Shown here in pieces: positions 1-64,000 of a stretch of 64,000 bases of DNA. The stretch is from Phycisphaerae bacterium (lineage in GTDB: Bacteria; Planctomycetota; Phycisphaerae; UBA1845; PWPN01). The stretch is taken from assembly GCA_012729395.1 (NCBI GenBank), contig JAAYDF010000155.1, positions 16,703 to 80,702 on the forward strand, in the 5' to 3' direction. Position 1 is the first letter of the stretch, and each line of letters begins with the position of its first letter. The notes under the pieces were generated by a model that saw only the letters and a program-made list of their open reading frames with translations, searched no databases and was not told where the DNA came from. Position numbers and translations under genes: made by a program.

Positions 1-347
1 ACGACCGCCACCTTGGGACCGGGCCGGGTCTCATAGATGGCCACGGTCCGCCCAACGGCTGCGGGCGCCAGATTCGCCGGCCGAACGATGCGGTCCGACT
101 TCTCCAGCAGCGGGATGATCTCCTGCCGACGATAGATGTGGTCGCCCATGGTGACCAAATCCACGCCATAGCGCCGCAGTTTGTCATAGAGCTGCGGGGT
201 CAGACCGGAACCGCCGGCGATGTTCTCCGCGTTGGTGATGACGCAGTGAAGATCGTGCTGCTTGACGAGGTACGGCAGGGCCTGCGAAACCGCGAATCGC
301 CCGGGCCGCCCGACGACATCTCCGATACAAAGGAGATTGATCTGCAT
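1..347 (-). CDS. YmdB-family metallophosphoesterase, 3' part cut off by window edge
   Basis: The minus strand from the ATG at 347 reads an open frame to the window edge (about 115 residues) that the ORF track misses because it has no stop here. It begins MQINLLCIGDVVGRPGR and continues with ITNAENIAGGSGL and VTMGDHIYRR. These are the N-terminal metal-binding blocks of the YmdB/TIGR00282 phosphoesterases, which hydrolyse 2',3'-cyclic nucleotides in characterised members and act in the cytosol. The usual GNH block appears as GDH, a difference from the Bacillus protein. The C-terminal half, with the remaining histidine ligands, lies outside the window. The gene is divergent from purD. The family call is firm; the substrate is inferred from the family only. 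Confidence 0.85.
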   Translation of the reverse strand, partial: MQINLLCIGDVVGRPGRFAVSQALPYLVKQHDLHCVITNAENIAGGSGLTPQLYDKLRRYGVDLVTMGDHIYRRQEIIPLLEKSDRIVRPANLAPAAVGRTVAIYETRPGPKVAV

Positions 348-790
348 ATCGAGGACTTTCTAGCCACGAGGTTGCACTTCGCCCCCATGGACTGTTCAGC
401 ATACCGCGAGCCACCACCAGGGGCAACCGCGGTCGGGGTGGCGCTCAAGCACCGGCCGGGAGGCGTGGCAAAGTCGGCGAGGGCCAGTCCCAAGACCAAG
501 GCAACTTGTTGCCGTTCGTGCCTGATGTCTGGCTCTTCCATCAACAAGTTGACTCGGTCCTCCCGTCAGCAAGCGGACTCGGTCCTCCCATCGACGATTC
601 GACTCGGTTCCCACGAATCGGCGGGGGTCATCGGTGACCCGCTTTACTCGCTGCGGACATTCGGCCACAATTCGCATCGTGCGGCGCTTTTCCGGCCGGT
701 TCGCGACGGCACAGGGAATGCGAGCGTGGCCGCTGACGGCATGGCGAAGAGCGGCGCAAACGCGTTCGACGACGGAACGAAGGTGAGCTG
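348..790. other. intergenic region between divergent genes, carrying short repeats
   Basis: This 443-bp gap between the phosphoesterase and purD should hold both promoters, but I see no convincing -35/-10 pair. It contains one copy of a 26-bp repeat (494-519) and a cluster at about 550-620 in which the words gactcggtcctccc and gactcggtt recur in tandem. The plus ORF 138-791 that spans it is antisense to the phosphoesterase and shows no recognisable domain. Confidence 0.6.
494..519. repeat. 26-bp repeat with palindromic core, copy 1
   Basis: The sequence gaccaaggcaacttgttgcc followed by gttcgt is present here and again, letter for letter, at 3335-3360. Its core GGCAAC-TT-GTTGCC is a perfect hairpin. 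Related cores (ACCAAC-CT-GTTGGT near 5154, and two near 50080-50120) suggest a dispersed family. Confidence 0.75.
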
Positions 791-2068
791 ATGAAGGTGT
801 TGGTGGTTGGAAGTGGTGGCCGAGAGCATGCCTTGGTCTGGAAGCTGGCCCGCTCGCCGCGAGTCAACCGGCTCTACTGTGCACCAGGGAACGCGGGCAC
901 GGCGGGCCTGGCCGAGAATGTGGAGCTCAAGGCCGGCGACGTGCCCGGGCTGGTGCGGTTCGCCAAACAGGAGAAGATCGGTTTGGTGGTCATCGGTCCG
1001 GAGGAACCGCTGTGCCTGGGTTTGACGGACGAGCTGGCCACCGCGGGCATCCGGGCGTTCGGACCGTCAAAGGCGGCAGCCCGGCTCGAGGGCGACAAAG
1101 CCTTCGCCAAACACCTCATGCAGCAGTCATCGGTGCCGACCGCGGACGCTCGCATCTTTGACAAGTTCCGCGACGCCAAGACCTACATCGCCAGCCGCGA
1201 GGCCGGCGTGGTGGTCAAGGCGGCCGGTCTGGCGGCGGGCAAGGGAGTGATCGTCTGCGACGATCCGGCCGACGCCATCATGGCCCTGGAACGGATCATG
1301 GTGCATCGCGAGTTCGGGCCGGCCGGTGACCGCGTGCTCGTCGAGGAGAAACTGGTCGGCACGGAGGTCAGCGTGCTGGCGTTCGTGGACGAGCACACCA
1401 TCTACCTCATGGAGAATACCCAGGATCACAAGGCGGCCGGCGAAGGCGATACCGGGCCGAACACCGGCGGCATGGGCGCCTACAGTCCCACGCCCGTCCC
1501 GGACGAGCGAACGATCCACCAGATCGAGTCCGAGATCCTCGTACCCATCATCGACGCCCTGCATACCGACGGGGTTTCCTACTGCGGCATTCTGTACGCC
1601 GGTCTGATGCTGACCGCCGGCGGGCCCAAGGTGCTCGAGTTCAACTGCCGCTTCGGCGACCCGGAGACTCAGCCTTTGCTCATGCGTCTGCGGACCGACC
1701 TGCTGGACGTGATCGAGGCGGTGCAGGCCAACCGTCTCGACCAGATCACGCTGGACTGGGATCCACGGCCGGCCATGTGCGTGGTCATGTCCTCCGGCGG
1801 CTACCCGGGCCCCTACGAGGTCGGCAAGGAGATCACCGGCCTGGAGTCGGCCGCGACCGTCGAGGATACCGTCGTGTTCCATGCCGGCACGCGCCAGGCG
1901 GGCCAACGTATCCTCACCGCCGGCGGGCGCGTGCTCGGCGTCACCGCGATGGGAGACACTCTGCAGGCGGCGAGAGATCGCTGCTACCAGGCCGTGGACC
2001 GCATTCAATTCGACGGGGCCTATTGCCGCCGCGACATCGGCGCGAAAGCCCTTGCGCCGACGCGTTAA
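791..2068 (+). CDS. purD: phosphoribosylamine--glycine ligase (GARS)
   Basis: The 425-residue product matches the usual GARS length. It joins phosphoribosylamine and glycine with ATP in the second step of purine synthesis in the cytosol. The N-terminal domain starts MKVLVVGSGGREHALVWKL, the family signature. The ATP-grasp part shows VVKAAGLAAGKGV, the P-loop-like lysine/glycine region, and NTGGMGAYSPTPV. The metal-binding end of the ATP-grasp fold reads EFNCRFGDPETQ. The ATG at 791 follows the sequence AAGGTGAGCTG, which serves as ribosome-binding site. The gene stands alone; no other pur gene is next to it. The next gene is convergent and of unrelated function. Confidence 0.97.
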   Translation: MKVLVVGSGGREHALVWKLARSPRVNRLYCAPGNAGTAGLAENVELKAGDVPGLVRFAKQEKIGLVVIGPEEPLCLGLTDELATAGIRAFGPSKAAARLEGDKAFAKHLMQQSSVPTADARIFDKFRDAKTYIASREAGVVVKAAGLAAGKGVIVCDDPADAIMALERIMVHREFGPAGDRVLVEEKLVGTEVSVLAFVDEHTIYLMENTQDHKAAGEGDTGPNTGGMGAYSPTPVPDERTIHQIESEILVPIIDALHTDGVSYCGILYAGLMLTAGGPKVLEFNCRFGDPETQPLLMRLRTDLLDVIEAVQANRLDQITLDWDPRPAMCVVMSSGGYPGPYEVGKEITGLESAATVEDTVVFHAGTRQAGQRILTAGGRVLGVTAMGDTLQAARDRCYQAVDRIQFDGAYCRRDIGAKALAPTR

Positions 2069-2103
2069 CATGACAGCGCTGGATGGGGCCTTCTGGTAGC
2101 GGC
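2069..2103. repeat. 36-bp imperfect direct repeat, left copy
   Basis: catgacagcgctggatgg, nine variable bases, then gtagcggc. The same two blocks with the same 27-bp offset recur at 3530-3564, on the other side of the oxidoreductase gene. Confidence 0.75.
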
Positions 2104-2210
2104 TGACGCCTGAGGATCTATCTCCATCCAGCGGCCTCCAGAGGCTGCGGCCGCTACCGCCTGCCCGCCGGCACACATGCGAGCGCGGAACCCACCAAGA
2201 CGAGAAGGCA

Positions 2211-3314
2211 TTACGGGATAGTAACGCCCTCGGCCAAGCCCGGCGGCAATGGGGCCGGCCGGTCACAGGGAGCCGTGCTGGCTACACTCTGTCGGCGATC
2301 CGAGGCCTCGTGAAAGGCGTGCATCGCATCGAGCACGTGAAAGGCCAGCTCGCCGCTTGCCCGATGGGCCCGCCCGTCTCGCAGGCTCCATGCCAAGTCG
2401 GCCAGGCCGACCCCCCGGCTGGGGGCCGCATACCCATGCGTCAGCGACACCTCACGCCAGGCGCTCGCGCCGCGCTCCCACACGCGCACCGGCCCGCCGA
2501 AGGTGTTGGGGTCCGGCACCGCCATGCTGCCCTCCGTGCCGTAGATCTCCAGGCAGGGCATCGCATGGGCCTGCACGTCGAAGCTGGTGACCAGCGTGCC
2601 GAGTGCTCCGCGGGCGAACCGCATCAGCCCGGCAACGTGCGTCGGCACCTCTACCGGAATCTTGGTACCACACAAAGGCTTGCTGGTGACGGTGCGGAGG
2701 TCATGGGCCTTGCCGGTCTGGCCGCAGATGCTGTCGATCGGCCCGAGCAGCGCCACCAGGGCGGTCAGGTAATACGGCCCCATGTCGAACATCGGCCCGC
2801 CGCCGGGCTGGTAGTAAAACGCGGGGTCGGGGTGCCAGCTCTCATGTCCCGGGCACATCATGAACGCGCTGGCCGCCACTGGTCGGCCGATCGCCCCATC
2901 GTCAAGCAGCTTGCGGCAGGTCTGCAGGCCCGCCCCCAGGAAGGTATCCGGGGCACAGCCGACGCGCAGGCCTCGCGACCCAGCCGCTTCCAGGATCTTC
3001 CTGCCATCCTCGCGGCTGACGGCCAACGGCTTCTCGCTGTAGACATGCTTGCCCGCCGCCAAAGCCGCCAGCGAAACCCCCGCGTGAGCCCGCGGCACAG
3101 TCAGATTGAGGACCACGTCCAGATCGGCGGCCAGCAGCTCCGCGACCGTACAGGCCCGCGGCAGACCGTGCTGGGCCGCCTTGGCCTTGGCTCGGGCCAG
3201 ATCCAGATCCGCGCACGCAACCATGTCGAGGATCTCGTGCTTGGCGCAATGCGTGAAGTACGCATCGCTGATATTCCCGCACCCGATGACACCCACCTTG
3301 ACCTTCGCAGCCAT
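2211..3314 (-). CDS. Gfo/Idh/MocA-family NAD(P)-dependent oxidoreductase
   Basis: The 367-residue protein starting [20 protein letters not shown] has the GxGxxS/G dinucleotide-binding turn of the family, an N-terminal Rossmann fold, the [16 protein letters not shown] block with the EKP motif at about residue 95, and a C-terminal beta-sheet domain. The ORF track extends it upstream to 3473, but the ATG at 3314 is preceded by GGGAGT and begins at the conserved N-terminus, so I chose it. Members oxidise or epimerise sugars, inositols and sugar acids; the substrate cannot be told here. It lies on the opposite strand to purD and uxaC and is bracketed by 36-bp direct repeats, with the 26-bp palindromic repeat just upstream of its start. 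Confidence 0.92.
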
Positions 3315-3334
3315 GATCGACTCCCGTTCGTCGG

Positions 3335-3360
3335 GACCAAGGCAACTTGTTGCCGTTCGT
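3335..3360. repeat. 26-bp repeat with palindromic core, copy 2
   Basis: Exact copy of the repeat at 494-519, here 20 bp upstream of the oxidoreductase start codon, so it would sit in the 5' leader or promoter of that gene. Confidence 0.75.
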
Positions 3361-3529
3361 CGCATATATGTTTGGACATCGCCTACCGGTTGGGCACCGG
3401 CCTGCCCGCCGTGGTGAGCGTCTCGCCGGTGCAATCGCCAAGACGCTGTTCCTCGACCTCGCGTCGATTCCATTCCAAGCTTCGCCGGTTGCCGGTAGTA
3501 TGGCCGGTCGTGCAGGGAGCCGTCTATAG

Positions 3530-3564
3530 CATGACAGCGCTGGATGGCGGTCTCCCGTAGCGGC
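3530..3564. repeat. 36-bp imperfect direct repeat, right copy
   Basis: catgacagcgctggatgg, nine variable bases, then gtagcggc, in the same orientation and spacing as 2069-2103. Confidence 0.75.
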
Positions 3565-3648
3565 CGCCGTGGCGGGAAGCAGCGATGTCATGATAAGCTC
3601 CGTAACCTGAGAGAGTTTGTCCAGTTTGACCGCCCGTGAGGTTGGCAT

Positions 3649-5100
3649 ATGCCCAAGGATGTATTCATCACCGAGGACTTCCTGCTGGAGACTGAAGCGG
3701 CCAAGCGACTGTACCATGAGTTCGCCCGCGACCTGCCGATCATCGATTACCACTGCCACCTGCCGCCCGACCAAGTGGCCCGCGACCATCGCTTCCGCAA
3801 CCTCGCCGAGATCTGGCTGGGCGGCGACCACTACAAGTGGCGGGCCATGCGCACCAACGGCGTGCCCGAACGCTACTGCACAGGCGACGCTCCGGACTAC
3901 GAGAAGTTCGCCAAATGGGCTGAAACCGTGCCCCGCCTGCTGCGCAACCCGCTCTACCACTGGACGCACCTGGAGCTCAAGCGGCCGTTCGGCATCTCCG
4001 ACCGCCTGCTCAACCCGCAGACCGCCCGTAGCATCTGGGACGAATGCAACGCCAAACTCCAGCAGCCCGACTTTTCCGCCCGCGGCATCATGCGGCAAAT
4101 GAACGTCGTCCTGGTCTGCACCACCGACGATCCGACCGACTCGCTCGAACACCACCAGGCCGTCGCCGGAGATGCATCCTTCGGCATCCGCATGTTGCCC
4201 ACCTGGCGGCCGGACAAGGGCATGGCCGTCGAGGACGTGCCCGCCTTCAACGCCTGGTTGGACCGGCTGGCCCAGGCCGCCGACGTGGACATCCGCGACT
4301 TCGCCGGCTACCTCGACGCCCTCCGCCGCCGACACGATTTCTTCCACGCCTGCGGCTGCCGGCTGTCCGACCACGGCCTCGACACCGCCTATGCCGACAA
4401 CTACACCGCTACCGAGATCGACGCCATCTTCAAGAAGCTACGGACCCGCGCCGCCGTCAGTCCGGTCGAGGCCCGTCAGTTCAAGTCCGCGATGCTCTAC
4501 GAATTCGGCATCATGGACCACGCGAAAAACTGGACGCAGCAGTTCCACATCGGGCCCATGCGCAACTGCAACAGCCGTCTCTTCGCCCGCTTGGGCCCGG
4601 ACACCGGCTTCGACTCCATCGGCGACCTCGAGATCGCGAGCCCGCTCGCCCGAATGCTCGACCGCCTCGACCGCACCGACCAGCTTGCCCGCACCATCCT
4701 GTACAATCTCAACCCCCGCGACAATGCCGTGCTGGCCACCATGATCGGCAACTTCCAGGACGGCACCCTGCCCGGCAAGCTCCAGTTCGGCAGCGCTTGG
4801 TGGTTCCTCGACCAGCTCGACGGCATGACTCAACAGATCGAGACCCTCTCGCAGATGGGCCTGCTCAGCCGCTTTGTCGGCATGCTCACCGACAGCCGCT
4901 CGTTCCTCAGCTACACCCGCCACGAGTACTTCCGCCGGCTTCTGTGCAACATCCTGGGCGGCGACATGACCCGCGGCCTGGTGCCCCACGACCTCGCCCT
5001 CGTCGGCGGCATGGTCGCCGACATCTGCTACCACAACGCGGCTAGCTACCTCGGCTTCAAGCTCCCTGCCCCGGGCGGCCCGCGCAAACCATTATCATGA
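3649..5100 (+). CDS. uxaC: glucuronate/galacturonate isomerase
   Basis: The 483-residue product matches the UxaC family in length and sequence. It starts MPKDVFITEDFLLETEAAKRLYHEFARDLPIIDYHCHLPPD; the HCH pair is the metal-binding motif of this amidohydrolase-fold enzyme. The block LTDSRSFLSYTRHEYFRRLLCN near the C-terminus is also typical. It interconverts D-glucuronate with D-fructuronate, or galacturonate with tagaturonate, at the entry of the hexuronate pathway in the cytosol. The ATG at 3649 follows GTGAGGTTGG, an acceptable ribosome-binding site. No uxaA, uxaB or kdg gene is adjacent, so the rest of the pathway must be elsewhere. A GntP-type permease at 53 kb could import related sugar acids, but it is far away. 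Confidence 0.97.
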   Translation: MPKDVFITEDFLLETEAAKRLYHEFARDLPIIDYHCHLPPDQVARDHRFRNLAEIWLGGDHYKWRAMRTNGVPERYCTGDAPDYEKFAKWAETVPRLLRNPLYHWTHLELKRPFGISDRLLNPQTARSIWDECNAKLQQPDFSARGIMRQMNVVLVCTTDDPTDSLEHHQAVAGDASFGIRMLPTWRPDKGMAVEDVPAFNAWLDRLAQAADVDIRDFAGYLDALRRRHDFFHACGCRLSDHGLDTAYADNYTATEIDAIFKKLRTRAAVSPVEARQFKSAMLYEFGIMDHAKNWTQQFHIGPMRNCNSRLFARLGPDTGFDSIGDLEIASPLARMLDRLDRTDQLARTILYNLNPRDNAVLATMIGNFQDGTLPGKLQFGSAWWFLDQLDGMTQQIETLSQMGLLSRFVGMLTDSRSFLSYTRHEYFRRLLCNILGGDMTRGLVPHDLALVGGMVADICYHNAASYLGFKLPAPGGPRKPLS

Positions 5101-5248
5101 ATGAACATACAACGCGAGCCACCCCCTTCCCGCCTCCGCGGCTCCGTGTCCCAACCAACCTGTTGGTATCGGGGCGTGTCTATTGCTAAGGTACGGCATG
5201 TGCCGTGCACTGGATGCTGTCCGCCGCTCGAATAGAAGGAGCCATGCC

Positions 5249-7309
5249 ATGATGACCCAAGGCAGGCCCTGCCACATGGTGGCCTATCTGTGCGTTACAG
5301 TGTTACTGATGGCAGCCGCGGACGCCGCGCTGGCCCAGTCACGCGCGCGAAGGTCCTCCGCACGATCGAGTCCTTCACGAAGCGTTGCTTCTTCGCCGAG
5401 GGCTCGCAGCACGCCGAGTCGGTCGAGCGGCTCGCTTTTCGGTCGGTCGAGCGGCTCGCTTTCTAGTAGGTCGAGCGGTTCGCTTTTCAATCGGTCAAGC
5501 GGTTCGCTTTCCAGTAGGTCGAGCGGTTCGCCAAGCCGAATCACCGCACCCAGCCGCGGTTCCACCAGCTCGACCCGATCTTCGCCATCCATCATCAGTT
5601 CGCTGCGGTCGGCGCCCTCGTCATCGATGCGGTCCGCACCGTCGGTATCCTCATCTCGTCCACGGGTTTCACGGCCGTCGCCCTTGCCCAGCGCAACGAG
5701 TCGCTCGATTCCCCAGGCGACACCGTCGCGAACCATCACTCAGTCACCTACGATCAGCCGGCCTCAACCGACCGCGATCCCGAGCCGATCGAGCGCGTCT
5801 ACGCGAACTCCCACGACTATCACCCGCGACGCACGGCCCAGTGTCACCCGGCCCACGAGCCCGACCTCGGCCTCACCGACCGCTCGGGTGCAGCCCTCGC
5901 TGCCCAGTCGTTCCACGGTGACTCGCGTTCAACCGACCCCGCGAACCGTTACCCGGCAAGCACAACCTGGCGCCCAGCCATCGGCCGCGTCCCGGACGCC
6001 GGGACGATCCGTGCAGACCGAGGGTCGGCCGAGACAGACGGCGGTATCACCCACCGCCCGGGCGACAACGCCCTACCGTCTGCCTCAAACCGCGGCTCCG
6101 ACCGCCCGTTCTTCACCACAACCCTTGAGCACGCAACGACAATCGGGGGGCGACATGCGCGGCCGGCCGGGCAGCTCGATCGTGACGCCCCACTCGGAGC
6201 GGACGGGTGGACGAGGCCTGATGCCTACGACGCTGGGCAGGCCCCCGCTGCGGTTCTTCGGCCCGCCGCCGATCCGACCAACGTTCGTTCGACCCGATTG
6301 CCCGCCACCCCCGCATTACCGGCACCATTCGCATCACCGGACATCGTTCTCCTTCGGGTTCGGGTTCTACAGCTACTGCGTAGCCCCGCCGCCGGTGTAT
6401 CCGGTTTATTACCCGGTCTACGCGCCACCGATGGTGGTCACCAGTCCGGTCTATGTGCCGCAGCCAGTGGTGGTGGAGACGCCGGTCTACGCGGCCCCGC
6501 AAACGGTCTACTACGATCAACCCGGGTACTATGAGCAGTCAGTGGTGACCGCTCCGCAGCAGCAGTATGCGAGCCCGGACCAGTACGTAGCCCCACCACA
6601 GGGGGTGACGCTGCCGCAGACTCCGACCCCGGAGGCGCCTCCCATCGCCATGCCGGAGCCGCCGGTGTCTGAGGCGGCACCCGCTCCGACACCGTTACTG
6701 GAGGCGCCGTTGCCGGAGACACCGCAGGCTCTGCCGGCCGAGGAACCCCAGGCGCCCCGCCTGAGCACAGAGGAGCTTGAACGCTTGGTCGTGGGCGGCA
6801 CGACGCAGTTCCGCGAGGGTAAGTACGACGAGGCGGCAACCAACTTCCTCCAGATCATCAACGAGGACGGGAACAACGTCGACGCCCAGCTCGCCTACGC
6901 GGTTTCGCGATTCGCCACGGGTGATTACCAATCGTCGGCGATGGCCATTCGCCGGGGGGTCACCTTGTTCCCCGAGGTGGTGAACTCGCTGTTCGACCTG
7001 CGAGGCAACTACGGCGAGCAGGAGGACTTCGTCAAGCACCTGCGCTCGCTTGAGCAGTGGCTGGGCGAGCACAACGACGACTCGGACGCCGCGTTGGTGC
7101 TGGCGTTTGTCTACCACTTCACCGGTCAGCGCGAGCCGGCGGCCGAGCTGTTCAAGCAGATCAAGGCCCAGGCCGGCGAGGACGACCAGAAATTGGCGGA
7201 AGTGTTCATTAACGCCAAGTCGATCGAGCAGATTGAGGCCGAGGCCGCCAAGCAAAGCCCGGCCGTTGAGCCCGAATCCGTGCCGACCACACAGCCGGCC
7301 GTGAAGTGA
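5249..7309 (+). CDS. secreted Ser/Arg/Pro-rich protein with C-terminal TPR region
   Basis: The protein has about 686 residues if it starts at the ATG at 5249, which has AGAAGGAG six bases upstream; the track start at 5183 lacks such a site. A signal peptide follows (HMVAYLCVTVLLMAAADAALA). Residues about 30-345 are low-complexity, rich in Ser, Arg, Thr and Pro, and include near-perfect tandem RSSGSLF/RSSGSLS units. Next comes a Pro/Tyr/Val segment (PVYYPVYAPPMVV), then a Pro/Glu/Ala linker, then a folded region from about residue 510 with TPR-like helices (TQFREGKYDEAATNFLQIINEDGNN). The basic, disordered N-terminal half resembles extracytoplasmic linker regions; its binding partner is unknown. 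I know no named family for the whole. It stands alone on the plus strand. Confidence 0.8.
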   Translation: MMTQGRPCHMVAYLCVTVLLMAAADAALAQSRARRSSARSSPSRSVASSPRARSTPSRSSGSLFGRSSGSLSSRSSGSLFNRSSGSLSSRSSGSPSRITAPSRGSTSSTRSSPSIISSLRSAPSSSMRSAPSVSSSRPRVSRPSPLPSATSRSIPQATPSRTITQSPTISRPQPTAIPSRSSASTRTPTTITRDARPSVTRPTSPTSASPTARVQPSLPSRSTVTRVQPTPRTVTRQAQPGAQPSAASRTPGRSVQTEGRPRQTAVSPTARATTPYRLPQTAAPTARSSPQPLSTQRQSGGDMRGRPGSSIVTPHSERTGGRGLMPTTLGRPPLRFFGPPPIRPTFVRPDCPPPPHYRHHSHHRTSFSFGFGFYSYCVAPPPVYPVYYPVYAPPMVVTSPVYVPQPVVVETPVYAAPQTVYYDQPGYYEQSVVTAPQQQYASPDQYVAPPQGVTLPQTPTPEAPPIAMPEPPVSEAAPAPTPLLEAPLPETPQALPAEEPQAPRLSTEELERLVVGGTTQFREGKYDEAATNFLQIINEDGNNVDAQLAYAVSRFATGDYQSSAMAIRRGVTLFPEVVNSLFDLRGNYGEQEDFVKHLRSLEQWLGEHNDDSDAALVLAFVYHFTGQREPAAELFKQIKAQAGEDDQKLAEVFINAKSIEQIEAEAAKQSPAVEPESVPTTQPAVK
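5421..5535 (+). repeat. in-frame tandem repeat encoding RSSGSL units
   Basis: A roughly 24-bp unit, ggtcgagcggctcgcttttc with variants, recurs five times inside the Ser/Arg-rich gene and encodes SRSSGSLF/S. Slippage here would change the length of the disordered segment in frame. Confidence 0.8.
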
Positions 7310-7518
7310 GAGTCCTCTCGGTTGCCCGCCGCAACCACGGGGACGTTGGAGAACGACAACGCAAAATGAGAAAGCCGTGCTTCCCATGTGTGTCGGGACA
7401 GCTCGCCCTGTGGCGAATTGCCGCGACGCGTAGGGGAAGGCGGCTTTTCTCGTTTCCTCGCCCTGCGTCTATGCTTGCCGCATGCCATACAGCAAACACA
7501 CTTTGAAGGAGTCTGAAG

Positions 7519-8934
7519 ATGCCGCAGTGGGCTTGCCGCCGAGAAAATGATGGTTTGCACCGCGGCATGCTTGCCGCCTTGCTGGCCGTCGCCTTTCTGT
7601 TCGCTCCGGTCACGCTGGCCGATGAGACAACCAAACCGGAGGATAGCGGCGCCCCGCCCGCGGTGACGGAAAGCAAGCTGTACAGGCCTACCCGGATGCC
7701 GGACCGCATCGTGCTGACCTGGGAGGATGACCCCACCACGACACAGGCGGTCACTTGGCGTACGTCGACTGAAGTCGAGGCGGGCTTTGCCGAGATCGCC
7801 CCGGCCGCGAAGGGCGGCTACGCGAAGGAGACCAAGCGAATCGGCTTCGACAAGCATCTCCAGAGGATCGCAGCCGAGACGACCTTCTTCAAGACCAACC
7901 TGCATGACTGCCATATCCACGTCGCGAGATTCACGGGACTGCAGCCGGAGACGCGATACGCCTACCGCGTCGGGGACGGCACGAACTGGAGCGAGTGGTT
8001 CCAGTTCCAAACCGCCAGCACCCGCCCCAGGCGGTTTTCGTTCATCTACTTCGGCGATTCGCAGAACCATCTCCGGCCGATGTGGCCCTGGGTGGTTCGC
8101 GAGGCGATGCGAACCGCCCCGCAGGCGGCCTTCACCCTGCACGGCGGCGATCTCACCAGCGGGCGTGGCAACGACGAGGAATGGGGCGACTGGCATTACA
8201 GCATGAGCTGGGTCAATGCCATGGTGCCCTTTGTCGGCACGCCGGGAAACCACGATTACATGTCCCGCAAGGAGAGCGACGATACCAAGGTCCGCTTCCC
8301 GGAGCCGCACTGGCGAGCCCAGTTCACGCTGCCGCAAAACGGACCTGAGGGCCTCGAAGAGACCGCGTACTACCTGGACTATCAGGGCACACGGATCATC
8401 TCGCTTGATTCCAGCGACAAGCTGGAAGCCCAGGTTCCCTGGCTCGAGCGAGTGCTGGCGGAGAACCCGAACGCCTGGACGATCATCACCTTCCATCATC
8501 CGGTGTTCGCGACCGCACAGGGGCGAAAGAGCGCAACGCGAACGTTATGGAAACCGGTCCTCGATCGGCACAACGTGGACATGGTGCTCACCGGCCACGA
8601 CCACGCCTACAGCCGAACGGGGCTGGTCTCCGGCGAGGATGCCGACGGCGCAAACCGTCGCGGCACCATCTACGTGGTCTCGTTCAGCGGCCCGAAGCCT
8701 TACCGGATCGGCCCTGCCGACGGGGAGCCCCGCGAGCAGTTCGTTCGCCTGGGCGAAGACCTGCAGCTCTTTCAGGTCATCTCGATCGACGGGGCGGTGC
8801 TGCGTTATGAATCGAGAACCGCGGCGGGCGAACTCTACGACATCTTCGAGATCAGGAAGCATCCCGACGGCACCAAGGAACTGCTCGACCCCGGCCGCGA
8901 AATGCCCAACCGCCTGCGTGCGAAAACCAAGTAG
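7519..8934 (+). CDS. secreted purple-acid-phosphatase-like metallophosphoesterase
   Basis: This 471-residue protein has an N-terminal signal peptide (GMLAALLAVAFLFAPVTLA), a fibronectin-III-like domain typical of purple acid phosphatases (VLTWEDDPTTTQAVTWRTS, RYAYRVGDGTNWSEW), and a calcineurin-like domain. The metal-binding blocks are all visible: GDSQNH, LHGGDLTSG, GTPGNHDY, FHHPVF and GHDHAYSR, at about residues 180, 213, 245, 325 and 360. Such enzymes hydrolyse phosphomonoesters with a dinuclear metal centre outside the cytoplasmic membrane. The ATG at 7519 is preceded by GAAGGAG at a good distance. A phytase-like gene 8 kb away could serve a similar phosphate-scavenging role, but no common regulation is visible. 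Confidence 0.93.
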   Translation: MPQWACRRENDGLHRGMLAALLAVAFLFAPVTLADETTKPEDSGAPPAVTESKLYRPTRMPDRIVLTWEDDPTTTQAVTWRTSTEVEAGFAEIAPAAKGGYAKETKRIGFDKHLQRIAAETTFFKTNLHDCHIHVARFTGLQPETRYAYRVGDGTNWSEWFQFQTASTRPRRFSFIYFGDSQNHLRPMWPWVVREAMRTAPQAAFTLHGGDLTSGRGNDEEWGDWHYSMSWVNAMVPFVGTPGNHDYMSRKESDDTKVRFPEPHWRAQFTLPQNGPEGLEETAYYLDYQGTRIISLDSSDKLEAQVPWLERVLAENPNAWTIITFHHPVFATAQGRKSATRTLWKPVLDRHNVDMVLTGHDHAYSRTGLVSGEDADGANRRGTIYVVSFSGPKPYRIGPADGEPREQFVRLGEDLQLFQVISIDGAVLRYESRTAAGELYDIFEIRKHPDGTKELLDPGREMPNRLRAKTK

Positions 8935-9472
8935 GGCCACAGTAGAGCAGTTCACGCGATAGCGTAGCGGTCGCCGCCTCTAGCGACCGGCGAACTCGCA
9001 AAGAACACGCCGGTCGCCACGGGGGGCGACCGCTACAATGGGTCGCGAAGCGATCTGGAGCAGTTCACGCAGTAGCGTAGCGGTCGCCCCCTGCCGCGAC
9101 CGGTGCCACGCCATCGTGTCAAATATGCCAACGCCAAGTTCGGCAGACTCCGACAAGATTGGATATGACCTCTCCGCCTATCGCGCGGTCGAGCAGGTCA
9201 TGTATGAAGCGGGGAAGGCGTTGGGGTGATCTCTGGAGAACCATCGGCAATGGCAGCCCGCAATGGGCTGGAATGCGGACGGACACGTCGCTGACGCTCC
9301 CCAACCCGGCGCTTGCGCTTCGGGCTCGTTGTCTGGATCCGCAACCCGGCGCTGGCGCCTCGGGCTCGCTATTGCCCTTCGTTCTCCGGCGTTTGCGTTG
9401 AGGCTCGTTGGTGCGCTGCGCCCTGGGCTGGTAGAACGACACCGTTGGGGTCAATCTGCACCGAGGTATCGC
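8935..9472. other. intergenic region with two repeat families
   Basis: This 538-bp gap separates two convergent genes. At 8945-9110 the word agcgtagcggtcgcc occurs twice after gcagttcacgc, with the inverted form ggcgaccgctac between them. At 9278-9376 comes a copy of the repeat whose shadow translation is NEPGARA (acgtcgctgacgctcc, then caacccggcgcttgcgcttcgggctcg, twice). The short frame ending YDLSAYRAVEQVMYEAGKALG (stop near 9229) could be a gene relic, but I cannot support it. Confidence 0.6.
9278..9376. repeat. dispersed repeat (cccggcgc-ttgcgc-ttcgggctcg family), copy 1
   Basis: Two tandem units of caacccggcgcttgcgcttcgggctcg-type sequence preceded by gacgtcgctgacgctcc-like sequence. 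The same combination recurs in other arrangements at 35824-36062 and, inverted, at about 52830-52945 inside a gene. Confidence 0.7.
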
Positions 9473-12400
9473 CTACGGGTACCAGGGGCCGCACTGGGGG
9501 TTGGCGGAGATACCTTGGCCGGTAAGGCACTGGCGAAGGTACCAGAGGTCGTTGGCGTCCACGTCACCGTCGCGATCGAGGTCGGCACCGCGGCAGAGGG
9601 GGTTGTCCGCCGGGGGCGCTATCGAACCGCTCAGGCAAGCCTGGAAAAGGCCGAAGTCGTCAAGATCCACGTCGCCGTCGAGGTCGAAGTCCCCGTAGAC
9701 TAACTCGCAGACATCGGGGATGCCGTCACCGTCGACGTCGGCCTCGCACTCGTCGGGGAAACGGTTGCGGTCGCAGTCGGTGCTCTGGCCGCAGCCCGGC
9801 ACATCGCACGGACCGCCGGGCGAGCCGCAATCGACGTCACAGTCGTCCGGCACGCCGTTGTCGTTGCAGTCGGGGTAGTACTCATGAGCTCCGATATCCA
9901 CTACGGGCGGCGAGCCCGGGCCGGTATCGGGCACGGCCGGCGCATCCACTACCCGGTAGTGGGATCCGAGGTCGAGGGGCAGAAGCTCGGAGCGATGATC
10001 GTCGTGATCGATATCCCAGGTGTCCCGAGGCAAGGCTGTGGTCAGGCCGGCGTCAATGGCCGGCGAGCTGCCCAGCAATCGAAGGTCGCCGAGGTCGTCG
10101 TTGCCGCCCGCGCCCCAACCATCGCCGCCGTCGTCGGGTGAACGAATGAATCGCGGCGGAAGGTCGGTGTTGTCCGTGCCGGGCCAGACCCAGCCGTCGC
10201 CGGGCAGTCCGTCCTGAATGCAGGAGTAGCTGACGCGGGGAAGCGATTCGACGTCGGTGATCTGGCCGGCCGGGCCGATGCTGGCAAAGTCGGTATTGCC
10301 CCAGACGATGCAGTTGATTAGCGAGGGCTCGCTGGTGTGGTTGTAGATGCCGCCGCCCGTTTCGGCGTGATTGCCGGCCAAGGTGCAGTTGACCAGTTCG
10401 GCGTTGGCGTGGAGGGAGTTGTGGATCGCACCGCCGGCGACGGCCCGGTTGCCGACGAAGCCGCAATTGGCGAGAGTCGGGCGGGTGTACTCTTCGTGCA
10501 TGGCCGCCCCACCGTGACGGCCGGCCGTGTTGAGCTCGAACGCGCAGTTCAGGAAAGCCGGATGGCTGTACTGCGTGGCGTAGACAGCTCCGCCGTCGAG
10601 GGCGGCATGGTTATCGACGAATCGACAGCGGATGAGCACTGGGTTGGCGAAACGGATATGCAGACCCGCGCCGCGATCGTGGGGCGAGGGACCGTCGGCC
10701 CGCCCGCCGGTGATAGTGAAGCCGTCGAGCACGGCGTTGTGGCCCGATGCGATGGCCGTCACCACGTGGAAGCTGTTATCCAGCCAGCGACCTGGGTCGG
10801 CGGTGTGGTCATTGGCGGCCAGGTCGCCGGCGAGGACCGTCGCATGCAGTTGCGGGTTACGTTGCCAAAGCTCGGTCTCACCGCCCGCAAACCCCCCGTA
10901 GATGGATAAGCCTCCTGGCAGCTCGAACGCGGCCACGCGGTCGCCGGTGCCGCGGTCGGGGCGGTAGGTGCCTGCCGCTACCCAGATCGCGGGCACATAG
11001 CGTTGTCGGGCGGCGTCCAGGGCATCCTGCAGGTCCGCGTGGGCATCCTGCCAGCTTGAGCCGTCGTTGTTTCCGGTTGCGTCGGCATCGACGAAGACCG
11101 GCGGCGGCGGAGTGCACGCGTCACCGATACCGTCGCCGTTGCTGTTGGCCTGGTCGGGGTTGGGAGTATAAGGGCAGTTGTCGTCGCAGTGGACCGTTTG
11201 ACCGCCGGTGCACGGCTTGTTCCAGCGGACACTGTCGCCGTTGCCGTCGTCGAGTATCCCGTCGTCGTCGATATCCAAATCGCACGCGTCGATGGCGCCG
11301 TCCCCGTCGGTATCCGACTCGCAGTGGTCGGGGATGCCGTTTTCGTTGCAGTCTTCGCTCGAACCATCGGCGATCTGGCAGGCATCAGGGATGCCGTTGC
11401 CGTCGCACTCGTTGCGGCCGAGGATCGCCAACCCAACGGGAGCGGCATTGCCGGGCAGGGTGACAAAGACGGGCTGCGGACCGGGCGTGCTCGGGTCGCG
11501 ATCCGCGGGCGCGCCGGTCTGTGCGTTGAAGTCGAGAACCTGGCCGGTGCGTTTGCTGAGCACGGCGAGGCTGCCAGTGATGTTGTAGCGAAGTCTGCCG
11601 GGGCCGGATAGCCCCGCGCTGCCGGCGGGGATGAACGGCCCGCGGTACTGCCCCTCTTTGTCAAAGGCCAGGACGGCGTCAGTGTGATAACTGCTGACCA
11701 GGAGATAGCCGCGTGAATCCATCATCAGCCCGGCGGGGCCGCTGAGGCCGTGCCCCTCGGCGGCGATACCCAACAGCTCGCCGGTCTTGATGTCGTACTT
11801 GAGCACTTGGTCGGTGTCCCAACTCGCGACGTAGAGCGTATCGTAGGTGGCATACATGGCGACCGGTCCGCTCAGGCCGCCACTGCCCGGCTCCACCAGT
11901 TCACGAAGTATACGACCAGTATCGGCGTCGAGTTCGACAACGCTGTGTCGCGTCCCGCTGGCGACCAACAGCGTGGCGGTATCACGCACCAACAGAGCGG
12001 TTGGATGGTCGATGGCCGGGTCGGCGTACTCGCGGCTCAGGCTGCCCAGCGGGGCCGCGTACCTCAGGACGCGATTGGACCCGACGCACGCCAGGTAGAC
12101 GTTTCGCCGGGAGTCGATGACCATGTCCACCGGCTGCACCACACCCGGCGTGCCCGAGGGCAGGAACTCGCCGATCAACGCGCCGCTGGAAGTATAAGCC
12201 AGCACCTGCGAGCTGTCCTCGCCCGCGATGAACACCCGCGGTTGCCAGACCACCTCGCAGACGTCGAGCACGGCGTTATGGTTGCAGTCGAAATCGGTGC
12301 CGGCCACAATATCGCACCCGTCGGGAAGGCCGTTCATGTTGCAGTCGCGAAAATGGGAGGATTCGTAGGCGCCCAAATCCACGCGGCAATGCCTTATCCG

Positions 12401-14848
12401 GTCCTCACCGGCCAGGTCGCCCAGATCAGGCGGCGGCAGGGGCTCCATGCTCCCCGCGTCGATGCAGGGCGAGCCGGCATTCAGGCGAAGGTCGTCATCG
12501 GCGGTGCCACCGATGTGGTCGGGGCCAAAGGGATCGACGAACAGCGGGTCCAACCCGTGGTTACCCACGCCTTCCATGGTCGACGTCCATCCGCGAACGC
12601 AAGAGAAGCTCAGCTCGACCCCGCTGCCGACGATCTGCCGGGAGAGGCTCGCGACACCTTCCACTGGTTCGTCATCCCAAAGGATGCAGTTGGTCAGGTT
12701 GGCGTCTCCTTGTGCGGCAAACGAACGCCCCATCGTGGCGGTATTCCCCCAGAAGGTGCAATTGACCACCCGCGGATACCTGCCGCGACTGTAGAAGGCA
12801 CCGCCCGTGGGGACGAGTTCGCAGTTCGTGGTCATGTTGCCTGTGAACAAACAGCTCAGAAACAGAGGGCTTCCGTCCTGGTTGTATACCGCCCCGCCGA
12901 TCGGACCGGAGAGGTTGGCGTGAAAGCCGCAGGTGGCGAAGGTCGGGCTGCCGCTGACGATCATCAAGGCTCCGCCCTTGGGGCCGGCGTTGTCCACGAA
13001 TCGGCAGCGGGTGACCGTTGGGCTGGCGTTCACGACCGCCATGCCTCCTCCGCCGTCGTAGGTCCAGGACAAGTTGAGGTTGTAACCCGCGGCGATGGTG
13101 AAGCCGTCGAGAACGGCGGTATGATCCACATCCTCTGCCACGACGACATGACCGCTGTTCTCGTAGGGATGACCGCCTGTGTGATCGTTCTGCCACAGGT
13201 CGCCGCTGAGGATGGTCTGGTGAGTCGATGGGTCGCGGTCCTCGCGTTGCGTTTCGCCGCCGACAAACCCGCCATAGACGCCGACGCCGCTGACCAGTCG
13301 GAACGAGGCGAATCGATCGCCGGTCGAGCGATCAGGATGGTACGTGCCTGCGGCGACCCAGACCTCGCTGATACCCCCGGCGGGGTCGGCGGCCTCGGCC
13401 AGGGCGTCCTGGAGATCGACGAATGCGTCAGCCCAGTTTGTGCCGGTGTTATTGCCGGCAGCTTGGGCATCGACGAAGACCACGCCGGCAACCTCTCGCG
13501 TCTGTGGCAACGCGTCGCCTTCGTCAAGAGTCTCCACAGGGATTGTAGACTCCGCTTGCGGGCGCCAGTCGGCGACGGTGCGGGCGGTGGTATTGATCGT
13601 GCGGGCGTTACAGGTTGGCTTAGCCTGATCGAGGGCCGCGCCCGTCGGCTGGCCGTTGTAGAGCACGTCCGGGTTCGAGAAGAAGGGGATCGGGCTGCCC
13701 GGTGAGTAGGCCATGACCGTTCGCCAACTGACGGACACGGGATCACGATAACCGTAGACGTAGCCAAAACCACAGGCGGACGCATGGTCCCGGTCGTGCA
13801 GGCAACCCATGTTGTGGCCCAGCTCGTGCACGAAGCTCGTGGCGTGGGCGCAGTTCCGCCGCACCACGCTGAACGCCGAAGCGGCGAACGCCGGCGACTC
13901 CTCCGTCATGACGAACGCCAGCCCACACAAGCCGGGCATGGTATCGTTGATCATACAGACCAGGTCCGCCCCGTATTCATCACGCAGCGTGTGGACCTCG
14001 TCCATGTAGCCGTCGGCGGGATCGCGAAGCCGGCCCAGATCCGTGCCGCCGCTGCCTGATTCGAGGTAGTCGACCTCGACGGTGTGCACGAGCCGAATGC
14101 GGGGAACGATCTCACTGTTGGCGAAGGCCTGATTGCTGTTGGCGACGGCGAGATCGATGAGGACAAGCATGGCCGCGGTTCCGCCGGCCCCCTCACGGGC
14201 CGCGGGCGTGTAGACGACCATGAGATCGAAGAGGGTGCCGTCATCGGTTGCCGGCTGTCGGTCGCCTGTAACCTGCCGGAGCTGAGGAGCGATCCCCTCC
14301 GCGAGTGCGTCATCGGCACCGCATCCGTCGAACCGCTCCTCGTCAAGCTCGTCGAGAACGTGGCCGCCGTCGGGCAGCGGACGCACATAGAGGGCTTTGT
14401 GGTCAGCCTGCCGGATGATCGCGGTACAGATGCCGTCGCGGAGCACAAAGGTGAACCGCCCCCATGCCTCGGTGTCGAGTCGGCCGCTCCAGGTGAGTTG
14501 GTCCTTGCTCGGACGGTCGGCCTTATCGACAATACCCACCACAGAGAGGCCGTCGAACAAATCAAACCGCAGACGGGTACCCTTGCCGCCGGTCCACTCG
14601 GCAAGGCCGGCAACGTCCACGTTCACCGCCTGGCGACGGGCGACTGCGGCGTCGAGCGAGGTCACATGGATCGGCGGTGCGTCGGCGACAACGACATAGG
14701 GATGAAGGTCGGCCGGGCCGGCGGGTGGCACCTCAGCGGCCCAAGCAGCGGACACGACGAGCAGGCACGTCGCCCCGGCTACCATCAGCAATAGGCCGCA
14801 ACTGCGCATGGAGCACATGCCTCGCACATGCCGATCTGTGTTCCGCAA
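9473..14848 (-). CDS. giant secreted metalloprotease with two beta-helix domains and a dockerin
   Basis: The 1791-residue protein has a signal peptide (SCGLLLMVAGATCLLVVSAAWA; the ATG at 14809 is an alternative start). A reprolysin-type zinc protease follows, with VHELGHNMGCLHDRDH at about residue 345, the full HExxHxxGxxH site. A right-handed beta-helix region starts near residue 450 (VWVAAGTYHPDRSTGDR). A propeller-like region of repeated short blades lies at about 860-1140 (SGPAGLMMDSRGYLLVSSYHTDAVLAF). Thrombospondin type 3 calcium repeats are at about 1150-1245, and a second beta-helix closely like the first at about 1250-1655 (IWVAAGTYRPDRGTGDR). A dockerin-like pair ends it (DFDLDGDVDLDDFGLFQACL; DLDRDGDVDANDLWYLRQCL). 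It is probably exported and surface-attached or released; substrate unknown. Confidence 0.92.
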   Translation of the reverse strand: MRNTDRHVRGMCSMRSCGLLLMVAGATCLLVVSAAWAAEVPPAGPADLHPYVVVADAPPIHVTSLDAAVARRQAVNVDVAGLAEWTGGKGTRLRFDLFDGLSVVGIVDKADRPSKDQLTWSGRLDTEAWGRFTFVLRDGICTAIIRQADHKALYVRPLPDGGHVLDELDEERFDGCGADDALAEGIAPQLRQVTGDRQPATDDGTLFDLMVVYTPAAREGAGGTAAMLVLIDLAVANSNQAFANSEIVPRIRLVHTVEVDYLESGSGGTDLGRLRDPADGYMDEVHTLRDEYGADLVCMINDTMPGLCGLAFVMTEESPAFAASAFSVVRRNCAHATSFVHELGHNMGCLHDRDHASACGFGYVYGYRDPVSVSWRTVMAYSPGSPIPFFSNPDVLYNGQPTGAALDQAKPTCNARTINTTARTVADWRPQAESTIPVETLDEGDALPQTREVAGVVFVDAQAAGNNTGTNWADAFVDLQDALAEAADPAGGISEVWVAAGTYHPDRSTGDRFASFRLVSGVGVYGGFVGGETQREDRDPSTHQTILSGDLWQNDHTGGHPYENSGHVVVAEDVDHTAVLDGFTIAAGYNLNLSWTYDGGGGMAVVNASPTVTRCRFVDNAGPKGGALMIVSGSPTFATCGFHANLSGPIGGAVYNQDGSPLFLSCLFTGNMTTNCELVPTGGAFYSRGRYPRVVNCTFWGNTATMGRSFAAQGDANLTNCILWDDEPVEGVASLSRQIVGSGVELSFSCVRGWTSTMEGVGNHGLDPLFVDPFGPDHIGGTADDDLRLNAGSPCIDAGSMEPLPPPDLGDLAGEDRIRHCRVDLGAYESSHFRDCNMNGLPDGCDIVAGTDFDCNHNAVLDVCEVVWQPRVFIAGEDSSQVLAYTSSGALIGEFLPSGTPGVVQPVDMVIDSRRNVYLACVGSNRVLRYAAPLGSLSREYADPAIDHPTALLVRDTATLLVASGTRHSVVELDADTGRILRELVEPGSGGLSGPVAMYATYDTLYVASWDTDQVLKYDIKTGELLGIAAEGHGLSGPAGLMMDSRGYLLVSSYHTDAVLAFDKEGQYRGPFIPAGSAGLSGPGRLRYNITGSLAVLSKRTGQVLDFNAQTGAPADRDPSTPGPQPVFVTLPGNAAPVGLAILGRNECDGNGIPDACQIADGSSEDCNENGIPDHCESDTDGDGAIDACDLDIDDDGILDDGNGDSVRWNKPCTGGQTVHCDDNCPYTPNPDQANSNGDGIGDACTPPPPVFVDADATGNNDGSSWQDAHADLQDALDAARQRYVPAIWVAAGTYRPDRGTGDRVAAFELPGGLSIYGGFAGGETELWQRNPQLHATVLAGDLAANDHTADPGRWLDNSFHVVTAIASGHNAVLDGFTITGGRADGPSPHDRGAGLHIRFANPVLIRCRFVDNHAALDGGAVYATQYSHPAFLNCAFELNTAGRHGGAAMHEEYTRPTLANCGFVGNRAVAGGAIHNSLHANAELVNCTLAGNHAETGGGIYNHTSEPSLINCIVWGNTDFASIGPAGQITDVESLPRVSYSCIQDGLPGDGWVWPGTDNTDLPPRFIRSPDDGGDGWGAGGNDDLGDLRLLGSSPAIDAGLTTALPRDTWDIDHDDHRSELLPLDLGSHYRVVDAPAVPDTGPGSPPVVDIGAHEYYPDCNDNGVPDDCDVDCGSPGGPCDVPGCGQSTDCDRNRFPDECEADVDGDGIPDVCELVYGDFDLDGDVDLDDFGLFQACLSGSIAPPADNPLCRGADLDRDGDVDANDLWYLRQCLTGQGISANPQCGPWYP

Positions 14849-14973
14849 CCCTCAGGCCACCCCGCGTTCCGCCAGTACCATTATACCCTCGGCCAAGTGT
14901 GAATGCAGTATCCCCCCGGCGCGAATGCCCCTCGAAACGCGAATCGACAATCCAAACCATGCTCACGCACGCT

Positions 14974-15002
14974 CTGCTCACAGAGCAGTGCCACACGATC
15001 AC
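14974..15002. repeat. 29-bp repeat with CTGCT/AGCAG hairpin, copy 1
   Basis: ctgctcacagagcagtgcca followed by cacgatcac, upstream of the metalloprotease start. An exact copy lies at 43404-43432. The word cacacgatcacac is repeated imperfectly just after it. The 14849-15118 gap holds no gene. Confidence 0.75.
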
Positions 15003-15118
15003 ACCACGCGTTGCCACACAATCACACCACTCACACACGATTGCGCGACGCCCTGCTGCCGTTTCCTCCCCTCATTGCCTTGCCGCCTCTTGCTCCTCTC
15101 GCGCGTTCCCCTACCCTA

Positions 15119-16696
15119 CTACCCCTTCCCTTCCGGGAGCTCATCGAAGAGGGTGGGCGGGATAGGCTTGCCGATCGTGCCCTCCAGACCGAGGCGGGCG
15201 TTGACCAACTTGCGGTAGTCGGCCCGGGCGGCGTCCCACCACGGCTTGACCGGCTGATTGGCCAGACGCAAGGCGGCAATCGCGCTGCGGGCGGCAAACG
15301 CGGCGTCGGCGGCCGCGTCGTCGATGCACAGGGCGGCGGCACTCGCGGCGGCGGCGGCGGCGGCGCGGGCAGCCTCGGCCATCGGAACCGCTTCGCTGGT
15401 GTTCTCGTGCGAGTACGCGGCCTTGAGCGACGCGGTCCGTAATGTGCGAATTCGCGACAGAGCCCGGGAAACCGACGACGATGACGCCTCGTCGCAGGGC
15501 TCGCTCAGCGTCGCCTCGGCCATCGACAGAGCCCGCTCGACGCGCGGGTCCGGGTTCAGAGACTGTACCCGCCGGGCACAGCGGCATGCCCAGCATACAA
15601 TCGCCCGCTGAGGCAGCGCGAGCAGTTGCTTGCGGACGGCGGCAACGTTGACACGCAAGCCCCTGTGCCGCGGCTCCTGCTCGAGCTCGATGTCGGGCCC
15701 GAACGGCGGCTGGCTGAGCAAGGCATCGGCTAAGGTGGCAGCCGAGGGAAAGCGATCCAGCGGGTTCTTCGCCAGGCACCGCAGAATGACGCCCGCCAGG
15801 CCGGCCGAGATGGCCGGCCGCCATATGCTGGGGTCCGGGGCCGGCTCAGAGATGTGCTTGAGCATGATGGCGAACGGGCTGCCTTCCTCGGCCTCGAAGG
15901 GCAATCGCCCGGTCAGTAACTCGAACAGCGATACCCCCAGCGAGTACACGTCGCTGGCCAGCGTGACCCGCTCCCCCTGACATTGCTCGGGGCTCATGTA
16001 GCCCGGCGTGCCGATCTGCTGCCCCACGCCGGTCAACCACGTCGTGCCCTCGACGACCATGATGGTGCCGAAATCCGCAACCTTGATGCCCCCCAGAGCG
16101 TCGAACAGCAGGTTCGACGGCTTGATGTCGCGGTGGATAATCCCGATGCCGTGGGCGGCGGCGACGCCGGAGGCGGCCTGGGCAATGAGGGCGACCGCCT
16201 CTTCGATGGCCATCTCCTGCCGCGCGGTGTGAGCGGCGTTGAGCCGGTCTCGCAAGCTGCCGCCGGGGAGGTACTCCATCACGATCGCGCTGAGCAAGCC
16301 GTCGGTCGTGTAATCCAGGATCCGCACCACGTGCTCGTGATGGATGCGGGCCATGCTGCGGGCCTCACGCTCCAAACGGGCACAGATCCCATGGTCGGTG
16401 CGGTATTGCGGCTTGAGGATCTTGAGGGCGACGCGCTCGTTCGAGTCGGTATCCCGCCCCTCGTAGACGCGGGCCATACCGCCCTCGCCCAGAAGCCGCT
16501 CGACCAGATAGCGGCCGATGCCATGCCCCTCGAGCCGTTCCTCGCATCGCGGGGAGCCGGTGGTCCGCCGCGTCAGCACCACCCGCAGGTCGTCCACCAG
16601 AACCGTCTCTTCGGGATCGAGGTCGCCCGGCGGATCAGCGGACAACGCCGACTCGTTCGGGTCGCCCTGGGCCGGTGTGGAGAAGGACTCGGTCAT
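15119..16696 (-). CDS. serine/threonine protein kinase, no membrane segment
   Basis: The kinase domain covers about residues 58-335 counted from the ATG at 16696: glycine loop LLGEGGMARVYEG, catalytic lysine VALKILK, catalytic loop HRDIKPSN, DFG as KVADFGT, and activation segment GTPGYMSPEQ. All catalytic residues are present, so it should phosphorylate Ser/Thr. Instead of the membrane helix and sensor domain common in bacterial Hanks kinases, it has a tail with four cysteines (CWACRCARRVQ) and an alanine-rich segment. The track start at 17023 adds 109 residues of doubtful sequence. The ATG at 16696, or the one at 16831, begins closer to an acidic linker (PEETVLVDDLRVVLTRR). I chose 16696, but the start is uncertain. 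Partner genes are not adjacent. Confidence 0.88.
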   Translation of the reverse strand: MTESFSTPAQGDPNESALSADPPGDLDPEETVLVDDLRVVLTRRTTGSPRCEERLEGHGIGRYLVERLLGEGGMARVYEGRDTDSNERVALKILKPQYRTDHGICARLEREARSMARIHHEHVVRILDYTTDGLLSAIVMEYLPGGSLRDRLNAAHTARQEMAIEEAVALIAQAASGVAAAHGIGIIHRDIKPSNLLFDALGGIKVADFGTIMVVEGTTWLTGVGQQIGTPGYMSPEQCQGERVTLASDVYSLGVSLFELLTGRLPFEAEEGSPFAIMLKHISEPAPDPSIWRPAISAGLAGVILRCLAKNPLDRFPSAATLADALLSQPPFGPDIELEQEPRHRGLRVNVAAVRKQLLALPQRAIVCWACRCARRVQSLNPDPRVERALSMAEATLSEPCDEASSSSVSRALSRIRTLRTASLKAAYSHENTSEAVPMAEAARAAAAAAASAAALCIDDAAADAAFAARSAIAALRLANQPVKPWWDAARADYRKLVNARLGLEGTIGKPIPPTLFDELPEGKG

Positions 16697-17051
16697 GGCA
16701 TTGGACACTCGATGCCGCGGCGACGACCGTCGCGGGGCACACGTGGCCGGGGAGGACTCCTTGTCCCCGGTCTCAAACACTTCTTCGCCGGCGAAGCAGC
16801 CGTCAAATCCACCCGAGGTGGAATCCGCCATCGCGGAAACGACCGCTACGCCCCCTCGCCTGCATATCCGCTTCTCGACATGGGTATTGTACTCGGCATG
16901 CCTTGTCCAGCGAATGCGAGCCAACCTTGCCGGTTGAGACCTGTCGCGGACAAGCCCAGCCGGAAATGCGCGCGACACCCCCAACCGTGGAGCCGCCGAG
17001 CTACCACGCCCCTGACTCGCCACACTCCCCTATCAAGCAGCCTCTCCCAGA
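16697..17051. other. intergenic or kinase N-terminal extension
   Basis: Open in the kinase frame as far as 17023, so part of it may be translated if an upstream start is used. It includes a gcggaaacgaccgctac segment resembling the GTAGCGGTCG repeat seen near 9 kb. I see no separate gene. Confidence 0.5.
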
Positions 17052-18170
17052 TCAGTGCCACGCTTGCTTGGAACGTGGTGACCAAGTGGTGTCGATCAGC
17101 AACCCGCCCATCCTCGCAATATCGCTCCACGAATAAAGCTTGAAATCCTCACTGGCATTGGGGTTGATCTGATCATTGATCGCCAAGACTCCCTGAGAAA
17201 ACTGAGCAACGGTCGGCTGGTTCGTGACCGCAAGTCCGGAGGAGTGATCCAAGGCACCGAAACCCGCCGGCGACGGATCGATGGTCAGCAAAAACCGGTA
17301 GTCCCCGCTACGTTCGTAGACCTTCGTGCAGGTGTAAGCCCCCTTGGAGCCCTGGCTCACGACCAGAAGATACCCACGCCCGTCGGAGGCGCAGTAGATG
17401 GCCGGGCCTTTGACGTTGGGAACCAGGCCGTTCTCGCCAACTCGGATCACACACTTGCCCTGAGGCTCGGCATCAGGCTCGGCCGGGAATCGCCACACTC
17501 CCACGTCGTCCTCCGCGACATAGACCACACCATACTCGTCATCGGCGATGCAACTCTTCACTTCTCCGCCCAGAGCGAACTTCCTCACCAGACGAGCGGA
17601 GACTCGTCCTTCCGGCGTCTCGAAAAGCTCGTGCTGCTCGACGGGCCCATCGCGAAGCGTGACGAAGAAATAGTGCTTGCCGGTCTTGAGGCTGTGGTAA
17701 GAGCACAGCCCGACGGGTGCCTGCCCCGCAAACACCTGGATGGCCGGACCAGCCGTCACATCCTCGATCTTGCAGGTCGCGGAGTTGATCCGCCAGACAC
17801 GCACGCCGGCAAAACCAGGTGCCATGCAACTGGCCAAGACCAGATCCTCGCTCTCACCATCAAGTCGAAACCCATAAATCACATCCACGTAGCAGGGTTG
17901 CACGCCGGCATCGACGTGCTTCAGCAGCAACCCACTCAGGTTGTGCACCTCCATGCCGCGCTTCTCGTTGGTGACGACAAGCAGACTCCTCGCCGGCTCG
18001 GTCGGGTGAATCCAGACCGCGGCATCCTGGACCTCGTTGACCGCCACCGGCTGGCTGACCGCGCGGGCCCGTGGCGCGATGACCATGCCCGACGGCGACC
18101 GACATCCAGCCAACAGAACGCATCCGACAAGCAAAGCCTCAACACAACCAACACACTTGGCGATTGGCAT
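17052..18170 (-). CDS. beta-propeller phytase-like lipoprotein (3-phytase family)
   Basis: The 372-residue protein carries a lipoprotein signal (LLVGCVLLAGCRSP), so it should be anchored to a membrane facing the periplasm or surface. The rest follows the beta-propeller phytase pattern: NEVQDAAVWIHPTEPARSLLVVTNEKRG, YVDVIYGFRLDGESEDLVLAS, GGEVKSCIADDEYGVVYVAEDDVGVWRFPAEPDA and GLVPNVKGPAIYCASDGRGYLLVVSQGS. Family members bind calcium and release phosphate from myo-inositol hexakisphosphate. The ATG at 18170 follows AAAGGATG. It is the last of three minus-strand genes (pseudopilin-like, PEP-CTERM protein, phytase) with gaps of 60 and 33 bp, which suggests one transcript. Confidence 0.9.
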   Translation of the reverse strand: MPIAKCVGCVEALLVGCVLLAGCRSPSGMVIAPRARAVSQPVAVNEVQDAAVWIHPTEPARSLLVVTNEKRGMEVHNLSGLLLKHVDAGVQPCYVDVIYGFRLDGESEDLVLASCMAPGFAGVRVWRINSATCKIEDVTAGPAIQVFAGQAPVGLCSYHSLKTGKHYFFVTLRDGPVEQHELFETPEGRVSARLVRKFALGGEVKSCIADDEYGVVYVAEDDVGVWRFPAEPDAEPQGKCVIRVGENGLVPNVKGPAIYCASDGRGYLLVVSQGSKGAYTCTKVYERSGDYRFLLTIDPSPAGFGALDHSSGLAVTNQPTVAQFSQGVLAINDQINPNASEDFKLYSWSDIARMGGLLIDTTWSPRSKQAWH

Positions 18171-18203
18171 GCATCATCCTTTCCACCGATCACACGGCAG
18201 CCA

Positions 18204-19460
18204 TCAGCTGCGGCGACGCAGAAGAACCAAGCCTGACAAAGACAACAGAATCAGCGAGCCCGGCTCGGGAAGCACGGCAATACCCCGGAACTCGGTGTTG
18301 AAGCCCGCCTCGATGAACGGAGTCACACCGAAGGTGCTGCTGAAATCGGCGTTGTAACCGGCCGTATCCACAAGGCGATAGATGCCCTGATCTGTCGCGG
18401 CAAACAGCGTCACAGTCGTACCGTCTAAAAACACGTCAAAGGCGTTGATCTCCTGCCCACTGGGCAGTAGCCGGGTGGAGTGCTTGATCCAAGTGTCCCC
18501 GACCAATGACCACTTCTCATAGTCGTCCTTGCCACCGGTCGTGTAGGCGGTGTCCTCGCCCGGAACAAATGGATCCAGATCCAGAAGAACCACGTCACTC
18601 TTGGGGACAAACTTGCCCTTGGGGTCGACGCCGGTCCCCTCGGTATTGGTGATCACGGGAATCATATTCTGCGGAGTGTCCACGTCCGACACCGGCAAGG
18701 GATCCTCGGTACGATAGGCCCCGCGATTAACGAATGACTCGTAGGCTGGGGTGGTGATGTAGAGCTGCTCATCCACAATCCGGGCACTGCGAATGGAATC
18801 GGGCCACAAACCCTGCACCTTCCCGGTGTCGTCATAACTGATGGATTGGACATGGCTGAGATTCACCGAGGTCGAGGCCCCGGGGCCTGACACGTAACGC
18901 AGGCCGCCGGTTGTCGTCGGCGTCTTGAAACCGTTGGCAAAGTCGGAGAGGTTCTCGTATTTGCCGTCCCCGACCGTCCAAAACCGCGAGCCGTCGTCGG
19001 AGACGACCGCGGTGATATCCGTGCGATCATAAGCGTCGCTGAGCGCCGTCGAGGTGTCCACATTCCAGCCGCTGTCCACCCTGCCGATCACCCGGTTGAC
19101 CACGCTGGATGACTGAGGAACCGGGTTAGCCGCTCCCGCATCAGCCCGGTAGCCGCCGAACAGCAAATACTGCCCGTTGGACGACAACGTGAGATGGCCG
19201 TCGTGCTCCCCTCGGCCACTGAGCGTCAAGGCGGCGCCGCCCACCGAGGGAATCGCACAAGAACTCACCCAGTTCCCGGTCACCATGTCGTACTCGTCAA
19301 GAAAAAGCATCTGGGCGGACTCATCGATAGAAGCGCTGCCGTCCGCCAGACGCAATACAGCAATGTTGCTGCTACTGAACGCGGCGTGAGCGGCCGGGCA
19401 CAGGGAAAACGGGAACAGGATGGCAAGCAGGCTGATACGTGCGGACAGAATGGTTCTCAT
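18204..19460 (-). CDS. PEP-CTERM surface protein, propeller-like
   Basis: This 418-residue protein starts with a signal peptide (LLAILFPFSLCPAAHAA) and ends with PEPGSLILLSLSGLVLLRRRS. That tail is the PEP motif, hydrophobic helix and basic end of PEP-CTERM proteins, which are exported, cut and sorted by an exosortase. The middle contains repeated blade-like strands (HLTLSSNGQYLLFGGYRAD, AVVSDDGSRFWTVGDGKY, VTLFAATDQGIYRLVD) and may be a beta-propeller; no enzyme motif is visible. The ATG at 19460 is preceded by a long purine tract (AAAGGGAGAGAGACC), a strong ribosome-binding site. It lies between the pseudopilin-like gene and the phytase gene on the same strand. No exosortase gene is in the window. 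Confidence 0.88.
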   Translation of the reverse strand: MRTILSARISLLAILFPFSLCPAAHAAFSSSNIAVLRLADGSASIDESAQMLFLDEYDMVTGNWVSSCAIPSVGGAALTLSGRGEHDGHLTLSSNGQYLLFGGYRADAGAANPVPQSSSVVNRVIGRVDSGWNVDTSTALSDAYDRTDITAVVSDDGSRFWTVGDGKYENLSDFANGFKTPTTTGGLRYVSGPGASTSVNLSHVQSISYDDTGKVQGLWPDSIRSARIVDEQLYITTPAYESFVNRGAYRTEDPLPVSDVDTPQNMIPVITNTEGTGVDPKGKFVPKSDVVLLDLDPFVPGEDTAYTTGGKDDYEKWSLVGDTWIKHSTRLLPSGQEINAFDVFLDGTTVTLFAATDQGIYRLVDTAGYNADFSSTFGVTPFIEAGFNTEFRGIAVLPEPGSLILLSLSGLVLLRRRS

Positions 19461-19520
19461 GGTCTCTCTCCCTTTCTCTTTCTCTTTTTCCGCGTTCCGC
19501 CGAGGTCGAGCGACCCCGGT

Positions 19521-20363
19521 CTAATTCGCCACTCCGCCCGGGTTCCAGATCACTTTCCCGGGCTGGTTGTAGTCCTCCGGGGCGTTAGGGGCATCCAGCA
19601 ACTCTCGTAGCGTAAAGAATCCTACATGACTGTCAAGGAACAGCAGGAACCCCCCTTGATTGTGCCGCGTGGTGAAGTACCTCCACGAGACGGCAGCCTG
19701 GCCGACGCTCGTGCTGAACGAAGGGACGTGTTCGTCGGGACGCATCAGCTTCTCCGCAAGAATGGGAGTCTCCGCCGGGCGTCGGACCTGCGACAGGCAC
19801 ACCCGCTTGTCCGAGTGCCGATCCTCGACGCCAGCGTCCAATTCCGTGTTGTACCCGTAGGACCAGAATGTCTTCCTGCGATCGAGCTGATTCCCGGCGG
19901 CGTTGAGGCCCCAGAGCATGAAATAGCCGTCCTGCACGAGGTCGTCCTTGGGGCCGGCCACGGCCGGAGCCGACTCCGGACAGACAAGGAACGACTGATC
20001 CCCTTCACGAGGAAGGCGGCTCCCGCCTGCCAGGTCTGCCTGTTGCATTGCGTGGTATGGGGGATAGCCGGCATATGCCAAGCAGGCGTTAAACCACTGC
20101 GACGAATCGTTCCATCGCCCCAGATGACGGATCGGACGATCACCCTCCGCGTAACCTTCCCAGGGCAACACGCCCCTGAAGGCGGCCTCATAGCTGTGAA
20201 CCCCGATCGCCAGCGCACGAAGGTTGCTCATGCAGACCACACGCCTGGTCGAACGCCTGGCCGCCGTCAGAGATGGCAACAGGATCGCTATCAACAGCCC
20301 CACAATGGCTATGACAACCAGTAGCTCAACCAGCGTGAAGGCTCGCAAGCGGTCGTATCGCAT
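19521..20363 (-). CDS. pseudopilin-like protein with type IV pilin N-terminus
   Basis: About 280 residues from the ATG at 20363; the longer track start at 20414 would put 17 extra residues before the signal, which is unusual. It begins with the type III (prepilin peptidase) signal MRYDRLRAFTLVELLVVIAIVGLLIAILLPSLTAARR, cleaved before F in such proteins. The C-terminal part contains FTTRHNQGGFLLFLDSHVGFF, resembling the H-x9-DG type end common in the large pseudopilin-like families of planctomycetes. Such proteins sit in the inner membrane and are thought to enter secretion-type filaments; the role here is unknown. It is the first gene of the likely unit with the PEP-CTERM and phytase genes. 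Confidence 0.9.
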   Translation of the reverse strand: MRYDRLRAFTLVELLVVIAIVGLLIAILLPSLTAARRSTRRVVCMSNLRALAIGVHSYEAAFRGVLPWEGYAEGDRPIRHLGRWNDSSQWFNACLAYAGYPPYHAMQQADLAGGSRLPREGDQSFLVCPESAPAVAGPKDDLVQDGYFMLWGLNAAGNQLDRRKTFWSYGYNTELDAGVEDRHSDKRVCLSQVRRPAETPILAEKLMRPDEHVPSFSTSVGQAAVSWRYFTTRHNQGGFLLFLDSHVGFFTLRELLDAPNAPEDYNQPGKVIWNPGGVAN

Positions 20364-20732
20364 GGTGGAACCCCATGGGGCCACGATTGCTCCGCCTCGG
20401 AGAACTCCAGCCACCGCAGCAGCACCTCAAGGTGAAACCCTCCACCACGATTCCCATGGTAGATTCCCTGCCGACAACCTGAGGTACTCAAAGCGAGGAT
20501 ACATCACATGCCCTGCTGTGTCCACTTCTTCGCGAACACTGCCGAGACAAGTATCAAGTGGCATACGACGATTGAGCCCCGACCGCGTCTCACGCCGATC
20601 AGTCACTTGACGGCATGGCGATACCGTCGCATCGGAAAAATTCCAAAGCGACAGAGTACCTGTCCCCCTTCCCAGGAGGCTGAACACGTACGAGGCGGCG
20701 GCTACCAGACGAAGCCGTTCAGCGCTGCCATG
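20364..20732. other. intergenic region, nothing recognised
   Basis: This 369-bp gap lies between the pseudopilin-like gene start and the end of the ABC permease. The short ORFs here show no domain, and I see no clear terminator or promoter. Confidence 0.5.
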
Positions 20733-21998
20733 TCATTCCCCCTGCCGCAGGCACATGCGCCGAAAGCCCCAGCAGCCGGCGACGAAGAACACCGCACTGA
20801 ACAGCAGGAGCACCACGCAACAGGCCGCGACGCGACTCATATCCGGCCAGGGCGAGGTAAGAAGCTGATCGTAGGCGATCAGCGACCAAGCGTGAGGAAT
20901 GGCAAGACTGACGGTGCGCATTCCCTCCGGCAACCAGGCTCGGGGCATGAAGCAGCCGCTCAGCCCGCCCAATGTGATAACCAGCAGGTTGGCATAGGCT
21001 GAAACCTGGGCATCGGTGCGCACCAGGGTGGCGACCAGCAGACCCAGCGTCGTCGCCGCCAGTGATGTGCAGGCCACCACGAGCATCAGCATGCCCGGCG
21101 CCGAGCCCCAGGACATGCCAAACAGCAACCGCCCAAACGCGAACAGTGCCACCCCCTGCGCGACCGACAAGAGGTAGTACGGTGCGGTCTTGCCCACCAG
21201 GAGGACGAACGGCCCGATCGGCGCGACCCGGAGGCGGTCAAGCGTGCCCTGACGCCGCTCGGAGAGGAAGGACCGGGCCATGATGTTGATCAGAAAGAAG
21301 GCGAACAGCACCGTGTAGGCCGGGACGATGATCTGATAGGCCATCACTCGAAAATCGCCCGGTGTCACCCAAGTCTGGGGCGGGCACTCCTCGACCAAGG
21401 CCGGCCGCGTCGCCGCCGAGGGTGAAGCATGGGCGAGGTACGCACGGGCAAGCGGATCACGCTCGAGCGTTTCGTTGACAATGAAACGAAGAGCGGTGGC
21501 CCAGACGAGCTGACGGGTCAGGGTTTGGGCGATCGGCTGCGTCCGCTGAGTATGGATGGCCACATCCAGGCCCGCCAGCCCGGCAGCCAGGGCCCCCTGC
21601 TCAGGCTGAAGGGCATCTCGCAATCGCAACCCGCTCACCCGCTCGCGAAACGCCGGCCCGATGAGCAGCGCAGCCGTGCAATTCCCGTCGTCCACCTCTT
21701 TGCGGGCACTCGCGGCATCGCTCGCCACGGCAACGACAAGGCCCTCCCGCCGACGAAGAAGATCGACGAACCGCCCGCTGAATGGGTCGTCCGCCGGGTG
21801 ATCGACCATCAGAGTCAGCGAGGTGTTCTCATTCTGCCAGCCGATCAACTGCCCCGTCGAGAACCCCAGAATGGCGATGAAGACCATGGGCATCACCAGC
21901 AACACGGCCAACGCCCGATGATCGCGGGTCAGCACGCGAAGATCCTTGGTGATGATGCTGCGAATACCCATATCCCGCGAGCTCCCGGCCACAGTCAA
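20733..21998 (-). CDS. ABC-2 type transporter permease
   Basis: This protein of up to 421 residues has an N-terminal helix (ALAVLLVMPMVFIAILGFSTG), a large soluble loop, and a C-terminal set of helices with the ABC-2 block (IMARSFLSERRQGTLDRLRVAPIGPFVLLVGKTAPYYLLSVAQG). This matches the YhhJ/DrrB-like exporter permeases. It pairs with the ATPase encoded just upstream: the track start is a TTG overlapping that gene's TGA (TTGA), which supports translational coupling. The ATG at 21971 (MGIRSIITKDL) is the other plausible start. Such half-size exporters move drugs, lipids or polymers across the inner membrane. The cargo is unknown. Confidence 0.92.
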   Translation of the reverse strand: MTVAGSSRDMGIRSIITKDLRVLTRDHRALAVLLVMPMVFIAILGFSTGQLIGWQNENTSLTLMVDHPADDPFSGRFVDLLRRREGLVVAVASDAASARKEVDDGNCTAALLIGPAFRERVSGLRLRDALQPEQGALAAGLAGLDVAIHTQRTQPIAQTLTRQLVWATALRFIVNETLERDPLARAYLAHASPSAATRPALVEECPPQTWVTPGDFRVMAYQIIVPAYTVLFAFFLINIMARSFLSERRQGTLDRLRVAPIGPFVLLVGKTAPYYLLSVAQGVALFAFGRLLFGMSWGSAPGMLMLVVACTSLAATTLGLLVATLVRTDAQVSAYANLLVITLGGLSGCFMPRAWLPEGMRTVSLAIPHAWSLIAYDQLLTSPWPDMSRVAACCVVLLLFSAVFFVAGCWGFRRMCLRQGE

Positions 21999-22942
21999 TC
22001 GCGCAGTTCCCGGCCGGTCATACGCAGGAACAACTGTTCCAGATCGGGCCGTTTGGTCGTCACGCTCAGGACCGGCAAGCGAAGTTCGTCCAACACGGCG
22101 AGCAACCGGCTGACGGCCGGCCCGATCCCGCTCGCACCATTGTCGTCCGGTTGCCGCACCGCCAACACCAGCCGATCCCCTCGCTGTTCGACGCGGTCGG
22201 CGGCCTGCGTCAACGCGTCCAACTGCTCGCAGGCGGTCGCGGGGATCTCCACCAGAGTCTCGGCATCGAGGCGATGGAGCAGGTTGCGCAGCGTATCGGC
22301 GACAACGATCCGCCCCTGATCCATGATCGCCACGCGATCGCAGACAACCTGGACCTCCTCCATGTAATGGCTGGCGTAGATGACGCTCACGCCTTGGTCG
22401 CGAAGCGCACGGGTTTGGCCGATGAGGTGCGCCCGCGACTGAGGATCGACGCCGACGGTGGGCTCGTCCAGGATCAACAGGTTCGGCCGATGCAACAGGG
22501 CGATGCCAAAGTTAAGCCTGCGTTTCATGCCGCCGGAGAAAGTGGCAACCCGACTGTGCTGCCGGGGCGCCAGCCCGGTGATCGCGAGAATCTCCGCCGC
22601 TCGTGTTGCCAAGTCCGAACGCTTCAGGCCGTACAGCCTGCCGAAAAATCGCAGATTCTCCAACGCCGTCAGTTCGGGATAGGCGGCGATGTTCTGGGGT
22701 GCAAAGCCCAGAGATCGACGATAGGCCGGAGCGGTCGGGTCCAGCGGTCGCCCCTCACATGAGAGCGTGCCCGCATCGGCCCGCAACAGGCCGGCCATGA
22801 TCATCAACGTCGTCGTCTTGCCGGCACCGTTCGGGCCTAGCAGCCCCAGCACCTCGCCGCCCCCGATGCTGAAGCTGACACCCGCCAGCGCCTGCGTCGC
22901 ATCGTACCGCTTGCACAGATTGTTGACTTCGAGAAAAGGCAC
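21995..22942 (-). CDS. ABC transporter ATP-binding protein (ABC-2 exporter)
   Basis: The 315-residue ATPase carries Walker A GPNGAGKTTT at about residue 37, the Q-loop near GFAPQNIAAYPE, the signature FSGGMKRRL, Walker B LLILDEPTVGVDP, and the H-loop in YASHYMEEV. This is the DrrA/CcmA-type subunit that powers ABC-2 exporters. The C-terminal extension after about residue 220 is usual for this group. The start is a GTG at 22942, placed at the normal N-terminus PFLEVNNLCKRYDA. It is coupled by overlap to the permease and follows the lipid-kinase-like gene by 67 bp on the same strand. Confidence 0.95.
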   Translation of the reverse strand: MPFLEVNNLCKRYDATQALAGVSFSIGGGEVLGLLGPNGAGKTTTLMIMAGLLRADAGTLSCEGRPLDPTAPAYRRSLGFAPQNIAAYPELTALENLRFFGRLYGLKRSDLATRAAEILAITGLAPRQHSRVATFSGGMKRRLNFGIALLHRPNLLILDEPTVGVDPQSRAHLIGQTRALRDQGVSVIYASHYMEEVQVVCDRVAIMDQGRIVVADTLRNLLHRLDAETLVEIPATACEQLDALTQAADRVEQRGDRLVLAVRQPDDNGASGIGPAVSRLLAVLDELRLPVLSVTTKRPDLEQLFLRMTGRELRD

Positions 22943-23009
22943 GGTTCCCGGGTTCCCCGCGGCCGGACAACGCCCGCCACCTCAACCGAGACGGGCAAGC
23001 GGCACACCC

Positions 23010-23774
23010 TTACACCAGAAGCATACTGGGAACGACCACACCCACAGCCGCCGCCACGCTGATTCGCAAATTGTCATCGATACGCAAGCCCAGCGATTCC
23101 GCCAACCCACCGAGAACCGCCGCACTGGTACCGCAAATCATCGCGACCGAGACCGGCACATGCGGATTCTTCGCTTCACCCCAGTACGCCAGGCTGGCCA
23201 TGACGCTGGAGACCGCCACGAAAGCAACCAGCCCGACAAAGGTCTTCTCCGAATTCCAGGGCAGACGCCTCTTGCCCCAGGCCCGCCCCGCCGTCGCCGC
23301 GGCCGTGTCTCCAAATGCCAGCACCGTCAACACCACGGCCGCAAACTCCGCCTGGGCGGGAAACAGACACAACATCACCGTCGGAGGCCCGGCATAGGTC
23401 ACACACGTCCGCGTCCAGTTCTCCCCCCGGCCTCGCCGCACGTCACGCGGATACCAGATGCTGATCGCGGTCAGGAGCCCCACCACACCCGCCACCACCG
23501 CCAGATTCCACATCGGCAGCGGATCCTCGTGGTACACAAACCACATGATGAACGGGATACTGCCGGGCAACAAATGCACAATCTTGCGCCGGGTGTCGGA
23601 GTAGACGAAAGGATCGACCGGCAACCCGTCGCTCAGAAAGCGATGCCCGTCCCTCTCCTGCGGGGAGACCTTCCGTGATACCGTGAGCGGTACCGTGATC
23701 GTATCGCCACTCTGCTGCAAGACCCGCTCCTTGAGTCCCGGGTTCCCCCCGATGAACGGCTGTGCTTGGTGCAT
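23010..23774 (-). CDS. membrane CTP-dependent lipid kinase-like protein (SEC59/DGK1/VTE5 family)
   Basis: About 254 residues from the ATG at 23774; the track start at 23801 is a TTG nine codons upstream. The sequence has several membrane helices (PGSIPFIMWFVYHED, LAVVAGVVGLLTAISIW, VPVSVAMICGTSAAVLGGL). It also shows the family block RRKIVHLLPG early and LAFGDTAAATAGRAWGKRRLPWNSEKTFVG in the middle. In related eukaryotic and bacterial proteins these residues bind CTP and phosphorylate dolichol, diacylglycerol or phytol. The precise substrate cannot be read from the sequence. It sits between the ECF sigma gene and the ABC exporter on the same strand. Confidence 0.8.
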   Translation of the reverse strand: MHQAQPFIGGNPGLKERVLQQSGDTITVPLTVSRKVSPQERDGHRFLSDGLPVDPFVYSDTRRKIVHLLPGSIPFIMWFVYHEDPLPMWNLAVVAGVVGLLTAISIWYPRDVRRGRGENWTRTCVTYAGPPTVMLCLFPAQAEFAAVVLTVLAFGDTAAATAGRAWGKRRLPWNSEKTFVGLVAFVAVSSVMASLAYWGEAKNPHVPVSVAMICGTSAAVLGGLAESLGLRIDDNLRISVAAAVGVVVPSMLLV

Positions 23775-23867
23775 CCTAATGAACAAGAACCTCGCGGACA
23801 ATCACGGCCAAGACCTCGACAATGAATCTCGCCCACGGCGTCTGGGGGAGATGCCGCCCCCGGCGAA

Positions 23868-24524
23868 TCAAGGCACCTCGAATTGAGCGACCCACCGTCG
23901 AATCGCTTCGAGCACACGGCCCTTGTACACGTACACGCTGGAGGGGGCAATACCAAGCCGCTCGGCAACTTCGCTCACCGGCCGACGCTGAATCGCATAG
24001 AGCGAGAACGCCTGGAAAACATTCTCTCCAAGCTCCGACTGCACCTGCCGCAAGGCCTCGTCCAGCAACGCGTAGCGCCATTCCTGCCGCCAGATCTCCT
24101 GCACCGTCTCCTCATTGTGGCGGTCTTCTATCTGAGTGAGCAGATCGGCCCCCTCATCGGTGACCATGGACTGGAGACGCGTTCGCCGGCGACGCATCCG
24201 CAAGGCCGCCAGGGTCTGCCGCCGGGCAATCCCGTAGAGAAACATGCGAAACGAGCCCTTCTGCGGATCATAAACCCCATCGTGCAGCGAGCGATGGGCG
24301 ATCATGAGAACTTCCTGGGTCACGTCGTCGGCGTCCACATCGGGCAGGCCAAGCCGGCGACTGAAGTGCTCGAGCATCGGGGCATAGATGCGGTAGAAGC
24401 TGCCCCAAGCCTCACGGTTCTGGGTGTCACGAACCGCCCACAGAAGATCAGTCTGTGTGGTCTGCACCGCCGCCCCCACAAATCGCACCACCACCCAAGC
24501 GGACAGAGGCCTTGAGGCCCTCAC
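23868..24524 (-). CDS. ECF-type RNA polymerase sigma factor
   Basis: The region 2 helix reads [22 protein letters not shown], with DVTQEVL as core-binding motif, and includes FRMFLYGIARRQTLAALRMRRRR. Region 4 reads YAIQRRPVSEVAERLGIAPSSVYVYKGRVLEAIRR, a helix-turn-helix for the -35 element. Together they mark a short extracytoplasmic-function sigma factor that redirects RNA polymerase. The GTG at 24524 is the furthest start and lies one base after the RAYT stop; internal GTGs at 24488 and 24467 are equally possible and would give a more usual length near 200. No anti-sigma gene is adjacent, so control may act through another route. Its targets are unknown. Confidence 0.92.
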   Translation of the reverse strand: MRASRPLSAWVVVRFVGAAVQTTQTDLLWAVRDTQNREAWGSFYRIYAPMLEHFSRRLGLPDVDADDVTQEVLMIAHRSLHDGVYDPQKGSFRMFLYGIARRQTLAALRMRRRRTRLQSMVTDEGADLLTQIEDRHNEETVQEIWRQEWRYALLDEALRQVQSELGENVFQAFSLYAIQRRPVSEVAERLGIAPSSVYVYKGRVLEAIRRWVAQFEVP

Positions 24525-24525
24525 C

Positions 24526-25221
24526 TCATTCGCCCTGACGCTGGGCCTTCACCGTCCGTGGCCGACCGCGGGGCCGCATGGTCATCTCCAAACCCAGCCG
24601 AGCGGCAGTCCGTTTCTGCCAGTTCTCCTCACCGAACGGACGCCCACGCAGAATGCAGGTCCGGATGGTCTCCTCTTCCTGTGAAGTCTGCGGCCCATTG
24701 ACGACGGCTGCCCAGTTCGCGGGACGCTCCACCGGCCAGTCGGACAACTCCAGCGGCGGGTTCTCGGCCTGGCCGCCACCTCGTGGCGAGAGACTGCTCC
24801 AAGCCCAGGCCTCCGCCCGATCAACCAGCCCAGCCCGCAACGGATTGCGCTCCACATAGCGGCACAGAATCAGAAAGTGCTCGTCCGTCTGCACCGGGAA
24901 CGACTTGAACCGCCCTTGGTACACATGCCCCGCCCCCGTCGTGCCCCGACGGGCATGCCAACGCTGCGTATGCGTGAGCGTCAGCCAGCCGGCAAAACGC
25001 GACAGATCGCCATCCTCTCGCGGCCGAACCACCAGATGCCAATGGTTGGGCATCACGCAGTAGGCTAGCAAGCGCATCCGCACCCGGTTCACCGCGTCAG
25101 ACAGAATACGCAGAAACGCGGCGTAGTCGCCGTGGGTCTCAAACAGGCACATCCCGCTGTTGGCCCGGTTGAGCACGTGATAGACCGCACCGCCCATTGC
25201 CGAACGTAATGCTCTACCCAT
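24526..25221 (-). CDS. REP-associated tyrosine transposase (RAYT, Y1_Tnp family)
   Basis: 231 residues from the ATG at 25221. The sequence MGRALRSAMGGAVYHVLNRAN, the HUH motif MPNHWHLVV, GHVYQGRFKSFPVQTDEHFL and RYVERNPLRAGLVDRAEAWAWSS are the standard order of IS200-like Y1 transposases of the RAYT group, which act on single-stranded DNA at REP hairpins. The catalytic tyrosine is probably in the conserved YVERNP region. The track extends the frame to 25416, but that part encodes no family sequence. A hairpin (25224-25259) and a ggttcctgacacc half-site (25267-25287) lie directly upstream. The same half-site occurs as large palindromes at 27709 and 40280, which is why I regard this gene as the likely mover of those repeats. 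Confidence 0.93.
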   Translation of the reverse strand: MGRALRSAMGGAVYHVLNRANSGMCLFETHGDYAAFLRILSDAVNRVRMRLLAYCVMPNHWHLVVRPREDGDLSRFAGWLTLTHTQRWHARRGTTGAGHVYQGRFKSFPVQTDEHFLILCRYVERNPLRAGLVDRAEAWAWSSLSPRGGGQAENPPLELSDWPVERPANWAAVVNGPQTSQEEETIRTCILRGRPFGEENWQKRTAARLGLEMTMRPRGRPRTVKAQRQGE

Positions 25222-25223
25222 GA

Positions 25224-25256
25224 TGACGCCGAGATTACTCGTCCGCCCGTGCGGCG

Positions 25257-25259
<3 letters not shown>
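25224..25259. repeat. hairpin at RAYT left end
   Basis: TGACGCCG (25224-25231) pairs perfectly with CGGCGTCA (25252-25259) around a 20-base loop, directly before the RAYT start codon. Its outer end supplies the TGA stop of the fcl-like gene. It may be the transposase recognition structure or a terminator. Confidence 0.6.
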
Positions 25260-27664
<2,405 letters not shown>

Positions 27665-27708
27665 CGTTCGCCGCCAGTTTACCCGCAACCGAACCACACG
27701 AGAACCTC

Positions 27709-27799
27709 GCCGAAAAAGGTGTCAGGAACCTTTGTTTGCGGGGCGACGAGGTACTGCCTCGCCGCCCCGCAAACAAAGGTTCCTGACACCTTTTTCGGC
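27709..27799. repeat. 91-bp near-perfect inverted repeat (REP-like, two arms)
   Basis: The left arm gccgaaaaaggtgtcaggaa continues through cctttgtttgcggggcg. The right arm is its reverse complement, ending cctgacacctttttcggc. The centre is cgagg-tactg-cctcg. It lies between the rhamnosidase-like gene's stop and the next start on the minus strand, so it could also stop transcription. The outer arms equal the half-site beside the RAYT gene. Confidence 0.9.
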
Positions 27800-27814
27800 T
27801 GTGAAAGCGGGCTT

Positions 27815-30223
27815 CTACGGCCTGCGGACCAACTCGCGAGCGGTGAGATTCTGCGCCTCGATAACGAATCCGGCAGGCACGTCCGCGCGATAGAAGAGCT
27901 TGCCCTCGGCCTTCCACCATCGCACAGTGACCGGCCCCGCCGGCGTGGGGATGCGCCCTTCGCACCATTCGGGGGCCACCTCGCCGAACCGCAACCGCAC
28001 CTTCCGGTTCACCGCGTCAACCTTGGCCACGCCCAGCACATCACGGTACAACACATGGGCCACGTGCGAAGCAAAGCCGTGATTGCAGCTCGCGTAATCG
28101 CCCACATGTTCCCACAGCGTGCCCGTCCGGTCGGCCATGTACAGGTTGTAGTCCACCGACTCATCAAGCACCTGCTGGCCCCAGCCGTCGCGCGAGAGCA
28201 GTTCCAGCCGCAGCTGGTTCCCGATGAAGTGGTTGGTCACGTGGATCTCCGGGTACACCTTGGCCGTGTCCCGCTTGGGGCCGAACTGCTCACGCAGCAA
28301 CGTCCACAGCGGGCCGTGCGTCTCGCGCGTCGCGACGTCAAAGAAGAACGCGTAGTACTGACACACCTCGGTCCGGTTACGGGTCACTTCGAGCTTGTCG
28401 TCCTTGCGCACCGCGTTATCGACGAAGAACTCGCCGTCGAAAGCCTGCTCGCGAATGGTGCCGCGCACGCGCTCGGCGGCGGCGAGCAGACGTTCATCCG
28501 CATAGAGCCGACCGGCAGCGGCCAGCGTGCCCGCGTAGAGCATGTTCGACGGATAATTCACATCCTGCACAAACTGGTTGGCCGCCGACCACTCGACGAA
28601 CACCCAGCTCGGCAGCTTCTCCAGTAGCCCGTCGGAGTTCTCGAACCCCTTGAGGTACCCCAGCAGGGCTAACACCCGCGGCTTGAGCGCATTGACCATC
28701 GCCCGGTCGCCGCTGCGAGCCAGGTACTCCTCGAGCTCGACCACAAACCACATCGCCCAGTTGGGAATGAAAACCCCGTCATAGTGGTCGCTAGGGTAGC
28801 ACATCGGCAACATGCCCTCGGGCAGATGGGCAAACCGCGGCGGTAGCAGGTAGTTCTCGATGAAGTTCTTCTCGACCCGCGTGTCGCCGCAGAAATTCCA
28901 CGCCGCCCGGGCAGCGAAGAAGCTGTCGCACAGCCAGCCGGCCCGCTCGCGCGAGGGGCAATCCATGAAAACGTCCACCGCGTTCTGCACAAACGTCTGC
29001 CGGGCCGCCGCGAACAGCCGATTCAGCCGTTCGTCACTGGCGGCAAACTGACCGCGCCAACCGTCCGGGTTCACGTACTCCCGCAGGTAAACGTCCTCAA
29101 TGTCGCAATCGCCTTCAAGCACCATCGGCTTGAGGTAGCGCAGGGTGTAGGGCTCGAACGACTCGAGCTCGTAGACACCCGGCTCCAGCTCGTACGCGAC
29201 GATGTTCACGCAGGCCAGCCGCTTGAAGCTCACGTCGTCGCCGGCCAGCACCTCGTCAAAGGTCAGGAACAGCCGCGTCTTCTGCCGGCAGGTCACCTTC
29301 GCTCCGAGAAAGCCGGTCAGGTTCGTGCCGAAGTCTACGATGTGGTAGCTGTTGGTGCCCAGACGCAGGCGGGCGTTGGCCGAGATGGCCTGATCCACGC
29401 TGGTCCGCGTGGCGTTGCCGACGGTCTGCAACTCGAGCGACGGGATGGTCGCCAGCTCGCTTTCCGGGTAGCCCTTGAGCCGCTCGCCGATGCCGGTCAG
29501 ACTGCGGTCCTTCCAGGGCTCTTTCACTTCCCGGCCGGTTTCGAGCCGCCCCTCGGCTACATGCCAGACCAGCGGCCGCCGGTCGAAAGTCGGGTAGGGT
29601 ACCCGCCGGGGCAGCAGGGCCGGTGATTCAAGGACCGCGCAGGCGACCTTCTCGAACGCCGCCCGCGGATCAAGTCGCCAGCGATCCCACACCGGGGCGA
29701 GGCGGTACACCTCCGAAAACGGCCGCTGGAAGCTGTAACGCTGCACCTTCTGCACGCGCTGCGTGACGATGGCCGCCTCAAACGGCGTACCCTCACCCGC
29801 GGTCGAGGCCAGCACACGGCTGCCAGCCGACACCTCGGCCTGGAGGAACGACGGCACATCCAGTAGGTAGAAGCTGTTGCTGTTGTAGCCGGCCACCTCG
29901 AGGCCGACGACGTTCTCGCCGTCGGCCAGCAGCGGCGTCAGATCCCATTCATCCACGCGGAACCAGCCATGCGGCCCACGAGCGGGGCCATGCCCCACGA
30001 ACCGCCCGTTCACCGTAGCCCGGTACAGGCTCGATGCCGTCAGCCGCAGCGTCACCCGCTCGCCGGCCACCGGCCGCACCACCGCCCGAAACGCGACCTG
30101 GACGTTCATCTCCCGTTCCCGCCCCGCCGGCCAGACCGCCTTGGCCGACCGAAACTCCGCCGTGCCGTCCGTCGCACTCATGCACATCACCACCGCCACC
30201 GATGCCAATACACTACTCATCAT
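27815..30223 (-). CDS. alpha-L-rhamnosidase-like six-hairpin glycoside hydrolase
   Basis: The 802-residue protein starts with a signal peptide (MMSSVLASVAVVMCMSATDGTA). An N-terminal jelly-roll like that of family GH78 follows: LYRATVNGRFVGHGPARGPHGWFRVDEWDLTPLL and GLEVAGYNSNSFYLLDVPSFLQAEV. The central (alpha/alpha)6 part has VFMDCPSRERAGWLCDSFFAARAAWNF, PEGMLPMCYPSDHYDGVFIPNWAMWF and DSVDYNLYMADRTGTLWEHVGDYASCNHGFASHVAHVLYRDVLGV; the aspartate and glutamates there are typical catalytic positions. It ends with a C-terminal beta-sandwich. The predicted role is hydrolysis of alpha-L-rhamnosyl linkages outside the cytoplasm, though other substrates occur in this fold. The ATG at 30223 follows AAGGTGAGGG. 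It is divergent from the URO-D-like gene. Confidence 0.9.
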   Translation of the reverse strand: MMSSVLASVAVVMCMSATDGTAEFRSAKAVWPAGREREMNVQVAFRAVVRPVAGERVTLRLTASSLYRATVNGRFVGHGPARGPHGWFRVDEWDLTPLLADGENVVGLEVAGYNSNSFYLLDVPSFLQAEVSAGSRVLASTAGEGTPFEAAIVTQRVQKVQRYSFQRPFSEVYRLAPVWDRWRLDPRAAFEKVACAVLESPALLPRRVPYPTFDRRPLVWHVAEGRLETGREVKEPWKDRSLTGIGERLKGYPESELATIPSLELQTVGNATRTSVDQAISANARLRLGTNSYHIVDFGTNLTGFLGAKVTCRQKTRLFLTFDEVLAGDDVSFKRLACVNIVAYELEPGVYELESFEPYTLRYLKPMVLEGDCDIEDVYLREYVNPDGWRGQFAASDERLNRLFAAARQTFVQNAVDVFMDCPSRERAGWLCDSFFAARAAWNFCGDTRVEKNFIENYLLPPRFAHLPEGMLPMCYPSDHYDGVFIPNWAMWFVVELEEYLARSGDRAMVNALKPRVLALLGYLKGFENSDGLLEKLPSWVFVEWSAANQFVQDVNYPSNMLYAGTLAAAGRLYADERLLAAAERVRGTIREQAFDGEFFVDNAVRKDDKLEVTRNRTEVCQYYAFFFDVATRETHGPLWTLLREQFGPKRDTAKVYPEIHVTNHFIGNQLRLELLSRDGWGQQVLDESVDYNLYMADRTGTLWEHVGDYASCNHGFASHVAHVLYRDVLGVAKVDAVNRKVRLRFGEVAPEWCEGRIPTPAGPVTVRWWKAEGKLFYRADVPAGFVIEAQNLTARELVRRP

Positions 30224-30562
30224 GTCACCCTCACCTTTCTACGGCGAATGATACCCGCCCCGGCAGGGCACGACAAAAGCCAGGGACAAGGCAATACCCA
30301 CTGACGAAGGAGCAACGAAGTCCCCATGCCCAGAGCAGGTGGCCATCCCCGCCACACAACGGCGACACCGTATAGCACCGAAGGCGTTGAATAGCATACC
30401 CAGAGTCGCGCAGCACACCCTCGGCACACAACCGCCCGTCAGGCCCAACCCCGATAAGCTTTCACCCTCCGCACCAGCCAGGTTGCCTTCCCTTGTCGCG
30501 GGCACCACTGGCCGATACCATACCCGTTAACCCCGATCGGAAAAGCGCAAGGAGAACCTCCT
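30224..30562. other. intergenic region between divergent genes
   Basis: This 339-bp gap holds the promoters for the rhamnosidase-like gene and the URO-D-like gene. The only defined site I see is the ribosome-binding sequence AAGGAG (30549-30554) before the GTG at 30563. Confidence 0.5.
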
Positions 30563-31771
30563 GTGCCTCAGAATACCGAACAACTCTATGCCGACCGCCT
30601 CAAACGCTATGTCACCGCGATGCGCAACGGCAAACCCGACCGAATCCCCATTCGCCCCTTCGTGGCCGAGTTCGCCGCCCGATACGCCGGTTACACCTGC
30701 CAGGAGGTGACCCACGATTACGAGAAGGCCTTCGCCGCCGCCCGCAAGTGCGCAGCCGACTTCGACTGGGACGCGGTCGTCGGCAACATGGTTTACGTCT
30801 GGACCGGCCTGACCCAGGCGATCGGCCTCAAGTACTACGCCGTGCCCGGCATCGACGTCCCCGCCGACACTGGATTCCAGTATAGGGAACCATCGGAGGG
30901 CGACGCCTTCATGCGGCCCGACGAGTACGACGCCCTCATCGAGGATCCCACAGGATTCCTGTTCAACGTCTGGCTGCCGCGGGTCTCGGCGGACGTGCAG
31001 CCGATCGGGGCTCCCTCGACCTTCCGCAACAACCTCTCGTTCCTCAAGGGCGGCATGGCCATGCTGTCGTACTTCGGCGGGTTCGGAACCCAGGCGGCCC
31101 GGCTGCGGGCCGAGAGCGGAACCGTCTCCGCCATCGCCGGCATCCTCAAGGCCCCGTTCGACATCCTCGCCGACAAGCTCCGCGGATACGTCGGGCTGAG
31201 CATGGACCTCTTCGAGCGGCCCGACAAGGTGCTCGCCGCCTGCGAGGCCCTCATGCCACACCTGCTGCACGTGGCCCTGTCGGGGGCCGATCCCGAGAAG
31301 AACGTGCCCATCACCATCTGGATGCACCGCGGCTGCGTGCCCTTCATCTCCTTCGAGCAGTTCCGCAAGTTCTACTGGGCGACGCTCAAGCCGATCATCC
31401 AGGAAATCTGGGCCCGCGGGCACCAGGTGCTGTTCTATGCCGAGGGCGACTGGAACCGCCACCTCGACGCCTTCGCCGAGCTGCCCGACGGCAGCATCAT
31501 CTACCACGCCGACAAGGGCGACATCTTCGAGATCCACAAAGCCATCGGCCACAAGTTCTGCCTTAGCGGCGGCATCCCCAATTGGCTGCTGGCCTACCGC
31601 ACCCCCGACGACGTGCGGGCCTGCTGCAAAAGAATCATCGACGAGGTCGCCCCAGACGGCGGATACATCATGGACGCCAGCGCCATCATCCAGAACGACG
31701 CCAAAGTCGAAAACGTGCGGGCTCTGACCGACTTCACCCGCGAGTACGGCGTGTACTCCCGCAGCGCGTGA
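30563..31771 (+). CDS. uroporphyrinogen decarboxylase (URO-D) family protein
   Basis: 402 residues starting at a GTG with AAGGAG seven bases upstream. The sequence RLKRYVTAMRNGKPDRIPIRPFVAEFAARYAGYTCQEVTHDYEKAFAAARKCAADFDWDAVVGN matches the divergent URO-D/MtaA-CmuA barrel family, not HemE itself: the N-terminal arginine motif of HemE is not seen and the protein is longer. Near the C-terminus are FYAEGDWNRHLDAFAELPDGSIIYHADKGDIFEIHKAIG and FCLSGGIPNWLLAYRTPDDVRACCKRIIDEV. Such proteins usually transfer methyl groups from corrinoid proteins or act on methoxylated compounds, but the substrate here is unknown. It runs opposite to the rhamnosidase-like gene and precedes a small ORF. Confidence 0.88.
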   Translation: MPQNTEQLYADRLKRYVTAMRNGKPDRIPIRPFVAEFAARYAGYTCQEVTHDYEKAFAAARKCAADFDWDAVVGNMVYVWTGLTQAIGLKYYAVPGIDVPADTGFQYREPSEGDAFMRPDEYDALIEDPTGFLFNVWLPRVSADVQPIGAPSTFRNNLSFLKGGMAMLSYFGGFGTQAARLRAESGTVSAIAGILKAPFDILADKLRGYVGLSMDLFERPDKVLAACEALMPHLLHVALSGADPEKNVPITIWMHRGCVPFISFEQFRKFYWATLKPIIQEIWARGHQVLFYAEGDWNRHLDAFAELPDGSIIYHADKGDIFEIHKAIGHKFCLSGGIPNWLLAYRTPDDVRACCKRIIDEVAPDGGYIMDASAIIQNDAKVENVRALTDFTREYGVYSRSA

Positions 31772-31880
31772 GATGAGGGAAAGTGGAATGGAGAATGTGA
31801 AACGTGGAAGGGTGAATGCCAAACGTGGAATGCAGAATGAGGATTTCAAATTTGAAATCCGCGATTCGAGATCTCAGATT
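31772..31880. repeat. purine-rich intergenic repeat region
   Basis: Imperfect tandem words such as gtgaaacgtggaagggtgaatg and ccaaacgtggaatgcagaatg, followed by the AT-rich palindromic stretch gatttcaaatttgaaatcc. Noncoding in appearance and unlike the GC-rich surroundings. Confidence 0.65.
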
Positions 31881-31915
31881 TGAGCTTCATGATTCCGCCC
31901 CCGGAGCAATCAACC

Positions 31916-32122
31916 ATGCCCGACGCAGACACAACCATCCCGCCGAATAGCTCCCTTTGCGTGGACCACCTCGCCCGCAAGCCGGGTGTGTGCATCCCCT
32001 GGGAACGGAAGCTCGATGAACTCCCGCCAATCACCGGCGACCCGCGGCTGGTCCGCAAAGTATGGGAGGACATCGACGGCCTAGGCTACGTCTACATCTG
32101 GCACTGCCTGCTGTCGTTCTGA
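31916..32122 (+). CDS. small hypothetical protein, 3' end inside a tandem repeat
   Basis: Reading from the ATG at 31916 (other starts: ATG 31889, TTG 31880), 68 residues: MPDADTTIPPNSSLCVDHLARKPGVCIPWERKLDELPP then RLVRKVWEDIDGLGYVYIWHCLLSF. The composition (GVCIPWERKLD, VWEDIDGLGYVYIWHC) looks like a real folded protein rather than a shadow frame, but I do not recognise it. The final residues LLSF are encoded by the 29-bp tandem repeat that begins at 32108, so the gene may be truncated by that repeat. GGAG lies about 12 bases before the ATG. It follows the URO-D-like gene on the same strand and might belong to it functionally; this is unproven. Confidence 0.45.
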   Translation: MPDADTTIPPNSSLCVDHLARKPGVCIPWERKLDELPPITGDPRLVRKVWEDIDGLGYVYIWHCLLSF

Positions 32123-32223
32123 TGAGCGATGCTACCCTGCTGTCGCTCTGACGAGCGATGCTGCCCTGCTGTCGTTCCGATGAGCAGTGCTACCCTATTC
32201 TCGTTCTGATGGGCCATGCTGCG
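32108..32223. repeat. four tandem 29-bp units
   Basis: Units of ctgctgtcgttctgatgagc followed by gatgctacc repeat four times without spacers, increasingly diverged in the fourth. The array lacks unique spacers, so it is not a CRISPR. It ends before the oxidoreductase gene's stop at 32288. Confidence 0.85.
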
Positions 32224-32287
32224 ATGTGATACGATGGCGGCGTCTCGCGTCCCCCCTCGCCGCCCCTGCTTCTTCAAGCGCTCACCT

Positions 32288-33313
32288 TCAAGCGCTCGGC
32301 AAGGACACGTCGTGGATGTCGAAGATGGTCGCCAAGCTCTCCGGCTGACCGGTGCGAGCTGATAGATACGCCGCCTCGATCAAGGCCAGCGTCGGCAGGT
32401 GCTGCCGCAGCGTCGAACGCATCCTCCGAGGCGACGATGCCAGCTCGTTGAGGAAATCCTCAATCTGCGGCCGAAACACGTTCTCCGGACGCGATTGCCG
32501 ACTTACCTCCGTCTGCCCGGTACGGTCGCCCACCACCACCTCGCGAGCATCGATGTGCACCGCCCCGTCCGCCCCGTGCAGATCGAGCGACTCTTGAGCC
32601 GGGCCCGCCGTCCAGCAGGCACTCAACACCGCCAAACCGCCGTGGGCAAACTGGCATACCAGGCCCGCCGTGTCCTCCGTATCATAGGACGACCGATCGC
32701 CCGCGCGCAAGCCCCCCGACGTCCGGGCATACACCGTGCTCGGCATGCCCATGCCCTGAACCAGGCAATCCACGATCGGATAGGCACGATCCAGCAGCAC
32801 ACCCCCGCCCGCGCGCTGCAAGTCGCCGCGCCAGTCGAGGTCTTCATCCCGGCACATCATCACGTTCGCCCGCCCGAAGAAGAACCGCCCGATCCGGTCC
32901 AAACCCAACGCGTCCCACTGCAAGCCAGGCTCAATTCCCCAACTGCGAGACACGACAATCGGGCACCCCGCCGACTCGAAAGGCCGGAGAACCTCCAGTG
33001 CCTCCTGAAACCGCCTCGCCGGCGGCGGGAGCATCCAAACCGGCACACCCCGTTCCGCCGCCAAAGCCAGGTACTTGCTCCGCAGGTACGGCGGGGCCGC
33101 GACAAACAACGCGTCCAACGTGCTCGACACAATCAACAAGCGAAAATCGTTATATGCGGCAATCCCCGGATAGCGACTGGTGAAAAGATCGATGCGCTCC
33201 GGCTTCGAACTGCCCACCGCGACCAACTCGCACCACGAGCTGTGCAGCAGAACCTCCGCGACCCGCTGCCCGCCGCGACCCAGCCCCATCAATCCAACTT
33301 TCAACGCAGCCAT
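32288..33313 (-). CDS. Gfo/Idh/MocA-type oxidoreductase lacking the EKP motif
   Basis: The 341-residue protein begins AALKVGLMGLGRGGQRVAEVL, a Rossmann glycine motif, and continues with TSRYPGIAAYNDFRLLI and LDALFVAAPPYLRSKYLALAAERGVPVW. At the place of the family's EKP catalytic lysine the sequence reads WMLPPPARRFQEALEVL, so the lysine is missing. The C-terminal domain (AGLVCQFAHGGLAVLSACWTAGPAQESLDLHGADGAVHI) fits the family. The protein may bind nucleotide without the usual chemistry, or catalyse by other residues. The ATG at 33313 is preceded by no strong ribosome-binding sequence. It runs in the same direction as rpoN, whose stop is 75 bases upstream, and could be co-transcribed with it. 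Confidence 0.85.
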   Translation of the reverse strand: MAALKVGLMGLGRGGQRVAEVLLHSSWCELVAVGSSKPERIDLFTSRYPGIAAYNDFRLLIVSSTLDALFVAAPPYLRSKYLALAAERGVPVWMLPPPARRFQEALEVLRPFESAGCPIVVSRSWGIEPGLQWDALGLDRIGRFFFGRANVMMCRDEDLDWRGDLQRAGGGVLLDRAYPIVDCLVQGMGMPSTVYARTSGGLRAGDRSSYDTEDTAGLVCQFAHGGLAVLSACWTAGPAQESLDLHGADGAVHIDAREVVVGDRTGQTEVSRQSRPENVFRPQIEDFLNELASSPRRMRSTLRQHLPTLALIEAAYLSARTGQPESLATIFDIHDVSLPSA

Positions 33314-33388
33314 GCCGCTGTCCCAAACGCCGGGGTGAATTAGCCTCTGTCGCCTTGCCTCATGCCCCGCACGCCCGGAAACACAGAG

Positions 33389-34867
33389 CTAAAAATCTCT
33401 TCGTTGACGGGCGGATGGGATATGCAGTTGCTGACGATACTTGGCGATGGTCCGGCGGGAAACATCCAGCCCCTCTTTCTTGAGCCGGGCGGCCACCTCG
33501 TCATCGCTCAGCGGGTCCTTCTTGTCCTCGCCCTGGATGATCTCCTTCACCCGCACCTTCACACTGTCCCAACTGGTCACTTCGCCGTTATCCGACTCCG
33601 TCCCACCGGTGAAAAACGAACGCAACGGGTAGATCCCGCGCGGCGTCTGGATGTACTTCTCCGCCACCGTGCGACTGATAGTCGAGGGATCGCACTTGAG
33701 CTTCTCGGCCAGCTCACTCATGCGCAGTACCTTGAGACCGGCCGGACCCATTTCCAGAAAATCCTGCTGCCGCTGGACTACCTCCTCGGCCACCTCCAGC
33801 AATCGACTACGCCGATAGGCGATCGCGTCGATCAACGCACCCGCCGACTCGATGTTCTTGCGCAGAAACTCCTTCGCGTCCTTGTCCTGCCGGGCCTCGG
33901 CCAGCATCCGCCGGTAAGTCTCCGAAATCCGCAACCGCGGCGAATTGCCCCGAGCCAGCCGAACCGTGTACGCCTCGCCATCCTCGGCATAGTCCACAAT
34001 CACATCCGGCGTAATCCGCGGAACCTGCCGCTCCACAACCAGAAGACCCGGGTGCGGATGCAACTTGCCAAGCTGACGAACCGCCTCCTTGAGCACATCG
34101 ATACTCTGTTCCGTCGCCTTCGCGATCGCCGGGTAGCGATTCTTCTCAATGTCCGTCAGGTGGTTCTCCACCAACACACGCTCGAGCTCATGGTTGCCCT
34201 CCAGGGCGTCGATCTGGAGCAACAGACACTCACGCAGTTCCCGCGCCCCAATGCCCGGCGGGTCCAAAGTCTGTACCCAACTGAGGGCCTCAGCCATCTC
34301 CTCGGTCGAAAACGGCGGAACCTGCTGCTCAGCGATCTCCTGCAAAGGCGTGCGCAGATACCCTTCATCGTCGATGTAGCTCAGAATCAGCTCGCCCGCC
34401 TGCCGCGTCCGACCATCCACCTCGACAAACGCCCACTGCCGTTGAAGGTACTCGTTCAGCGACTCCGGCCGGCTGGCGGTGTTGGCCATCGCATCCATCT
34501 TGGCGTCACGCTCGCCGTCACCCGCGGTCCGCCGGCCGAAGGACTGATCGCTGTCGTCAAAATCATACTCCCGGCTCAGCCGCTCCAACCGGCTAAACGC
34601 ATCCGCCTCATGCTGCTGCTCGGCGGCTGCGGCGGCCGCGGCGTCCGAGAGCGGTTCCTCGATCCGAGCCGGCAACTCCGGCTCCGGCGCAGGACCGTAG
34701 TCGCCATCCTCCTCCAGAGCAGGATTGCGCTCCATCTCCTCGCGCACCTTGGCCTCCAAGGCGAGCAGCGGGAGCTGGAGAATGTTCATCGACTGGATGA
34801 GCTGCGGCGTGAGCCGTTGCTCCTGTCGAAGCCCCAGCGACAGATGTTGCGACATAAACTGAGACAT
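33389..34867 (-). CDS. rpoN: RNA polymerase sigma-54 factor
   Basis: 492 residues, the usual size. The N-terminal region I reads LSLGLRQEQRLTPQLIQSMNILQLPLLALEAKVREEMERNPALEE, the activator-responsive segment with its glutamine-rich helix. An acidic region II follows. Then come the core-binding domain (PQTLDPPGIGARELRECLLLQID type) and, near the end, the DNA-binding RpoN box as VSRRTIAKYRQQLHIPSARQRR. Sigma-54 directs polymerase to -24/-12 promoters and needs an AAA+ activator with ATP; no such activator is in the window. The ATG at 34867 has GAGGTGTT upstream. It stands between recR and an oxidoreductase, all on the minus strand. Confidence 0.97.
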   Translation of the reverse strand: MSQFMSQHLSLGLRQEQRLTPQLIQSMNILQLPLLALEAKVREEMERNPALEEDGDYGPAPEPELPARIEEPLSDAAAAAAAEQQHEADAFSRLERLSREYDFDDSDQSFGRRTAGDGERDAKMDAMANTASRPESLNEYLQRQWAFVEVDGRTRQAGELILSYIDDEGYLRTPLQEIAEQQVPPFSTEEMAEALSWVQTLDPPGIGARELRECLLLQIDALEGNHELERVLVENHLTDIEKNRYPAIAKATEQSIDVLKEAVRQLGKLHPHPGLLVVERQVPRITPDVIVDYAEDGEAYTVRLARGNSPRLRISETYRRMLAEARQDKDAKEFLRKNIESAGALIDAIAYRRSRLLEVAEEVVQRQQDFLEMGPAGLKVLRMSELAEKLKCDPSTISRTVAEKYIQTPRGIYPLRSFFTGGTESDNGEVTSWDSVKVRVKEIIQGEDKKDPLSDDEVAARLKKEGLDVSRRTIAKYRQQLHIPSARQRRDF

Positions 34868-34977
34868 AACACCTCGCCCACATTATACCGCATTTCCACC
34901 GCCGGCACAGCCTCGGCTCCGCCCGACCGACCACCCTGCGCGAACCGCCTTCCAGCCAGCCACGGGTTACCGTCCAA

Positions 34978-35092
34978 CGAGCCGCGGGCTTCAGTCCGCG
35001 CGGTGCTTGTGCGCAAGAAGGAGCCGCGGTGCTTGTGCGCAAGAAGGAGCCGCGGGCTTCAGCCCGCGCGGCGTTTGTGCGCAAGAGAACGT
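34978..35092. repeat. gagccgcgggcttcagcccgcgcgg repeat, three units
   Basis: Three roughly 40-bp units of cgagccgcgggcttcagtcc-cgcggtgcttgtgcgcaagaag, the middle one lacking the inner palindrome. A related pair lies at 49037-49130. The unit is palindromic (GCCGCGGGCT/AGCCCGCGGC). It lies in the rpoN-recR gap (34868-35196), which has no gene. Confidence 0.85.
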
Positions 35093-35112
35093 GCGGGAAG
35101 CGACTGGTGCAT

Positions 35113-35180
35113 CAGAGCCGCGACCGTAAGGGAGCGGTTCTTCGGCAGAGCGAAACCGCTCCCTTACGGTCGCGGCTCTG
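35113..35180. repeat. 68-bp palindromic repeat, copy 1
   Basis: cagagccgcgaccgtaaggg-agcggttctt, then the reverse complement ending ccgctcccttacggtcgcggctctg: a long perfect hairpin with a short loop. Other copies are at 41299, 43311 and 46967. Confidence 0.9.
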
Positions 35181-35196
35181 ACGCGGTTGCGGCTCC

Positions 35197-35817
35197 TCAC
35201 CCCATCGGCGTCCGCCCGGTAATGGCTGCCTCAAGCATGGCTCGGGAGGCGTATTCGACCTGCGAACCCACCGCCAGACCACGGGCCAGACGAGTCACCT
35301 GCACGCCAAGAGGCTTGAGGACCTCACAGATATGCAGCGCGGTGCCATCGCCTTCCAGGTTGGGGTTCGTCGCCAGGACCACTTCGCGAACATCGCCACG
35401 GCGGACCCGGCCAATGAGGGCATCAATCGTCAGGTCGGCCGGCTCGATGCCCTCGAGCGGCGCAATGTGACCCATGAGCACGTGATACACGCCGCGGATC
35501 AAGCCCGTCTGCTCGAGCAGCATCACGTCTTTGGGCTGCTCAACCACCACGATTACCCCGTGCTCGCGTCGCGCGTCTCGACAGATGGCGCAGGGATCCT
35601 CGTCCGTGAGGTTGCAGCAAGTACCGCAATGCCGCAGCTTGTCCTTAACCGCGCGGATCGCGTCCGCTAACAGGAGCGCTTCCTCACGCGGCACACGAAG
35701 CAGATGAAAGGCGATACGCTCCGCGCTGCGCGGACCGACGCCCGGCAAGCGGGTCAGCTCGGCCATGAGGCGTGCAAGAGGCTCCGGGATCCCATGAGCT
35801 AACTCGGCCACAATCAC
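35197..35817 (-). CDS. recR: recombination mediator protein RecR
   Basis: The 206 residues match RecR in full length. An HhH region lies at the N-terminus (LTRLPGVGPRSAERIAFHLLR). The C4 zinc finger CGTCCNLTDEDPCAIC is at about residues 63-78. The Toprim domain reads GVIVVVEQPKDVMLLEQTGLIRGVYHVLMGHIAPLEGI, followed by EVVLATNPNLEGDGTALHI and TRLARGLAVGSQVEYA. RecR works with RecF and RecO to load RecA at gaps. It starts at a GTG at 35817. It follows ybaB and dnaX on the same strand in the conserved bacterial order dnaX-ybaB-recR, but a 283-bp repeat block has been placed between ybaB and recR. Confidence 0.97.
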   Translation of the reverse strand: MIVAELAHGIPEPLARLMAELTRLPGVGPRSAERIAFHLLRVPREEALLLADAIRAVKDKLRHCGTCCNLTDEDPCAICRDARREHGVIVVVEQPKDVMLLEQTGLIRGVYHVLMGHIAPLEGIEPADLTIDALIGRVRRGDVREVVLATNPNLEGDGTALHICEVLKPLGVQVTRLARGLAVGSQVEYASRAMLEAAITGRTPMG

Positions 35818-35823
35818 CGCCTC

Positions 35824-36062
35824 CCCAACGAGCCCCCGAGCGCGAGCGAGCGGGCAACGAGCCCCGAGCGCGAGCGAGTGGGCAACGAGCTCCGAGCGCG
35901 AGCGAGCGGGTTACGAGCCCCGAGCGCGAGCGAGCGGGTAACGCGGGGGACACGAGAGTACGTCGCTGACGCTCCACATCCCGTCGCTCGCGCTCCGGGC
36001 TCGTTGCCGCATCCCGTCGCCCGCGCTCCGGGCTCGTTGCGTACTCCGTTGCTTGTCCTCCG
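35824..36062. repeat. dispersed repeat (gagcgcgagcgagcgggcaacgag family), expanded array
   Basis: About five units of ccccgagcgcgagcgagcgggcaacga, followed by the inverted form gtcgctgacgctccacatcccgtcgctcgcgctccgggctcg in further copies. It splits the otherwise close recR and ybaB genes. Shadow ORFs here (TRSLALGARCPLARARG) reflect the repeat only. Confidence 0.85.
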
Positions 36063-36100
36063 AGCTCGTGATGAAGTTGTCCGAACTCGGCGACCGCCGA

Positions 36101-36439
36101 TCATCCGCCCTGCCCAAGGAGCTGCGACAACCCGGGAAGATCCATCCCGCCGGTCAGACGGGCCATCTCCGCCTTCATGCCGTCTTGCGCCTTACGGACG
36201 GCCGCACACACCGCCGCCTTGACCATATCTTCGAGCAACTCGATGTCCCCCACCGCCTGGGGATCGATCCGGATTCCCGCCAACTCGCCCCGGCCGTCGA
36301 CCGTGGCCTTCACCATGCCCGCGCCGGCCTCGGCCTCGAACCGCTGCTGGGCGAGAGTCTCTTGCATCTTCTGCATATTCTCTTGCAGCGACTTGGCCTG
36401 CTTCAACATGGCACCCAGGTTGCCCAATCCGCCAAACAT
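36101..36439 (-). CDS. ybaB: YbaB/EbfC family nucleoid-associated protein
   Basis: 112 residues from the ATG at 36439, which has AAGGAG ten bases upstream; the longer frame in the track (to 36568) begins inside dnaX and is not used. Typical sequences are LGAMLKQAKSLQENMQKMQETLAQ and VKATVDGRGELAGIRIDPQAVGDIELLEDMVKAAVCAAVRKAQ. These small proteins form tweezer-like dimers that bind DNA and influence nucleoid shape and expression. It lies 46 bp after dnaX on the same strand, as in many bacteria. Confidence 0.95.
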   Translation of the reverse strand: MFGGLGNLGAMLKQAKSLQENMQKMQETLAQQRFEAEAGAGMVKATVDGRGELAGIRIDPQAVGDIELLEDMVKAAVCAAVRKAQDGMKAEMARLTGGMDLPGLSQLLGQGG

Positions 36440-36485
36440 GCCCGTATCTCCTTGCACTCGCCCGATCTCAACAGACCTGCGAGGC

Positions 36486-38000
36486 TTACCCCTTGTCTTC
36501 CGTATCCGTGCCGTTCGAAACGTCTTCGTCCGCCTCACCGGTCGGCTGATCCGCCCGGGCCTGCCCAACCCGCTCCACGTTGATCAGCGTGCCGCCAAAC
36601 AGGTCCAGGGCCTCGCGGACCACCGGTTCCGATCGGGCATACCGCAGATCCTCCTGGCTGGCGGGCTTGGCCCCGCGTCGAGCGGCGGGCGCGGGAACCG
36701 ATGCAGCCGGCGTTGACCGCGGTGCGGGCTCGGAGGATCCACCCGACGGCTTCGATGCAGCACGCGTCGCGACAGGCGCGGAAGCCGAGCGGACGCTGGC
36801 CTGCGGAGCGCCCGCAGCCGGGCGCCCTGCCGGCACAGCGGCATTGGCCACCGGAGCACCACCCGCACCCCCCAGTTCCTCAAGCAATGATTGAATAGAG
36901 CGGTAACTTACCGCGCTCGCCAGCCGAACCATCGTCGCATCCAGCAACGACCGCCCCAAAGCGCTGAACCGCACGTTCCGGCGAAGCTCCTCCAGAACGG
37001 CAATCATGTACACGAACGCCTCAGGCTCAAACCGTTTCGCCAGGGCGGCCATCTCCTGCCGCACCGCACCGCCCACGTCGATCAGCTCCGTCTGATCGCC
37101 GCAGATGTGCAACAGCATCAGCATGCGGACCTGCTCCGCCAGCGACTCGGTCAACCGTTCGAGGGTGTAACCCGCGGCCAAGGCCGTGTCCGCAGAGGTC
37201 AGGGCCCCCGCCGCGTCACGATCCGCCCACTGCCCAATCAGCCGCATCAATTGCTCGTCGTGCGGAGTCGGCAGAACATCCTCGATCATCTCCAGCGTCA
37301 GCCGACCGCTGCCCATGGCCAGCAACTGGTCCAGCAACGACAGCCCATCACGCATCGACCCGTTCGCCAGCCGGGCCACTCGCCGCGTGACCGCCGCGTC
37401 CGCCTCGATCCCTTCCTTCTTGAGGATCGCGTCGAAGTGCGCGGCAATCTTGTCTACGCTGATTGTCCGAAAGTCGAACCGCTGCACCCGACTGAGAATC
37501 GTCGCGGGCACCTTCTGCGGATCCGTCGTCGCCAGGATGAACTTCACGTGCCCGGGCGGCTCTTCCAGCGTCTTGAGCAGCGCGTTGAAGGCCCCCGTGC
37601 TCAGCATGTGCACTTCGTCGATGATGTAAACCTTGAACCGCGAACGGGCCGGCCGAAATACCGTGTTGCTCCGCAATTCGCGGATGTTGTCCACGCCGGT
37701 GTTGCTGGCCGCGTCGATCTCGATCACGTCGACATCCTGGCCCTCGGAGATGCTCGTGCAGGACTCGCACTCGCAACAGGGGCTCACCGTCGGGCCGGGA
37801 CTGGCCAGGCAATTCAGCGAGCGAGCCATAATCCGCGCCGCGGAAGTCTTGCCCACCCCGCGTGTTCCGCAGAACAGATACCCATGGGCAATGCGGCCGC
37901 TGGTGATCGCGTTCTTGAGCGTGGTCGCGACCGCTTCCTGGCCGACCAGCTCATCGAACGTCCAACTGCGGTACTTCCTGGCAAGAACGGTGTAAGCCAT
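36486..38000 (-). CDS. dnaX: DNA polymerase III subunits gamma and tau
   Basis: The 504-residue clamp-loader ATPase starts MAYTVLARKYRSWTFDELVGQEAV. It has Walker A GTRGVGKTS at about residue 45, the zinc-binding cysteines CLASPGPTVSPCCECESC, Walker B/DExx VYIIDEVHML, sensor 1 FILATTDPQKVPATILSRVQRF, and C-terminal clamp-loader helices. A low-complexity Ala/Pro/Ser linker follows, then a short tail (SQEDLRYARSEPVVREALDLFGG). It loads the sliding clamp at replication forks. I see no obvious slippery heptamer for a gamma frameshift. It begins the dnaX-ybaB-recR group and is preceded upstream by a cyclophilin gene. Confidence 0.97.
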   Translation of the reverse strand: MAYTVLARKYRSWTFDELVGQEAVATTLKNAITSGRIAHGYLFCGTRGVGKTSAARIMARSLNCLASPGPTVSPCCECESCTSISEGQDVDVIEIDAASNTGVDNIRELRSNTVFRPARSRFKVYIIDEVHMLSTGAFNALLKTLEEPPGHVKFILATTDPQKVPATILSRVQRFDFRTISVDKIAAHFDAILKKEGIEADAAVTRRVARLANGSMRDGLSLLDQLLAMGSGRLTLEMIEDVLPTPHDEQLMRLIGQWADRDAAGALTSADTALAAGYTLERLTESLAEQVRMLMLLHICGDQTELIDVGGAVRQEMAALAKRFEPEAFVYMIAVLEELRRNVRFSALGRSLLDATMVRLASAVSYRSIQSLLEELGGAGGAPVANAAVPAGRPAAGAPQASVRSASAPVATRAASKPSGGSSEPAPRSTPAASVPAPAARRGAKPASQEDLRYARSEPVVREALDLFGGTLINVERVGQARADQPTGEADEDVSNGTDTEDKG

Positions 38001-38199
38001 CGGGGACGCGGTTCCTTCCCACGCTTCGGATCAACGGCATTGAGGGCCAGGTTGGCCACGGCACCTGGAACATGCAGGCTGGGCTGCTACCTCTCGGTCC
38101 TGACCCGTTTTCCCGCGGCTCCATTGCATGGGACCCGGCCCCCAATGCCGATGATCCGGGGCCTCGACTCATTGACTTCAGCCGGCCGCCTGCGCCCGC

Positions 38200-39396
38200 T
38201 CAGGGCTCGCCAAACGGATCGGCGGGCTGAGTGGTGGGGTCGGCGGAATCCGCCGCGAGGTCTTCCAGCCTCCGCTCGATGACTGTGGCCGGATCCTCGC
38301 TCGGTCCCGCGTGGGTGACATCGGCCGGTCGGCTACCCGTCGGCTTGGACGGCCGAGGGCCGGTGGGCTCGTGCCCCCACTCCTGGACCGGTACATTCTC
38401 CAGGGTAATGGCCCGAATGTAAACCGGCTGACGAGGTTGATCGTCCGAAGTGGTCGGCACGACGGCGATCCGCCGCAGGGTCTCGAACGATTCGTCCCCT
38501 ATGACATACGCGAACGCCGTTTGGTTGCCGTCAAAGGCCGACTGACGTGCGAGGCAAATGAAGAACTGGCAGCTTGCCGAGTCGGGATCACGGGGCGACC
38601 GAGCCATCCCCACCGTCCCGAACTCGAAGGGAATGCGGCTGAATTCCGCCTTGAGCCGCACGCCGTCCGGCCGGACCCCCCGCCGATCACCACGTGGATC
38701 ACCCCCTTGAATCAGCCCGCCCGGCACCACGCGGTGGAACGTCAGGTTATCGTAGAACTTGGTCTCCGCCAACTGGATGAAATTCGCCACGTGGTTGGGC
38801 GCTTCCTCGTAGTAGAATCGGAGGGTGATCTTGCCGAACTCCGTCAGAATAGCCGCCTGCCGCTCAGCCAGGATCTGGACCGCCAGCGGGGCGGAACTGA
38901 CGATCCCATCATAAGGCTGCCATACCAGCGTGTACTTGCCAGGCCGACGGAGCGACTCGTAATACCGCGACACGTCGACCCGCGTGCCAAGACTCGCACG
39001 CGGCGCAAGCTGCAATTCCGCCACCGGAGCGGGCGGCGGTACCATGACCTGGGCATCATACCGGTCGCCATGCACGTTCTGGATGCTGAGAGCTGAATGC
39101 TGTGGGCCACTGAACACATGCCCGAGCGGCAACCCGATCTCTCCACATTCTGTGTTCTTCACCGTACCGCCAGGCACGCGCAGCGTGACCGGTTGATCCG
39201 TCAAATTGGTCACTGAGAACTCGACCCAGACCGGTCGGCCGGCTTGAACCACCGCCCGATCCGCCCGAAGCGTCGCGCGAATCAGTGAAGCCGGTTCACC
39301 CGCTTGCCCAGGTTCACCCACCGGGTTCGCCAACGCAACCCAAGCCCAGCCGGCCCCCACAAAAACCGACCCCGCAATAAGCCATCGCATTCGCAT
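38200..39396 (-). CDS. exported cyclophilin-type peptidyl-prolyl isomerase
   Basis: This 398-residue protein has a signal peptide (WLIAGSVFVGAGWAWVALA). An N-terminal beta-sandwich of about 150 residues (VWVEFSVTNLTDQPVTLRVPGG) has no catalytic motif. A cyclophilin domain follows at about residues 185-335: ILTEFGKITLRFYYEEAPNHVANFIQLAETKFYDNLTFHRVVPGGLIQGGDP and ASCQFFICLARQSAFDGNQTAFAYVI. The FHR arginine and the QFFI part are active-site residues of cyclophilins, so it should catalyse proline isomerisation outside the cytoplasm. The C-terminus is Pro/Thr-rich and disordered. It is encoded upstream of dnaX on the same strand with a 199-bp gap. Confidence 0.93.
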   Translation of the reverse strand: MRMRWLIAGSVFVGAGWAWVALANPVGEPGQAGEPASLIRATLRADRAVVQAGRPVWVEFSVTNLTDQPVTLRVPGGTVKNTECGEIGLPLGHVFSGPQHSALSIQNVHGDRYDAQVMVPPPAPVAELQLAPRASLGTRVDVSRYYESLRRPGKYTLVWQPYDGIVSSAPLAVQILAERQAAILTEFGKITLRFYYEEAPNHVANFIQLAETKFYDNLTFHRVVPGGLIQGGDPRGDRRGVRPDGVRLKAEFSRIPFEFGTVGMARSPRDPDSASCQFFICLARQSAFDGNQTAFAYVIGDESFETLRRIAVVPTTSDDQPRQPVYIRAITLENVPVQEWGHEPTGPRPSKPTGSRPADVTHAGPSEDPATVIERRLEDLAADSADPTTQPADPFGEP

Positions 39397-39620
39397 CGAG
39401 AATTCTCTCAGAGGTACGACAACCTGCCCGGCAGCAGCCCATTACCGCCTGTCCGCAATCGCCCGGCCTCCAAGACATACGAGGCCAAGCATCGGCGCAC
39501 TGCAACCGCTCAGGGTTTGCCCTCGCCCACCTTATACACCCGCCTCCCCCCTCAGACGCAGGCTCCAACACGACCGATAACTCAATCAGCCCGCGCGGCG
39601 TCCACCTGCTCACGCGACAT

Positions 39621-40193
39621 TCATTGCCCGCTATCCGTTTCTTGCCCCGTGCTCGGAGCCGTAGAGGTCAGCCCGACCCGATCCCGGAACTCCTTGGGCA
39701 CGGGCCCCAACCGCCAATGATCTCCTTCTCGAAAAATCATGATCGGCAGGTTCACTTCTTTACGCCCCTTGCGATCCTCCTGCCGCAGCCTGGCTTGGGC
39801 CTCGACCACGTACACCGCTGGTGGGTCTCCCTCACCGGCGTGGATCCGCTGGATCTCGATCTCCTTGACCTGCGGCCAGATGCGTCGGAAATTGGCGAGA
39901 CTGGTCGGCTCGTAGATGCTCCCGAAGAGCTGGCGAAACGCGTCGTAATCCCCCATCTGGCACACCTGCAGGACATGCTCGACGAACGCGTTCAGGCTCG
40001 CGTCGCCCCCATGGACTCCGGCGGGGAAGATCACATGGGGACGCGGCGCGTGGGGAGCCTCCTCCACCAGGGTCTGGCGGTCGATCTGGGCGTCGCTGGC
40101 GTCGGAATCATCCCGTGAGCACCGGCAACCGCCCACCACGCAGGACGCCAGAACCATCGCCCAAGAAAACCTAACTATTTTTCTATTAAACAT
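39621..40193 (-). CDS. hypothetical lipoprotein
   Basis: This 190-residue protein has a short signal and a lipobox-like end (WAMVLASCVVGGC), followed by CSRDDSDASDAQID, suggesting membrane attachment and export. A region with SLNAFVEHVLQVCQMGDYDAFRQLFG resembles the NTF2-like or DUF-type fold of small export proteins. It then contains VYVVEAQARLRQEDRKGRKEVNLPIMIFREGDHWRLGPVP, a beta-rich ending. I do not recognise a family. The ATG at 40193 lies in an AT-rich stretch (ctatttttctattaaacat) that contrasts with the local GC content. It may follow the 40322-41224 gene on the same strand, but a palindrome separates them. Confidence 0.75.
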   Translation of the reverse strand: MFNRKIVRFSWAMVLASCVVGGCRCSRDDSDASDAQIDRQTLVEEAPHAPRPHVIFPAGVHGGDASLNAFVEHVLQVCQMGDYDAFRQLFGSIYEPTSLANFRRIWPQVKEIEIQRIHAGEGDPPAVYVVEAQARLRQEDRKGRKEVNLPIMIFREGDHWRLGPVPKEFRDRVGLTSTAPSTGQETDSGQ

Positions 40194-40279
40194 TTAGAAG
40201 CACCTCGGGACCGGCCGTCACCAGGACCGGAAGTCATCATAGCCCTCGCCGGGCAAGGCGCCAACCAATGCCCATCGGG

Positions 40280-40314
40280 CCGGCGAAAAAGGTTCCTGAC
40301 ACCTTTTTCGGCCG
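40280..40314. repeat. REP-like hairpin, solo copy
   Basis: ccggcgaaaaaggttcctga-cacctttttcggccg forms a stem of about 13 bp with loop TCCTGAC. It uses the half-site found at the RAYT gene and in the 27709-27799 palindrome, and sits 7 bp after the stop of the 40322-41224 gene, where it could act as a terminator. Confidence 0.85.
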
Positions 40315-40321
40315 TGGGGTA

Positions 40322-41224
40322 TCAGTGACTTGCGGTCGTGACCGGTCGGCGGAGCATTTCCGGGACGTGATCCTCGGCTGTGTCCAGCCCGGTGATGAAC
40401 TGCAGCTCGGTCATGGTCTGCTCGGTCTGGACCATGCTGGAGACGACCTGGTCCACCTGCCCGGAGATGAAATCGGGCTCGTGGCGGTTGATCGCCAACT
40501 CGCTGAGTGAGCGGATCTTGTTCTCCAGGCTGTCGAGCTGCAGCAGGACAAGCTCGCAGTTCTGGCGGGCCTTCTGTACGTTCGCCAACCGCGTACGGGA
40601 GGTATCCAGGTTATCCTGCAAGACTGCTTTGAATCGCTGCCGCTGTGTGTCGTCGCCCTTGTCGGCCAGGGCGGCCAGGCGAGCCTCGATCGCCCGGATG
40701 TCCGCCTGGATGCGCTGCTCGTCGGTTTTCTGGAGGAACTGATCGAGGGAATACTGTGTGAACAGCAGTCGCAGGTAGATCCACAAGAGCCGGTCGAGGC
40801 CTGCCAACTGGAGGGCCTCCAGCGGCGGCGGGTCGCCCAATTGCTGAGGATCGCGCATCTCGATGGCCAGTTGTCGCAACTCGGCGCAGCGGGCCCGCAA
40901 GCTCTCGAACCGCTGCACCGATGCCTTAGGAAGGGATCGGAGGATCTGCTGGACGACTTGGTGGGTGTCGACGGCAAGCTGACGGCCCTGGCGGTCGATC
41001 TTGGCCTCCTGGGCCTCGACGTAGGCCTGGAAGCGCGGGTGCGTACCGATCAGGCCGAGGTAGGCCAGTTCGGTCGCCAGCACCAGCGGACCGGCTACGT
41101 CGAATCGCCCGCTGAGCAGGGCGAAACCCATCCCCGCCAGGAACAGCAGCAGGTTCCATCGGTTGATGAACGCGGTCTTGAGATACTTACCCAGTCGCAC
41201 GGGTGATGTTCTTCCCCGGTACAC
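40322..41224 (-). CDS. two-helix membrane protein with coiled-coil, last gene of PspA-AAA locus
   Basis: Up to 300 residues; the track start is a GTG at 41224 and an internal GTG at 41200 (VRLGKYLKTAF) is equally possible. Two hydrophobic stretches, WNLLLFLAGMGFALLSG and VAGPLVLATELAYLGLIG, sit near residues 22-62. After them is a long helical, charged region (YVEAQEAKIDRQGRQLAVDTHQVVQQ, DKGDDTQRQRFKAVLQDNLDTSRTRLANVQKARQN) typical of a coiled coil, ending EDHVPEMLRRPVT. No enzymatic motif is visible. It is the final gene of the minus-strand row that begins with pspA, separated from the ABC ATPase by 189 bp containing a repeat palindrome. The arrangement suggests a membrane-anchored adaptor; I do not recognise a named family. 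Confidence 0.8.
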   Translation of the reverse strand: MYRGRTSPVRLGKYLKTAFINRWNLLLFLAGMGFALLSGRFDVAGPLVLATELAYLGLIGTHPRFQAYVEAQEAKIDRQGRQLAVDTHQVVQQILRSLPKASVQRFESLRARCAELRQLAIEMRDPQQLGDPPPLEALQLAGLDRLLWIYLRLLFTQYSLDQFLQKTDEQRIQADIRAIEARLAALADKGDDTQRQRFKAVLQDNLDTSRTRLANVQKARQNCELVLLQLDSLENKIRSLSELAINRHEPDFISGQVDQVVSSMVQTEQTMTELQFITGLDTAEDHVPEMLRRPVTTASH

Positions 41225-41298
41225 GTTGGAGACACGGTGCTTTCACTTGTCACTTTCTACCTCGGCACTCCTCAGCGAGCGGGCGAGAGACCTTTGCG

Positions 41299-41364
41299 GA
41301 GCCGCGACGGTAAGGGAGCGGTTGCTCGCTGTCGAGAAGAACCGCTCCCTTACGGTCGCGGCTC
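41299..41364. repeat. 68-bp palindromic repeat, copy 2
   Basis: gagccgcgacggtaagggag-cggttgctcgctgtcgagaagaaccgctccc ending tacggtcgcggctc. Same family as 35113-35180, with a longer loop. Confidence 0.9.
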
Positions 41365-41413
41365 TGCTCAGCGGTCGCGGCTGTGACACACCACATGCCG
41401 ATCACGCATTCAC

Positions 41414-42331
41414 TCATTCAGCCGCGCGGCTCTCTTCGAGCTCGCTGATCAGGTCGCGGATATAGGCGACGGTCTCCTGGAAGCGTGGCTCGCGTTGCAT
41501 CTGCCTGGATGGCCGATTGGCTGGCTCGACCTCCATCTCCCGCAGCAGGGTGCCCGGCGAGTTGCTCATGATGTACACCCGGTCACCTAAGTACACCGCC
41601 TCTTCGATCGAGTGGGTAACGAAGAACACCGTCGCCTCGACCTCCCGCCACAGGGTCACGAGCAGATCCTGCATGTTCATCCGCGTGTGCGGGTCCAGAG
41701 CGCCGAAGGGCTCATCCATGAGAATGATTCGCGGGCGAAGAATCAAGGTCCGGGCGATGGCCACGCGCTGGCGCATGCCGCCGGACAGCTCATGGGGGTA
41801 CTTGTATTGATCGACGTCGACGTTGAGGCCGACGCGCTGGATCCACTGGCGGCCGAGGTCGTGGCGGTCTTTCCGGCTGACGCCGCGGCACTCGAGGCCG
41901 AAGGTCACATTGTCCAACACCGTGCGGTGGTCGAAGCTGGTATAGTCCTGGAAGACCATGCCTCGGTCGGCCCCCGCACCGGTGACGGGCCGACCAAGAA
42001 CCTGCACCTCGCCCGTGGTGGCCGGGTGCTGCGGTTCGAGCCCGGCGATAAGCCGGAGAACCGTGCTCTTGCCGCACCCGCTGGGGCCGAGGACACAGAC
42101 GAACTCGCCGACATCTTTGATATCCTGAACCACGAAGCTGACGTCGCGGATGGCGGTGTGGGCGTTGGGTCGGCCGGCGTTGTAGGTCTTGGTGACGTTG
42201 CGGAACTCGACCACCGGCGGGCCGGCCAGCTTCGCCGGGATCGGCGGGTGATCGATCACGCGGCTGACGCCGATCGGGCCTGCGTCTGGATCGACGGGTT
42301 GCGGTGTGGGCGTCGGGGTGCCCTGGGTCAT
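41414..42331 (-). CDS. ABC transporter ATP-binding protein (SsuB/TauB type)
   Basis: The 305-residue ATPase contains Walker A LGPSGCGKSTVLRLIAG at about residue 85, a Q-loop in VFQDYTSFDHRTV, signature LSGGMRQRVAIARTLI, Walker B RIILMDEPFGALDP and the H-loop VTHSIEEAV. These are marks of the nitrate/sulfonate/taurine importer ATPases. The start overlaps the end of the permease gene as ATGA (42328-42331), so the two are coupled. A Pro-rich N-terminal extension (MTQGTPTPTPQPVDPDAGPIG) precedes the ATPase. With the adjacent permease and the solute-binding protein this makes a complete importer. The substrate is not clear from sequence. Confidence 0.94.
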   Translation of the reverse strand: MTQGTPTPTPQPVDPDAGPIGVSRVIDHPPIPAKLAGPPVVEFRNVTKTYNAGRPNAHTAIRDVSFVVQDIKDVGEFVCVLGPSGCGKSTVLRLIAGLEPQHPATTGEVQVLGRPVTGAGADRGMVFQDYTSFDHRTVLDNVTFGLECRGVSRKDRHDLGRQWIQRVGLNVDVDQYKYPHELSGGMRQRVAIARTLILRPRIILMDEPFGALDPHTRMNMQDLLVTLWREVEATVFFVTHSIEEAVYLGDRVYIMSNSPGTLLREMEVEPANRPSRQMQREPRFQETVAYIRDLISELEESRAAE

Positions 42332-43266
42332 GAGGCTTTCTCCTGGGAGGGGGTCGGCTGGCGGATCGCGGCCACCGGCGTCGGTTTGACCAGCAGGAAC
42401 TTGAATCGCTCCCAGCCCACGAGAAGCACATGCACCGCCCGGTTGAGGATACCTGAGCCGCCGTACCGATGCGGGAACAGCTCCCGCTGAATCCAGAACA
42501 GCCCTCGGTCAATCGCCAGGGCGACGATGGGAATGATGATCAGGACGAGCAGGATGTGCTCCTTGGGGCCGCGGCGTTGCGAGGTGATGATGATGTCACC
42601 CAAGCCGCCGGATTCGCCACCGAACTTGACCAGTTCGGCCAGCATGATGTAGCCGAACGCCAGCCCGAACAGCAGGCGCAGCGAGTTGAAGATGCTCGGG
42701 AAGGCGAGCGGGACGAGTACCTTGAGGATCACCTGTCGCCGGGCCGCCCCGAGGGTGTAGGCGGTATCGATGTAGCGGTCGTGCACCTCGGCGATGGCCC
42801 GGGCGGAATCTGAGAGGATGAACGCCACGCAGGCGATGAAGATGAACATGATCTTCTGCAGCTCGCCGATGCCGAACAGTGAGAAGGTCAGCGGGATCAG
42901 GGCGGCGACGGGGATATTGCGGCCGAAGATCGAAACCGGGGCGAAGAAGGCCCGCAGGAAGGGGAAGCAGCCGCAGAGGATGCCCAGGGGTACGCCTACC
43001 GCGGTCGCCAGACCGAATCCCAAGGCGACTCGCCGCAGGCTGGCCAGCGTGTTGCGGGTGAGTGCCCGGTCGAACCACAACTCGGGGAAGGTGGCGAAGG
43101 TTTCGTGGGGACTGGGCAGCACGGTGGGACTGAGCAACCGCTGCTCCGGCTCACCATGGGTCGCCAGCCACCAGACCCCGAGAACAGTCAACAGGCAGCC
43201 GAGGGCGAACAGGAGCCCCTGCCACCACGCCACCTCGCGACGCAATCTGAAGAAACCGCTGAACAT
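42328..43266 (-). CDS. ABC transporter permease (SsuC/TauC type)
   Basis: About 312 residues from the ATG at 43266; the track start at 43275 is a TTG. Hydrophobic segments cover most of the protein (WWQGLLFALGCLLTVLGVWWLA, ALGFGLATAVGVPLGILCG, IPVAALIPLTFSLFGIGELQKIMFIFIACVAFILSDSARAI). The cytoplasmic EAA loop resembles DTAYTLGAARRQVILKVLVPLAFPSIFNSLRLLFGLAFGYIMLAE, where the ATPase docks. This matches the single-subunit permeases of sulfonate/nitrate importers. It is encoded 295 bp after the binding protein gene on the same strand; that gap holds three repeat types. Confidence 0.94.
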   Translation of the reverse strand: MFSGFFRLRREVAWWQGLLFALGCLLTVLGVWWLATHGEPEQRLLSPTVLPSPHETFATFPELWFDRALTRNTLASLRRVALGFGLATAVGVPLGILCGCFPFLRAFFAPVSIFGRNIPVAALIPLTFSLFGIGELQKIMFIFIACVAFILSDSARAIAEVHDRYIDTAYTLGAARRQVILKVLVPLAFPSIFNSLRLLFGLAFGYIMLAELVKFGGESGGLGDIIITSQRRGPKEHILLVLIIIPIVALAIDRGLFWIQRELFPHRYGGSGILNRAVHVLLVGWERFKFLLVKPTPVAAIRQPTPSQEKAS

Positions 43267-43310
43267 AAAGGTCAACTCATTGGATCAGAAGGTGTGCGAG
43301 ACGCCTTTTC

Positions 43311-43372
43311 AGAGCGACGACTGCAAGGGAACGGTCGCTCGCTGCCGAGAAGAACCGCTCCCTTAGGTCGGG
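43311..43372. repeat. 68-bp palindromic repeat, degenerate copy 3
   Basis: agagcgacgactgcaaggga-acggtcgctcgctgccgagaagaaccgctccc ending ttaggtcgggca. The arms match the 35113 and 41299 copies imperfectly. Confidence 0.8.
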
Positions 43373-43403
43373 CATTTGCCAGATGGCCATGCACACGCAG
43401 ACA

Positions 43404-43432
43404 CTGCTCACAGAGCAGTGCCACACGATCAC
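43404..43432. repeat. 29-bp repeat with CTGCT/AGCAG hairpin, copy 2
   Basis: Exact copy of 14974-15002, in the same orientation relative to the neighbouring minus-strand genes (upstream of a minus-strand start in both cases). Confidence 0.75.
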
Positions 43433-43504
43433 GCTACCCGCTCGTCGTTCGTCACTTCTCACGAATGCTGAGCGCCTTCTTCCTTATGCCTTCTTCCTTA
43501 TGCC

Positions 43505-43560
43505 CACTGCCTACTGCCTTCTGCCTACTGCCTTCTGCCTACTGCCTTCTGCCTTCTCCG
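43505..43560. repeat. short tandem repeat (ctactgccttctgc)n
   Basis: The 14-bp unit ctactgccttctgc occurs about three times plus partial units, directly after the stop of the PBP-OmpA gene. Confidence 0.8.
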
Positions 43561-43561
43561 C

Positions 43562-45289
43562 TCAACCGGGGCTCTCCGCGGGGTAGATTTTGACCTCGAC
43601 GCGGCGGTTGCGGGTATGGTTTTCGGGGTCGGTGGCGTCGGCGGGCCGATCCCAGCCCATGCCCTCGACGGCGAGTTGGTTGGGGTCCAGGCTGTACTTG
43701 CGCACCAGGGACTCCTTGACCGCGTTGGCCCGGTTGAGCGAGAGCTCCTTGACCAGGCTGGCGGGCACCTGTCCGCGCATCGAAGAATCCGTGTGGCCCT
43801 GGATAATAATCCGGGCGGCCCCGAACTGGCCTGCCAGCTTGGCGATATCTTCGAGCACGAAATCGACGTTCGGGTCGTAGAGCTCCTCGACCTCCTTGCC
43901 ATCCACTTTCTTGGTGATCTTCTTGTCCAGCTCCCAACTGTTGGGGAAGAAGTGGATGAACTGCGTGTTGGTGAGGATCTCCTCCTCGGCTCGGATGGTA
44001 CCCGCGCTGGCGGGCGTGAATCGCACGGTGTACTCATCCTTCTGCGAGGCGTAGCGTTCCTCCTGTCCGAGCTTCTGGATGACCGAGAAGTCCATGACCT
44101 GATCGAAGGGCACCGGCTGGTGGCGGATGGCCCCGATGCGTCGATACAGGTAATACGACTGGTTCCAGATCCGCTCGAAGTTGGCGGGGTTGTTGCGGTT
44201 GAGGAGGAACTGGAAGTTCTCCGCCCAGTTGGTGCTGTGGGCGTCGCCGAACATGGCCAGTGTCTCGCTGGCGGGGATGTTGTAGCCGACAGCCATGAGC
44301 TCGGCAGCCTGCTTGCGACGGCTTTCGTCTTTGAGCTCCTCCATGGCGTCGAAGATACCGCGGACCAGCCCCTCGATGATCGCGGGATGGTCGTGGGCGA
44401 AGTCGGCGCGGGCGAACCACACATCGGCGATCAACTTGTTGGCGGTGGCGGTAGTGACCAGCATGCGGTTGCCGCGCACCTTCTCGAGGTTGTAGATATC
44501 CGGGGCCCAGGAGACGGCGCCGGCGATATCCTTCTGAGCGTTGAACGCCGCGGCGGCTTGGAAGGCGTCCTCGGTGTAGACCATGCTGACTTCGGAGGGT
44601 TGGATGCCGCCGGCCACGAGCATGTTCAGCGCGAAATACTGCGAGGGCGAGTTCTGGGCGAGCACCAGTTTCTGGCCGCGGAGGTCGGTCACGGTCTTGA
44701 TGTGGTCGCGAACGACGATACCGTCGCCACCATTGGACCAATCGACCTGCTGGAAGATGCGCGGCATGACCCGGCTATCGCGCGGCTTACCGCTGCTGTC
44801 CACGAAGCCGTCCATGAACAGCGGGACCATATCAAGGGTGGCCCAGCCGATGTGCAGGTCGCCGGCCGCGTAGGCGTCGCGCATGGCCACGGGGTTATCA
44901 ATCAGCACCAGTTCGACCTTGAACTCCTCGCCGCCGGGGGCCTTCCATACTTTGCCCGGGCCGAACCCGTTGTTGGCGAGGATGATGGGTGCCCAGCCCG
45001 CCCAGACATTCAGAGCAAAGCGAACCGTGTTGTCGGTCAACGGCTTGTACGCCGACGTGCCTTTGACCTCCGGCAGCCGTTCAGTGGGCAGGAAGGTGTA
45101 CTCCTGGACCGTGGTGATGCCGTCGGTTTGAAGGGGGTCCTCCACCGCCTGAGCGAGTGGCTCGCCCGTGGTTGGCTCGCCCCCCTTGGGCGCGAAGATG
45201 TCGCTGCGATAGATGGCGAACGCCACCAGCGCGGCCACGACGATGATGAGCACGAAGTAGAACGCGGGTTTCGGTTGTCCTGCTGCCAT
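43562..45289 (-). CDS. membrane-anchored ABC solute-binding protein fused to OmpA domain
   Basis: 575 residues from the ATG at 45289, eight bases after GGAGG; the track start at 45304 precedes it. An N-terminal helix without a clear cleavage site ([18 protein letters not shown], about 8-26) should anchor it to the inner membrane. Residues about 65-400 form a periplasmic binding protein of the NMT1/SsuA kind: [66 protein letters not shown]. Residues about 465-575 are an OmpA-type peptidoglycan-binding domain: [27 protein letters not shown] and [26 protein letters not shown], with the Asp/Arg positions present. The product can therefore link the importer to the cell wall. It lies between the VWA gene and the permease gene on one strand. 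Few standard ABC systems carry such a fusion. Confidence 0.93.
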
Positions 45290-45314
45290 CGGATCATCCT
45301 CCATTGGGAGCCGT

Positions 45315-46154
45315 CTAATCTTCCTTTTCGGCCGGCATGGCCTCCGCCAGAATGCGCTTCTCGTAAATATCCGTCAACCGCTGCTGGAGTTGGGGCGCGT
45401 CGGCGGCCTCGACCGCGAAGCCGTTGACCGCGTTGAGAAAGTCAAAGTAACCCGCCGAGGTATCGAAAGCCACGAAGTGCAACTCGACCTCGCCCGCGGT
45501 CTGAGCGTACAACTGCCGGGCGACCCGATCGGCCGGCGGGCCGGAGGTATTCTGCCCGTCGGTGATGCATACGACGTACTTGCGCACGCACCCGGACTGG
45601 TAGAGCGATTGGAAGGCGACCTGAAGGGCCCTACCAATGGCCGTTCCGCCCGCTGGCCTGGGAAGGCGTTGCAGGGCGTCGGGGACACTCTTCGCGTCAA
45701 ACGGCGCCATGGGCAACACCGGGGAGACGGAACTGGAGAAACTGGATACGCCGATTTGCAGCACGCGATCGGGATTGGCCTGCTGCCATTGGCTGGTATG
45801 CTCGAGAATACGGGCGAGAGCCTCTTTGGCGATATCGCTCTTGGGCCTGGGCCGACCGTCGTGGTCCTGCACGGCGTCCCGCATGCTGCCCGAGGTATCG
45901 ACCAGGATGGCGACGGCGGTGCACAGCCGCTGTTCGGTCTCGGGCAGAGGGATGACCGCGTGGGGTCGTGGGGCGACCGCGACCGGTGCGGGCGTCACTC
46001 TCGGAGCCGGCGATGAATGCTCTTGCCGGGTCACCGCCCAAATAGCAAGGGCCAGCACGACCACGATACCTGCGAAACCGCCGGGACCGCGTGTGCCAGC
46101 CGATCCTCTGGCCAGGCCGATAGCCCGGAAACCACGGAATTGGCGATGGTGCAT
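45315..46154 (-). CDS. membrane-anchored von Willebrand factor A protein
   Basis: 279 residues from the ATG at 46154, with AAGGAGG seven bases upstream; the longer track start is a TTG. A hydrophobic stretch, [16 protein letters not shown], near residues 27-42 anchors it, with the rest outside. The VWA domain begins [16 protein letters not shown] (MIDAS DxSxS present) and includes [13 protein letters not shown] and [14 protein letters not shown], the other metal-coordinating loops. Such domains bind protein partners through a metal ion. It ends with [16 protein letters not shown]. It is directly upstream of the PBP-OmpA gene with a 25-bp gap, so both are likely made together. Confidence 0.92.
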
Positions 46155-46371
46155 GGCGGCATCCTCCTTCAAGCTTGGACTCGCTGGCGACCCGCCAGGC
46201 GGACCTGCAGGCCTGGGAGGTATTGGACCGTATCGTGCGGCGCCGGGCCATTATAATGCCCACGCCATTTTCGAAGCCTTCGACCGCCCGTCGCATTTGC
46301 CGCTGCTACATGAGGTAACGCGAGTTCCCGCTGAGAGGCGATCTTCGCGGTGCGACCGATTGTCGCCTCAG

Positions 46372-46899
46372 TCAACCCTGGAACTCGACCTTGGGCCGCG
46401 CCTCGTGCATGGCGTGCAAGACCTGCATCAGGTCGTAGGCGGTCAGCTCGCAGAGCAGCCTCGTAACCTGGACGTGCAGTCCGTCGTCGAGTTGCGGCTC
46501 GATCTCTTTCATCAGCCGCACCAGTCGATTTTCCTGATCGCGCAGCTCGCCGGCCTCGATCACGCCGTCGGCCATAGCTTCCATAAAAGAGGTAAGCTGG
46601 CGGGCGTACCGCTCGATGACCGGCTTCTGGGCGGCCTCGTCAAGCCAACTCGGTCGGTTGGCGCTGATCTTCGGTGCCGCCGCCCTGGGGGCCGCTTTGC
46701 CCGTGGCAGCCTTGCGAGCGGCCGGTCGCTTCTTGGCGACGGCCTTGGCGGTCCGTGCGCCGGCCGCCTTGGTGCTCGGCTTCTTCTTGGGTGCCTGCTT
46801 CTTGCCGCGCTTCACGGGCTTGGCCTTCGCCGCGACTGCCTTTCGAGCGCCGGCAACCTTTTTCGCACTCGCCTTCTTCCCGGTCTTCTTCTTGGCCAT
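46372..46899 (-). CDS. histone H1-like lysine/alanine-rich protein with conserved helical C-terminus
   Basis: 175 residues from the ATG at 46899, which has GAGGA upstream; the longer frame to 46965 adds no family sequence. The first about 90 residues are AKK/KKPA-rich (MAKKKTGKKASAKKVAGARKAV), like bacterial histone-H1-type tails that bind DNA or other acidic polymers. After SANRPSWLDEAAQKPV comes a helical domain: ERYARQLTSFMEAMADGVIEAGELRDQENRLVRLMKEIEPQLDD and LLCELTAYDLMQVLHAMHEARPKVEF. The domain is not one I recognise, and its acidic charge contrasts with the tail. It sits between the AAA+ ATPase and the VWA gene on the same strand, so it may be part of that system rather than a general nucleoid protein. 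Confidence 0.8.
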   Translation of the reverse strand: MAKKKTGKKASAKKVAGARKAVAAKAKPVKRGKKQAPKKKPSTKAAGARTAKAVAKKRPAARKAATGKAAPRAAAPKISANRPSWLDEAAQKPVIERYARQLTSFMEAMADGVIEAGELRDQENRLVRLMKEIEPQLDDGLHVQVTRLLCELTAYDLMQVLHAMHEARPKVEFQG

Positions 46900-46966
46900 G
46901 CTATTGTCCTCGCCCCGTGTCCAACATTCATCGCCCAGAACGTGCATCAAAAGCCAGACCAGCAAT

Positions 46967-47037
46967 CAGAGCCTCGCTCGTGAAGAAGCGGTGGCTCGGA
47001 TCGAGAAGAACCGCTTCCTCACGGGCGCGGCTCTGAT
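46967..47037. repeat. 68-bp palindromic repeat, degenerate copy 4
   Basis: tcagagcctcgctcgtgaag-aagcggtggctcggatcgagaagaaccgcttcc ending tcacgggcgcggctctga. Same arrangement as the copies at 35113 and 41299, located between the H1-like and AAA+ genes. Confidence 0.8.
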
Positions 47038-47079
47038 TGACGTTCTCGCCCTCATCGCTCAGTACTCAGCTCTCAGTAC

Positions 47080-48927
47080 TCATTTCCCTTCCAGCAATTG
47101 CCGAATCGCCTGCAATCGCTCCTGCAGCATCCCGCGGCCGTTGGGTTGGGTGACTCGGTCTCGCCAGTCGGGCGGCAGGAAGCCGAGCTGCGTGCACTCC
47201 AGGACGGATGCCAGCTCCTGCAGCTCTTTCTCCAACCCCTGAACCGATGGGAGGAACTCGTCGGCCGCTTGCCGGAGGTCATCCGGCTCGACGGTCGCTC
47301 GGCCGGCGGTCAGCACGCGTCGCTGGGCGGCCAGCAGGATACTCTCGATATCGGCTCCGCTGAGCGTCCGATCGACCGGCAGCGAGGGCAGCCCTTCGGA
47401 CGCCAGGGCAATCCGGTTCTTGCGGGCCAGGGCCCGGATCATGCCCTGCACCTCGGCCTCGCTCTGCGGATAGAAGAGGGGGATGTGCACCTCGGCCCGG
47501 CCCTGCCGCTTGAGGTCGATGGGCAGCAGGTCCGGCCGACAGGTCAGGAGCATCCACACGATCCGCCCGCGATACCGCGTGTCGCCCATCTGGCTGGCGA
47601 TCATGGAGAACACCCGGCTGGACGTGCCCGAGTCGCCGTCCGCCGACCGGTTGCCCAGGGCGGCGTCGGCCTCGTCGATGATCACCACCACCGGCCCGAG
47701 CGAACGCAGGACGGTCAGGACCTGTTCGAGGTTGCCCTCCGTCTCGCCCACATATTTGGAGCGGAAGTTCCGCAGTTTGACGCAGGGGATACCGATCGAG
47801 CCAGCGTAGCACTCGGCCAGGAAGGTCTTACCCGTACCCACTGGCCCGGAGAAGAGGTACCCCATAGGCGCCGCTTCCAGCCGGCCCTGGGTAATCAGCT
47901 CGGCATCCTCGCGCAGGCGGTTCTTGGCCGCCTCCTGGCCCACGACGAGGTCCAGCGAGTGGCCAGGCTCGATGAACTCGACAAGGCCCTGGCATTGCCG
48001 TTCGATCATGGTTTTTTTGAGCTGGCGGAAACGGGCGAGGTCACTACCCGCGCCGGCCACTCGGGCCTGCGCGAGGATGGCGTTGAGGCTGATGAGGCTC
48101 AGGCCGCTGGACAGGTCGGCCAGCCGGGCGGGCGCGGGCTCGGCCGACTCGGGGGCGGCGGCGACTTGGTCGCGTGCGGCCCACTGGATGAAGCTCTCGC
48201 GGGCTGCGCGGTCGGGCATGGGGATCTCGATGGCCGCGACGTGGGCACTCTGCACCAGGCGATGGTTGACTTCGGTCAGTCTGTCGGCCACCAGGCAGAA
48301 GGCGACGTTCACCCGCTTGATGTACGGGTTCTGAGCCCAGCTCAGCAGGCGGACGAGGCTCATGCCCTGTCCACGGGCGAGCGTGCCGACGTCGCCAGCC
48401 GGCGCCAGGTACTGGGCATAGTCGAAGAGCAGGCCGATGCTGCGCCGCTCGTTGGGCTTGTCCTCCACAAGATTGCGCTCAAGGAGGCGATCGAGCAGAA
48501 CCAGCACGCGTTCAGGGTCGCGAGGCCACTGGGCCGGGTCGCCCAGCCGACCGGTGAGATACTGCATCATCGTCTGGAGCCGGCCTGGGTCGGCTCCCGC
48601 CAACGGCCGCAGGCCTTGCCCCAGATCGTAGCCGAGCACGACATCCCACGCGCCGAAGACCTGCCCGGCCAGGAACTCCGTCAGGCTGCCATAGCGCTCC
48701 TGGCTGCCCTCGCGGTAGGGAACCAGATCGTGGACGTTACCGTGCAGGATGAACAGGCAGGTGGTGCCGGCGAAGTACATTTCCGCCAATTCCCGGGCCC
48801 AGGCGGGGTACCAAGGGGGGAGTGATGAGTACTGAGTACGGAGGGATGAGGGATGAGTACTGAGTGATGAGTATTGAGTGCCGGGCGAAGACACGGGCGG
48901 TGCGGGTGGGGTGGGCTGGTCAGTCAT
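47080..48927 (-). CDS. AAA+ ATPase with two tandem modules
   Basis: 615 residues from the ATG at 48927 (the track start at 48975 is 16 codons upstream). Residues about 15-40 are repeat-derived (SSPGTQYSSLSTHPSSLRTQYSSL). A first module at about 45-240 lacks a Walker A but has LFILHGNVHDLVPY, RVLVLLDRLLERNL and SIGLLFDYAQYL, resembling a degenerate ATPase. The second module is complete: GYLFSGPVGTGKTFLAECYAG (Walker A near 359), VVVIIDEADAALGNR (Walker B near 414), a sensor region with SRVFSMIASQMGD and WMLLTCRPDLLPIDLKRQGRAEVHIPLFYP, and a C-terminal helical part. It resembles classic-clade ATPases that remodel proteins. It lies between pspA and the H1-like gene, and ATPases paired with PspA are known in envelope-stress systems. 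Its substrate is unknown. Confidence 0.92.
   Translation of the reverse strand: MTDQPTPPAPPVSSPGTQYSSLSTHPSSLRTQYSSLPPWYPAWARELAEMYFAGTTCLFILHGNVHDLVPYREGSQERYGSLTEFLAGQVFGAWDVVLGYDLGQGLRPLAGADPGRLQTMMQYLTGRLGDPAQWPRDPERVLVLLDRLLERNLVEDKPNERRSIGLLFDYAQYLAPAGDVGTLARGQGMSLVRLLSWAQNPYIKRVNVAFCLVADRLTEVNHRLVQSAHVAAIEIPMPDRAARESFIQWAARDQVAAAPESAEPAPARLADLSSGLSLISLNAILAQARVAGAGSDLARFRQLKKTMIERQCQGLVEFIEPGHSLDLVVGQEAAKNRLREDAELITQGRLEAAPMGYLFSGPVGTGKTFLAECYAGSIGIPCVKLRNFRSKYVGETEGNLEQVLTVLRSLGPVVVIIDEADAALGNRSADGDSGTSSRVFSMIASQMGDTRYRGRIVWMLLTCRPDLLPIDLKRQGRAEVHIPLFYPQSEAEVQGMIRALARKNRIALASEGLPSLPVDRTLSGADIESILLAAQRRVLTAGRATVEPDDLRQAADEFLPSVQGLEKELQELASVLECTQLGFLPPDWRDRVTQPNGRGMLQERLQAIRQLLEGK
48821..48881. 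repeat. gtactgagtacggagggatgag repeat, translated within the AAA+ gene
   Basis: agtgatgagtactgagtacg followed by gagggatgagggatgagtactgagtgatgagtattgagtg, a simple tandem repeat that encodes the N-terminal QYSSLSTHPSSL residues on the minus strand. A short relative lies at 47055-47085 near the gene's stop. Confidence 0.8.
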
Positions 48928-49036
48928 GAGTTCGCTCGCCTTTTTGCGACGGAGATCCGCAGTCCGCCGCATCACTCAATGCTCGTCACTTATGATTCAA
49001 CCTGACCGGTTTGCGGGTACCGCTGATCGCAACTCC

Positions 49037-49130
49037 AAAGAGCCGCGGGCTTTAGCCCGCGCGGTGCTCGTGCGGAAGGCGACCGTTGATCGCGGCCAAA
49101 GAGCCGCGCGGGCTGAAGCCCGCGGCTCGT
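49037..49130. repeat. gagccgcgggctttagcccgcgcgg repeat, two inverted units
   Basis: agagccgcgggctttagccc-gcgcggtgctcgtgcg, and then an inverted copy ending gggctgaagcccgcggctcg. Same family as 34978-35092. Located between the AAA+ and pspA genes. Confidence 0.85.
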
Positions 49131-49153
49131 TATCGCGTATCGGTCAGTTTGAG

Positions 49154-49897
49154 TTACACCTCCTCCGTCACCTTCGGCCCGAGCTGTTTGGCGGTTTCCT
49201 CGACGCCGACGGTGGCCGGGGTAACCAGGCCCATCTCCACCTCGAACTCCTTGAGGGCCTGATCGGCCAGGGCCTGTTCCATGGCCTGCTCGCGCTGCAC
49301 GTCGACGATGCCCTCGGTGGACATGTCGGCGGCGACGCGGGCCTTGGCCCGGTTGAGGCTGATCTTGTCGTTGATGACCTGCTCGATCTGCCCAAAATCG
49401 GTGGTGACATTAAAGTCGAAGGAGGTGGCCAGCTTGGCCATCTCGGCCTCGGCCCGGCTCATCTTGAGCTCGGCGTCGTAACGAGCGATCTTCTCCTTGA
49501 CCTTGGCGAGCTTGCCGCTGGCGTGTCGGATCTTCGACAGGTTGTTGTCGTAGGCCTGCTCATGCATCTTGAGCTGTTCTTCGTTCTCGGCGAGGCCCTG
49601 TCTGGCCTTCTGCAGCTCGAGGGCGAAGCGAGCGGCCGACTCGCGATCGCCCGCCTGCAGGTAGGCCTTGACCTTGGCTTCGAGGCTGCGAACATGCCCG
49701 CGGTCGGCAGCCGCCTGCCGACCAACGCGCTCCACGAGCGCCCGGTATTGCTCCAGTCCCTCTCGCCCCTCCTTGAGCTGGGCGACGGCCAGATCGTACT
49801 CGTACTGCATCTGGGCGATGGGGTCCGCCGTCCAGAAGACGTTGGCCAGCTTGTTGATCTGGGCCATGAGGGTATGCCACAGCTTGCCGATGATCAT
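49154..49897 (-). CDS. PspA/IM30 family envelope-stress protein
   Basis: The 247-residue protein is mostly helical: VFWTADPIAQMQYEYDLAVAQLKEGREGLEQYRALVERVGRQAAAD, VRSLEAKVKAYLQAGDRESAARFALELQKARQGLAENEEQLKMHEQAYDNNLSKIRH and VKEKIARYDAELKMSRAEAEMAKLA. This coiled-coil pattern with an amphipathic N-terminus is that of the PspA/Vipp1 (IM30, ESCRT-III-like) membrane-repair proteins. It would bind the inner surface of the cytoplasmic membrane under stress. The C-terminus, with VGVEETAKQLGPKVTEEV, is short. The ATG at 49897 has GGTGAGGTG upstream. It is the first gene of the minus-strand row with the AAA+, H1-like, VWA, PBP-OmpA and ABC genes. No pspB or pspC is present. Confidence 0.93.
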   Translation of the reverse strand: MIIGKLWHTLMAQINKLANVFWTADPIAQMQYEYDLAVAQLKEGREGLEQYRALVERVGRQAAADRGHVRSLEAKVKAYLQAGDRESAARFALELQKARQGLAENEEQLKMHEQAYDNNLSKIRHASGKLAKVKEKIARYDAELKMSRAEAEMAKLATSFDFNVTTDFGQIEQVINDKISLNRAKARVAADMSTEGIVDVQREQAMEQALADQALKEFEVEMGLVTPATVGVEETAKQLGPKVTEEV

Positions 49898-50070
49898 TGC
49901 CGCACCTCACCTTTCCGTCTCGAACCGACTCGGACGCAAGATATGTTCCGCCACTCGGGACGGTGCCCGCCGGCCTCGCCCGACGGGTGGGCGACACCGG
50001 CCAAGCCCAGTGTATAGCTGGAGCATGCCAGATCGTCAATCGCAGGAGCAACTCGAATCGCCGATCGGCG

Positions 50071-50122
50071 GAACCAAGCCAACTCGTTGGTGGCCGGACC
50101 GAACCAACTTGTTGGTGGCCGG
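50071..50122. repeat. two tandem gaaccaacttgttggtggccgg units
   Basis: gaaccaagccaactcgttgg-tggccggacc and gaaccaacttgttggtggccgg in tandem, directly after the stop of the endonuclease-fold gene (stop at 50123). The ACCAAC-TT-GTTGGT core is like the hairpin core of the repeats at 494 and 3335. Confidence 0.8.
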
Positions 50123-50935
50123 CTACCTGGGGGCTTTGCCGAGTTCGAAGACGGCCAAGATAGGCCGATGGTCGGAGGCCACGGGCTCGGGGATCACCCG
50201 GAACTCGACGCAGCGGAGGTCGAGATGGCCGTTGTGCATGATGTAGTCGATCCGCCGATCGGGCTCGCTGGCGGGGAAGGTGAAGCCCGGGCCGGTGCCG
50301 ACGTCGAAGGTATCGACGAGGATGGTTCTGGCCCTGACCATAACCCGGCTGTCGGGTCGGGCGTTGAAGTCGCCGGCCATGATGACCGGCATCTCCCGCA
50401 GGGGTGCGAGCAGCTTCTCGAACAGCTCGATGGACAGCATGCGTTCCGCGTCGTTCTCGCGGTAATCGAGGTGGGTGGCGAAGAAGACCAGCTTGCGGTT
50501 GCCGGCCCGCACGTGCACCTCCAGTGCGCCGCGCTGCTCGTCCGGCTGCGATTGCGGCAGGTAATGGTTCTGATGCCGCTCGATGGGGAGACGGCTGAGC
50601 ACGGCATTCCCGTAGTCGCCGCCTTGGAAGACGATGTTCCGCTCAAATACCGCGGTCATACCGGTCAACTCGGCAAGCCGGGCCGGCTCGTCGACCTGAT
50701 TGGTCCGCCTGACACCCCGGTCCACCTCTTGCAGAGCCACGAGGTCGGCGTTTGTCTCACGGATCAGGCGGGCGATGCGTTCGAGGTCTACCCGCTCATC
50801 CATGCCCTCGCCATGATGGATATTGTAGCTCAGCACGCGGATCGTCATGGGGCGATCGGCCGCGCAGCCCGAGCAGGCCAGGACGACCAGAGCCACGATT
50901 CCCAGCATCCGAACCAAAGCTCGCAATCCACACAT
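50123..50935 (-). CDS. endonuclease/exonuclease/phosphatase-fold lipoprotein
   Basis: 270 residues from the ATG at 50935, with AGGAGGA eight bases upstream; the track's longer start is not needed. A short signal with a lipobox-type cysteine (LGIVALVVLACSGCAADR) indicates export and lipid attachment. The mature part has the fold's blocks: RVLSYNIHHGEGMD, ADLVALQEVDRG, FFATHLDYRENDAERM, VIMAGDFNARPDS and the C-terminal SDHRPILAVFEL with the catalytic histidine. Proteins of this fold cut nucleic acids or phospholipids (sphingomyelinase-like) with a metal ion. The substrate is not defined. It is divergent from trmB. Confidence 0.92.
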   Translation of the reverse strand: MCGLRALVRMLGIVALVVLACSGCAADRPMTIRVLSYNIHHGEGMDERVDLERIARLIRETNADLVALQEVDRGVRRTNQVDEPARLAELTGMTAVFERNIVFQGGDYGNAVLSRLPIERHQNHYLPQSQPDEQRGALEVHVRAGNRKLVFFATHLDYRENDAERMLSIELFEKLLAPLREMPVIMAGDFNARPDSRVMVRARTILVDTFDVGTGPGFTFPASEPDRRIDYIMHNGHLDLRCVEFRVIPEPVASDHRPILAVFELGKAPR

Positions 50936-51164
50936 GTGCGATTCCTCCTGTTTGCAGATCACTCCCTGCTGTCGCGTCCGAGCGGACGGTTGCATGGACG
51001 CCCGTTTGACCGTCTCGCGCCGGCGGGCATTGTAGCGTTTCCCGCGAAGCGATGCCCGTTTGCATACCTGTCGCGCCACCCAACCGGCCCACGACAACCG
51101 CGAGGACCGGCGGCCCCTCACCAAGGTGGTTGATCCGCCGGCCGACTGGGCCGAAGATAGCCGC

Positions 51165-51794
51165 ATGGTCACGGTCGATGACATTGTCGTACCTCCGCCC
51201 GAACCCGGACAAATGCTGGACTTCGCGGCTCTGTTTGGGGATCGTCAGCCGGTGGAGCTGGAGATCGGGAGCGGCAAGGGCGGCTTCCTGCTTCGCCGGG
51301 CTCAGGCCCTGCCGGACCGTCGGTTTCTGGGCATCGAGTACGCCAATAAGTTCTTCCTCTACGCCGCCGACCGCATGGCCCGCTGGGGGATAACCAACGT
51401 GCGGCTGATGCGCACCGACGCCCGGCACCTGGTGATACACCACCTTCCGCCGGCCAGCGTGCACATCCTGCACATCTACCACCCCGACCCGTGGCCCAAG
51501 CGACGGCACCAGCGGCGACGCCTGATCCAGCCAGCGTTTGTGGCCGCGGTGGCGGAGGTGCTGATGCCCGGCGGGCGACTGGCGATCCAGACGGATCATG
51601 CCGATTACTTTGAGCAGATCCGCGAGGTCGTCGGGCGAGAGAGCCGGCTGCTCCCGGCCGATTTTGACGTGCCCGAAGCGGGAGTACGTGAAGGCCGGGT
51701 CGAGACCAACTTCGAGATCAAGTACCTGCGCGAGGGCCGGGCGATCTATCAGTTGGCGGCACAAAAACCGATGGCACCAGAGAGCAGCGAATGA
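51165..51794 (+). CDS. trmB: tRNA (guanine-N7)-methyltransferase
   Basis: 209 residues from the ATG at 51165, close to the usual TrmB start; the longer track frame begins at a TTG (51060) and its first 35 residues have no family sequence. The key blocks are VELEIGSGKGGFLLRRAQ (SAM motif), FLGIEYANKFFLYAADRM, HILHIYHPDPWPKRRHQRRRLIQP (the PDPWPKxxHxxRR motif), GGRLAIQTDHADYFEQI and ETNFEIKYLREGRAIYQL. It methylates G46 in the variable loop of tRNAs. The stop overlaps the next gene's ATG (ATGA at 51791), so the two are coupled. Confidence 0.95.
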   Translation: MVTVDDIVVPPPEPGQMLDFAALFGDRQPVELEIGSGKGGFLLRRAQALPDRRFLGIEYANKFFLYAADRMARWGITNVRLMRTDARHLVIHHLPPASVHILHIYHPDPWPKRRHQRRRLIQPAFVAAVAEVLMPGGRLAIQTDHADYFEQIREVVGRESRLLPADFDVPEAGVREGRVETNFEIKYLREGRAIYQLAAQKPMAPESSE

Positions 51795-53026
51795 TCTACG
51801 CCGTACTGACGGGTATGTTCCTCTTGCTGACGATCGTGGGCACGATCGTCTGGTACCTCGGCGCAACACACCGCGAGGGGCACTCGGTGCACTGCTACAA
51901 GTGCGAACACAACCTCGCGGGCGGACCGCTGACCGAGTGTCCGCGCTGCATGACCCCGCAACCGGAGAACAAGATCCTGATCGGCGAGCGGGCTCCGCGG
52001 CCTATGTGGATTCTTGGCGGTCGGATATGCCTGGTGCTGGCGCTGGCCGCGATTGTGCCTGTGCTGCTCCAGTTGCACGGCAAGTTCCGGTCCGAGTGGT
52101 ACTGTTTCCGCCCGACGTTCATGGTGCTGAGGGAACTGGAGGGAGGGGCACTGGCTTCGCGGGCGATGGACGAACTGGCTACTCGGTGCCGGATCGGCCA
52201 GCTCTCGGCGCCACAGACGGACCAGGCGATCGAGATCGTGTTGGCGGGCTTGGCCACGCCGGAGATTCCCGGGCGGCCTCTGCAGGGGCTGCGCGACCTG
52301 GCGGCGACCTTCGTGGAAGCGGGACACTTCTCGGCCAGCCAGACGCTCGAGCTGTTCGACGCCCTGGATGACGTGAGCTACGCGTTCGTCCCGGGCGATC
52401 AACCGGAAGGCGGCAGCGTGCGTCTGACCGGCGGTGTCTTCCCGCCGAACGGCTGGGTTCCCCGCCGCAAGGTGCGGGTTGTCGAGCTGGACGGACAGCC
52501 CGCCGATCAGGTGATCTTCGAACGGCACGATTATCCCGCACGGAGCGAGGAAGGCTTCGCCATCCGCGAGGCAGCGGTCAGCTTCGCGGTGCGCGAGTCG
52601 ATCCGCCTCCGAGTCACCACGGCGTGGCAGAACTTCAAGGCGGACCTGGTCTCAGAGGACTTGGCGGCGGCGACCGGCCCTCGACGCGAGGTTCTGCTCG
52701 CACGCTTGGCCAAGTTGATTCCCCGGCCACTGGTCGTTTACGAACAGGAGTTCAAGTTCGGCGAGTTCAACGCCGGCCAAGCGAGGCTTATCGAGCACAC
52801 GGATCGTCGGCTTCTACAAATGACCCCCAGCGTGCCCGAAACGCAAACCTACGTACCCGAAACGCAAACCTACGAGCCCGAAACGCAAACCTACGAGCCC
52901 GAAGCGCAAGCGCCGGGAACGGGGAGCGCCAGCGACGTATGGTCGGCAGATACGCATGGACACGTCCATCCACAAGTTAGCTTGATCCGACGTCAACGAG
53001 TCGATGAAACCCCGATACCTCACTGA
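51791..53026 (+). CDS. membrane protein with zinc ribbon; C-terminal repeat-derived tail
   Basis: The 411-residue protein begins with a membrane helix (AVLTGMFLLLTIVGTIVWYLG). A zinc ribbon follows, CYKCEHNLAGGPLTECPRCM (CxxC-x11-CxxC, about residues 35-54), and a second hydrophobic segment, ICLVLALAAIVPVLLQL. The middle is helical (LATRCRIGQLSAPQTDQAIEIVLAGLAT). A beta-rich part (RKVRVVELDGQPADQVIFERHDYPA) follows. From about residue 348 the sequence changes to PETQTYVPETQTYEPETQTYEPEAQAPGTGSASDVW, which is the dispersed repeat seen at 9278 and 35824 translated in frame. The last 60 residues are thus repeat-derived. It starts at the ATG overlapping trmB's stop. No function is evident beyond a membrane zinc-binding protein. 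Confidence 0.8.
   Translation: MIYAVLTGMFLLLTIVGTIVWYLGATHREGHSVHCYKCEHNLAGGPLTECPRCMTPQPENKILIGERAPRPMWILGGRICLVLALAAIVPVLLQLHGKFRSEWYCFRPTFMVLRELEGGALASRAMDELATRCRIGQLSAPQTDQAIEIVLAGLATPEIPGRPLQGLRDLAATFVEAGHFSASQTLELFDALDDVSYAFVPGDQPEGGSVRLTGGVFPPNGWVPRRKVRVVELDGQPADQVIFERHDYPARSEEGFAIREAAVSFAVRESIRLRVTTAWQNFKADLVSEDLAAATGPRREVLLARLAKLIPRPLVVYEQEFKFGEFNAGQARLIEHTDRRLLQMTPSVPETQTYVPETQTYEPETQTYEPEAQAPGTGSASDVWSADTHGHVHPQVSLIRRQRVDETPIPH
52830..52945. repeat. dispersed repeat inside a gene 3' end
   Basis: Three tandem units of cgaaacgcaaacctacgagcc type and then cgaagcgcaagcgccgggaacggggagcgccagcgacgt. The last part is the reverse complement of the acgtcgctgacgctcc...cccggcgcttgcgcttcgggctcg unit at 9278-9376. 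Confidence 0.8.
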
Positions 53027-53207
53027 TTCCGACGCAGCCCGGATACGCAAACGGGCATGGCGTCGTTGCGGCGATGGTGATCGCCAGGCATAATTGGCCG
53101 GCACCCGCGGCGTCGAACGAAGACCTCGCGCGACGACGTGAGTGTGGCTGCTTCCAGGCAGAGTGGATCAGTCGCATCCGCCGTGCGTCAACGCAAGGAT
53201 CCGCCCG

Positions 53208-54554
53208 ATGTGGTTGCTCATTCTTCTGTGTCTTTCGGTCGTGTTCATCGTCATCGCCACAACCCGGCTGAAGCTGCACCCGTTTCTCGCTCTGCTGATT
53301 GCCGCCTTTGCCTACGGCATCGGCTCGCGGACCATGTCGCTCGACGAGGTGGTCGACTCGGTCAACGCAGGGTTCGGCGGCACCATCGGCTATATCGGGA
53401 TCGTCATCCTGGCAGGCTCGATCATCGGCACCTTCCTGGAGAAGTCCGGCGGTGCGTACCGACTGGCCGAGAGCACCCTCTCGCTGGTGGGAAAGAAGCA
53501 GGTGCCGCTCACTATGGGGCTCATCGGGTATGTGGTGAGCATCCCTGTGTTTTGCGACTCGGGGTTTGTGATTCTCATTCCGCTGGCCAGGGCCCTGTCG
53601 CGCAAGGCGGGGGTATCCTTGGCGGCCGGCGCGATCGCGCTGAGCCTTGGCCTCTACGCGACGCATACCATGGTCCCGCCGACGCCCGGCCCCGTCGCGG
53701 CGGCGGGTTTGGTCGGGGCCGATTTGGGCCTGGTCATCCTCTGGGGAGCAATCGTCGGTCTGATCGCTCTGGCGGCCGGCTGGCTGTTCGCCGTGAAATA
53801 CGCGGCAAGAATCCAAATCAGCCCCGACGCGGAATCGCCGGAGCCCGAATCGCAGAACCTCACCGCCGGAGCACCGTCGGCCCTCAGGTCGATCCTCCCC
53901 ATCGTCCTGCCGATCGTGTTGATTGTCGCCAGGTCCATCGCCCTCCAGTTCCCAGATCATCCATTCAGCCATGGCAACCTCGCGACGATCATCAACTTCG
54001 CCGGGCAGCCGGTCGTGGCCCTGTTGGCGGGGGTCTTCTTCGCGATGCTGCTGCCCAAGAAGCTGACCACGGAGATGCTGTCCGCTTCCGGGTGGGTGGG
54101 CCAAGCGGTCATCACTGCCGCGACGATCATCATCATCACCGGCTGCGGCGGCGCGTTCGGCAAGGTACTGCAGAACTCGGGCATCTCGACCGTCGTGGGC
54201 GACTACCTCGGCAAGGGGGCTAATCTCAGCATCTGGCTCCCGTTCCTCATGGCCGCCGCACTGAAAACCGCACAGGGCTCATCCACGGTCGCCATGATCA
54301 CGACGGCCGGCATGGTGGCGCCGCTTCTCGAGACGCTCGGGCTCGACACGCCGACCGCCAGGGCACTGGTCGTGGTCGCCATCGGTGCTGGCTCAATGGT
54401 TGTCAGTCACGCCAACGACAGCTACTTCTGGGTCGTGACGGGCCTGTCCAAGATGAGCGTCAAGCAAGGATACAAACTGCAAACGCTCGGCACGCTCACG
54501 CAAGGCGCTGTCGCCGGCGCGACATTGTGGGTCATCAGTCTGATCGTCCTGTAG
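53208..54554 (+). CDS. GntP-family gluconate:H+ symporter-like permease
   Basis: 448 residues from the ATG at 53208, with AAGGAT eight bases upstream; the track start is a GTG with 22 extra residues. The helices WLLILLCLSVVFIVIAT, FLALLIAAFAYGIG, IGIVILAGSIIGTFLEKSGGAY, LTMGLIGYVVSIPVFCDSGFVILIPLARALS and LKTAQGSSTVAMITTAGMVAP are the family's blocks, including the GSSTVA and FCDSGFV regions. The C-terminus ends in QGAVAGATLWVISLIVL. GntP/GntT family members import gluconate or related sugar acids with protons. No sugar acid enzyme lies next to it. The neighbouring gene has no clear link. Confidence 0.93.
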   Translation: MWLLILLCLSVVFIVIATTRLKLHPFLALLIAAFAYGIGSRTMSLDEVVDSVNAGFGGTIGYIGIVILAGSIIGTFLEKSGGAYRLAESTLSLVGKKQVPLTMGLIGYVVSIPVFCDSGFVILIPLARALSRKAGVSLAAGAIALSLGLYATHTMVPPTPGPVAAAGLVGADLGLVILWGAIVGLIALAAGWLFAVKYAARIQISPDAESPEPESQNLTAGAPSALRSILPIVLPIVLIVARSIALQFPDHPFSHGNLATIINFAGQPVVALLAGVFFAMLLPKKLTTEMLSASGWVGQAVITAATIIIITGCGGAFGKVLQNSGISTVVGDYLGKGANLSIWLPFLMAAALKTAQGSSTVAMITTAGMVAPLLETLGLDTPTARALVVVAIGAGSMVVSHANDSYFWVVTGLSKMSVKQGYKLQTLGTLTQGAVAGATLWVISLIVL

Positions 54555-54990
54555 TGGCGCTTCTCGCCCCACGGCAAGAACAAGAATCGCACGCTGCTGC
54601 CGCAATCCGTCGCCGCCCGCGCCGTCGTGAGACCCGAGCATGCCGCCGTACGTCGGAACTCCTTGCTTTTCGGGGGTTTAGCCGATACGCTCAAGCTTCC
54701 TTGGGGTATGCGTGCGGAACCCGCCGCCCGAACTTCACGAACGGGTTCCTCCGATGGCCGCAGCGCAGGTGCTTCGCCGTCGGTCGGGTGCCCAGGGGCC
54801 TTCTTGCACCCCTGCCTGAATGGGGTAGACTGAAAGATGGGCCGGCGAAAGCGGGCCGAGACGCGACGTGAAGCCGGGAAGCCTAGCCCCCGGTCGCGTC
54901 CGCTCGGACCGGCAGGCCCGCTGTCCGATAAGTGAATACCCTCACCGGCCCCGCGATGCTCGCCGGCCGGCGTTCCCGGAAGCCACGGTT
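54555..54990. other. intergenic region before tRNA-Ser, with a stem-loop
   Basis: No gene is supported in these 436 bp. A long stem-loop lies at 54860-54900: GACGCGAC and GTCGCGTC enclose an inner stem CCGGG/CCCGG. It might be a structured RNA or a processing site for the tRNA; it has no T-run. Confidence 0.5.
54860..54900. other. 41-nt stem-loop of unknown role
   Basis: GACGCGAC (54860-54867) pairs with GTCGCGTC (54893-54900); within it CCGGG and CCCGG form a second stem around aagcctag. It lies about 90 bp before the tRNA. No rho-independent tail follows. Confidence 0.5.
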
Positions 54991-55077
54991 GGAGAGGTGT
55001 CGGAGTGGCTGATCGAGCTGGTTTCGAAAACCAGTGTGCGCGAAAGCGTACCGGGGGTTCGAATCCCCCCCTCTCCG
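54991..55077 (+). tRNA. tRNA-Ser (anticodon CGA)
   Basis: 87 nt: acceptor stem GGAGAGG/CCTCTCC with discriminator G, D-arm in tcggagtggctgatcga, anticodon stem CTGGT/ACCAG around loop TTCGAAA (anticodon CGA), a long variable arm (tgtgcgcgaaagcgtacc) that marks a class II tRNA, and T-arm GGGGG-TTCGAAT-CCCCC. The CCA end is not encoded. A TTTTT run and a small ccttcggc hairpin follow directly and can end transcription. An integrase-like remnant lies about 70 bp downstream. Confidence 0.95.
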
Positions 55078-55146
55078 TTTTTCATGCCTTCGGCAATCGT
55101 ACGTGATTGCTAATAAGCAGCTTGCGATTTTGGGGATCTTCCGTTT

Positions 55147-55502
55147 GTGCACGGGAGGTTCTCCGATATGTCCAACTCCAAACGCGCCTGGCGGCGCCGC
55201 ATCGACCGGGTCACCGCCTACCAACGAGGATCGGCCGGGGCACCGCCCACCAACGAGGAGACCGCCACTGGGTCCACCACCGCCAAGGCAAGGCCATCCG
55301 GCGGGCGATCGGAACCGATCGGCAAGAGGCCCTGGCGGTGGCGGCGAAGGTCAACGCGGAACTGGCCAAAGGTGCGCCTGCCCATGCCGCAGGCCGATCT
55401 CCCATAACCGAGGCCGAGTTTACGACCGCCCCAGGCTTCTTGCCATATCCTCGCGGCACTCAATGTGCGGGCCGGCAGGCGACAGGCCGGACGGCCCATT
55501 GA
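55147..55502 (+). pseudogene. tyrosine-integrase N-terminal remnant
   Basis: Two overlapping frames here together resemble the N-terminus of a tyrosine recombinase. One begins MSNSKRAWRRRIDRVTAYQRG (frame of 55147). The other continues VHHRQGKAIRRAIGTDRQEALAVAAKVNAELAKGA (frame of 55107), the typical beta-strand and arm-binding part of integrases. They are out of frame with each other and neither contains the catalytic R-H-R-Y part, so the gene is broken and truncated. Two similar stretches (ctaccaacgaggatcggccggggc and caccaacgaggagaccgcc) near the join may have caused the frame change. Position next to tRNA-Ser fits an old integration. I see no second copy of the tRNA 3' end that would define the other att site. 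Confidence 0.5.
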
Positions 55503-56142
55503 ACTGAGTCAATCCTGATCTACCTGAGCCGCACCCGAGCGCACGCGACCTCGGCACATCGCTGGAGCATTGTGGGCCGTATCGGTAACGGCATGAAGAT
55601 GCCCTCGACGTCACGCCCATCCGGTCTGTGAGAATCGACCCAGCGGTCGTCCGGTTGATGCTGGTGATCTGAATACAATCGCCACATCAGCAACTCGCCG
55701 ATCCGTCGGCATGCCTGCTTGAAGAGGCTCGACCATCGCGCAACCGGAGGCGATTTGGCCGGCGTCTACCCACGCCGGTCAAAAACTGCTGACTTGCTCT
55801 ATTTTTCCCTTGACATTCGCTATCGCATGAAGTATTAGAGTCCGGTAACAGGCACATTCGTGACTCGGCTGGTGATGTTTGGCAAGCTGGATTCCGCTTC
55901 TTTCGGTCACTGAATGTTGAGAACGGCACCACCAGCTCTCGCGGTGAACAACACCCAATCGAATCCTCCTGCCTAACGGCTGGAGTAATCCGGCCGGGCG
56001 GCCAAAGTGCGCCCTGAAAAGCCTCTCGTGCGCTGACGGCATGGCCCGTGCACGCGGCGTCGCACGAAGGTGGAAGATCTGTTGTGGAATCCCGGTGGAA
56101 TCAGCCGGAGGCTTGAAATCTGCCCTACAAGGAGCCTGCGTT
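55503..56142. other. intergenic region upstream of the giant RHS gene
   Basis: 640 bp without a recognised gene. It contains a promoter-like pair at 55810-55838 and a leader of about 300 bases that could form structure. The minus ORF 55779-56876 is a shadow of the RHS gene's beginning. Confidence 0.55.
55810..55838 (+). promoter_or_regulatory. candidate sigma-70-type promoter
   Basis: TTGACA (55810-55815), 17 bases, then TATTAG (55833-55838, four of six bases of the consensus). It would start transcription near 55845, about 300 bases upstream of the giant gene's ATG. Confidence 0.4.
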
Positions 56143-59100
56143 ATGAACCCAACACCCCGAATCGTACAACTGTTGCTGGCTGCGCTGTTGGTTCCGATTG
56201 GACTGGGCGGCGCGATCTCAGGAACCGAGAATCTGCCTGAAGACAAGATCGCGGTGATCGAAGCCCCTCGACTCGTTTCGGTAGCTTCCAGGAAAACGCA
56301 TGGCGAAGGCAACGAAGCCACAACATGCGATCTGGTGATTCCGGTTGACGGAATCCCGGCGGTGGAGCCGCGACTCAACGCGAACCTGACACTCGATCTG
56401 ACTCTCGTTCTGGCCTTTTCCGAGCCCATTTCGGCCAGCGATGGCGTTCTGGACCGAAGTGAGATTGTGGTCGAGGGAGGCTCCCTGCTTGAGGCTTGGA
56501 CAGAGGATGACCTGATCGTTGCCATGCTGGATGTCGCCGCCGACCCTGGATGTGTGACAATCGGCTTGACAGGGCTGGTAGATGCCCGCACCGGCACACG
56601 GGCACTGGCAGAGGCGGCGCCACTTCGAGTGGTGGTCCTCAGCGGCGACGCGGACGGCAACGGTCTCGTCGACGGCACGGACGTCCAGGCGATCCTAGCC
56701 CAGGCGGGCGAATCCCTCACGGCAGAGAACTGCCTGCTTGATATCGACGCCAGCGGGGGAATCTCCGTCAGTTTCGACGCCGAGTGGGCACGGGTTTCCG
56801 CCATGCATCCTCGATTTCGTGGGCACGGCTGCGGGCCGGACAGCGACGGCGATGGGGTTTCCGACGTTGAAGACAATTGCCCTTATTCCTGGAACCCAGA
56901 GCAGATCGACTCAGACCTCGATGGGCTTGGTGACGCTTGCGACCTGTGTCCCGGCTTTGATGACCGGGAGGACATCGACGAAGACTGGGTGCCCAATGGC
57001 TGCGACAACTGTCCCACTACCACCAACTTCGACCAGGCCGATGGGCTCGGGGATGGGGTGGGAGATCCCTGCAGAGCGGTCCCATCGGCCCAGCCGGCGG
57101 ACACCATCTCACAGGCCGTCAGTCAGTCACACCACCCCTTGTCTGAGGCGGTAGCGACGCGGCATGGCAAGATGCCGCGCGAAGTTATCAAAGCCCCTAT
57201 GCCACGAGAGTCCTACCCGGTGGCCCGGCGTCCGTTCCAGATAGCCCGGCCCTACACCCGCTCGGAAGTCGCTGACCTGGCTGGTCTGGTAGTCCCCGAT
57301 TCGGGATCTATAGAGTCACGAGCGGTGGGAGCAAGTATCAGTGACAGACCTACGCTCACGAAGGCTGACGAGGGCGAAGGCACCGCAATGGTCGCCATGC
57401 GAATGTCTGGAGGCGAAGAGGGTTGCCCCTACGTCACCTCGCCCCACGACATGGACCTCGACGGCGACGTGGACCAAGCGGACTTCGGGATCGTCCAGGC
57501 GTGCTTCTTCAACTCGACGGAGGAGCCGCCGCATCCGGACTGCTGGTGGGCCGATTTGGACTCGGACAATGACGTGGACGCGGATGATGTTACCCTGGTT
57601 CTTCTCTGCCTTTCCGGCCCGGCCATCCCGGCGGATCCGCTTTGCGGGGACTGCAACTGCAACGGAATCATCGACTCCTTCGAGATCAAGTGGTGCCAGG
57701 ACTGCGGGACGCGGTTGGACCGCGACCGGGACTTGGTGCTGGATCCCTGCGACAATTGTGTTCCGCCGCCGGAATGGAACCCGAACGACGACCCTTACAT
57801 GGACGCCAGCGACTGGGCCAACGGTCCGCTGAACGACGAGAACCAGCTTGACACGGACGGCGACGGGCTGGGAAACGTGTGCGACAACTGTCCGCTGGTG
57901 CCCAACACAGACCAAATGGATACGGACGATGACGATCTGGGCAACGTCTGCGACGATGATGACGATAACGACGAGGTGCTCGACTCCGCCGACAACTGCC
58001 CGCTGGTAGCCAATGCCGACCAAGTGGACACCGACAGCGACGGCTTGGGCGATGCGTGCGACAACTGCCCGACCGTGCACAACCCCGAGCAAGCGGACGC
58101 GGACGGTGACGGGTTCGGCGACGCCTGCGACATCTGCTCCGGGCGCGATGATGACCCGGACGGCGACGGGGTGCAGAATACCGACGACTCCGATCTCGAC
58201 GAGATCATCGATGCCTGTGACAACTGCCGCGATGACGATAATCCCGATCAGGCGGACGCGGATGGCGATGGGGTCGGTGATGCCTGCGACAACTGTCCCA
58301 GCGTGGTGAACCCCGGCCAAGAGGACATCGACGATGACCAGGTCGGCGACGCCTGTGACAACTGTGTGCATACCTGGAACGACGACCAGGCCGACTCCGA
58401 CAGCGACGGCCTCGGCGATGCCTGTGACGGCCTGGTGGACCTGGACATCGATTCGGACAACTCCGGCCAACTCGATCGGAGCATGGAAGAAGAAGAGGCA
58501 GAAAACCTCGGCCCGCTTGGCAAAATCGTCGTGGTGGGCGAGTCTGAGCCGCGAACGCCGATCGTGCTGGAGATCCAACCCGACGTACAAGCACCGGCTA
58601 CGGTGTACTACTGGTTCGAGCGAAGCTGGACACCATGGGAGGATTACTTTCGAATCTGGAACGCCCCGCAAGGGGGTGATCAACTCGACTGGTACCCGAC
58701 GGAAAACGAGGTTGCTTTCACCGGTTCTCCCATCGTGTTGACCTTCTGGATCGAGGGCCTTGAGTATCTAGACGGCCAGACATTCAGCCTCACAGCGGCC
58801 GCCCGAGCGGATGGGTGGAGCGGATCACACGACAGCGTCCGGATTCAGACCGTGACCCGCGAGGCATGTGCCTCCGTCGGCTCCGTGCCGATGGGCGAAC
58901 AATGCGAATCCCACGACTGGATCACCGGCGGCTGCACGCTGGCTGCCGGGCAGGCATGGTGCAATCGCCTGTACCTGATGCATCTGGATCTACCGCATCC
59001 ACCGGCGATTCCGGATCTCCCCCCTCGCAGCCTGAACCCGTGGGAGAGCTCGTCGCCCATGGTGTCGCGCGACAGCCTCCACAGCAACGGCCCCAGTCCC

Positions 59101-62100
59101 TATCGTGAGCGGGCCATGCACCGGGGACTCATGGACATCGCTTCCGGTGTACCCCTGGTCCAGGAGACCGACTTCGAGCTGCCTTTCGGCGGGGCAGTCT
59201 TCCGCCATATCCGGACTCACTCCGATGCGGTCAACTACACAGGGGGCTGGTGGACATACCATTGCGGGTGGCATGGCGGCGAATACCACACATTCTGGGA
59301 TTGGCAAGGCGGCCATTGGATGATGAGCGAGAACCCGATCCTGCTGATCGACTCTCAGCAGCGATGGCAGGTCGGGACCCGCAAATGCTACTTCATCGTC
59401 GACGCCCATCACGCCATTCCTTTCGAGTTCGATCCCGACACGGGTACGTACGCTGCCCCGGCGTGGTTCGACGCGGTCATGCAGTACAGCAGTGATGGCG
59501 TACTCGACAACAACGACCAATGGGCGATCCCGCCTTCCGAGTACTATATCTGGCTAGATCGCGGCAGTATCAAGTACACTTTTGAGGCCCACTACGAGGA
59601 TGTATTACCCAGCCAACACGAGGCTGATCCCGAGACGGGGCTTGCGGAGGGCACCGCTGGACACTCTATTGATTGTGGGCCATCTCCCCTGGGTTCGTTT
59701 GACTGTGTTGGTAATCCGCCATGGAGCAACACACCCGAGATGCAAGGCACTCCACACTATGGGCTGCTCACACGAATCGAGGATAGACATGGGAATGCCA
59801 TGGTGTATGACTATTGCGGTGGTCACGAAGTGTGGGACTGTGACCTTGCGCCCAGCTTCCGGCCCCAGGCTCGCGCCAACTGGCCGACTGGCTGCACGAC
59901 ATGCTGCATGACCTGCCCGCAGAAAGGGCAACTCAGGTCTATCAAGCTTCGGAGGCGCTTGTCCCCTTCACAGGAGGAGACTGTGTGGAGCTTGCTCTAC
60001 ACGCATCGGACCTTCGGTTGGCCGGATGCGCCTTCCGAGGTGGATCCGTGCCTTTACGAGTGTGGCGAGGCGTGTCCACAATACCCGGCGAACCAGGAGT
60101 TGAGCTACCCAAGAGCCGTCCATAGTATTCATGTGTATGAAGGAGATGTGGATTGGCCTGAGGCGGAGCCATGTCCCACGGTTGGTTTCCAGGATTTCAT
60201 GGTCTACGACACTCTGGGGGAGATGGATCGCGCGGTCAACCATCCCGCTCTGCCAAGCAACTGGCTCATCGAAGCACGATATACCTACTCTGAACCGGGC
60301 TGGCGAATTGGACAGGAGTACGACGACCACATCTGGCCGATCGTGACACAGTTCGAAGGCAGCTTCTCGTACCTCCCATCCTACATTCCGCCTGTTCTGT
60401 ATGATGCCGACCTGCCACACCTTCTCAAGGCGCGGATCACCAGGCGATCGCCTGATGAAGCAACAGCAGATGAGGCCATTCAATACCGCATCTACAAGTA
60501 CGGTCAGCAACATGACCTGATACCCAATGGGCATAGCCTCCACAGCCTGAAGGCCGTGTTTGGGCCTTCGACGATTGACGCCATTCTGGCTGGCTTCGGC
60601 GGCAACCCCGAGTACCGCAACGAGATGGTGAACTGTCTGCTGAACTTCAGCCTGGATGACGAGGTACCCTACCGCGTTCCTGCAGACGGATCGATCGTGA
60701 ACAGGAGGCTTTGGGACGTAGCCGATGTACTACTTCATCTTGTGTCGAGCGACGATCCTTACACCTGGACGGGATCGGAAGCACTGAATGCCGGTCATGG
60801 AACGGCACTCGAGGCGGAGCTAGAAGGTTTGATCGGCACTTCGGAAGGACACCACGTCACATACTCGTTCAAGAGTACATTTGGCATCACTGACCGGCGC
60901 AAAGAGCAAAAGGACAATGGGACGTACGTCTACTACCCTTTCCGGGTTTACCCCCCCCATTGGTTGGTTTTCGGTCCCGGCCAATGGTGGAATGACACTC
61001 CTCCCCTTTGGGACATTGACCGCTGGAACACGATTTATCGGTTTCCGTATCGCGTACCGGTTTGGGATAGTGCCGAGGGCAAGGCTGTTTATGGCAGCAT
61101 GCCGATGGACGGTACGGCGTTCGCGATGGTGATCGATGAGCTGGCGGAAGGATATATCGCCTGGGAGCCACGAGCGGGTGAGGGAGGACGCCAATACAAC
61201 CCGGATCCGGGAGCCCGCACGGGGCTGCGCAGCCGGCGGGTGGTGGAGTTGAACGCGGCGGGGTTCATCGTCCGCGACCGGACGTGGACCTACGAAGATG
61301 ACGGCAACGGGAACTTGGTCGAAAGCTTCGGTACCGGGCAGACGGCCAAGTACGACTGCCTCGGGCGGGTGATGGAGCGTTACTCGCGGGGTTGGAACTT
61401 ACTGCCTGAGCAACAGCAGCCCGATGAGGGCCTGATCCACGTCTATGAATACTCGGATCCATCGTGCAGTCCACTGGACCCGGAATGCGACTGCACGGAA
61501 ATCCTCACGCTGGCGCGGCCCGGTGAACTGGCGGCAGTCGGGGTCAAGCAGGGCACGGAGGGCGAGGTTCGCTACATTGAAGCCTTCGAGCACGACCCGA
61601 CGCGTCCGGAGATCGTTACCAAGCATTTGCGGTTTCCCACACCATCAACGACGACGGCCCCGGCGGCGGATACCGAGGTCAGCGAGACTTTCTGCACATA
61701 CGACCCCGAGGTTCCCGGCCGGCTCCGCACGCGCACCGAACGGCGTGGTGCCGCCGCCGCCACACGGGACGGCCCGGCGTTAAGTGCCGTCCAGCTCACT
61801 CAGTACGACATCAACGGCAACGAAGAGTGGATCGGTACCGGGCTGGGGACTTTCTCCGGCGAGACTTTCACGCCGGAAGAGTTCTTCTTCATCAACTACA
61901 CAGGGAGAAACGAGCGAGGCGAAGTCATCAAGACGGTCATTGATGTGGATACGCAGAATCCACCGGCGACGCCTCCCGCCAATTGGACACGTGTCGTGCC
62001 GAACCCGACGGATAACGCCTCCCTGAACCTGACCACAGAATTCGTGTATGACCCCACCTTCGGGTTGGTGGAGACCATCTTCCCCACCGGTCGGCACCAG

Positions 62101-64000
62101 TTCATCGACTACTACTACAACAACCAGGAGGACTACCTCGAACAGTGGACCTTCAATGACATGATCGAGGTCGAGGGGGAGTGGCAGGCTCTGGCGCCCG
62201 GCCGTCTTGCACGGTTCGATGGCGGACAACTGAGTCTATCGCAGAACATCGAGATCCTCACCGTAGGCATGGAGGCTGACAAGCCCGCGGGCCCGGGCAC
62301 AACCTTCAACGTCTTGGCCGAGATGACGCCGGAGTACGACCCCAGTGGTCGCCTTGTCGGGACTACGCAAACCACTGGGGCGACAAACGTGTCGACGAGT
62401 GTGGGATATGATAGTCACGGCAACCTGGGCAAGCAGGTCACGCCGGACGGCACTATCACCCGCAATGTCTACGACGATCTCGGCCGGATCAAGGCCGTCT
62501 ACCAGGGTACCAACGATCGGCACTCCTTCTGGCGCACCGCACGAGAGTGCGGGGAGGGCGAGGATCCTGAGGAGGATGACTGCTACGAGGCCGGCACATT
62601 CCCCGACAACTTGACGCTGATCGAGAAGCGCTACTACGGCGTCGGCGTAAACGACAACAACAAGCTGGTCCGCATCCGTCGGTTCCGCCAGCAGCCTGAG
62701 AACCAATACTCGATGCAGGCTCCGCCGGGCGAAGACCCGATCGATCCAAGCAACGAGGAGTCGCTCGGCTGGATCATCGATTACGAGTATGACTGGCGGT
62801 CTCGCCAGGTGGTAGCCAAGCGTTACCGGGGCGACGATCCTGACACGCCGACGCTGATCGGGCAGACGTTGACCTGGTACGACAATCTCGACCGGGTGCG
62901 CATCGAGGCGGAGTATGGCGCGGTACTGCCGACGGGCGTCGATCCGACCGTCACGCCGCCGGCCGCGCCGGTGCCGGACGTGGCGGACCTCTTTGGTGAG
63001 CCAGCCCCGATCTCGGTCACCGAGCACATCTACAATGGCCGGGGGCTGGTGCAGGAGGTGCGGACGTACAGCTCGGCGGAGGATTACACCGCGACGCTGA
63101 CGTTCTACGATCACGCGGACCGGCCCATCGAGGTGCATAGCCCGGGGGCGGCTATCCAACGATACGAGTACGACGCAAAAGGGCGGCAAATCCTCAGCCG
63201 CACCATCGCCGGCGGGGTTGAGGTCGGCCGTACGCTGACCAAGTACGACGACAACGACCGGGCAATCGAAACCATCCGCTACGAACGCCGGCACGACGGC
63301 ACGGGTGAAACGCTCGATGCCGCCAACAGCGTGGTCAGCTACCAGCACACGTGGTACGACTCTGCGGGGAAGGTGCTGGCGACGGCGGACTACGGGACGA
63401 ATACCGGGTCGGCCACGGACAACGGGACGTACTCCAACGGGACGGCACCGGTCTATGACGCGGAAACATTGCCTGATCGCACAACCGCGAGTGGCGAACA
63501 CATCACCAGCTACAGCTATGACGGGGCGGGACGGCAAACAGTGGTCGTCCACCCGGACGGGACCGAGACGCACTATGAGTACGACGGGCTCGAACGGCAG
63601 ATCCTGGTCATCGAGAACGCCACGGCGGACGAGAGCCAGCCGGGCGAGCAACGGCGGCGGACGGCGTACTTCTACGAGTGTGCCGACGCCATACCCGAAC
63701 AGCGATGCCAGGGGGAGCGGCTGCTGAAGATCGCGGCGGTGCTGCCCGAGCACGCCGGGGGCGTCGACAAGTTCAGCGACATCCAGTGGTCCGCGGCCGA
63801 CGGCACGCTGCAGGTGACCGAGTTCGTCTACGGGGCCGAGGTGGTCGACCAGGGCGGCGCGGGCATCAGCAGGCACAACGGCTGGATCGCGGAGGTGCAC
63901 TACCCCGACCCGGCCACGGGCCAGCCGATCGCGGCGCCGTCGTTCGCGTTCACGTACTACGCGGACGGCGCGGTGGCCTCGCGCACCGACGCCAAGGGCA
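56143..64000 (+). CDS. giant dockerin/TSP3/RHS-YD repeat surface protein, 3' end outside the window
   Basis: From the ATG at 56143 (AAGGAG eight bases upstream) one frame stays open to the window end, at least 2619 codons. The ORF track omits it because no stop is in the window. I read the frame line by line at many points and met no stop. A signal peptide ([20 protein letters not shown]) comes first. A dockerin-like segment follows near residues 166-215 ([20 protein letters not shown]), then type 3 thrombospondin repeats ([15 protein letters not shown]), a second dockerin-like pair ([39 protein letters not shown]) near 438-500, and a long TSP3 array to about 765. From about residue 985 an RHS-type shell begins ([27 protein letters not shown]). 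YD repeats such as [24 protein letters not shown] and [14 protein letters not shown] continue to the edge. A C-terminal toxin is possible but unseen. Confidence 0.9.

Follow-up and report, generated by a model that had tools for sequence, protein, structure and literature searches.

A co-inherited gene row of PspA, a tandem AAA+ ATPase and a predicted wall-tethered ABC importer in a Phycisphaerae bacterium

PspA is a member of the ESCRT-III superfamily (PMC11746142, PMC8281802), and ESCRT systems that pair ESCRT-III with Vps4 are reportedly limited to archaea and eukaryotes (PMC10936438). The passages on operons in Ravi et al. 2024 (PMC11237479) describe a single operon with PspA, a double AAA+ protein whose N-terminal copy is inactive, a transmembrane (TM) Snf7-like protein, an ABC ATPase, a permease and a PBPB-OmpA protein (example, OGG56892.1). 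The same parts of that paper already propose a peptidoglycan and solute logic in which remodelling is tied to solute transport, and state that it is unknown how PspA homologues lacking a partner AAA ATPase control their assembly.

The locus analysed here lies in a window of 64,000 nucleotides (contig JAAYDF010000155.1, positions 16,703 to 80,702). Like the operons in those passages, it has PspA beside a two-module AAA+ ATPase with an inactive N-terminal module, and an ABC ATPase, a permease and a solute-binding protein fused to OmpA (SBP-OmpA) in one row with a TM helical partner. It differs in having a VWA protein, which is absent from the main text of PMC11237479 (supplement aside), a conserved ~95-aa domain, which does not figure in the AAA+ section of that paper (supplement aside), and a PspA tail motif, which is not mentioned in its passages on the operons. 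Additionally, where those passages have a 'Snf7 with TM', the eighth protein of the row is a helical bundle with two TM helices that neither profile nor fold comparison links to PspA/Snf7. The original prediction of an undescribed system is therefore only partly right, because the core set was reported in these passages of Ravi et al. (2024). What appears new is that the ~95-aa domain belongs to the core and that VWA recurs, along with the co-retention of dispersed genes and the K-x-Φ-G(P) tail of PspA.

Vps4 pulls subunits from ESCRT-III polymers for reshaping and recycling, and Vta1/LIP5 is a Vps4 cofactor. The row resembles this arrangement in that a superfamily polymer protein with a short C-terminal motif is encoded beside a dedicated AAA+ protein and an adjacent small candidate cofactor. 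However, Vps4 consists of an MIT domain and a single AAA cassette, whereas the row has a tandem p97/Rix7-like AAA+ protein with a degenerate first module (D1) and no MIT domain among the Pfam matches of its eight proteins; its PspA tail motif appears to track the AAA+ protein but is not a recognised MIM. PspA/IM30 is shared with the canonical Psp response (enterobacterial PspF/A/B/C), but scans of the eight proteins and of two neighbours found no PspB, PspC or PspF, and the PspA of the row ends in the tail motif whereas the phylum's other PspAs end in an ELxALKxEL-type sequence. The folds of the permease, ATPase and SBP are those of SsuABC/TauABC, but this SBP is membrane-anchored and fused to OmpA, and all scores are below the curated family cut-offs (TauB, 210.9 against 357; TauC, 102 against 342; taurine SBP, 48 against 490; the NCBIfam TauC/SaoP matches of the permease are likewise under cut-off).

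Composition of the row

As originally predicted, eight minus-strand genes lie in a row between 40322 and 49897. The likely starts of four of them were corrected to positions inside the ORFs.

49154-49897, minus strand: pspA, PspA/IM30 protein, 247 aa (PF04012 PspA_IM30, E=3.3e-11)
47080-48975 (likely start 48927), minus strand: tandem AAA+ ATPase, 631 aa (Pfam AAA on the second module, D2, E=4e-23)
46372-46965 (likely start 46899), minus strand: H1-like, Lys/Ala-rich N-terminal tail followed by a ~95-aa helical domain at residues ~103-197 (no Pfam family)
45315-46172 (likely start 46154), minus strand: membrane-anchored VWA protein (PF13519 VWA_2, E=7e-13)
43562-45304 (likely start 45289), minus strand: SBP-OmpA, NMT1/SsuA-like with an N-terminal TM helix and a C-terminal OmpA domain (PF09084, PF13379, PF00691; NMT1 E=2e-6, OmpA E=8e-12)
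42328-43275, minus strand: ABC permease, SsuC/TauC type (PF00528 BPD_transp_1, E=1e-18)
41414-42331, minus strand: ABC ATPase, SsuB/TauB type (PF00005 ABC_tran, E=4e-26)
40322-41224, minus strand: 300-aa protein with two TM helices, a long helical bundle and a conserved tail at the C terminus (no Pfam family)

Pfam thus backs the identities given to PspA, the AAA+ protein, the VWA protein, the SBP with its OmpA domain, the permease and the ABC ATPase. The two-module nature of the AAA+ protein was also confirmed. In the alignment D1 is degenerate and has no Walker A motif, and D2 is intact (GPVGTGKT and DEAD motifs). The AF2 model (pLDDT 85.8) is a tandem p97/Rix7-like AAA+, which Foldseek matched to Rix7/p97/Cdc48 across ~600 aligned columns (E about 1e-19).

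The label 'H1-like' suits the Lys/Ala-rich N-terminal tail of the third protein but not its conserved part, the ~95-aa C-terminal domain. The tail is lineage-specific, being mostly absent from orthologues outside the order, and the histone H1-like family score is 22.9 bits against a cut-off of 80. The ~95-aa domain has no relative in Pfam or PDB; a TerB-like reading based on an ADGxI motif was unsupported in both. The domain is proposed to be a cofactor of the AAA+ protein.

The metal site of the VWA protein (MIDAS: DxSxS, T, D) is intact, with D92, S94, S96, T177 and D205 invariant in 15 proteins, and several orthologues have an N-terminal Cys, as lipoproteins do. Orthologues of SBP-OmpA start with M-x-GQPK, so 45289 is its likely start; two residues of its OmpA domain, D506 and R525, are invariant. 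The start of the ABC ATPase gene overlaps the stop of the permease gene, and the protein has a Walker A motif (GPSGCGKS) and a signature motif (LSGGMRQR).

The eighth protein had been described as a two-helix coiled coil. It is helical, but is better described as a two-TM helical protein (AF2 pLDDT 88.3; hydrophobic helices at 22-37 and 41-61), in which L274 and P288 are invariant. The helical bundle is presumably cytosolic, and we propose that the protein is a membrane adaptor. No relationship to PspA/Snf7 was detected (hhalign probability <1%, no PDB fold match at Foldseek E<=0.001 and no Pfam family).

Promoter and terminator counts in the row were similar to those in shuffled sequence and are uninformative. 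The only RNA elements found, SRP RNA and one tRNA, are both outside the row.

Conservation and co-inheritance

Five further genomes of the order (L020, L022, L023, L024 and L026) have all eight genes in the same arrangement. None of seven flanking genes compared is common to these relatives, save for one distant lipoprotein at a locus without most of the row. Conservation of the row is therefore far beyond chance. From 36 well-flanked loci in Planctomycetota and Acidobacteriota we defined a seven-gene core, which comprises PspA (34 of the 36 loci), the AAA+ protein (32), the 95-aa helical domain (32), SBP-OmpA, the permease (35), the ATPase (35) and the two-TM protein (34). The core occurs with two alternative gene orders in different phyla, and VWA (8 loci) has been added to it in two lineages. 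The helical-domain gene directly follows the AAA+ gene in 59 of the 60 loci holding both, and the two-TM gene follows the ABC ATPase gene in 60 loci. Conservation is not confined to the ABC genes, since the part encoding PspA, the AAA+ protein and the helical domain is equally conserved.

The genes also stay together in genomes where they are dispersed. Of the 41 genomes of the order, 10 have SBP-OmpA and these are exactly the 10 with the AAA+ protein, including where the two are ~230 kb apart, and in the phylum sample the AAA+ protein is present in 30 of 32 SBP-OmpA genomes (Fisher 5e-24, uncorrected for kinship). Co-retention also holds in G015 and G347, where the genes are scattered; in G015 VWA and SBP-OmpA are still paired and the other genes are located elsewhere. 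Pairwise correlations between the distance matrices of the seven proteins in 48 loci are high (r=0.74-0.95), although common ancestry alone also yields correlation. Taken together, linkage and dispersed co-occurrence support the earlier view that PspA, its AAA+ partner, the wall-tethered binding protein and the importer are inherited together as one system.

The C-terminal tail of PspA

The genome was found to have a single PspA_IM30 gene, the pspA of the row, whose product has the tail KQLGP (K-x-L-G-P) at about residues 237-241. A loose form of this motif (K-x-hydrophobic-G) is present in all 59 AAA+-linked PspAs examined and the strict form in 38, compared with 0.3% of shuffled tails for the strict form. 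The strict tail occurs in 14 of 27 PspAs from AAA+ genomes against 0 of 20 from genomes without AAA+, but these counts are not independent because tail-bearing PspAs are related to one another. The loose motif is also present in 5 of 27 canonical PspAs.

In two genomes (Aquisphaera insulae, of which the cultured strain JC669 carries the genes in dispersed form, and one other) the AAA+-adjacent PspA ends in RQLGP or KQLGP, and the SBP-operon PspA has GRLSQ or DRLGP. Judging by these sequences, the strict tail marks the AAA+-adjacent PspA within the two genomes. In L133 and L162 PspA has a degenerate tail, but genomic loss of AAA+ is not the explanation; both genomes keep AAA+ elsewhere, together with a second PspA with an intact tail. 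The conserved tail may be a docking point for the AAA+ remodeller.

A possible envelope machine and its alternatives

We regard it as evenly balanced whether the row encodes one envelope machine, in which a PspA coat and a tandem AAA+ remodeller are coupled to a peptidoglycan-tethered importer. PspA would form an ESCRT-III-like polymer that coats the cytoplasmic membrane from the inside. The tandem AAA+ protein would bind its flexible C-terminal tail (K-x-hydrophobic-G, often then P), and the D2 ring would extract subunits from the polymer so that the coat is reshaped and recycled, as by Vps4 on ESCRT-III. The product of the gene adjoining that of the AAA+ protein, the ~95-aa domain, would act as the ATPase cofactor, and the two-TM protein would position the remodelling machinery beside the importer. 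Outside, the TM helix of the SBP would anchor it in the membrane and the OmpA domain would fix it to peptidoglycan; VWA, where present, may bind the SBP via the metal site. Solutes or wall signals reaching the tethered SBP would then act on both the importer and the remodelling cycle. Sensing, repair and import may all be functions of the row.

A more specific proposal, which we hold tentatively, is that the row encodes a bacterial counterpart of the ESCRT-III/Vps4 cycle, with a p97-type tandem AAA+ protein that has a pseudo-AAA D1 and a ~95-aa cofactor, docks on the PspA tail and drives PspA turnover at sites of the peptidoglycan-tethered transporter. In this row a bacterial PspA carries a short, readily testable tail motif and is co-inherited with a tandem AAA+ protein. 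If the proposal is true, bacteria would have a dedicated ATP-driven disassembly of the PspA coat. In Planctomycetota and Acidobacteriota, the tie between PspA and a wall-anchored transporter could let the state of the cell wall reach the membrane-repair machinery.

The PspA/AAA+ part may be coupled to transport in a loose way, because three loci (L065, L066 and L069) have PspA, AAA+ and the helical domain with no transporter genes nearby. These loci, and three others with the transporter block but no AAA+ nearby (L133, L162 and L097), are consistent with two machines sharing one locus, namely a PspA/AAA+ remodelling module and a taurine/nitrate/urea-type importer with a wall-tethered SBP, selected jointly by stress and not physically coupled. 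The nearest families of the SBP, which are urea, taurine and sulfonate importers, also agree with this. However, genome-wide co-retention of dispersed genes and the strong distance correlations argue against it, as does L067, where the two-TM protein, whose gene otherwise follows that of the ABC ATPase, occupies the place of PspA beside the AAA+ protein. We consider this alternative rather unlikely.

Compared with the single coupled machine, it is improbable that the ABC proteins are a mechanotransmission or lipid-handling device (FtsEX- or Mla-like) which uses ATP to signal the state of the wall or outer membrane to PspA without import. The predicted double anchoring of the SBP, in membrane and peptidoglycan, would suit a sensor of force or distance, and the SBP is linked with PspA and AAA+, but the motifs of the permease and ATPase are intact, both being ordinary importer components of the SsuC/SsuB type, and the SBP is highly conserved (63% identity between Acidobacteria and Planctomycetota), as expected of a binding protein. 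A nucleoid-linked or anti-phage system is very improbable, since the H1-like tail that suggests it in the order of the source genome is missing from most orthologues and PADLOC matched only the generic AAA (IetA, 45 bits) and ABC ATPase cores, no other part convincingly matching a defence family.

In addition to the eight genes, a lipoprotein gene at 39621-40193 was considered as a ninth member. It has relatives in 37 of the 41 genomes of the order and these do not adjoin the row in the loci inspected, so it was excluded from the system.

The gene row and its edges

The eight minus-strand ORFs that the original prediction placed at window positions 40322-49897 are all present, and six of the eight proteins match the Pfam families named for them, the third (H1-like) and eighth (2-TM) proteins having no Pfam family match. 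For four of the genes the likely start lies inside the ORF.

Likely start sites inside ORFs of the row (window positions)
48927, minus strand, tandem AAA+ ATPase
46899, minus strand, H1-like protein
46154, minus strand, VWA protein
45289, minus strand, solute-binding protein with an OmpA domain (SBP-OmpA)

The permease and ABC ATPase genes overlap by four bases and the remaining intergenic gaps are ~25 to 290 bp. Scans of the row for promoters and terminators were uninformative. Elsewhere in the window there is a small SRP RNA gene (38042-38140, minus strand; RF00169, 58 bits) flanked by dnaX-like and peptidyl-prolyl isomerase genes, and the ORF at 51791-53026 (plus strand) has repeats that are nearly identical towards the end (PETQTYVPETQTYEPETQTYEPEAQ).

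Strong relatives of SBP-OmpA (75-81% identity) are found in 9 of the 40 other genomes of the order, and all eight genes occur in the same order at five of those loci (L020, L022, L023, L024 and L026). Contig ends truncate loci L019, L021 and L025, the last of which has no VWA gene between the H1 and SBP genes. Seven genes flanking the row had no match in the order loci except for one relative of a lipoprotein in L027, and this lipoprotein is present in most genomes of the order (37 of 41). Because the flanking genes are not shared and the lipoprotein is general, the row is a unit with its edges at pspA and the 2-TM gene. The lipoprotein gene (39621-40193, minus strand) is without a Pfam family, has relatives at other loci and belongs to a widespread uncharacterised family.

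Of 41 order genomes, 10 have the AAA+, and precisely these 10 have SBP-OmpA; in one of them, G015, only VWA and SBP-OmpA lie together and the AAA+ is ~230 kb away. A remote SBP-OmpA protein (26% identity; locus L028, 7998-10388), downstream of small coiled-coil genes and with neither PspA nor AAA+ nearby, possibly represents another wall-tethered binding protein system.

Conservation across phyla

Searching the SBP-OmpA alignment against named genomes gave 375 loci, of which the best 80 were profile-scanned. Most of these come from Planctomycetota, alongside Acidobacteria, a single Gemmatimonadetes and a single 'Deltaproteobacteria' MAG, the single-case assignments being possible binning errors. 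Among these 80 there is one core set in two gene orders. In Planctomycetota it runs PspA-AAA-domain-(VWA)-SBP-permease-ATPase-2TM, and Acidobacteria have VWA-PspA-SBP-permease-ATPase-2TM-AAA-domain. Such reshuffling of a constant set between phyla argues for a functional link more strongly than simple synteny would. The 36 amply flanked loci hold PspA (34), AAA+ (32), helical domain (32), permease (35), ATPase (35), 2-TM (34) and VWA (8). Of 392 genomes surveyed in the phylum, 32 carry SBP-OmpA, 67 the AAA+ and 39 the 2-TM protein; the AAA+ accompanies SBP-OmpA in 30 of 32 genomes, although Fisher values for this ignore kinship. Smaller modules also exist: PspA-AAA-domain alone (L065, L066 and L069) and 2TM-AAA-domain without PspA (L067).

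The conserved part of the third protein is a helical domain of ~95 aa, which has no Pfam or PDB relative and whose gene directly follows the AAA+ gene in 59 of the 60 loci holding both. The Lys/Ala tail occurs in the window's order and in few others, so the H1 label does not explain what this protein does.

SBP-OmpA is the row protein best conserved across phyla, its Acidobacteria and Planctomycetota versions being 63% identical. Residues D506 and R525 of its OmpA domain are invariant, which, given the general properties of OmpA-like domains, suggests peptidoglycan binding. The VWA protein has an intact metal site and an anchor of membrane or lipoprotein type. The 2-TM protein gave an AF2 model with a pLDDT of 88.3, and profile and fold comparisons found no kinship to PspA or Snf7.

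The PspA tail and the tandem AAA+ ATPase

The C-terminal stretch of the window PspA and of its relatives contains K-x-[LMI]-G, in many cases with a P after it (KQLGP in the window). The motif is kept in AAA+-linked PspAs only 24-29% identical to the window PspA (L074, L075, L085, L086 and L070). We surveyed 62 PspAs of named loci, 59 with an AAA+ gene in the locus; the loose motif is present in 59/59 of the latter and the strict motif in 38, compared with 0.3% (strict) in shuffled tails. A second survey, covering 47 PspA_IM30 proteins from across the phylum, found the strict form in 14 of the 27 from genomes with the AAA+ and in none of the 20 from genomes without it, and the loose form is also seen in 5/27 canonical PspAs. 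These counts are weakened by the kinship of tail-bearing PspAs, and contrasts within genomes are better evidence. Of three PspAs in genome G170, only the AAA+-adjacent one has the motif. Aquisphaera insulae and a second genome have a decayed-tail PspA in the SBP operon and an intact-tail PspA beside the AAA+ elsewhere.

Decayed-tail PspA paralogues in SBP operons (another PspA, next to the AAA+, has the intact motif)
L133, 6971-7723
L162, 6019-6756

Judged by sequence, these paralogues are a natural case of apparently split function. Together, the tail observations point to a putative AAA+ docking motif. It would be comparable in role, but not in sequence, to the MIM, the short C-terminal motif of ESCRT-III (role described in PMC7618577). 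Genome G121 has an additional AAA+ of the family as well as an additional PspA, whose tail is KTIGP, on different contigs (C53 and C37; L087 and L238).

In homologues the second AAA+ module (D2) retains both its Walker A and its DEAD motif; the first is without Walker A and has FVLHGNVHDL at that place. The AF2 model (pLDDT 85.8) shows a pair of alpha/beta modules bearing helical lids, and its Foldseek alignments with tandem AAA+ proteins (Rix7, p97/Cdc48 and NVL; E ~1e-19) span ~600 columns. TM-scores were 0.35-0.5, which suggests that the predicted module orientation differs from that of the matches. Sequence searches likewise grouped D2 with Cdc48/VCP-type ATPases. There is no Pfam MIT domain, and by the features tested the protein is not a Vps4, so the published view that only archaea and eukaryotes have ESCRT systems with both ESCRT-III and Vps4 (PMC10936438) is unaffected; by analogy, the protein may work like one.

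Relation to published operons

The operon descriptions of Ravi et al. (2024; PMC11237479) include PspA paired with a protein that carries two AAA+ copies, the N-terminal one inactive, and, in longer operons, TM Snf7-like proteins, an ABC ATPase, a permease and a PBPB-OmpA protein, for which transport-linked ATP-dependent remodelling was suggested. The window row belongs to that kind and, relative to those descriptions, adds the VWA protein and the ~95-aa domain. The original prediction of an undescribed envelope system is confirmed in what it observed and partly supported in its interpretation: it holds as regards one linked system, but the core is already published and the details appear to be new.

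In the mechanism that we propose, the AAA+ would remodel PspA in a cycle, docking via the PspA tail, and this cycle would be coupled to the wall-tethered importer. We give the whole mechanism an even chance, and have higher confidence in PspA and the AAA+ as a functional pair.
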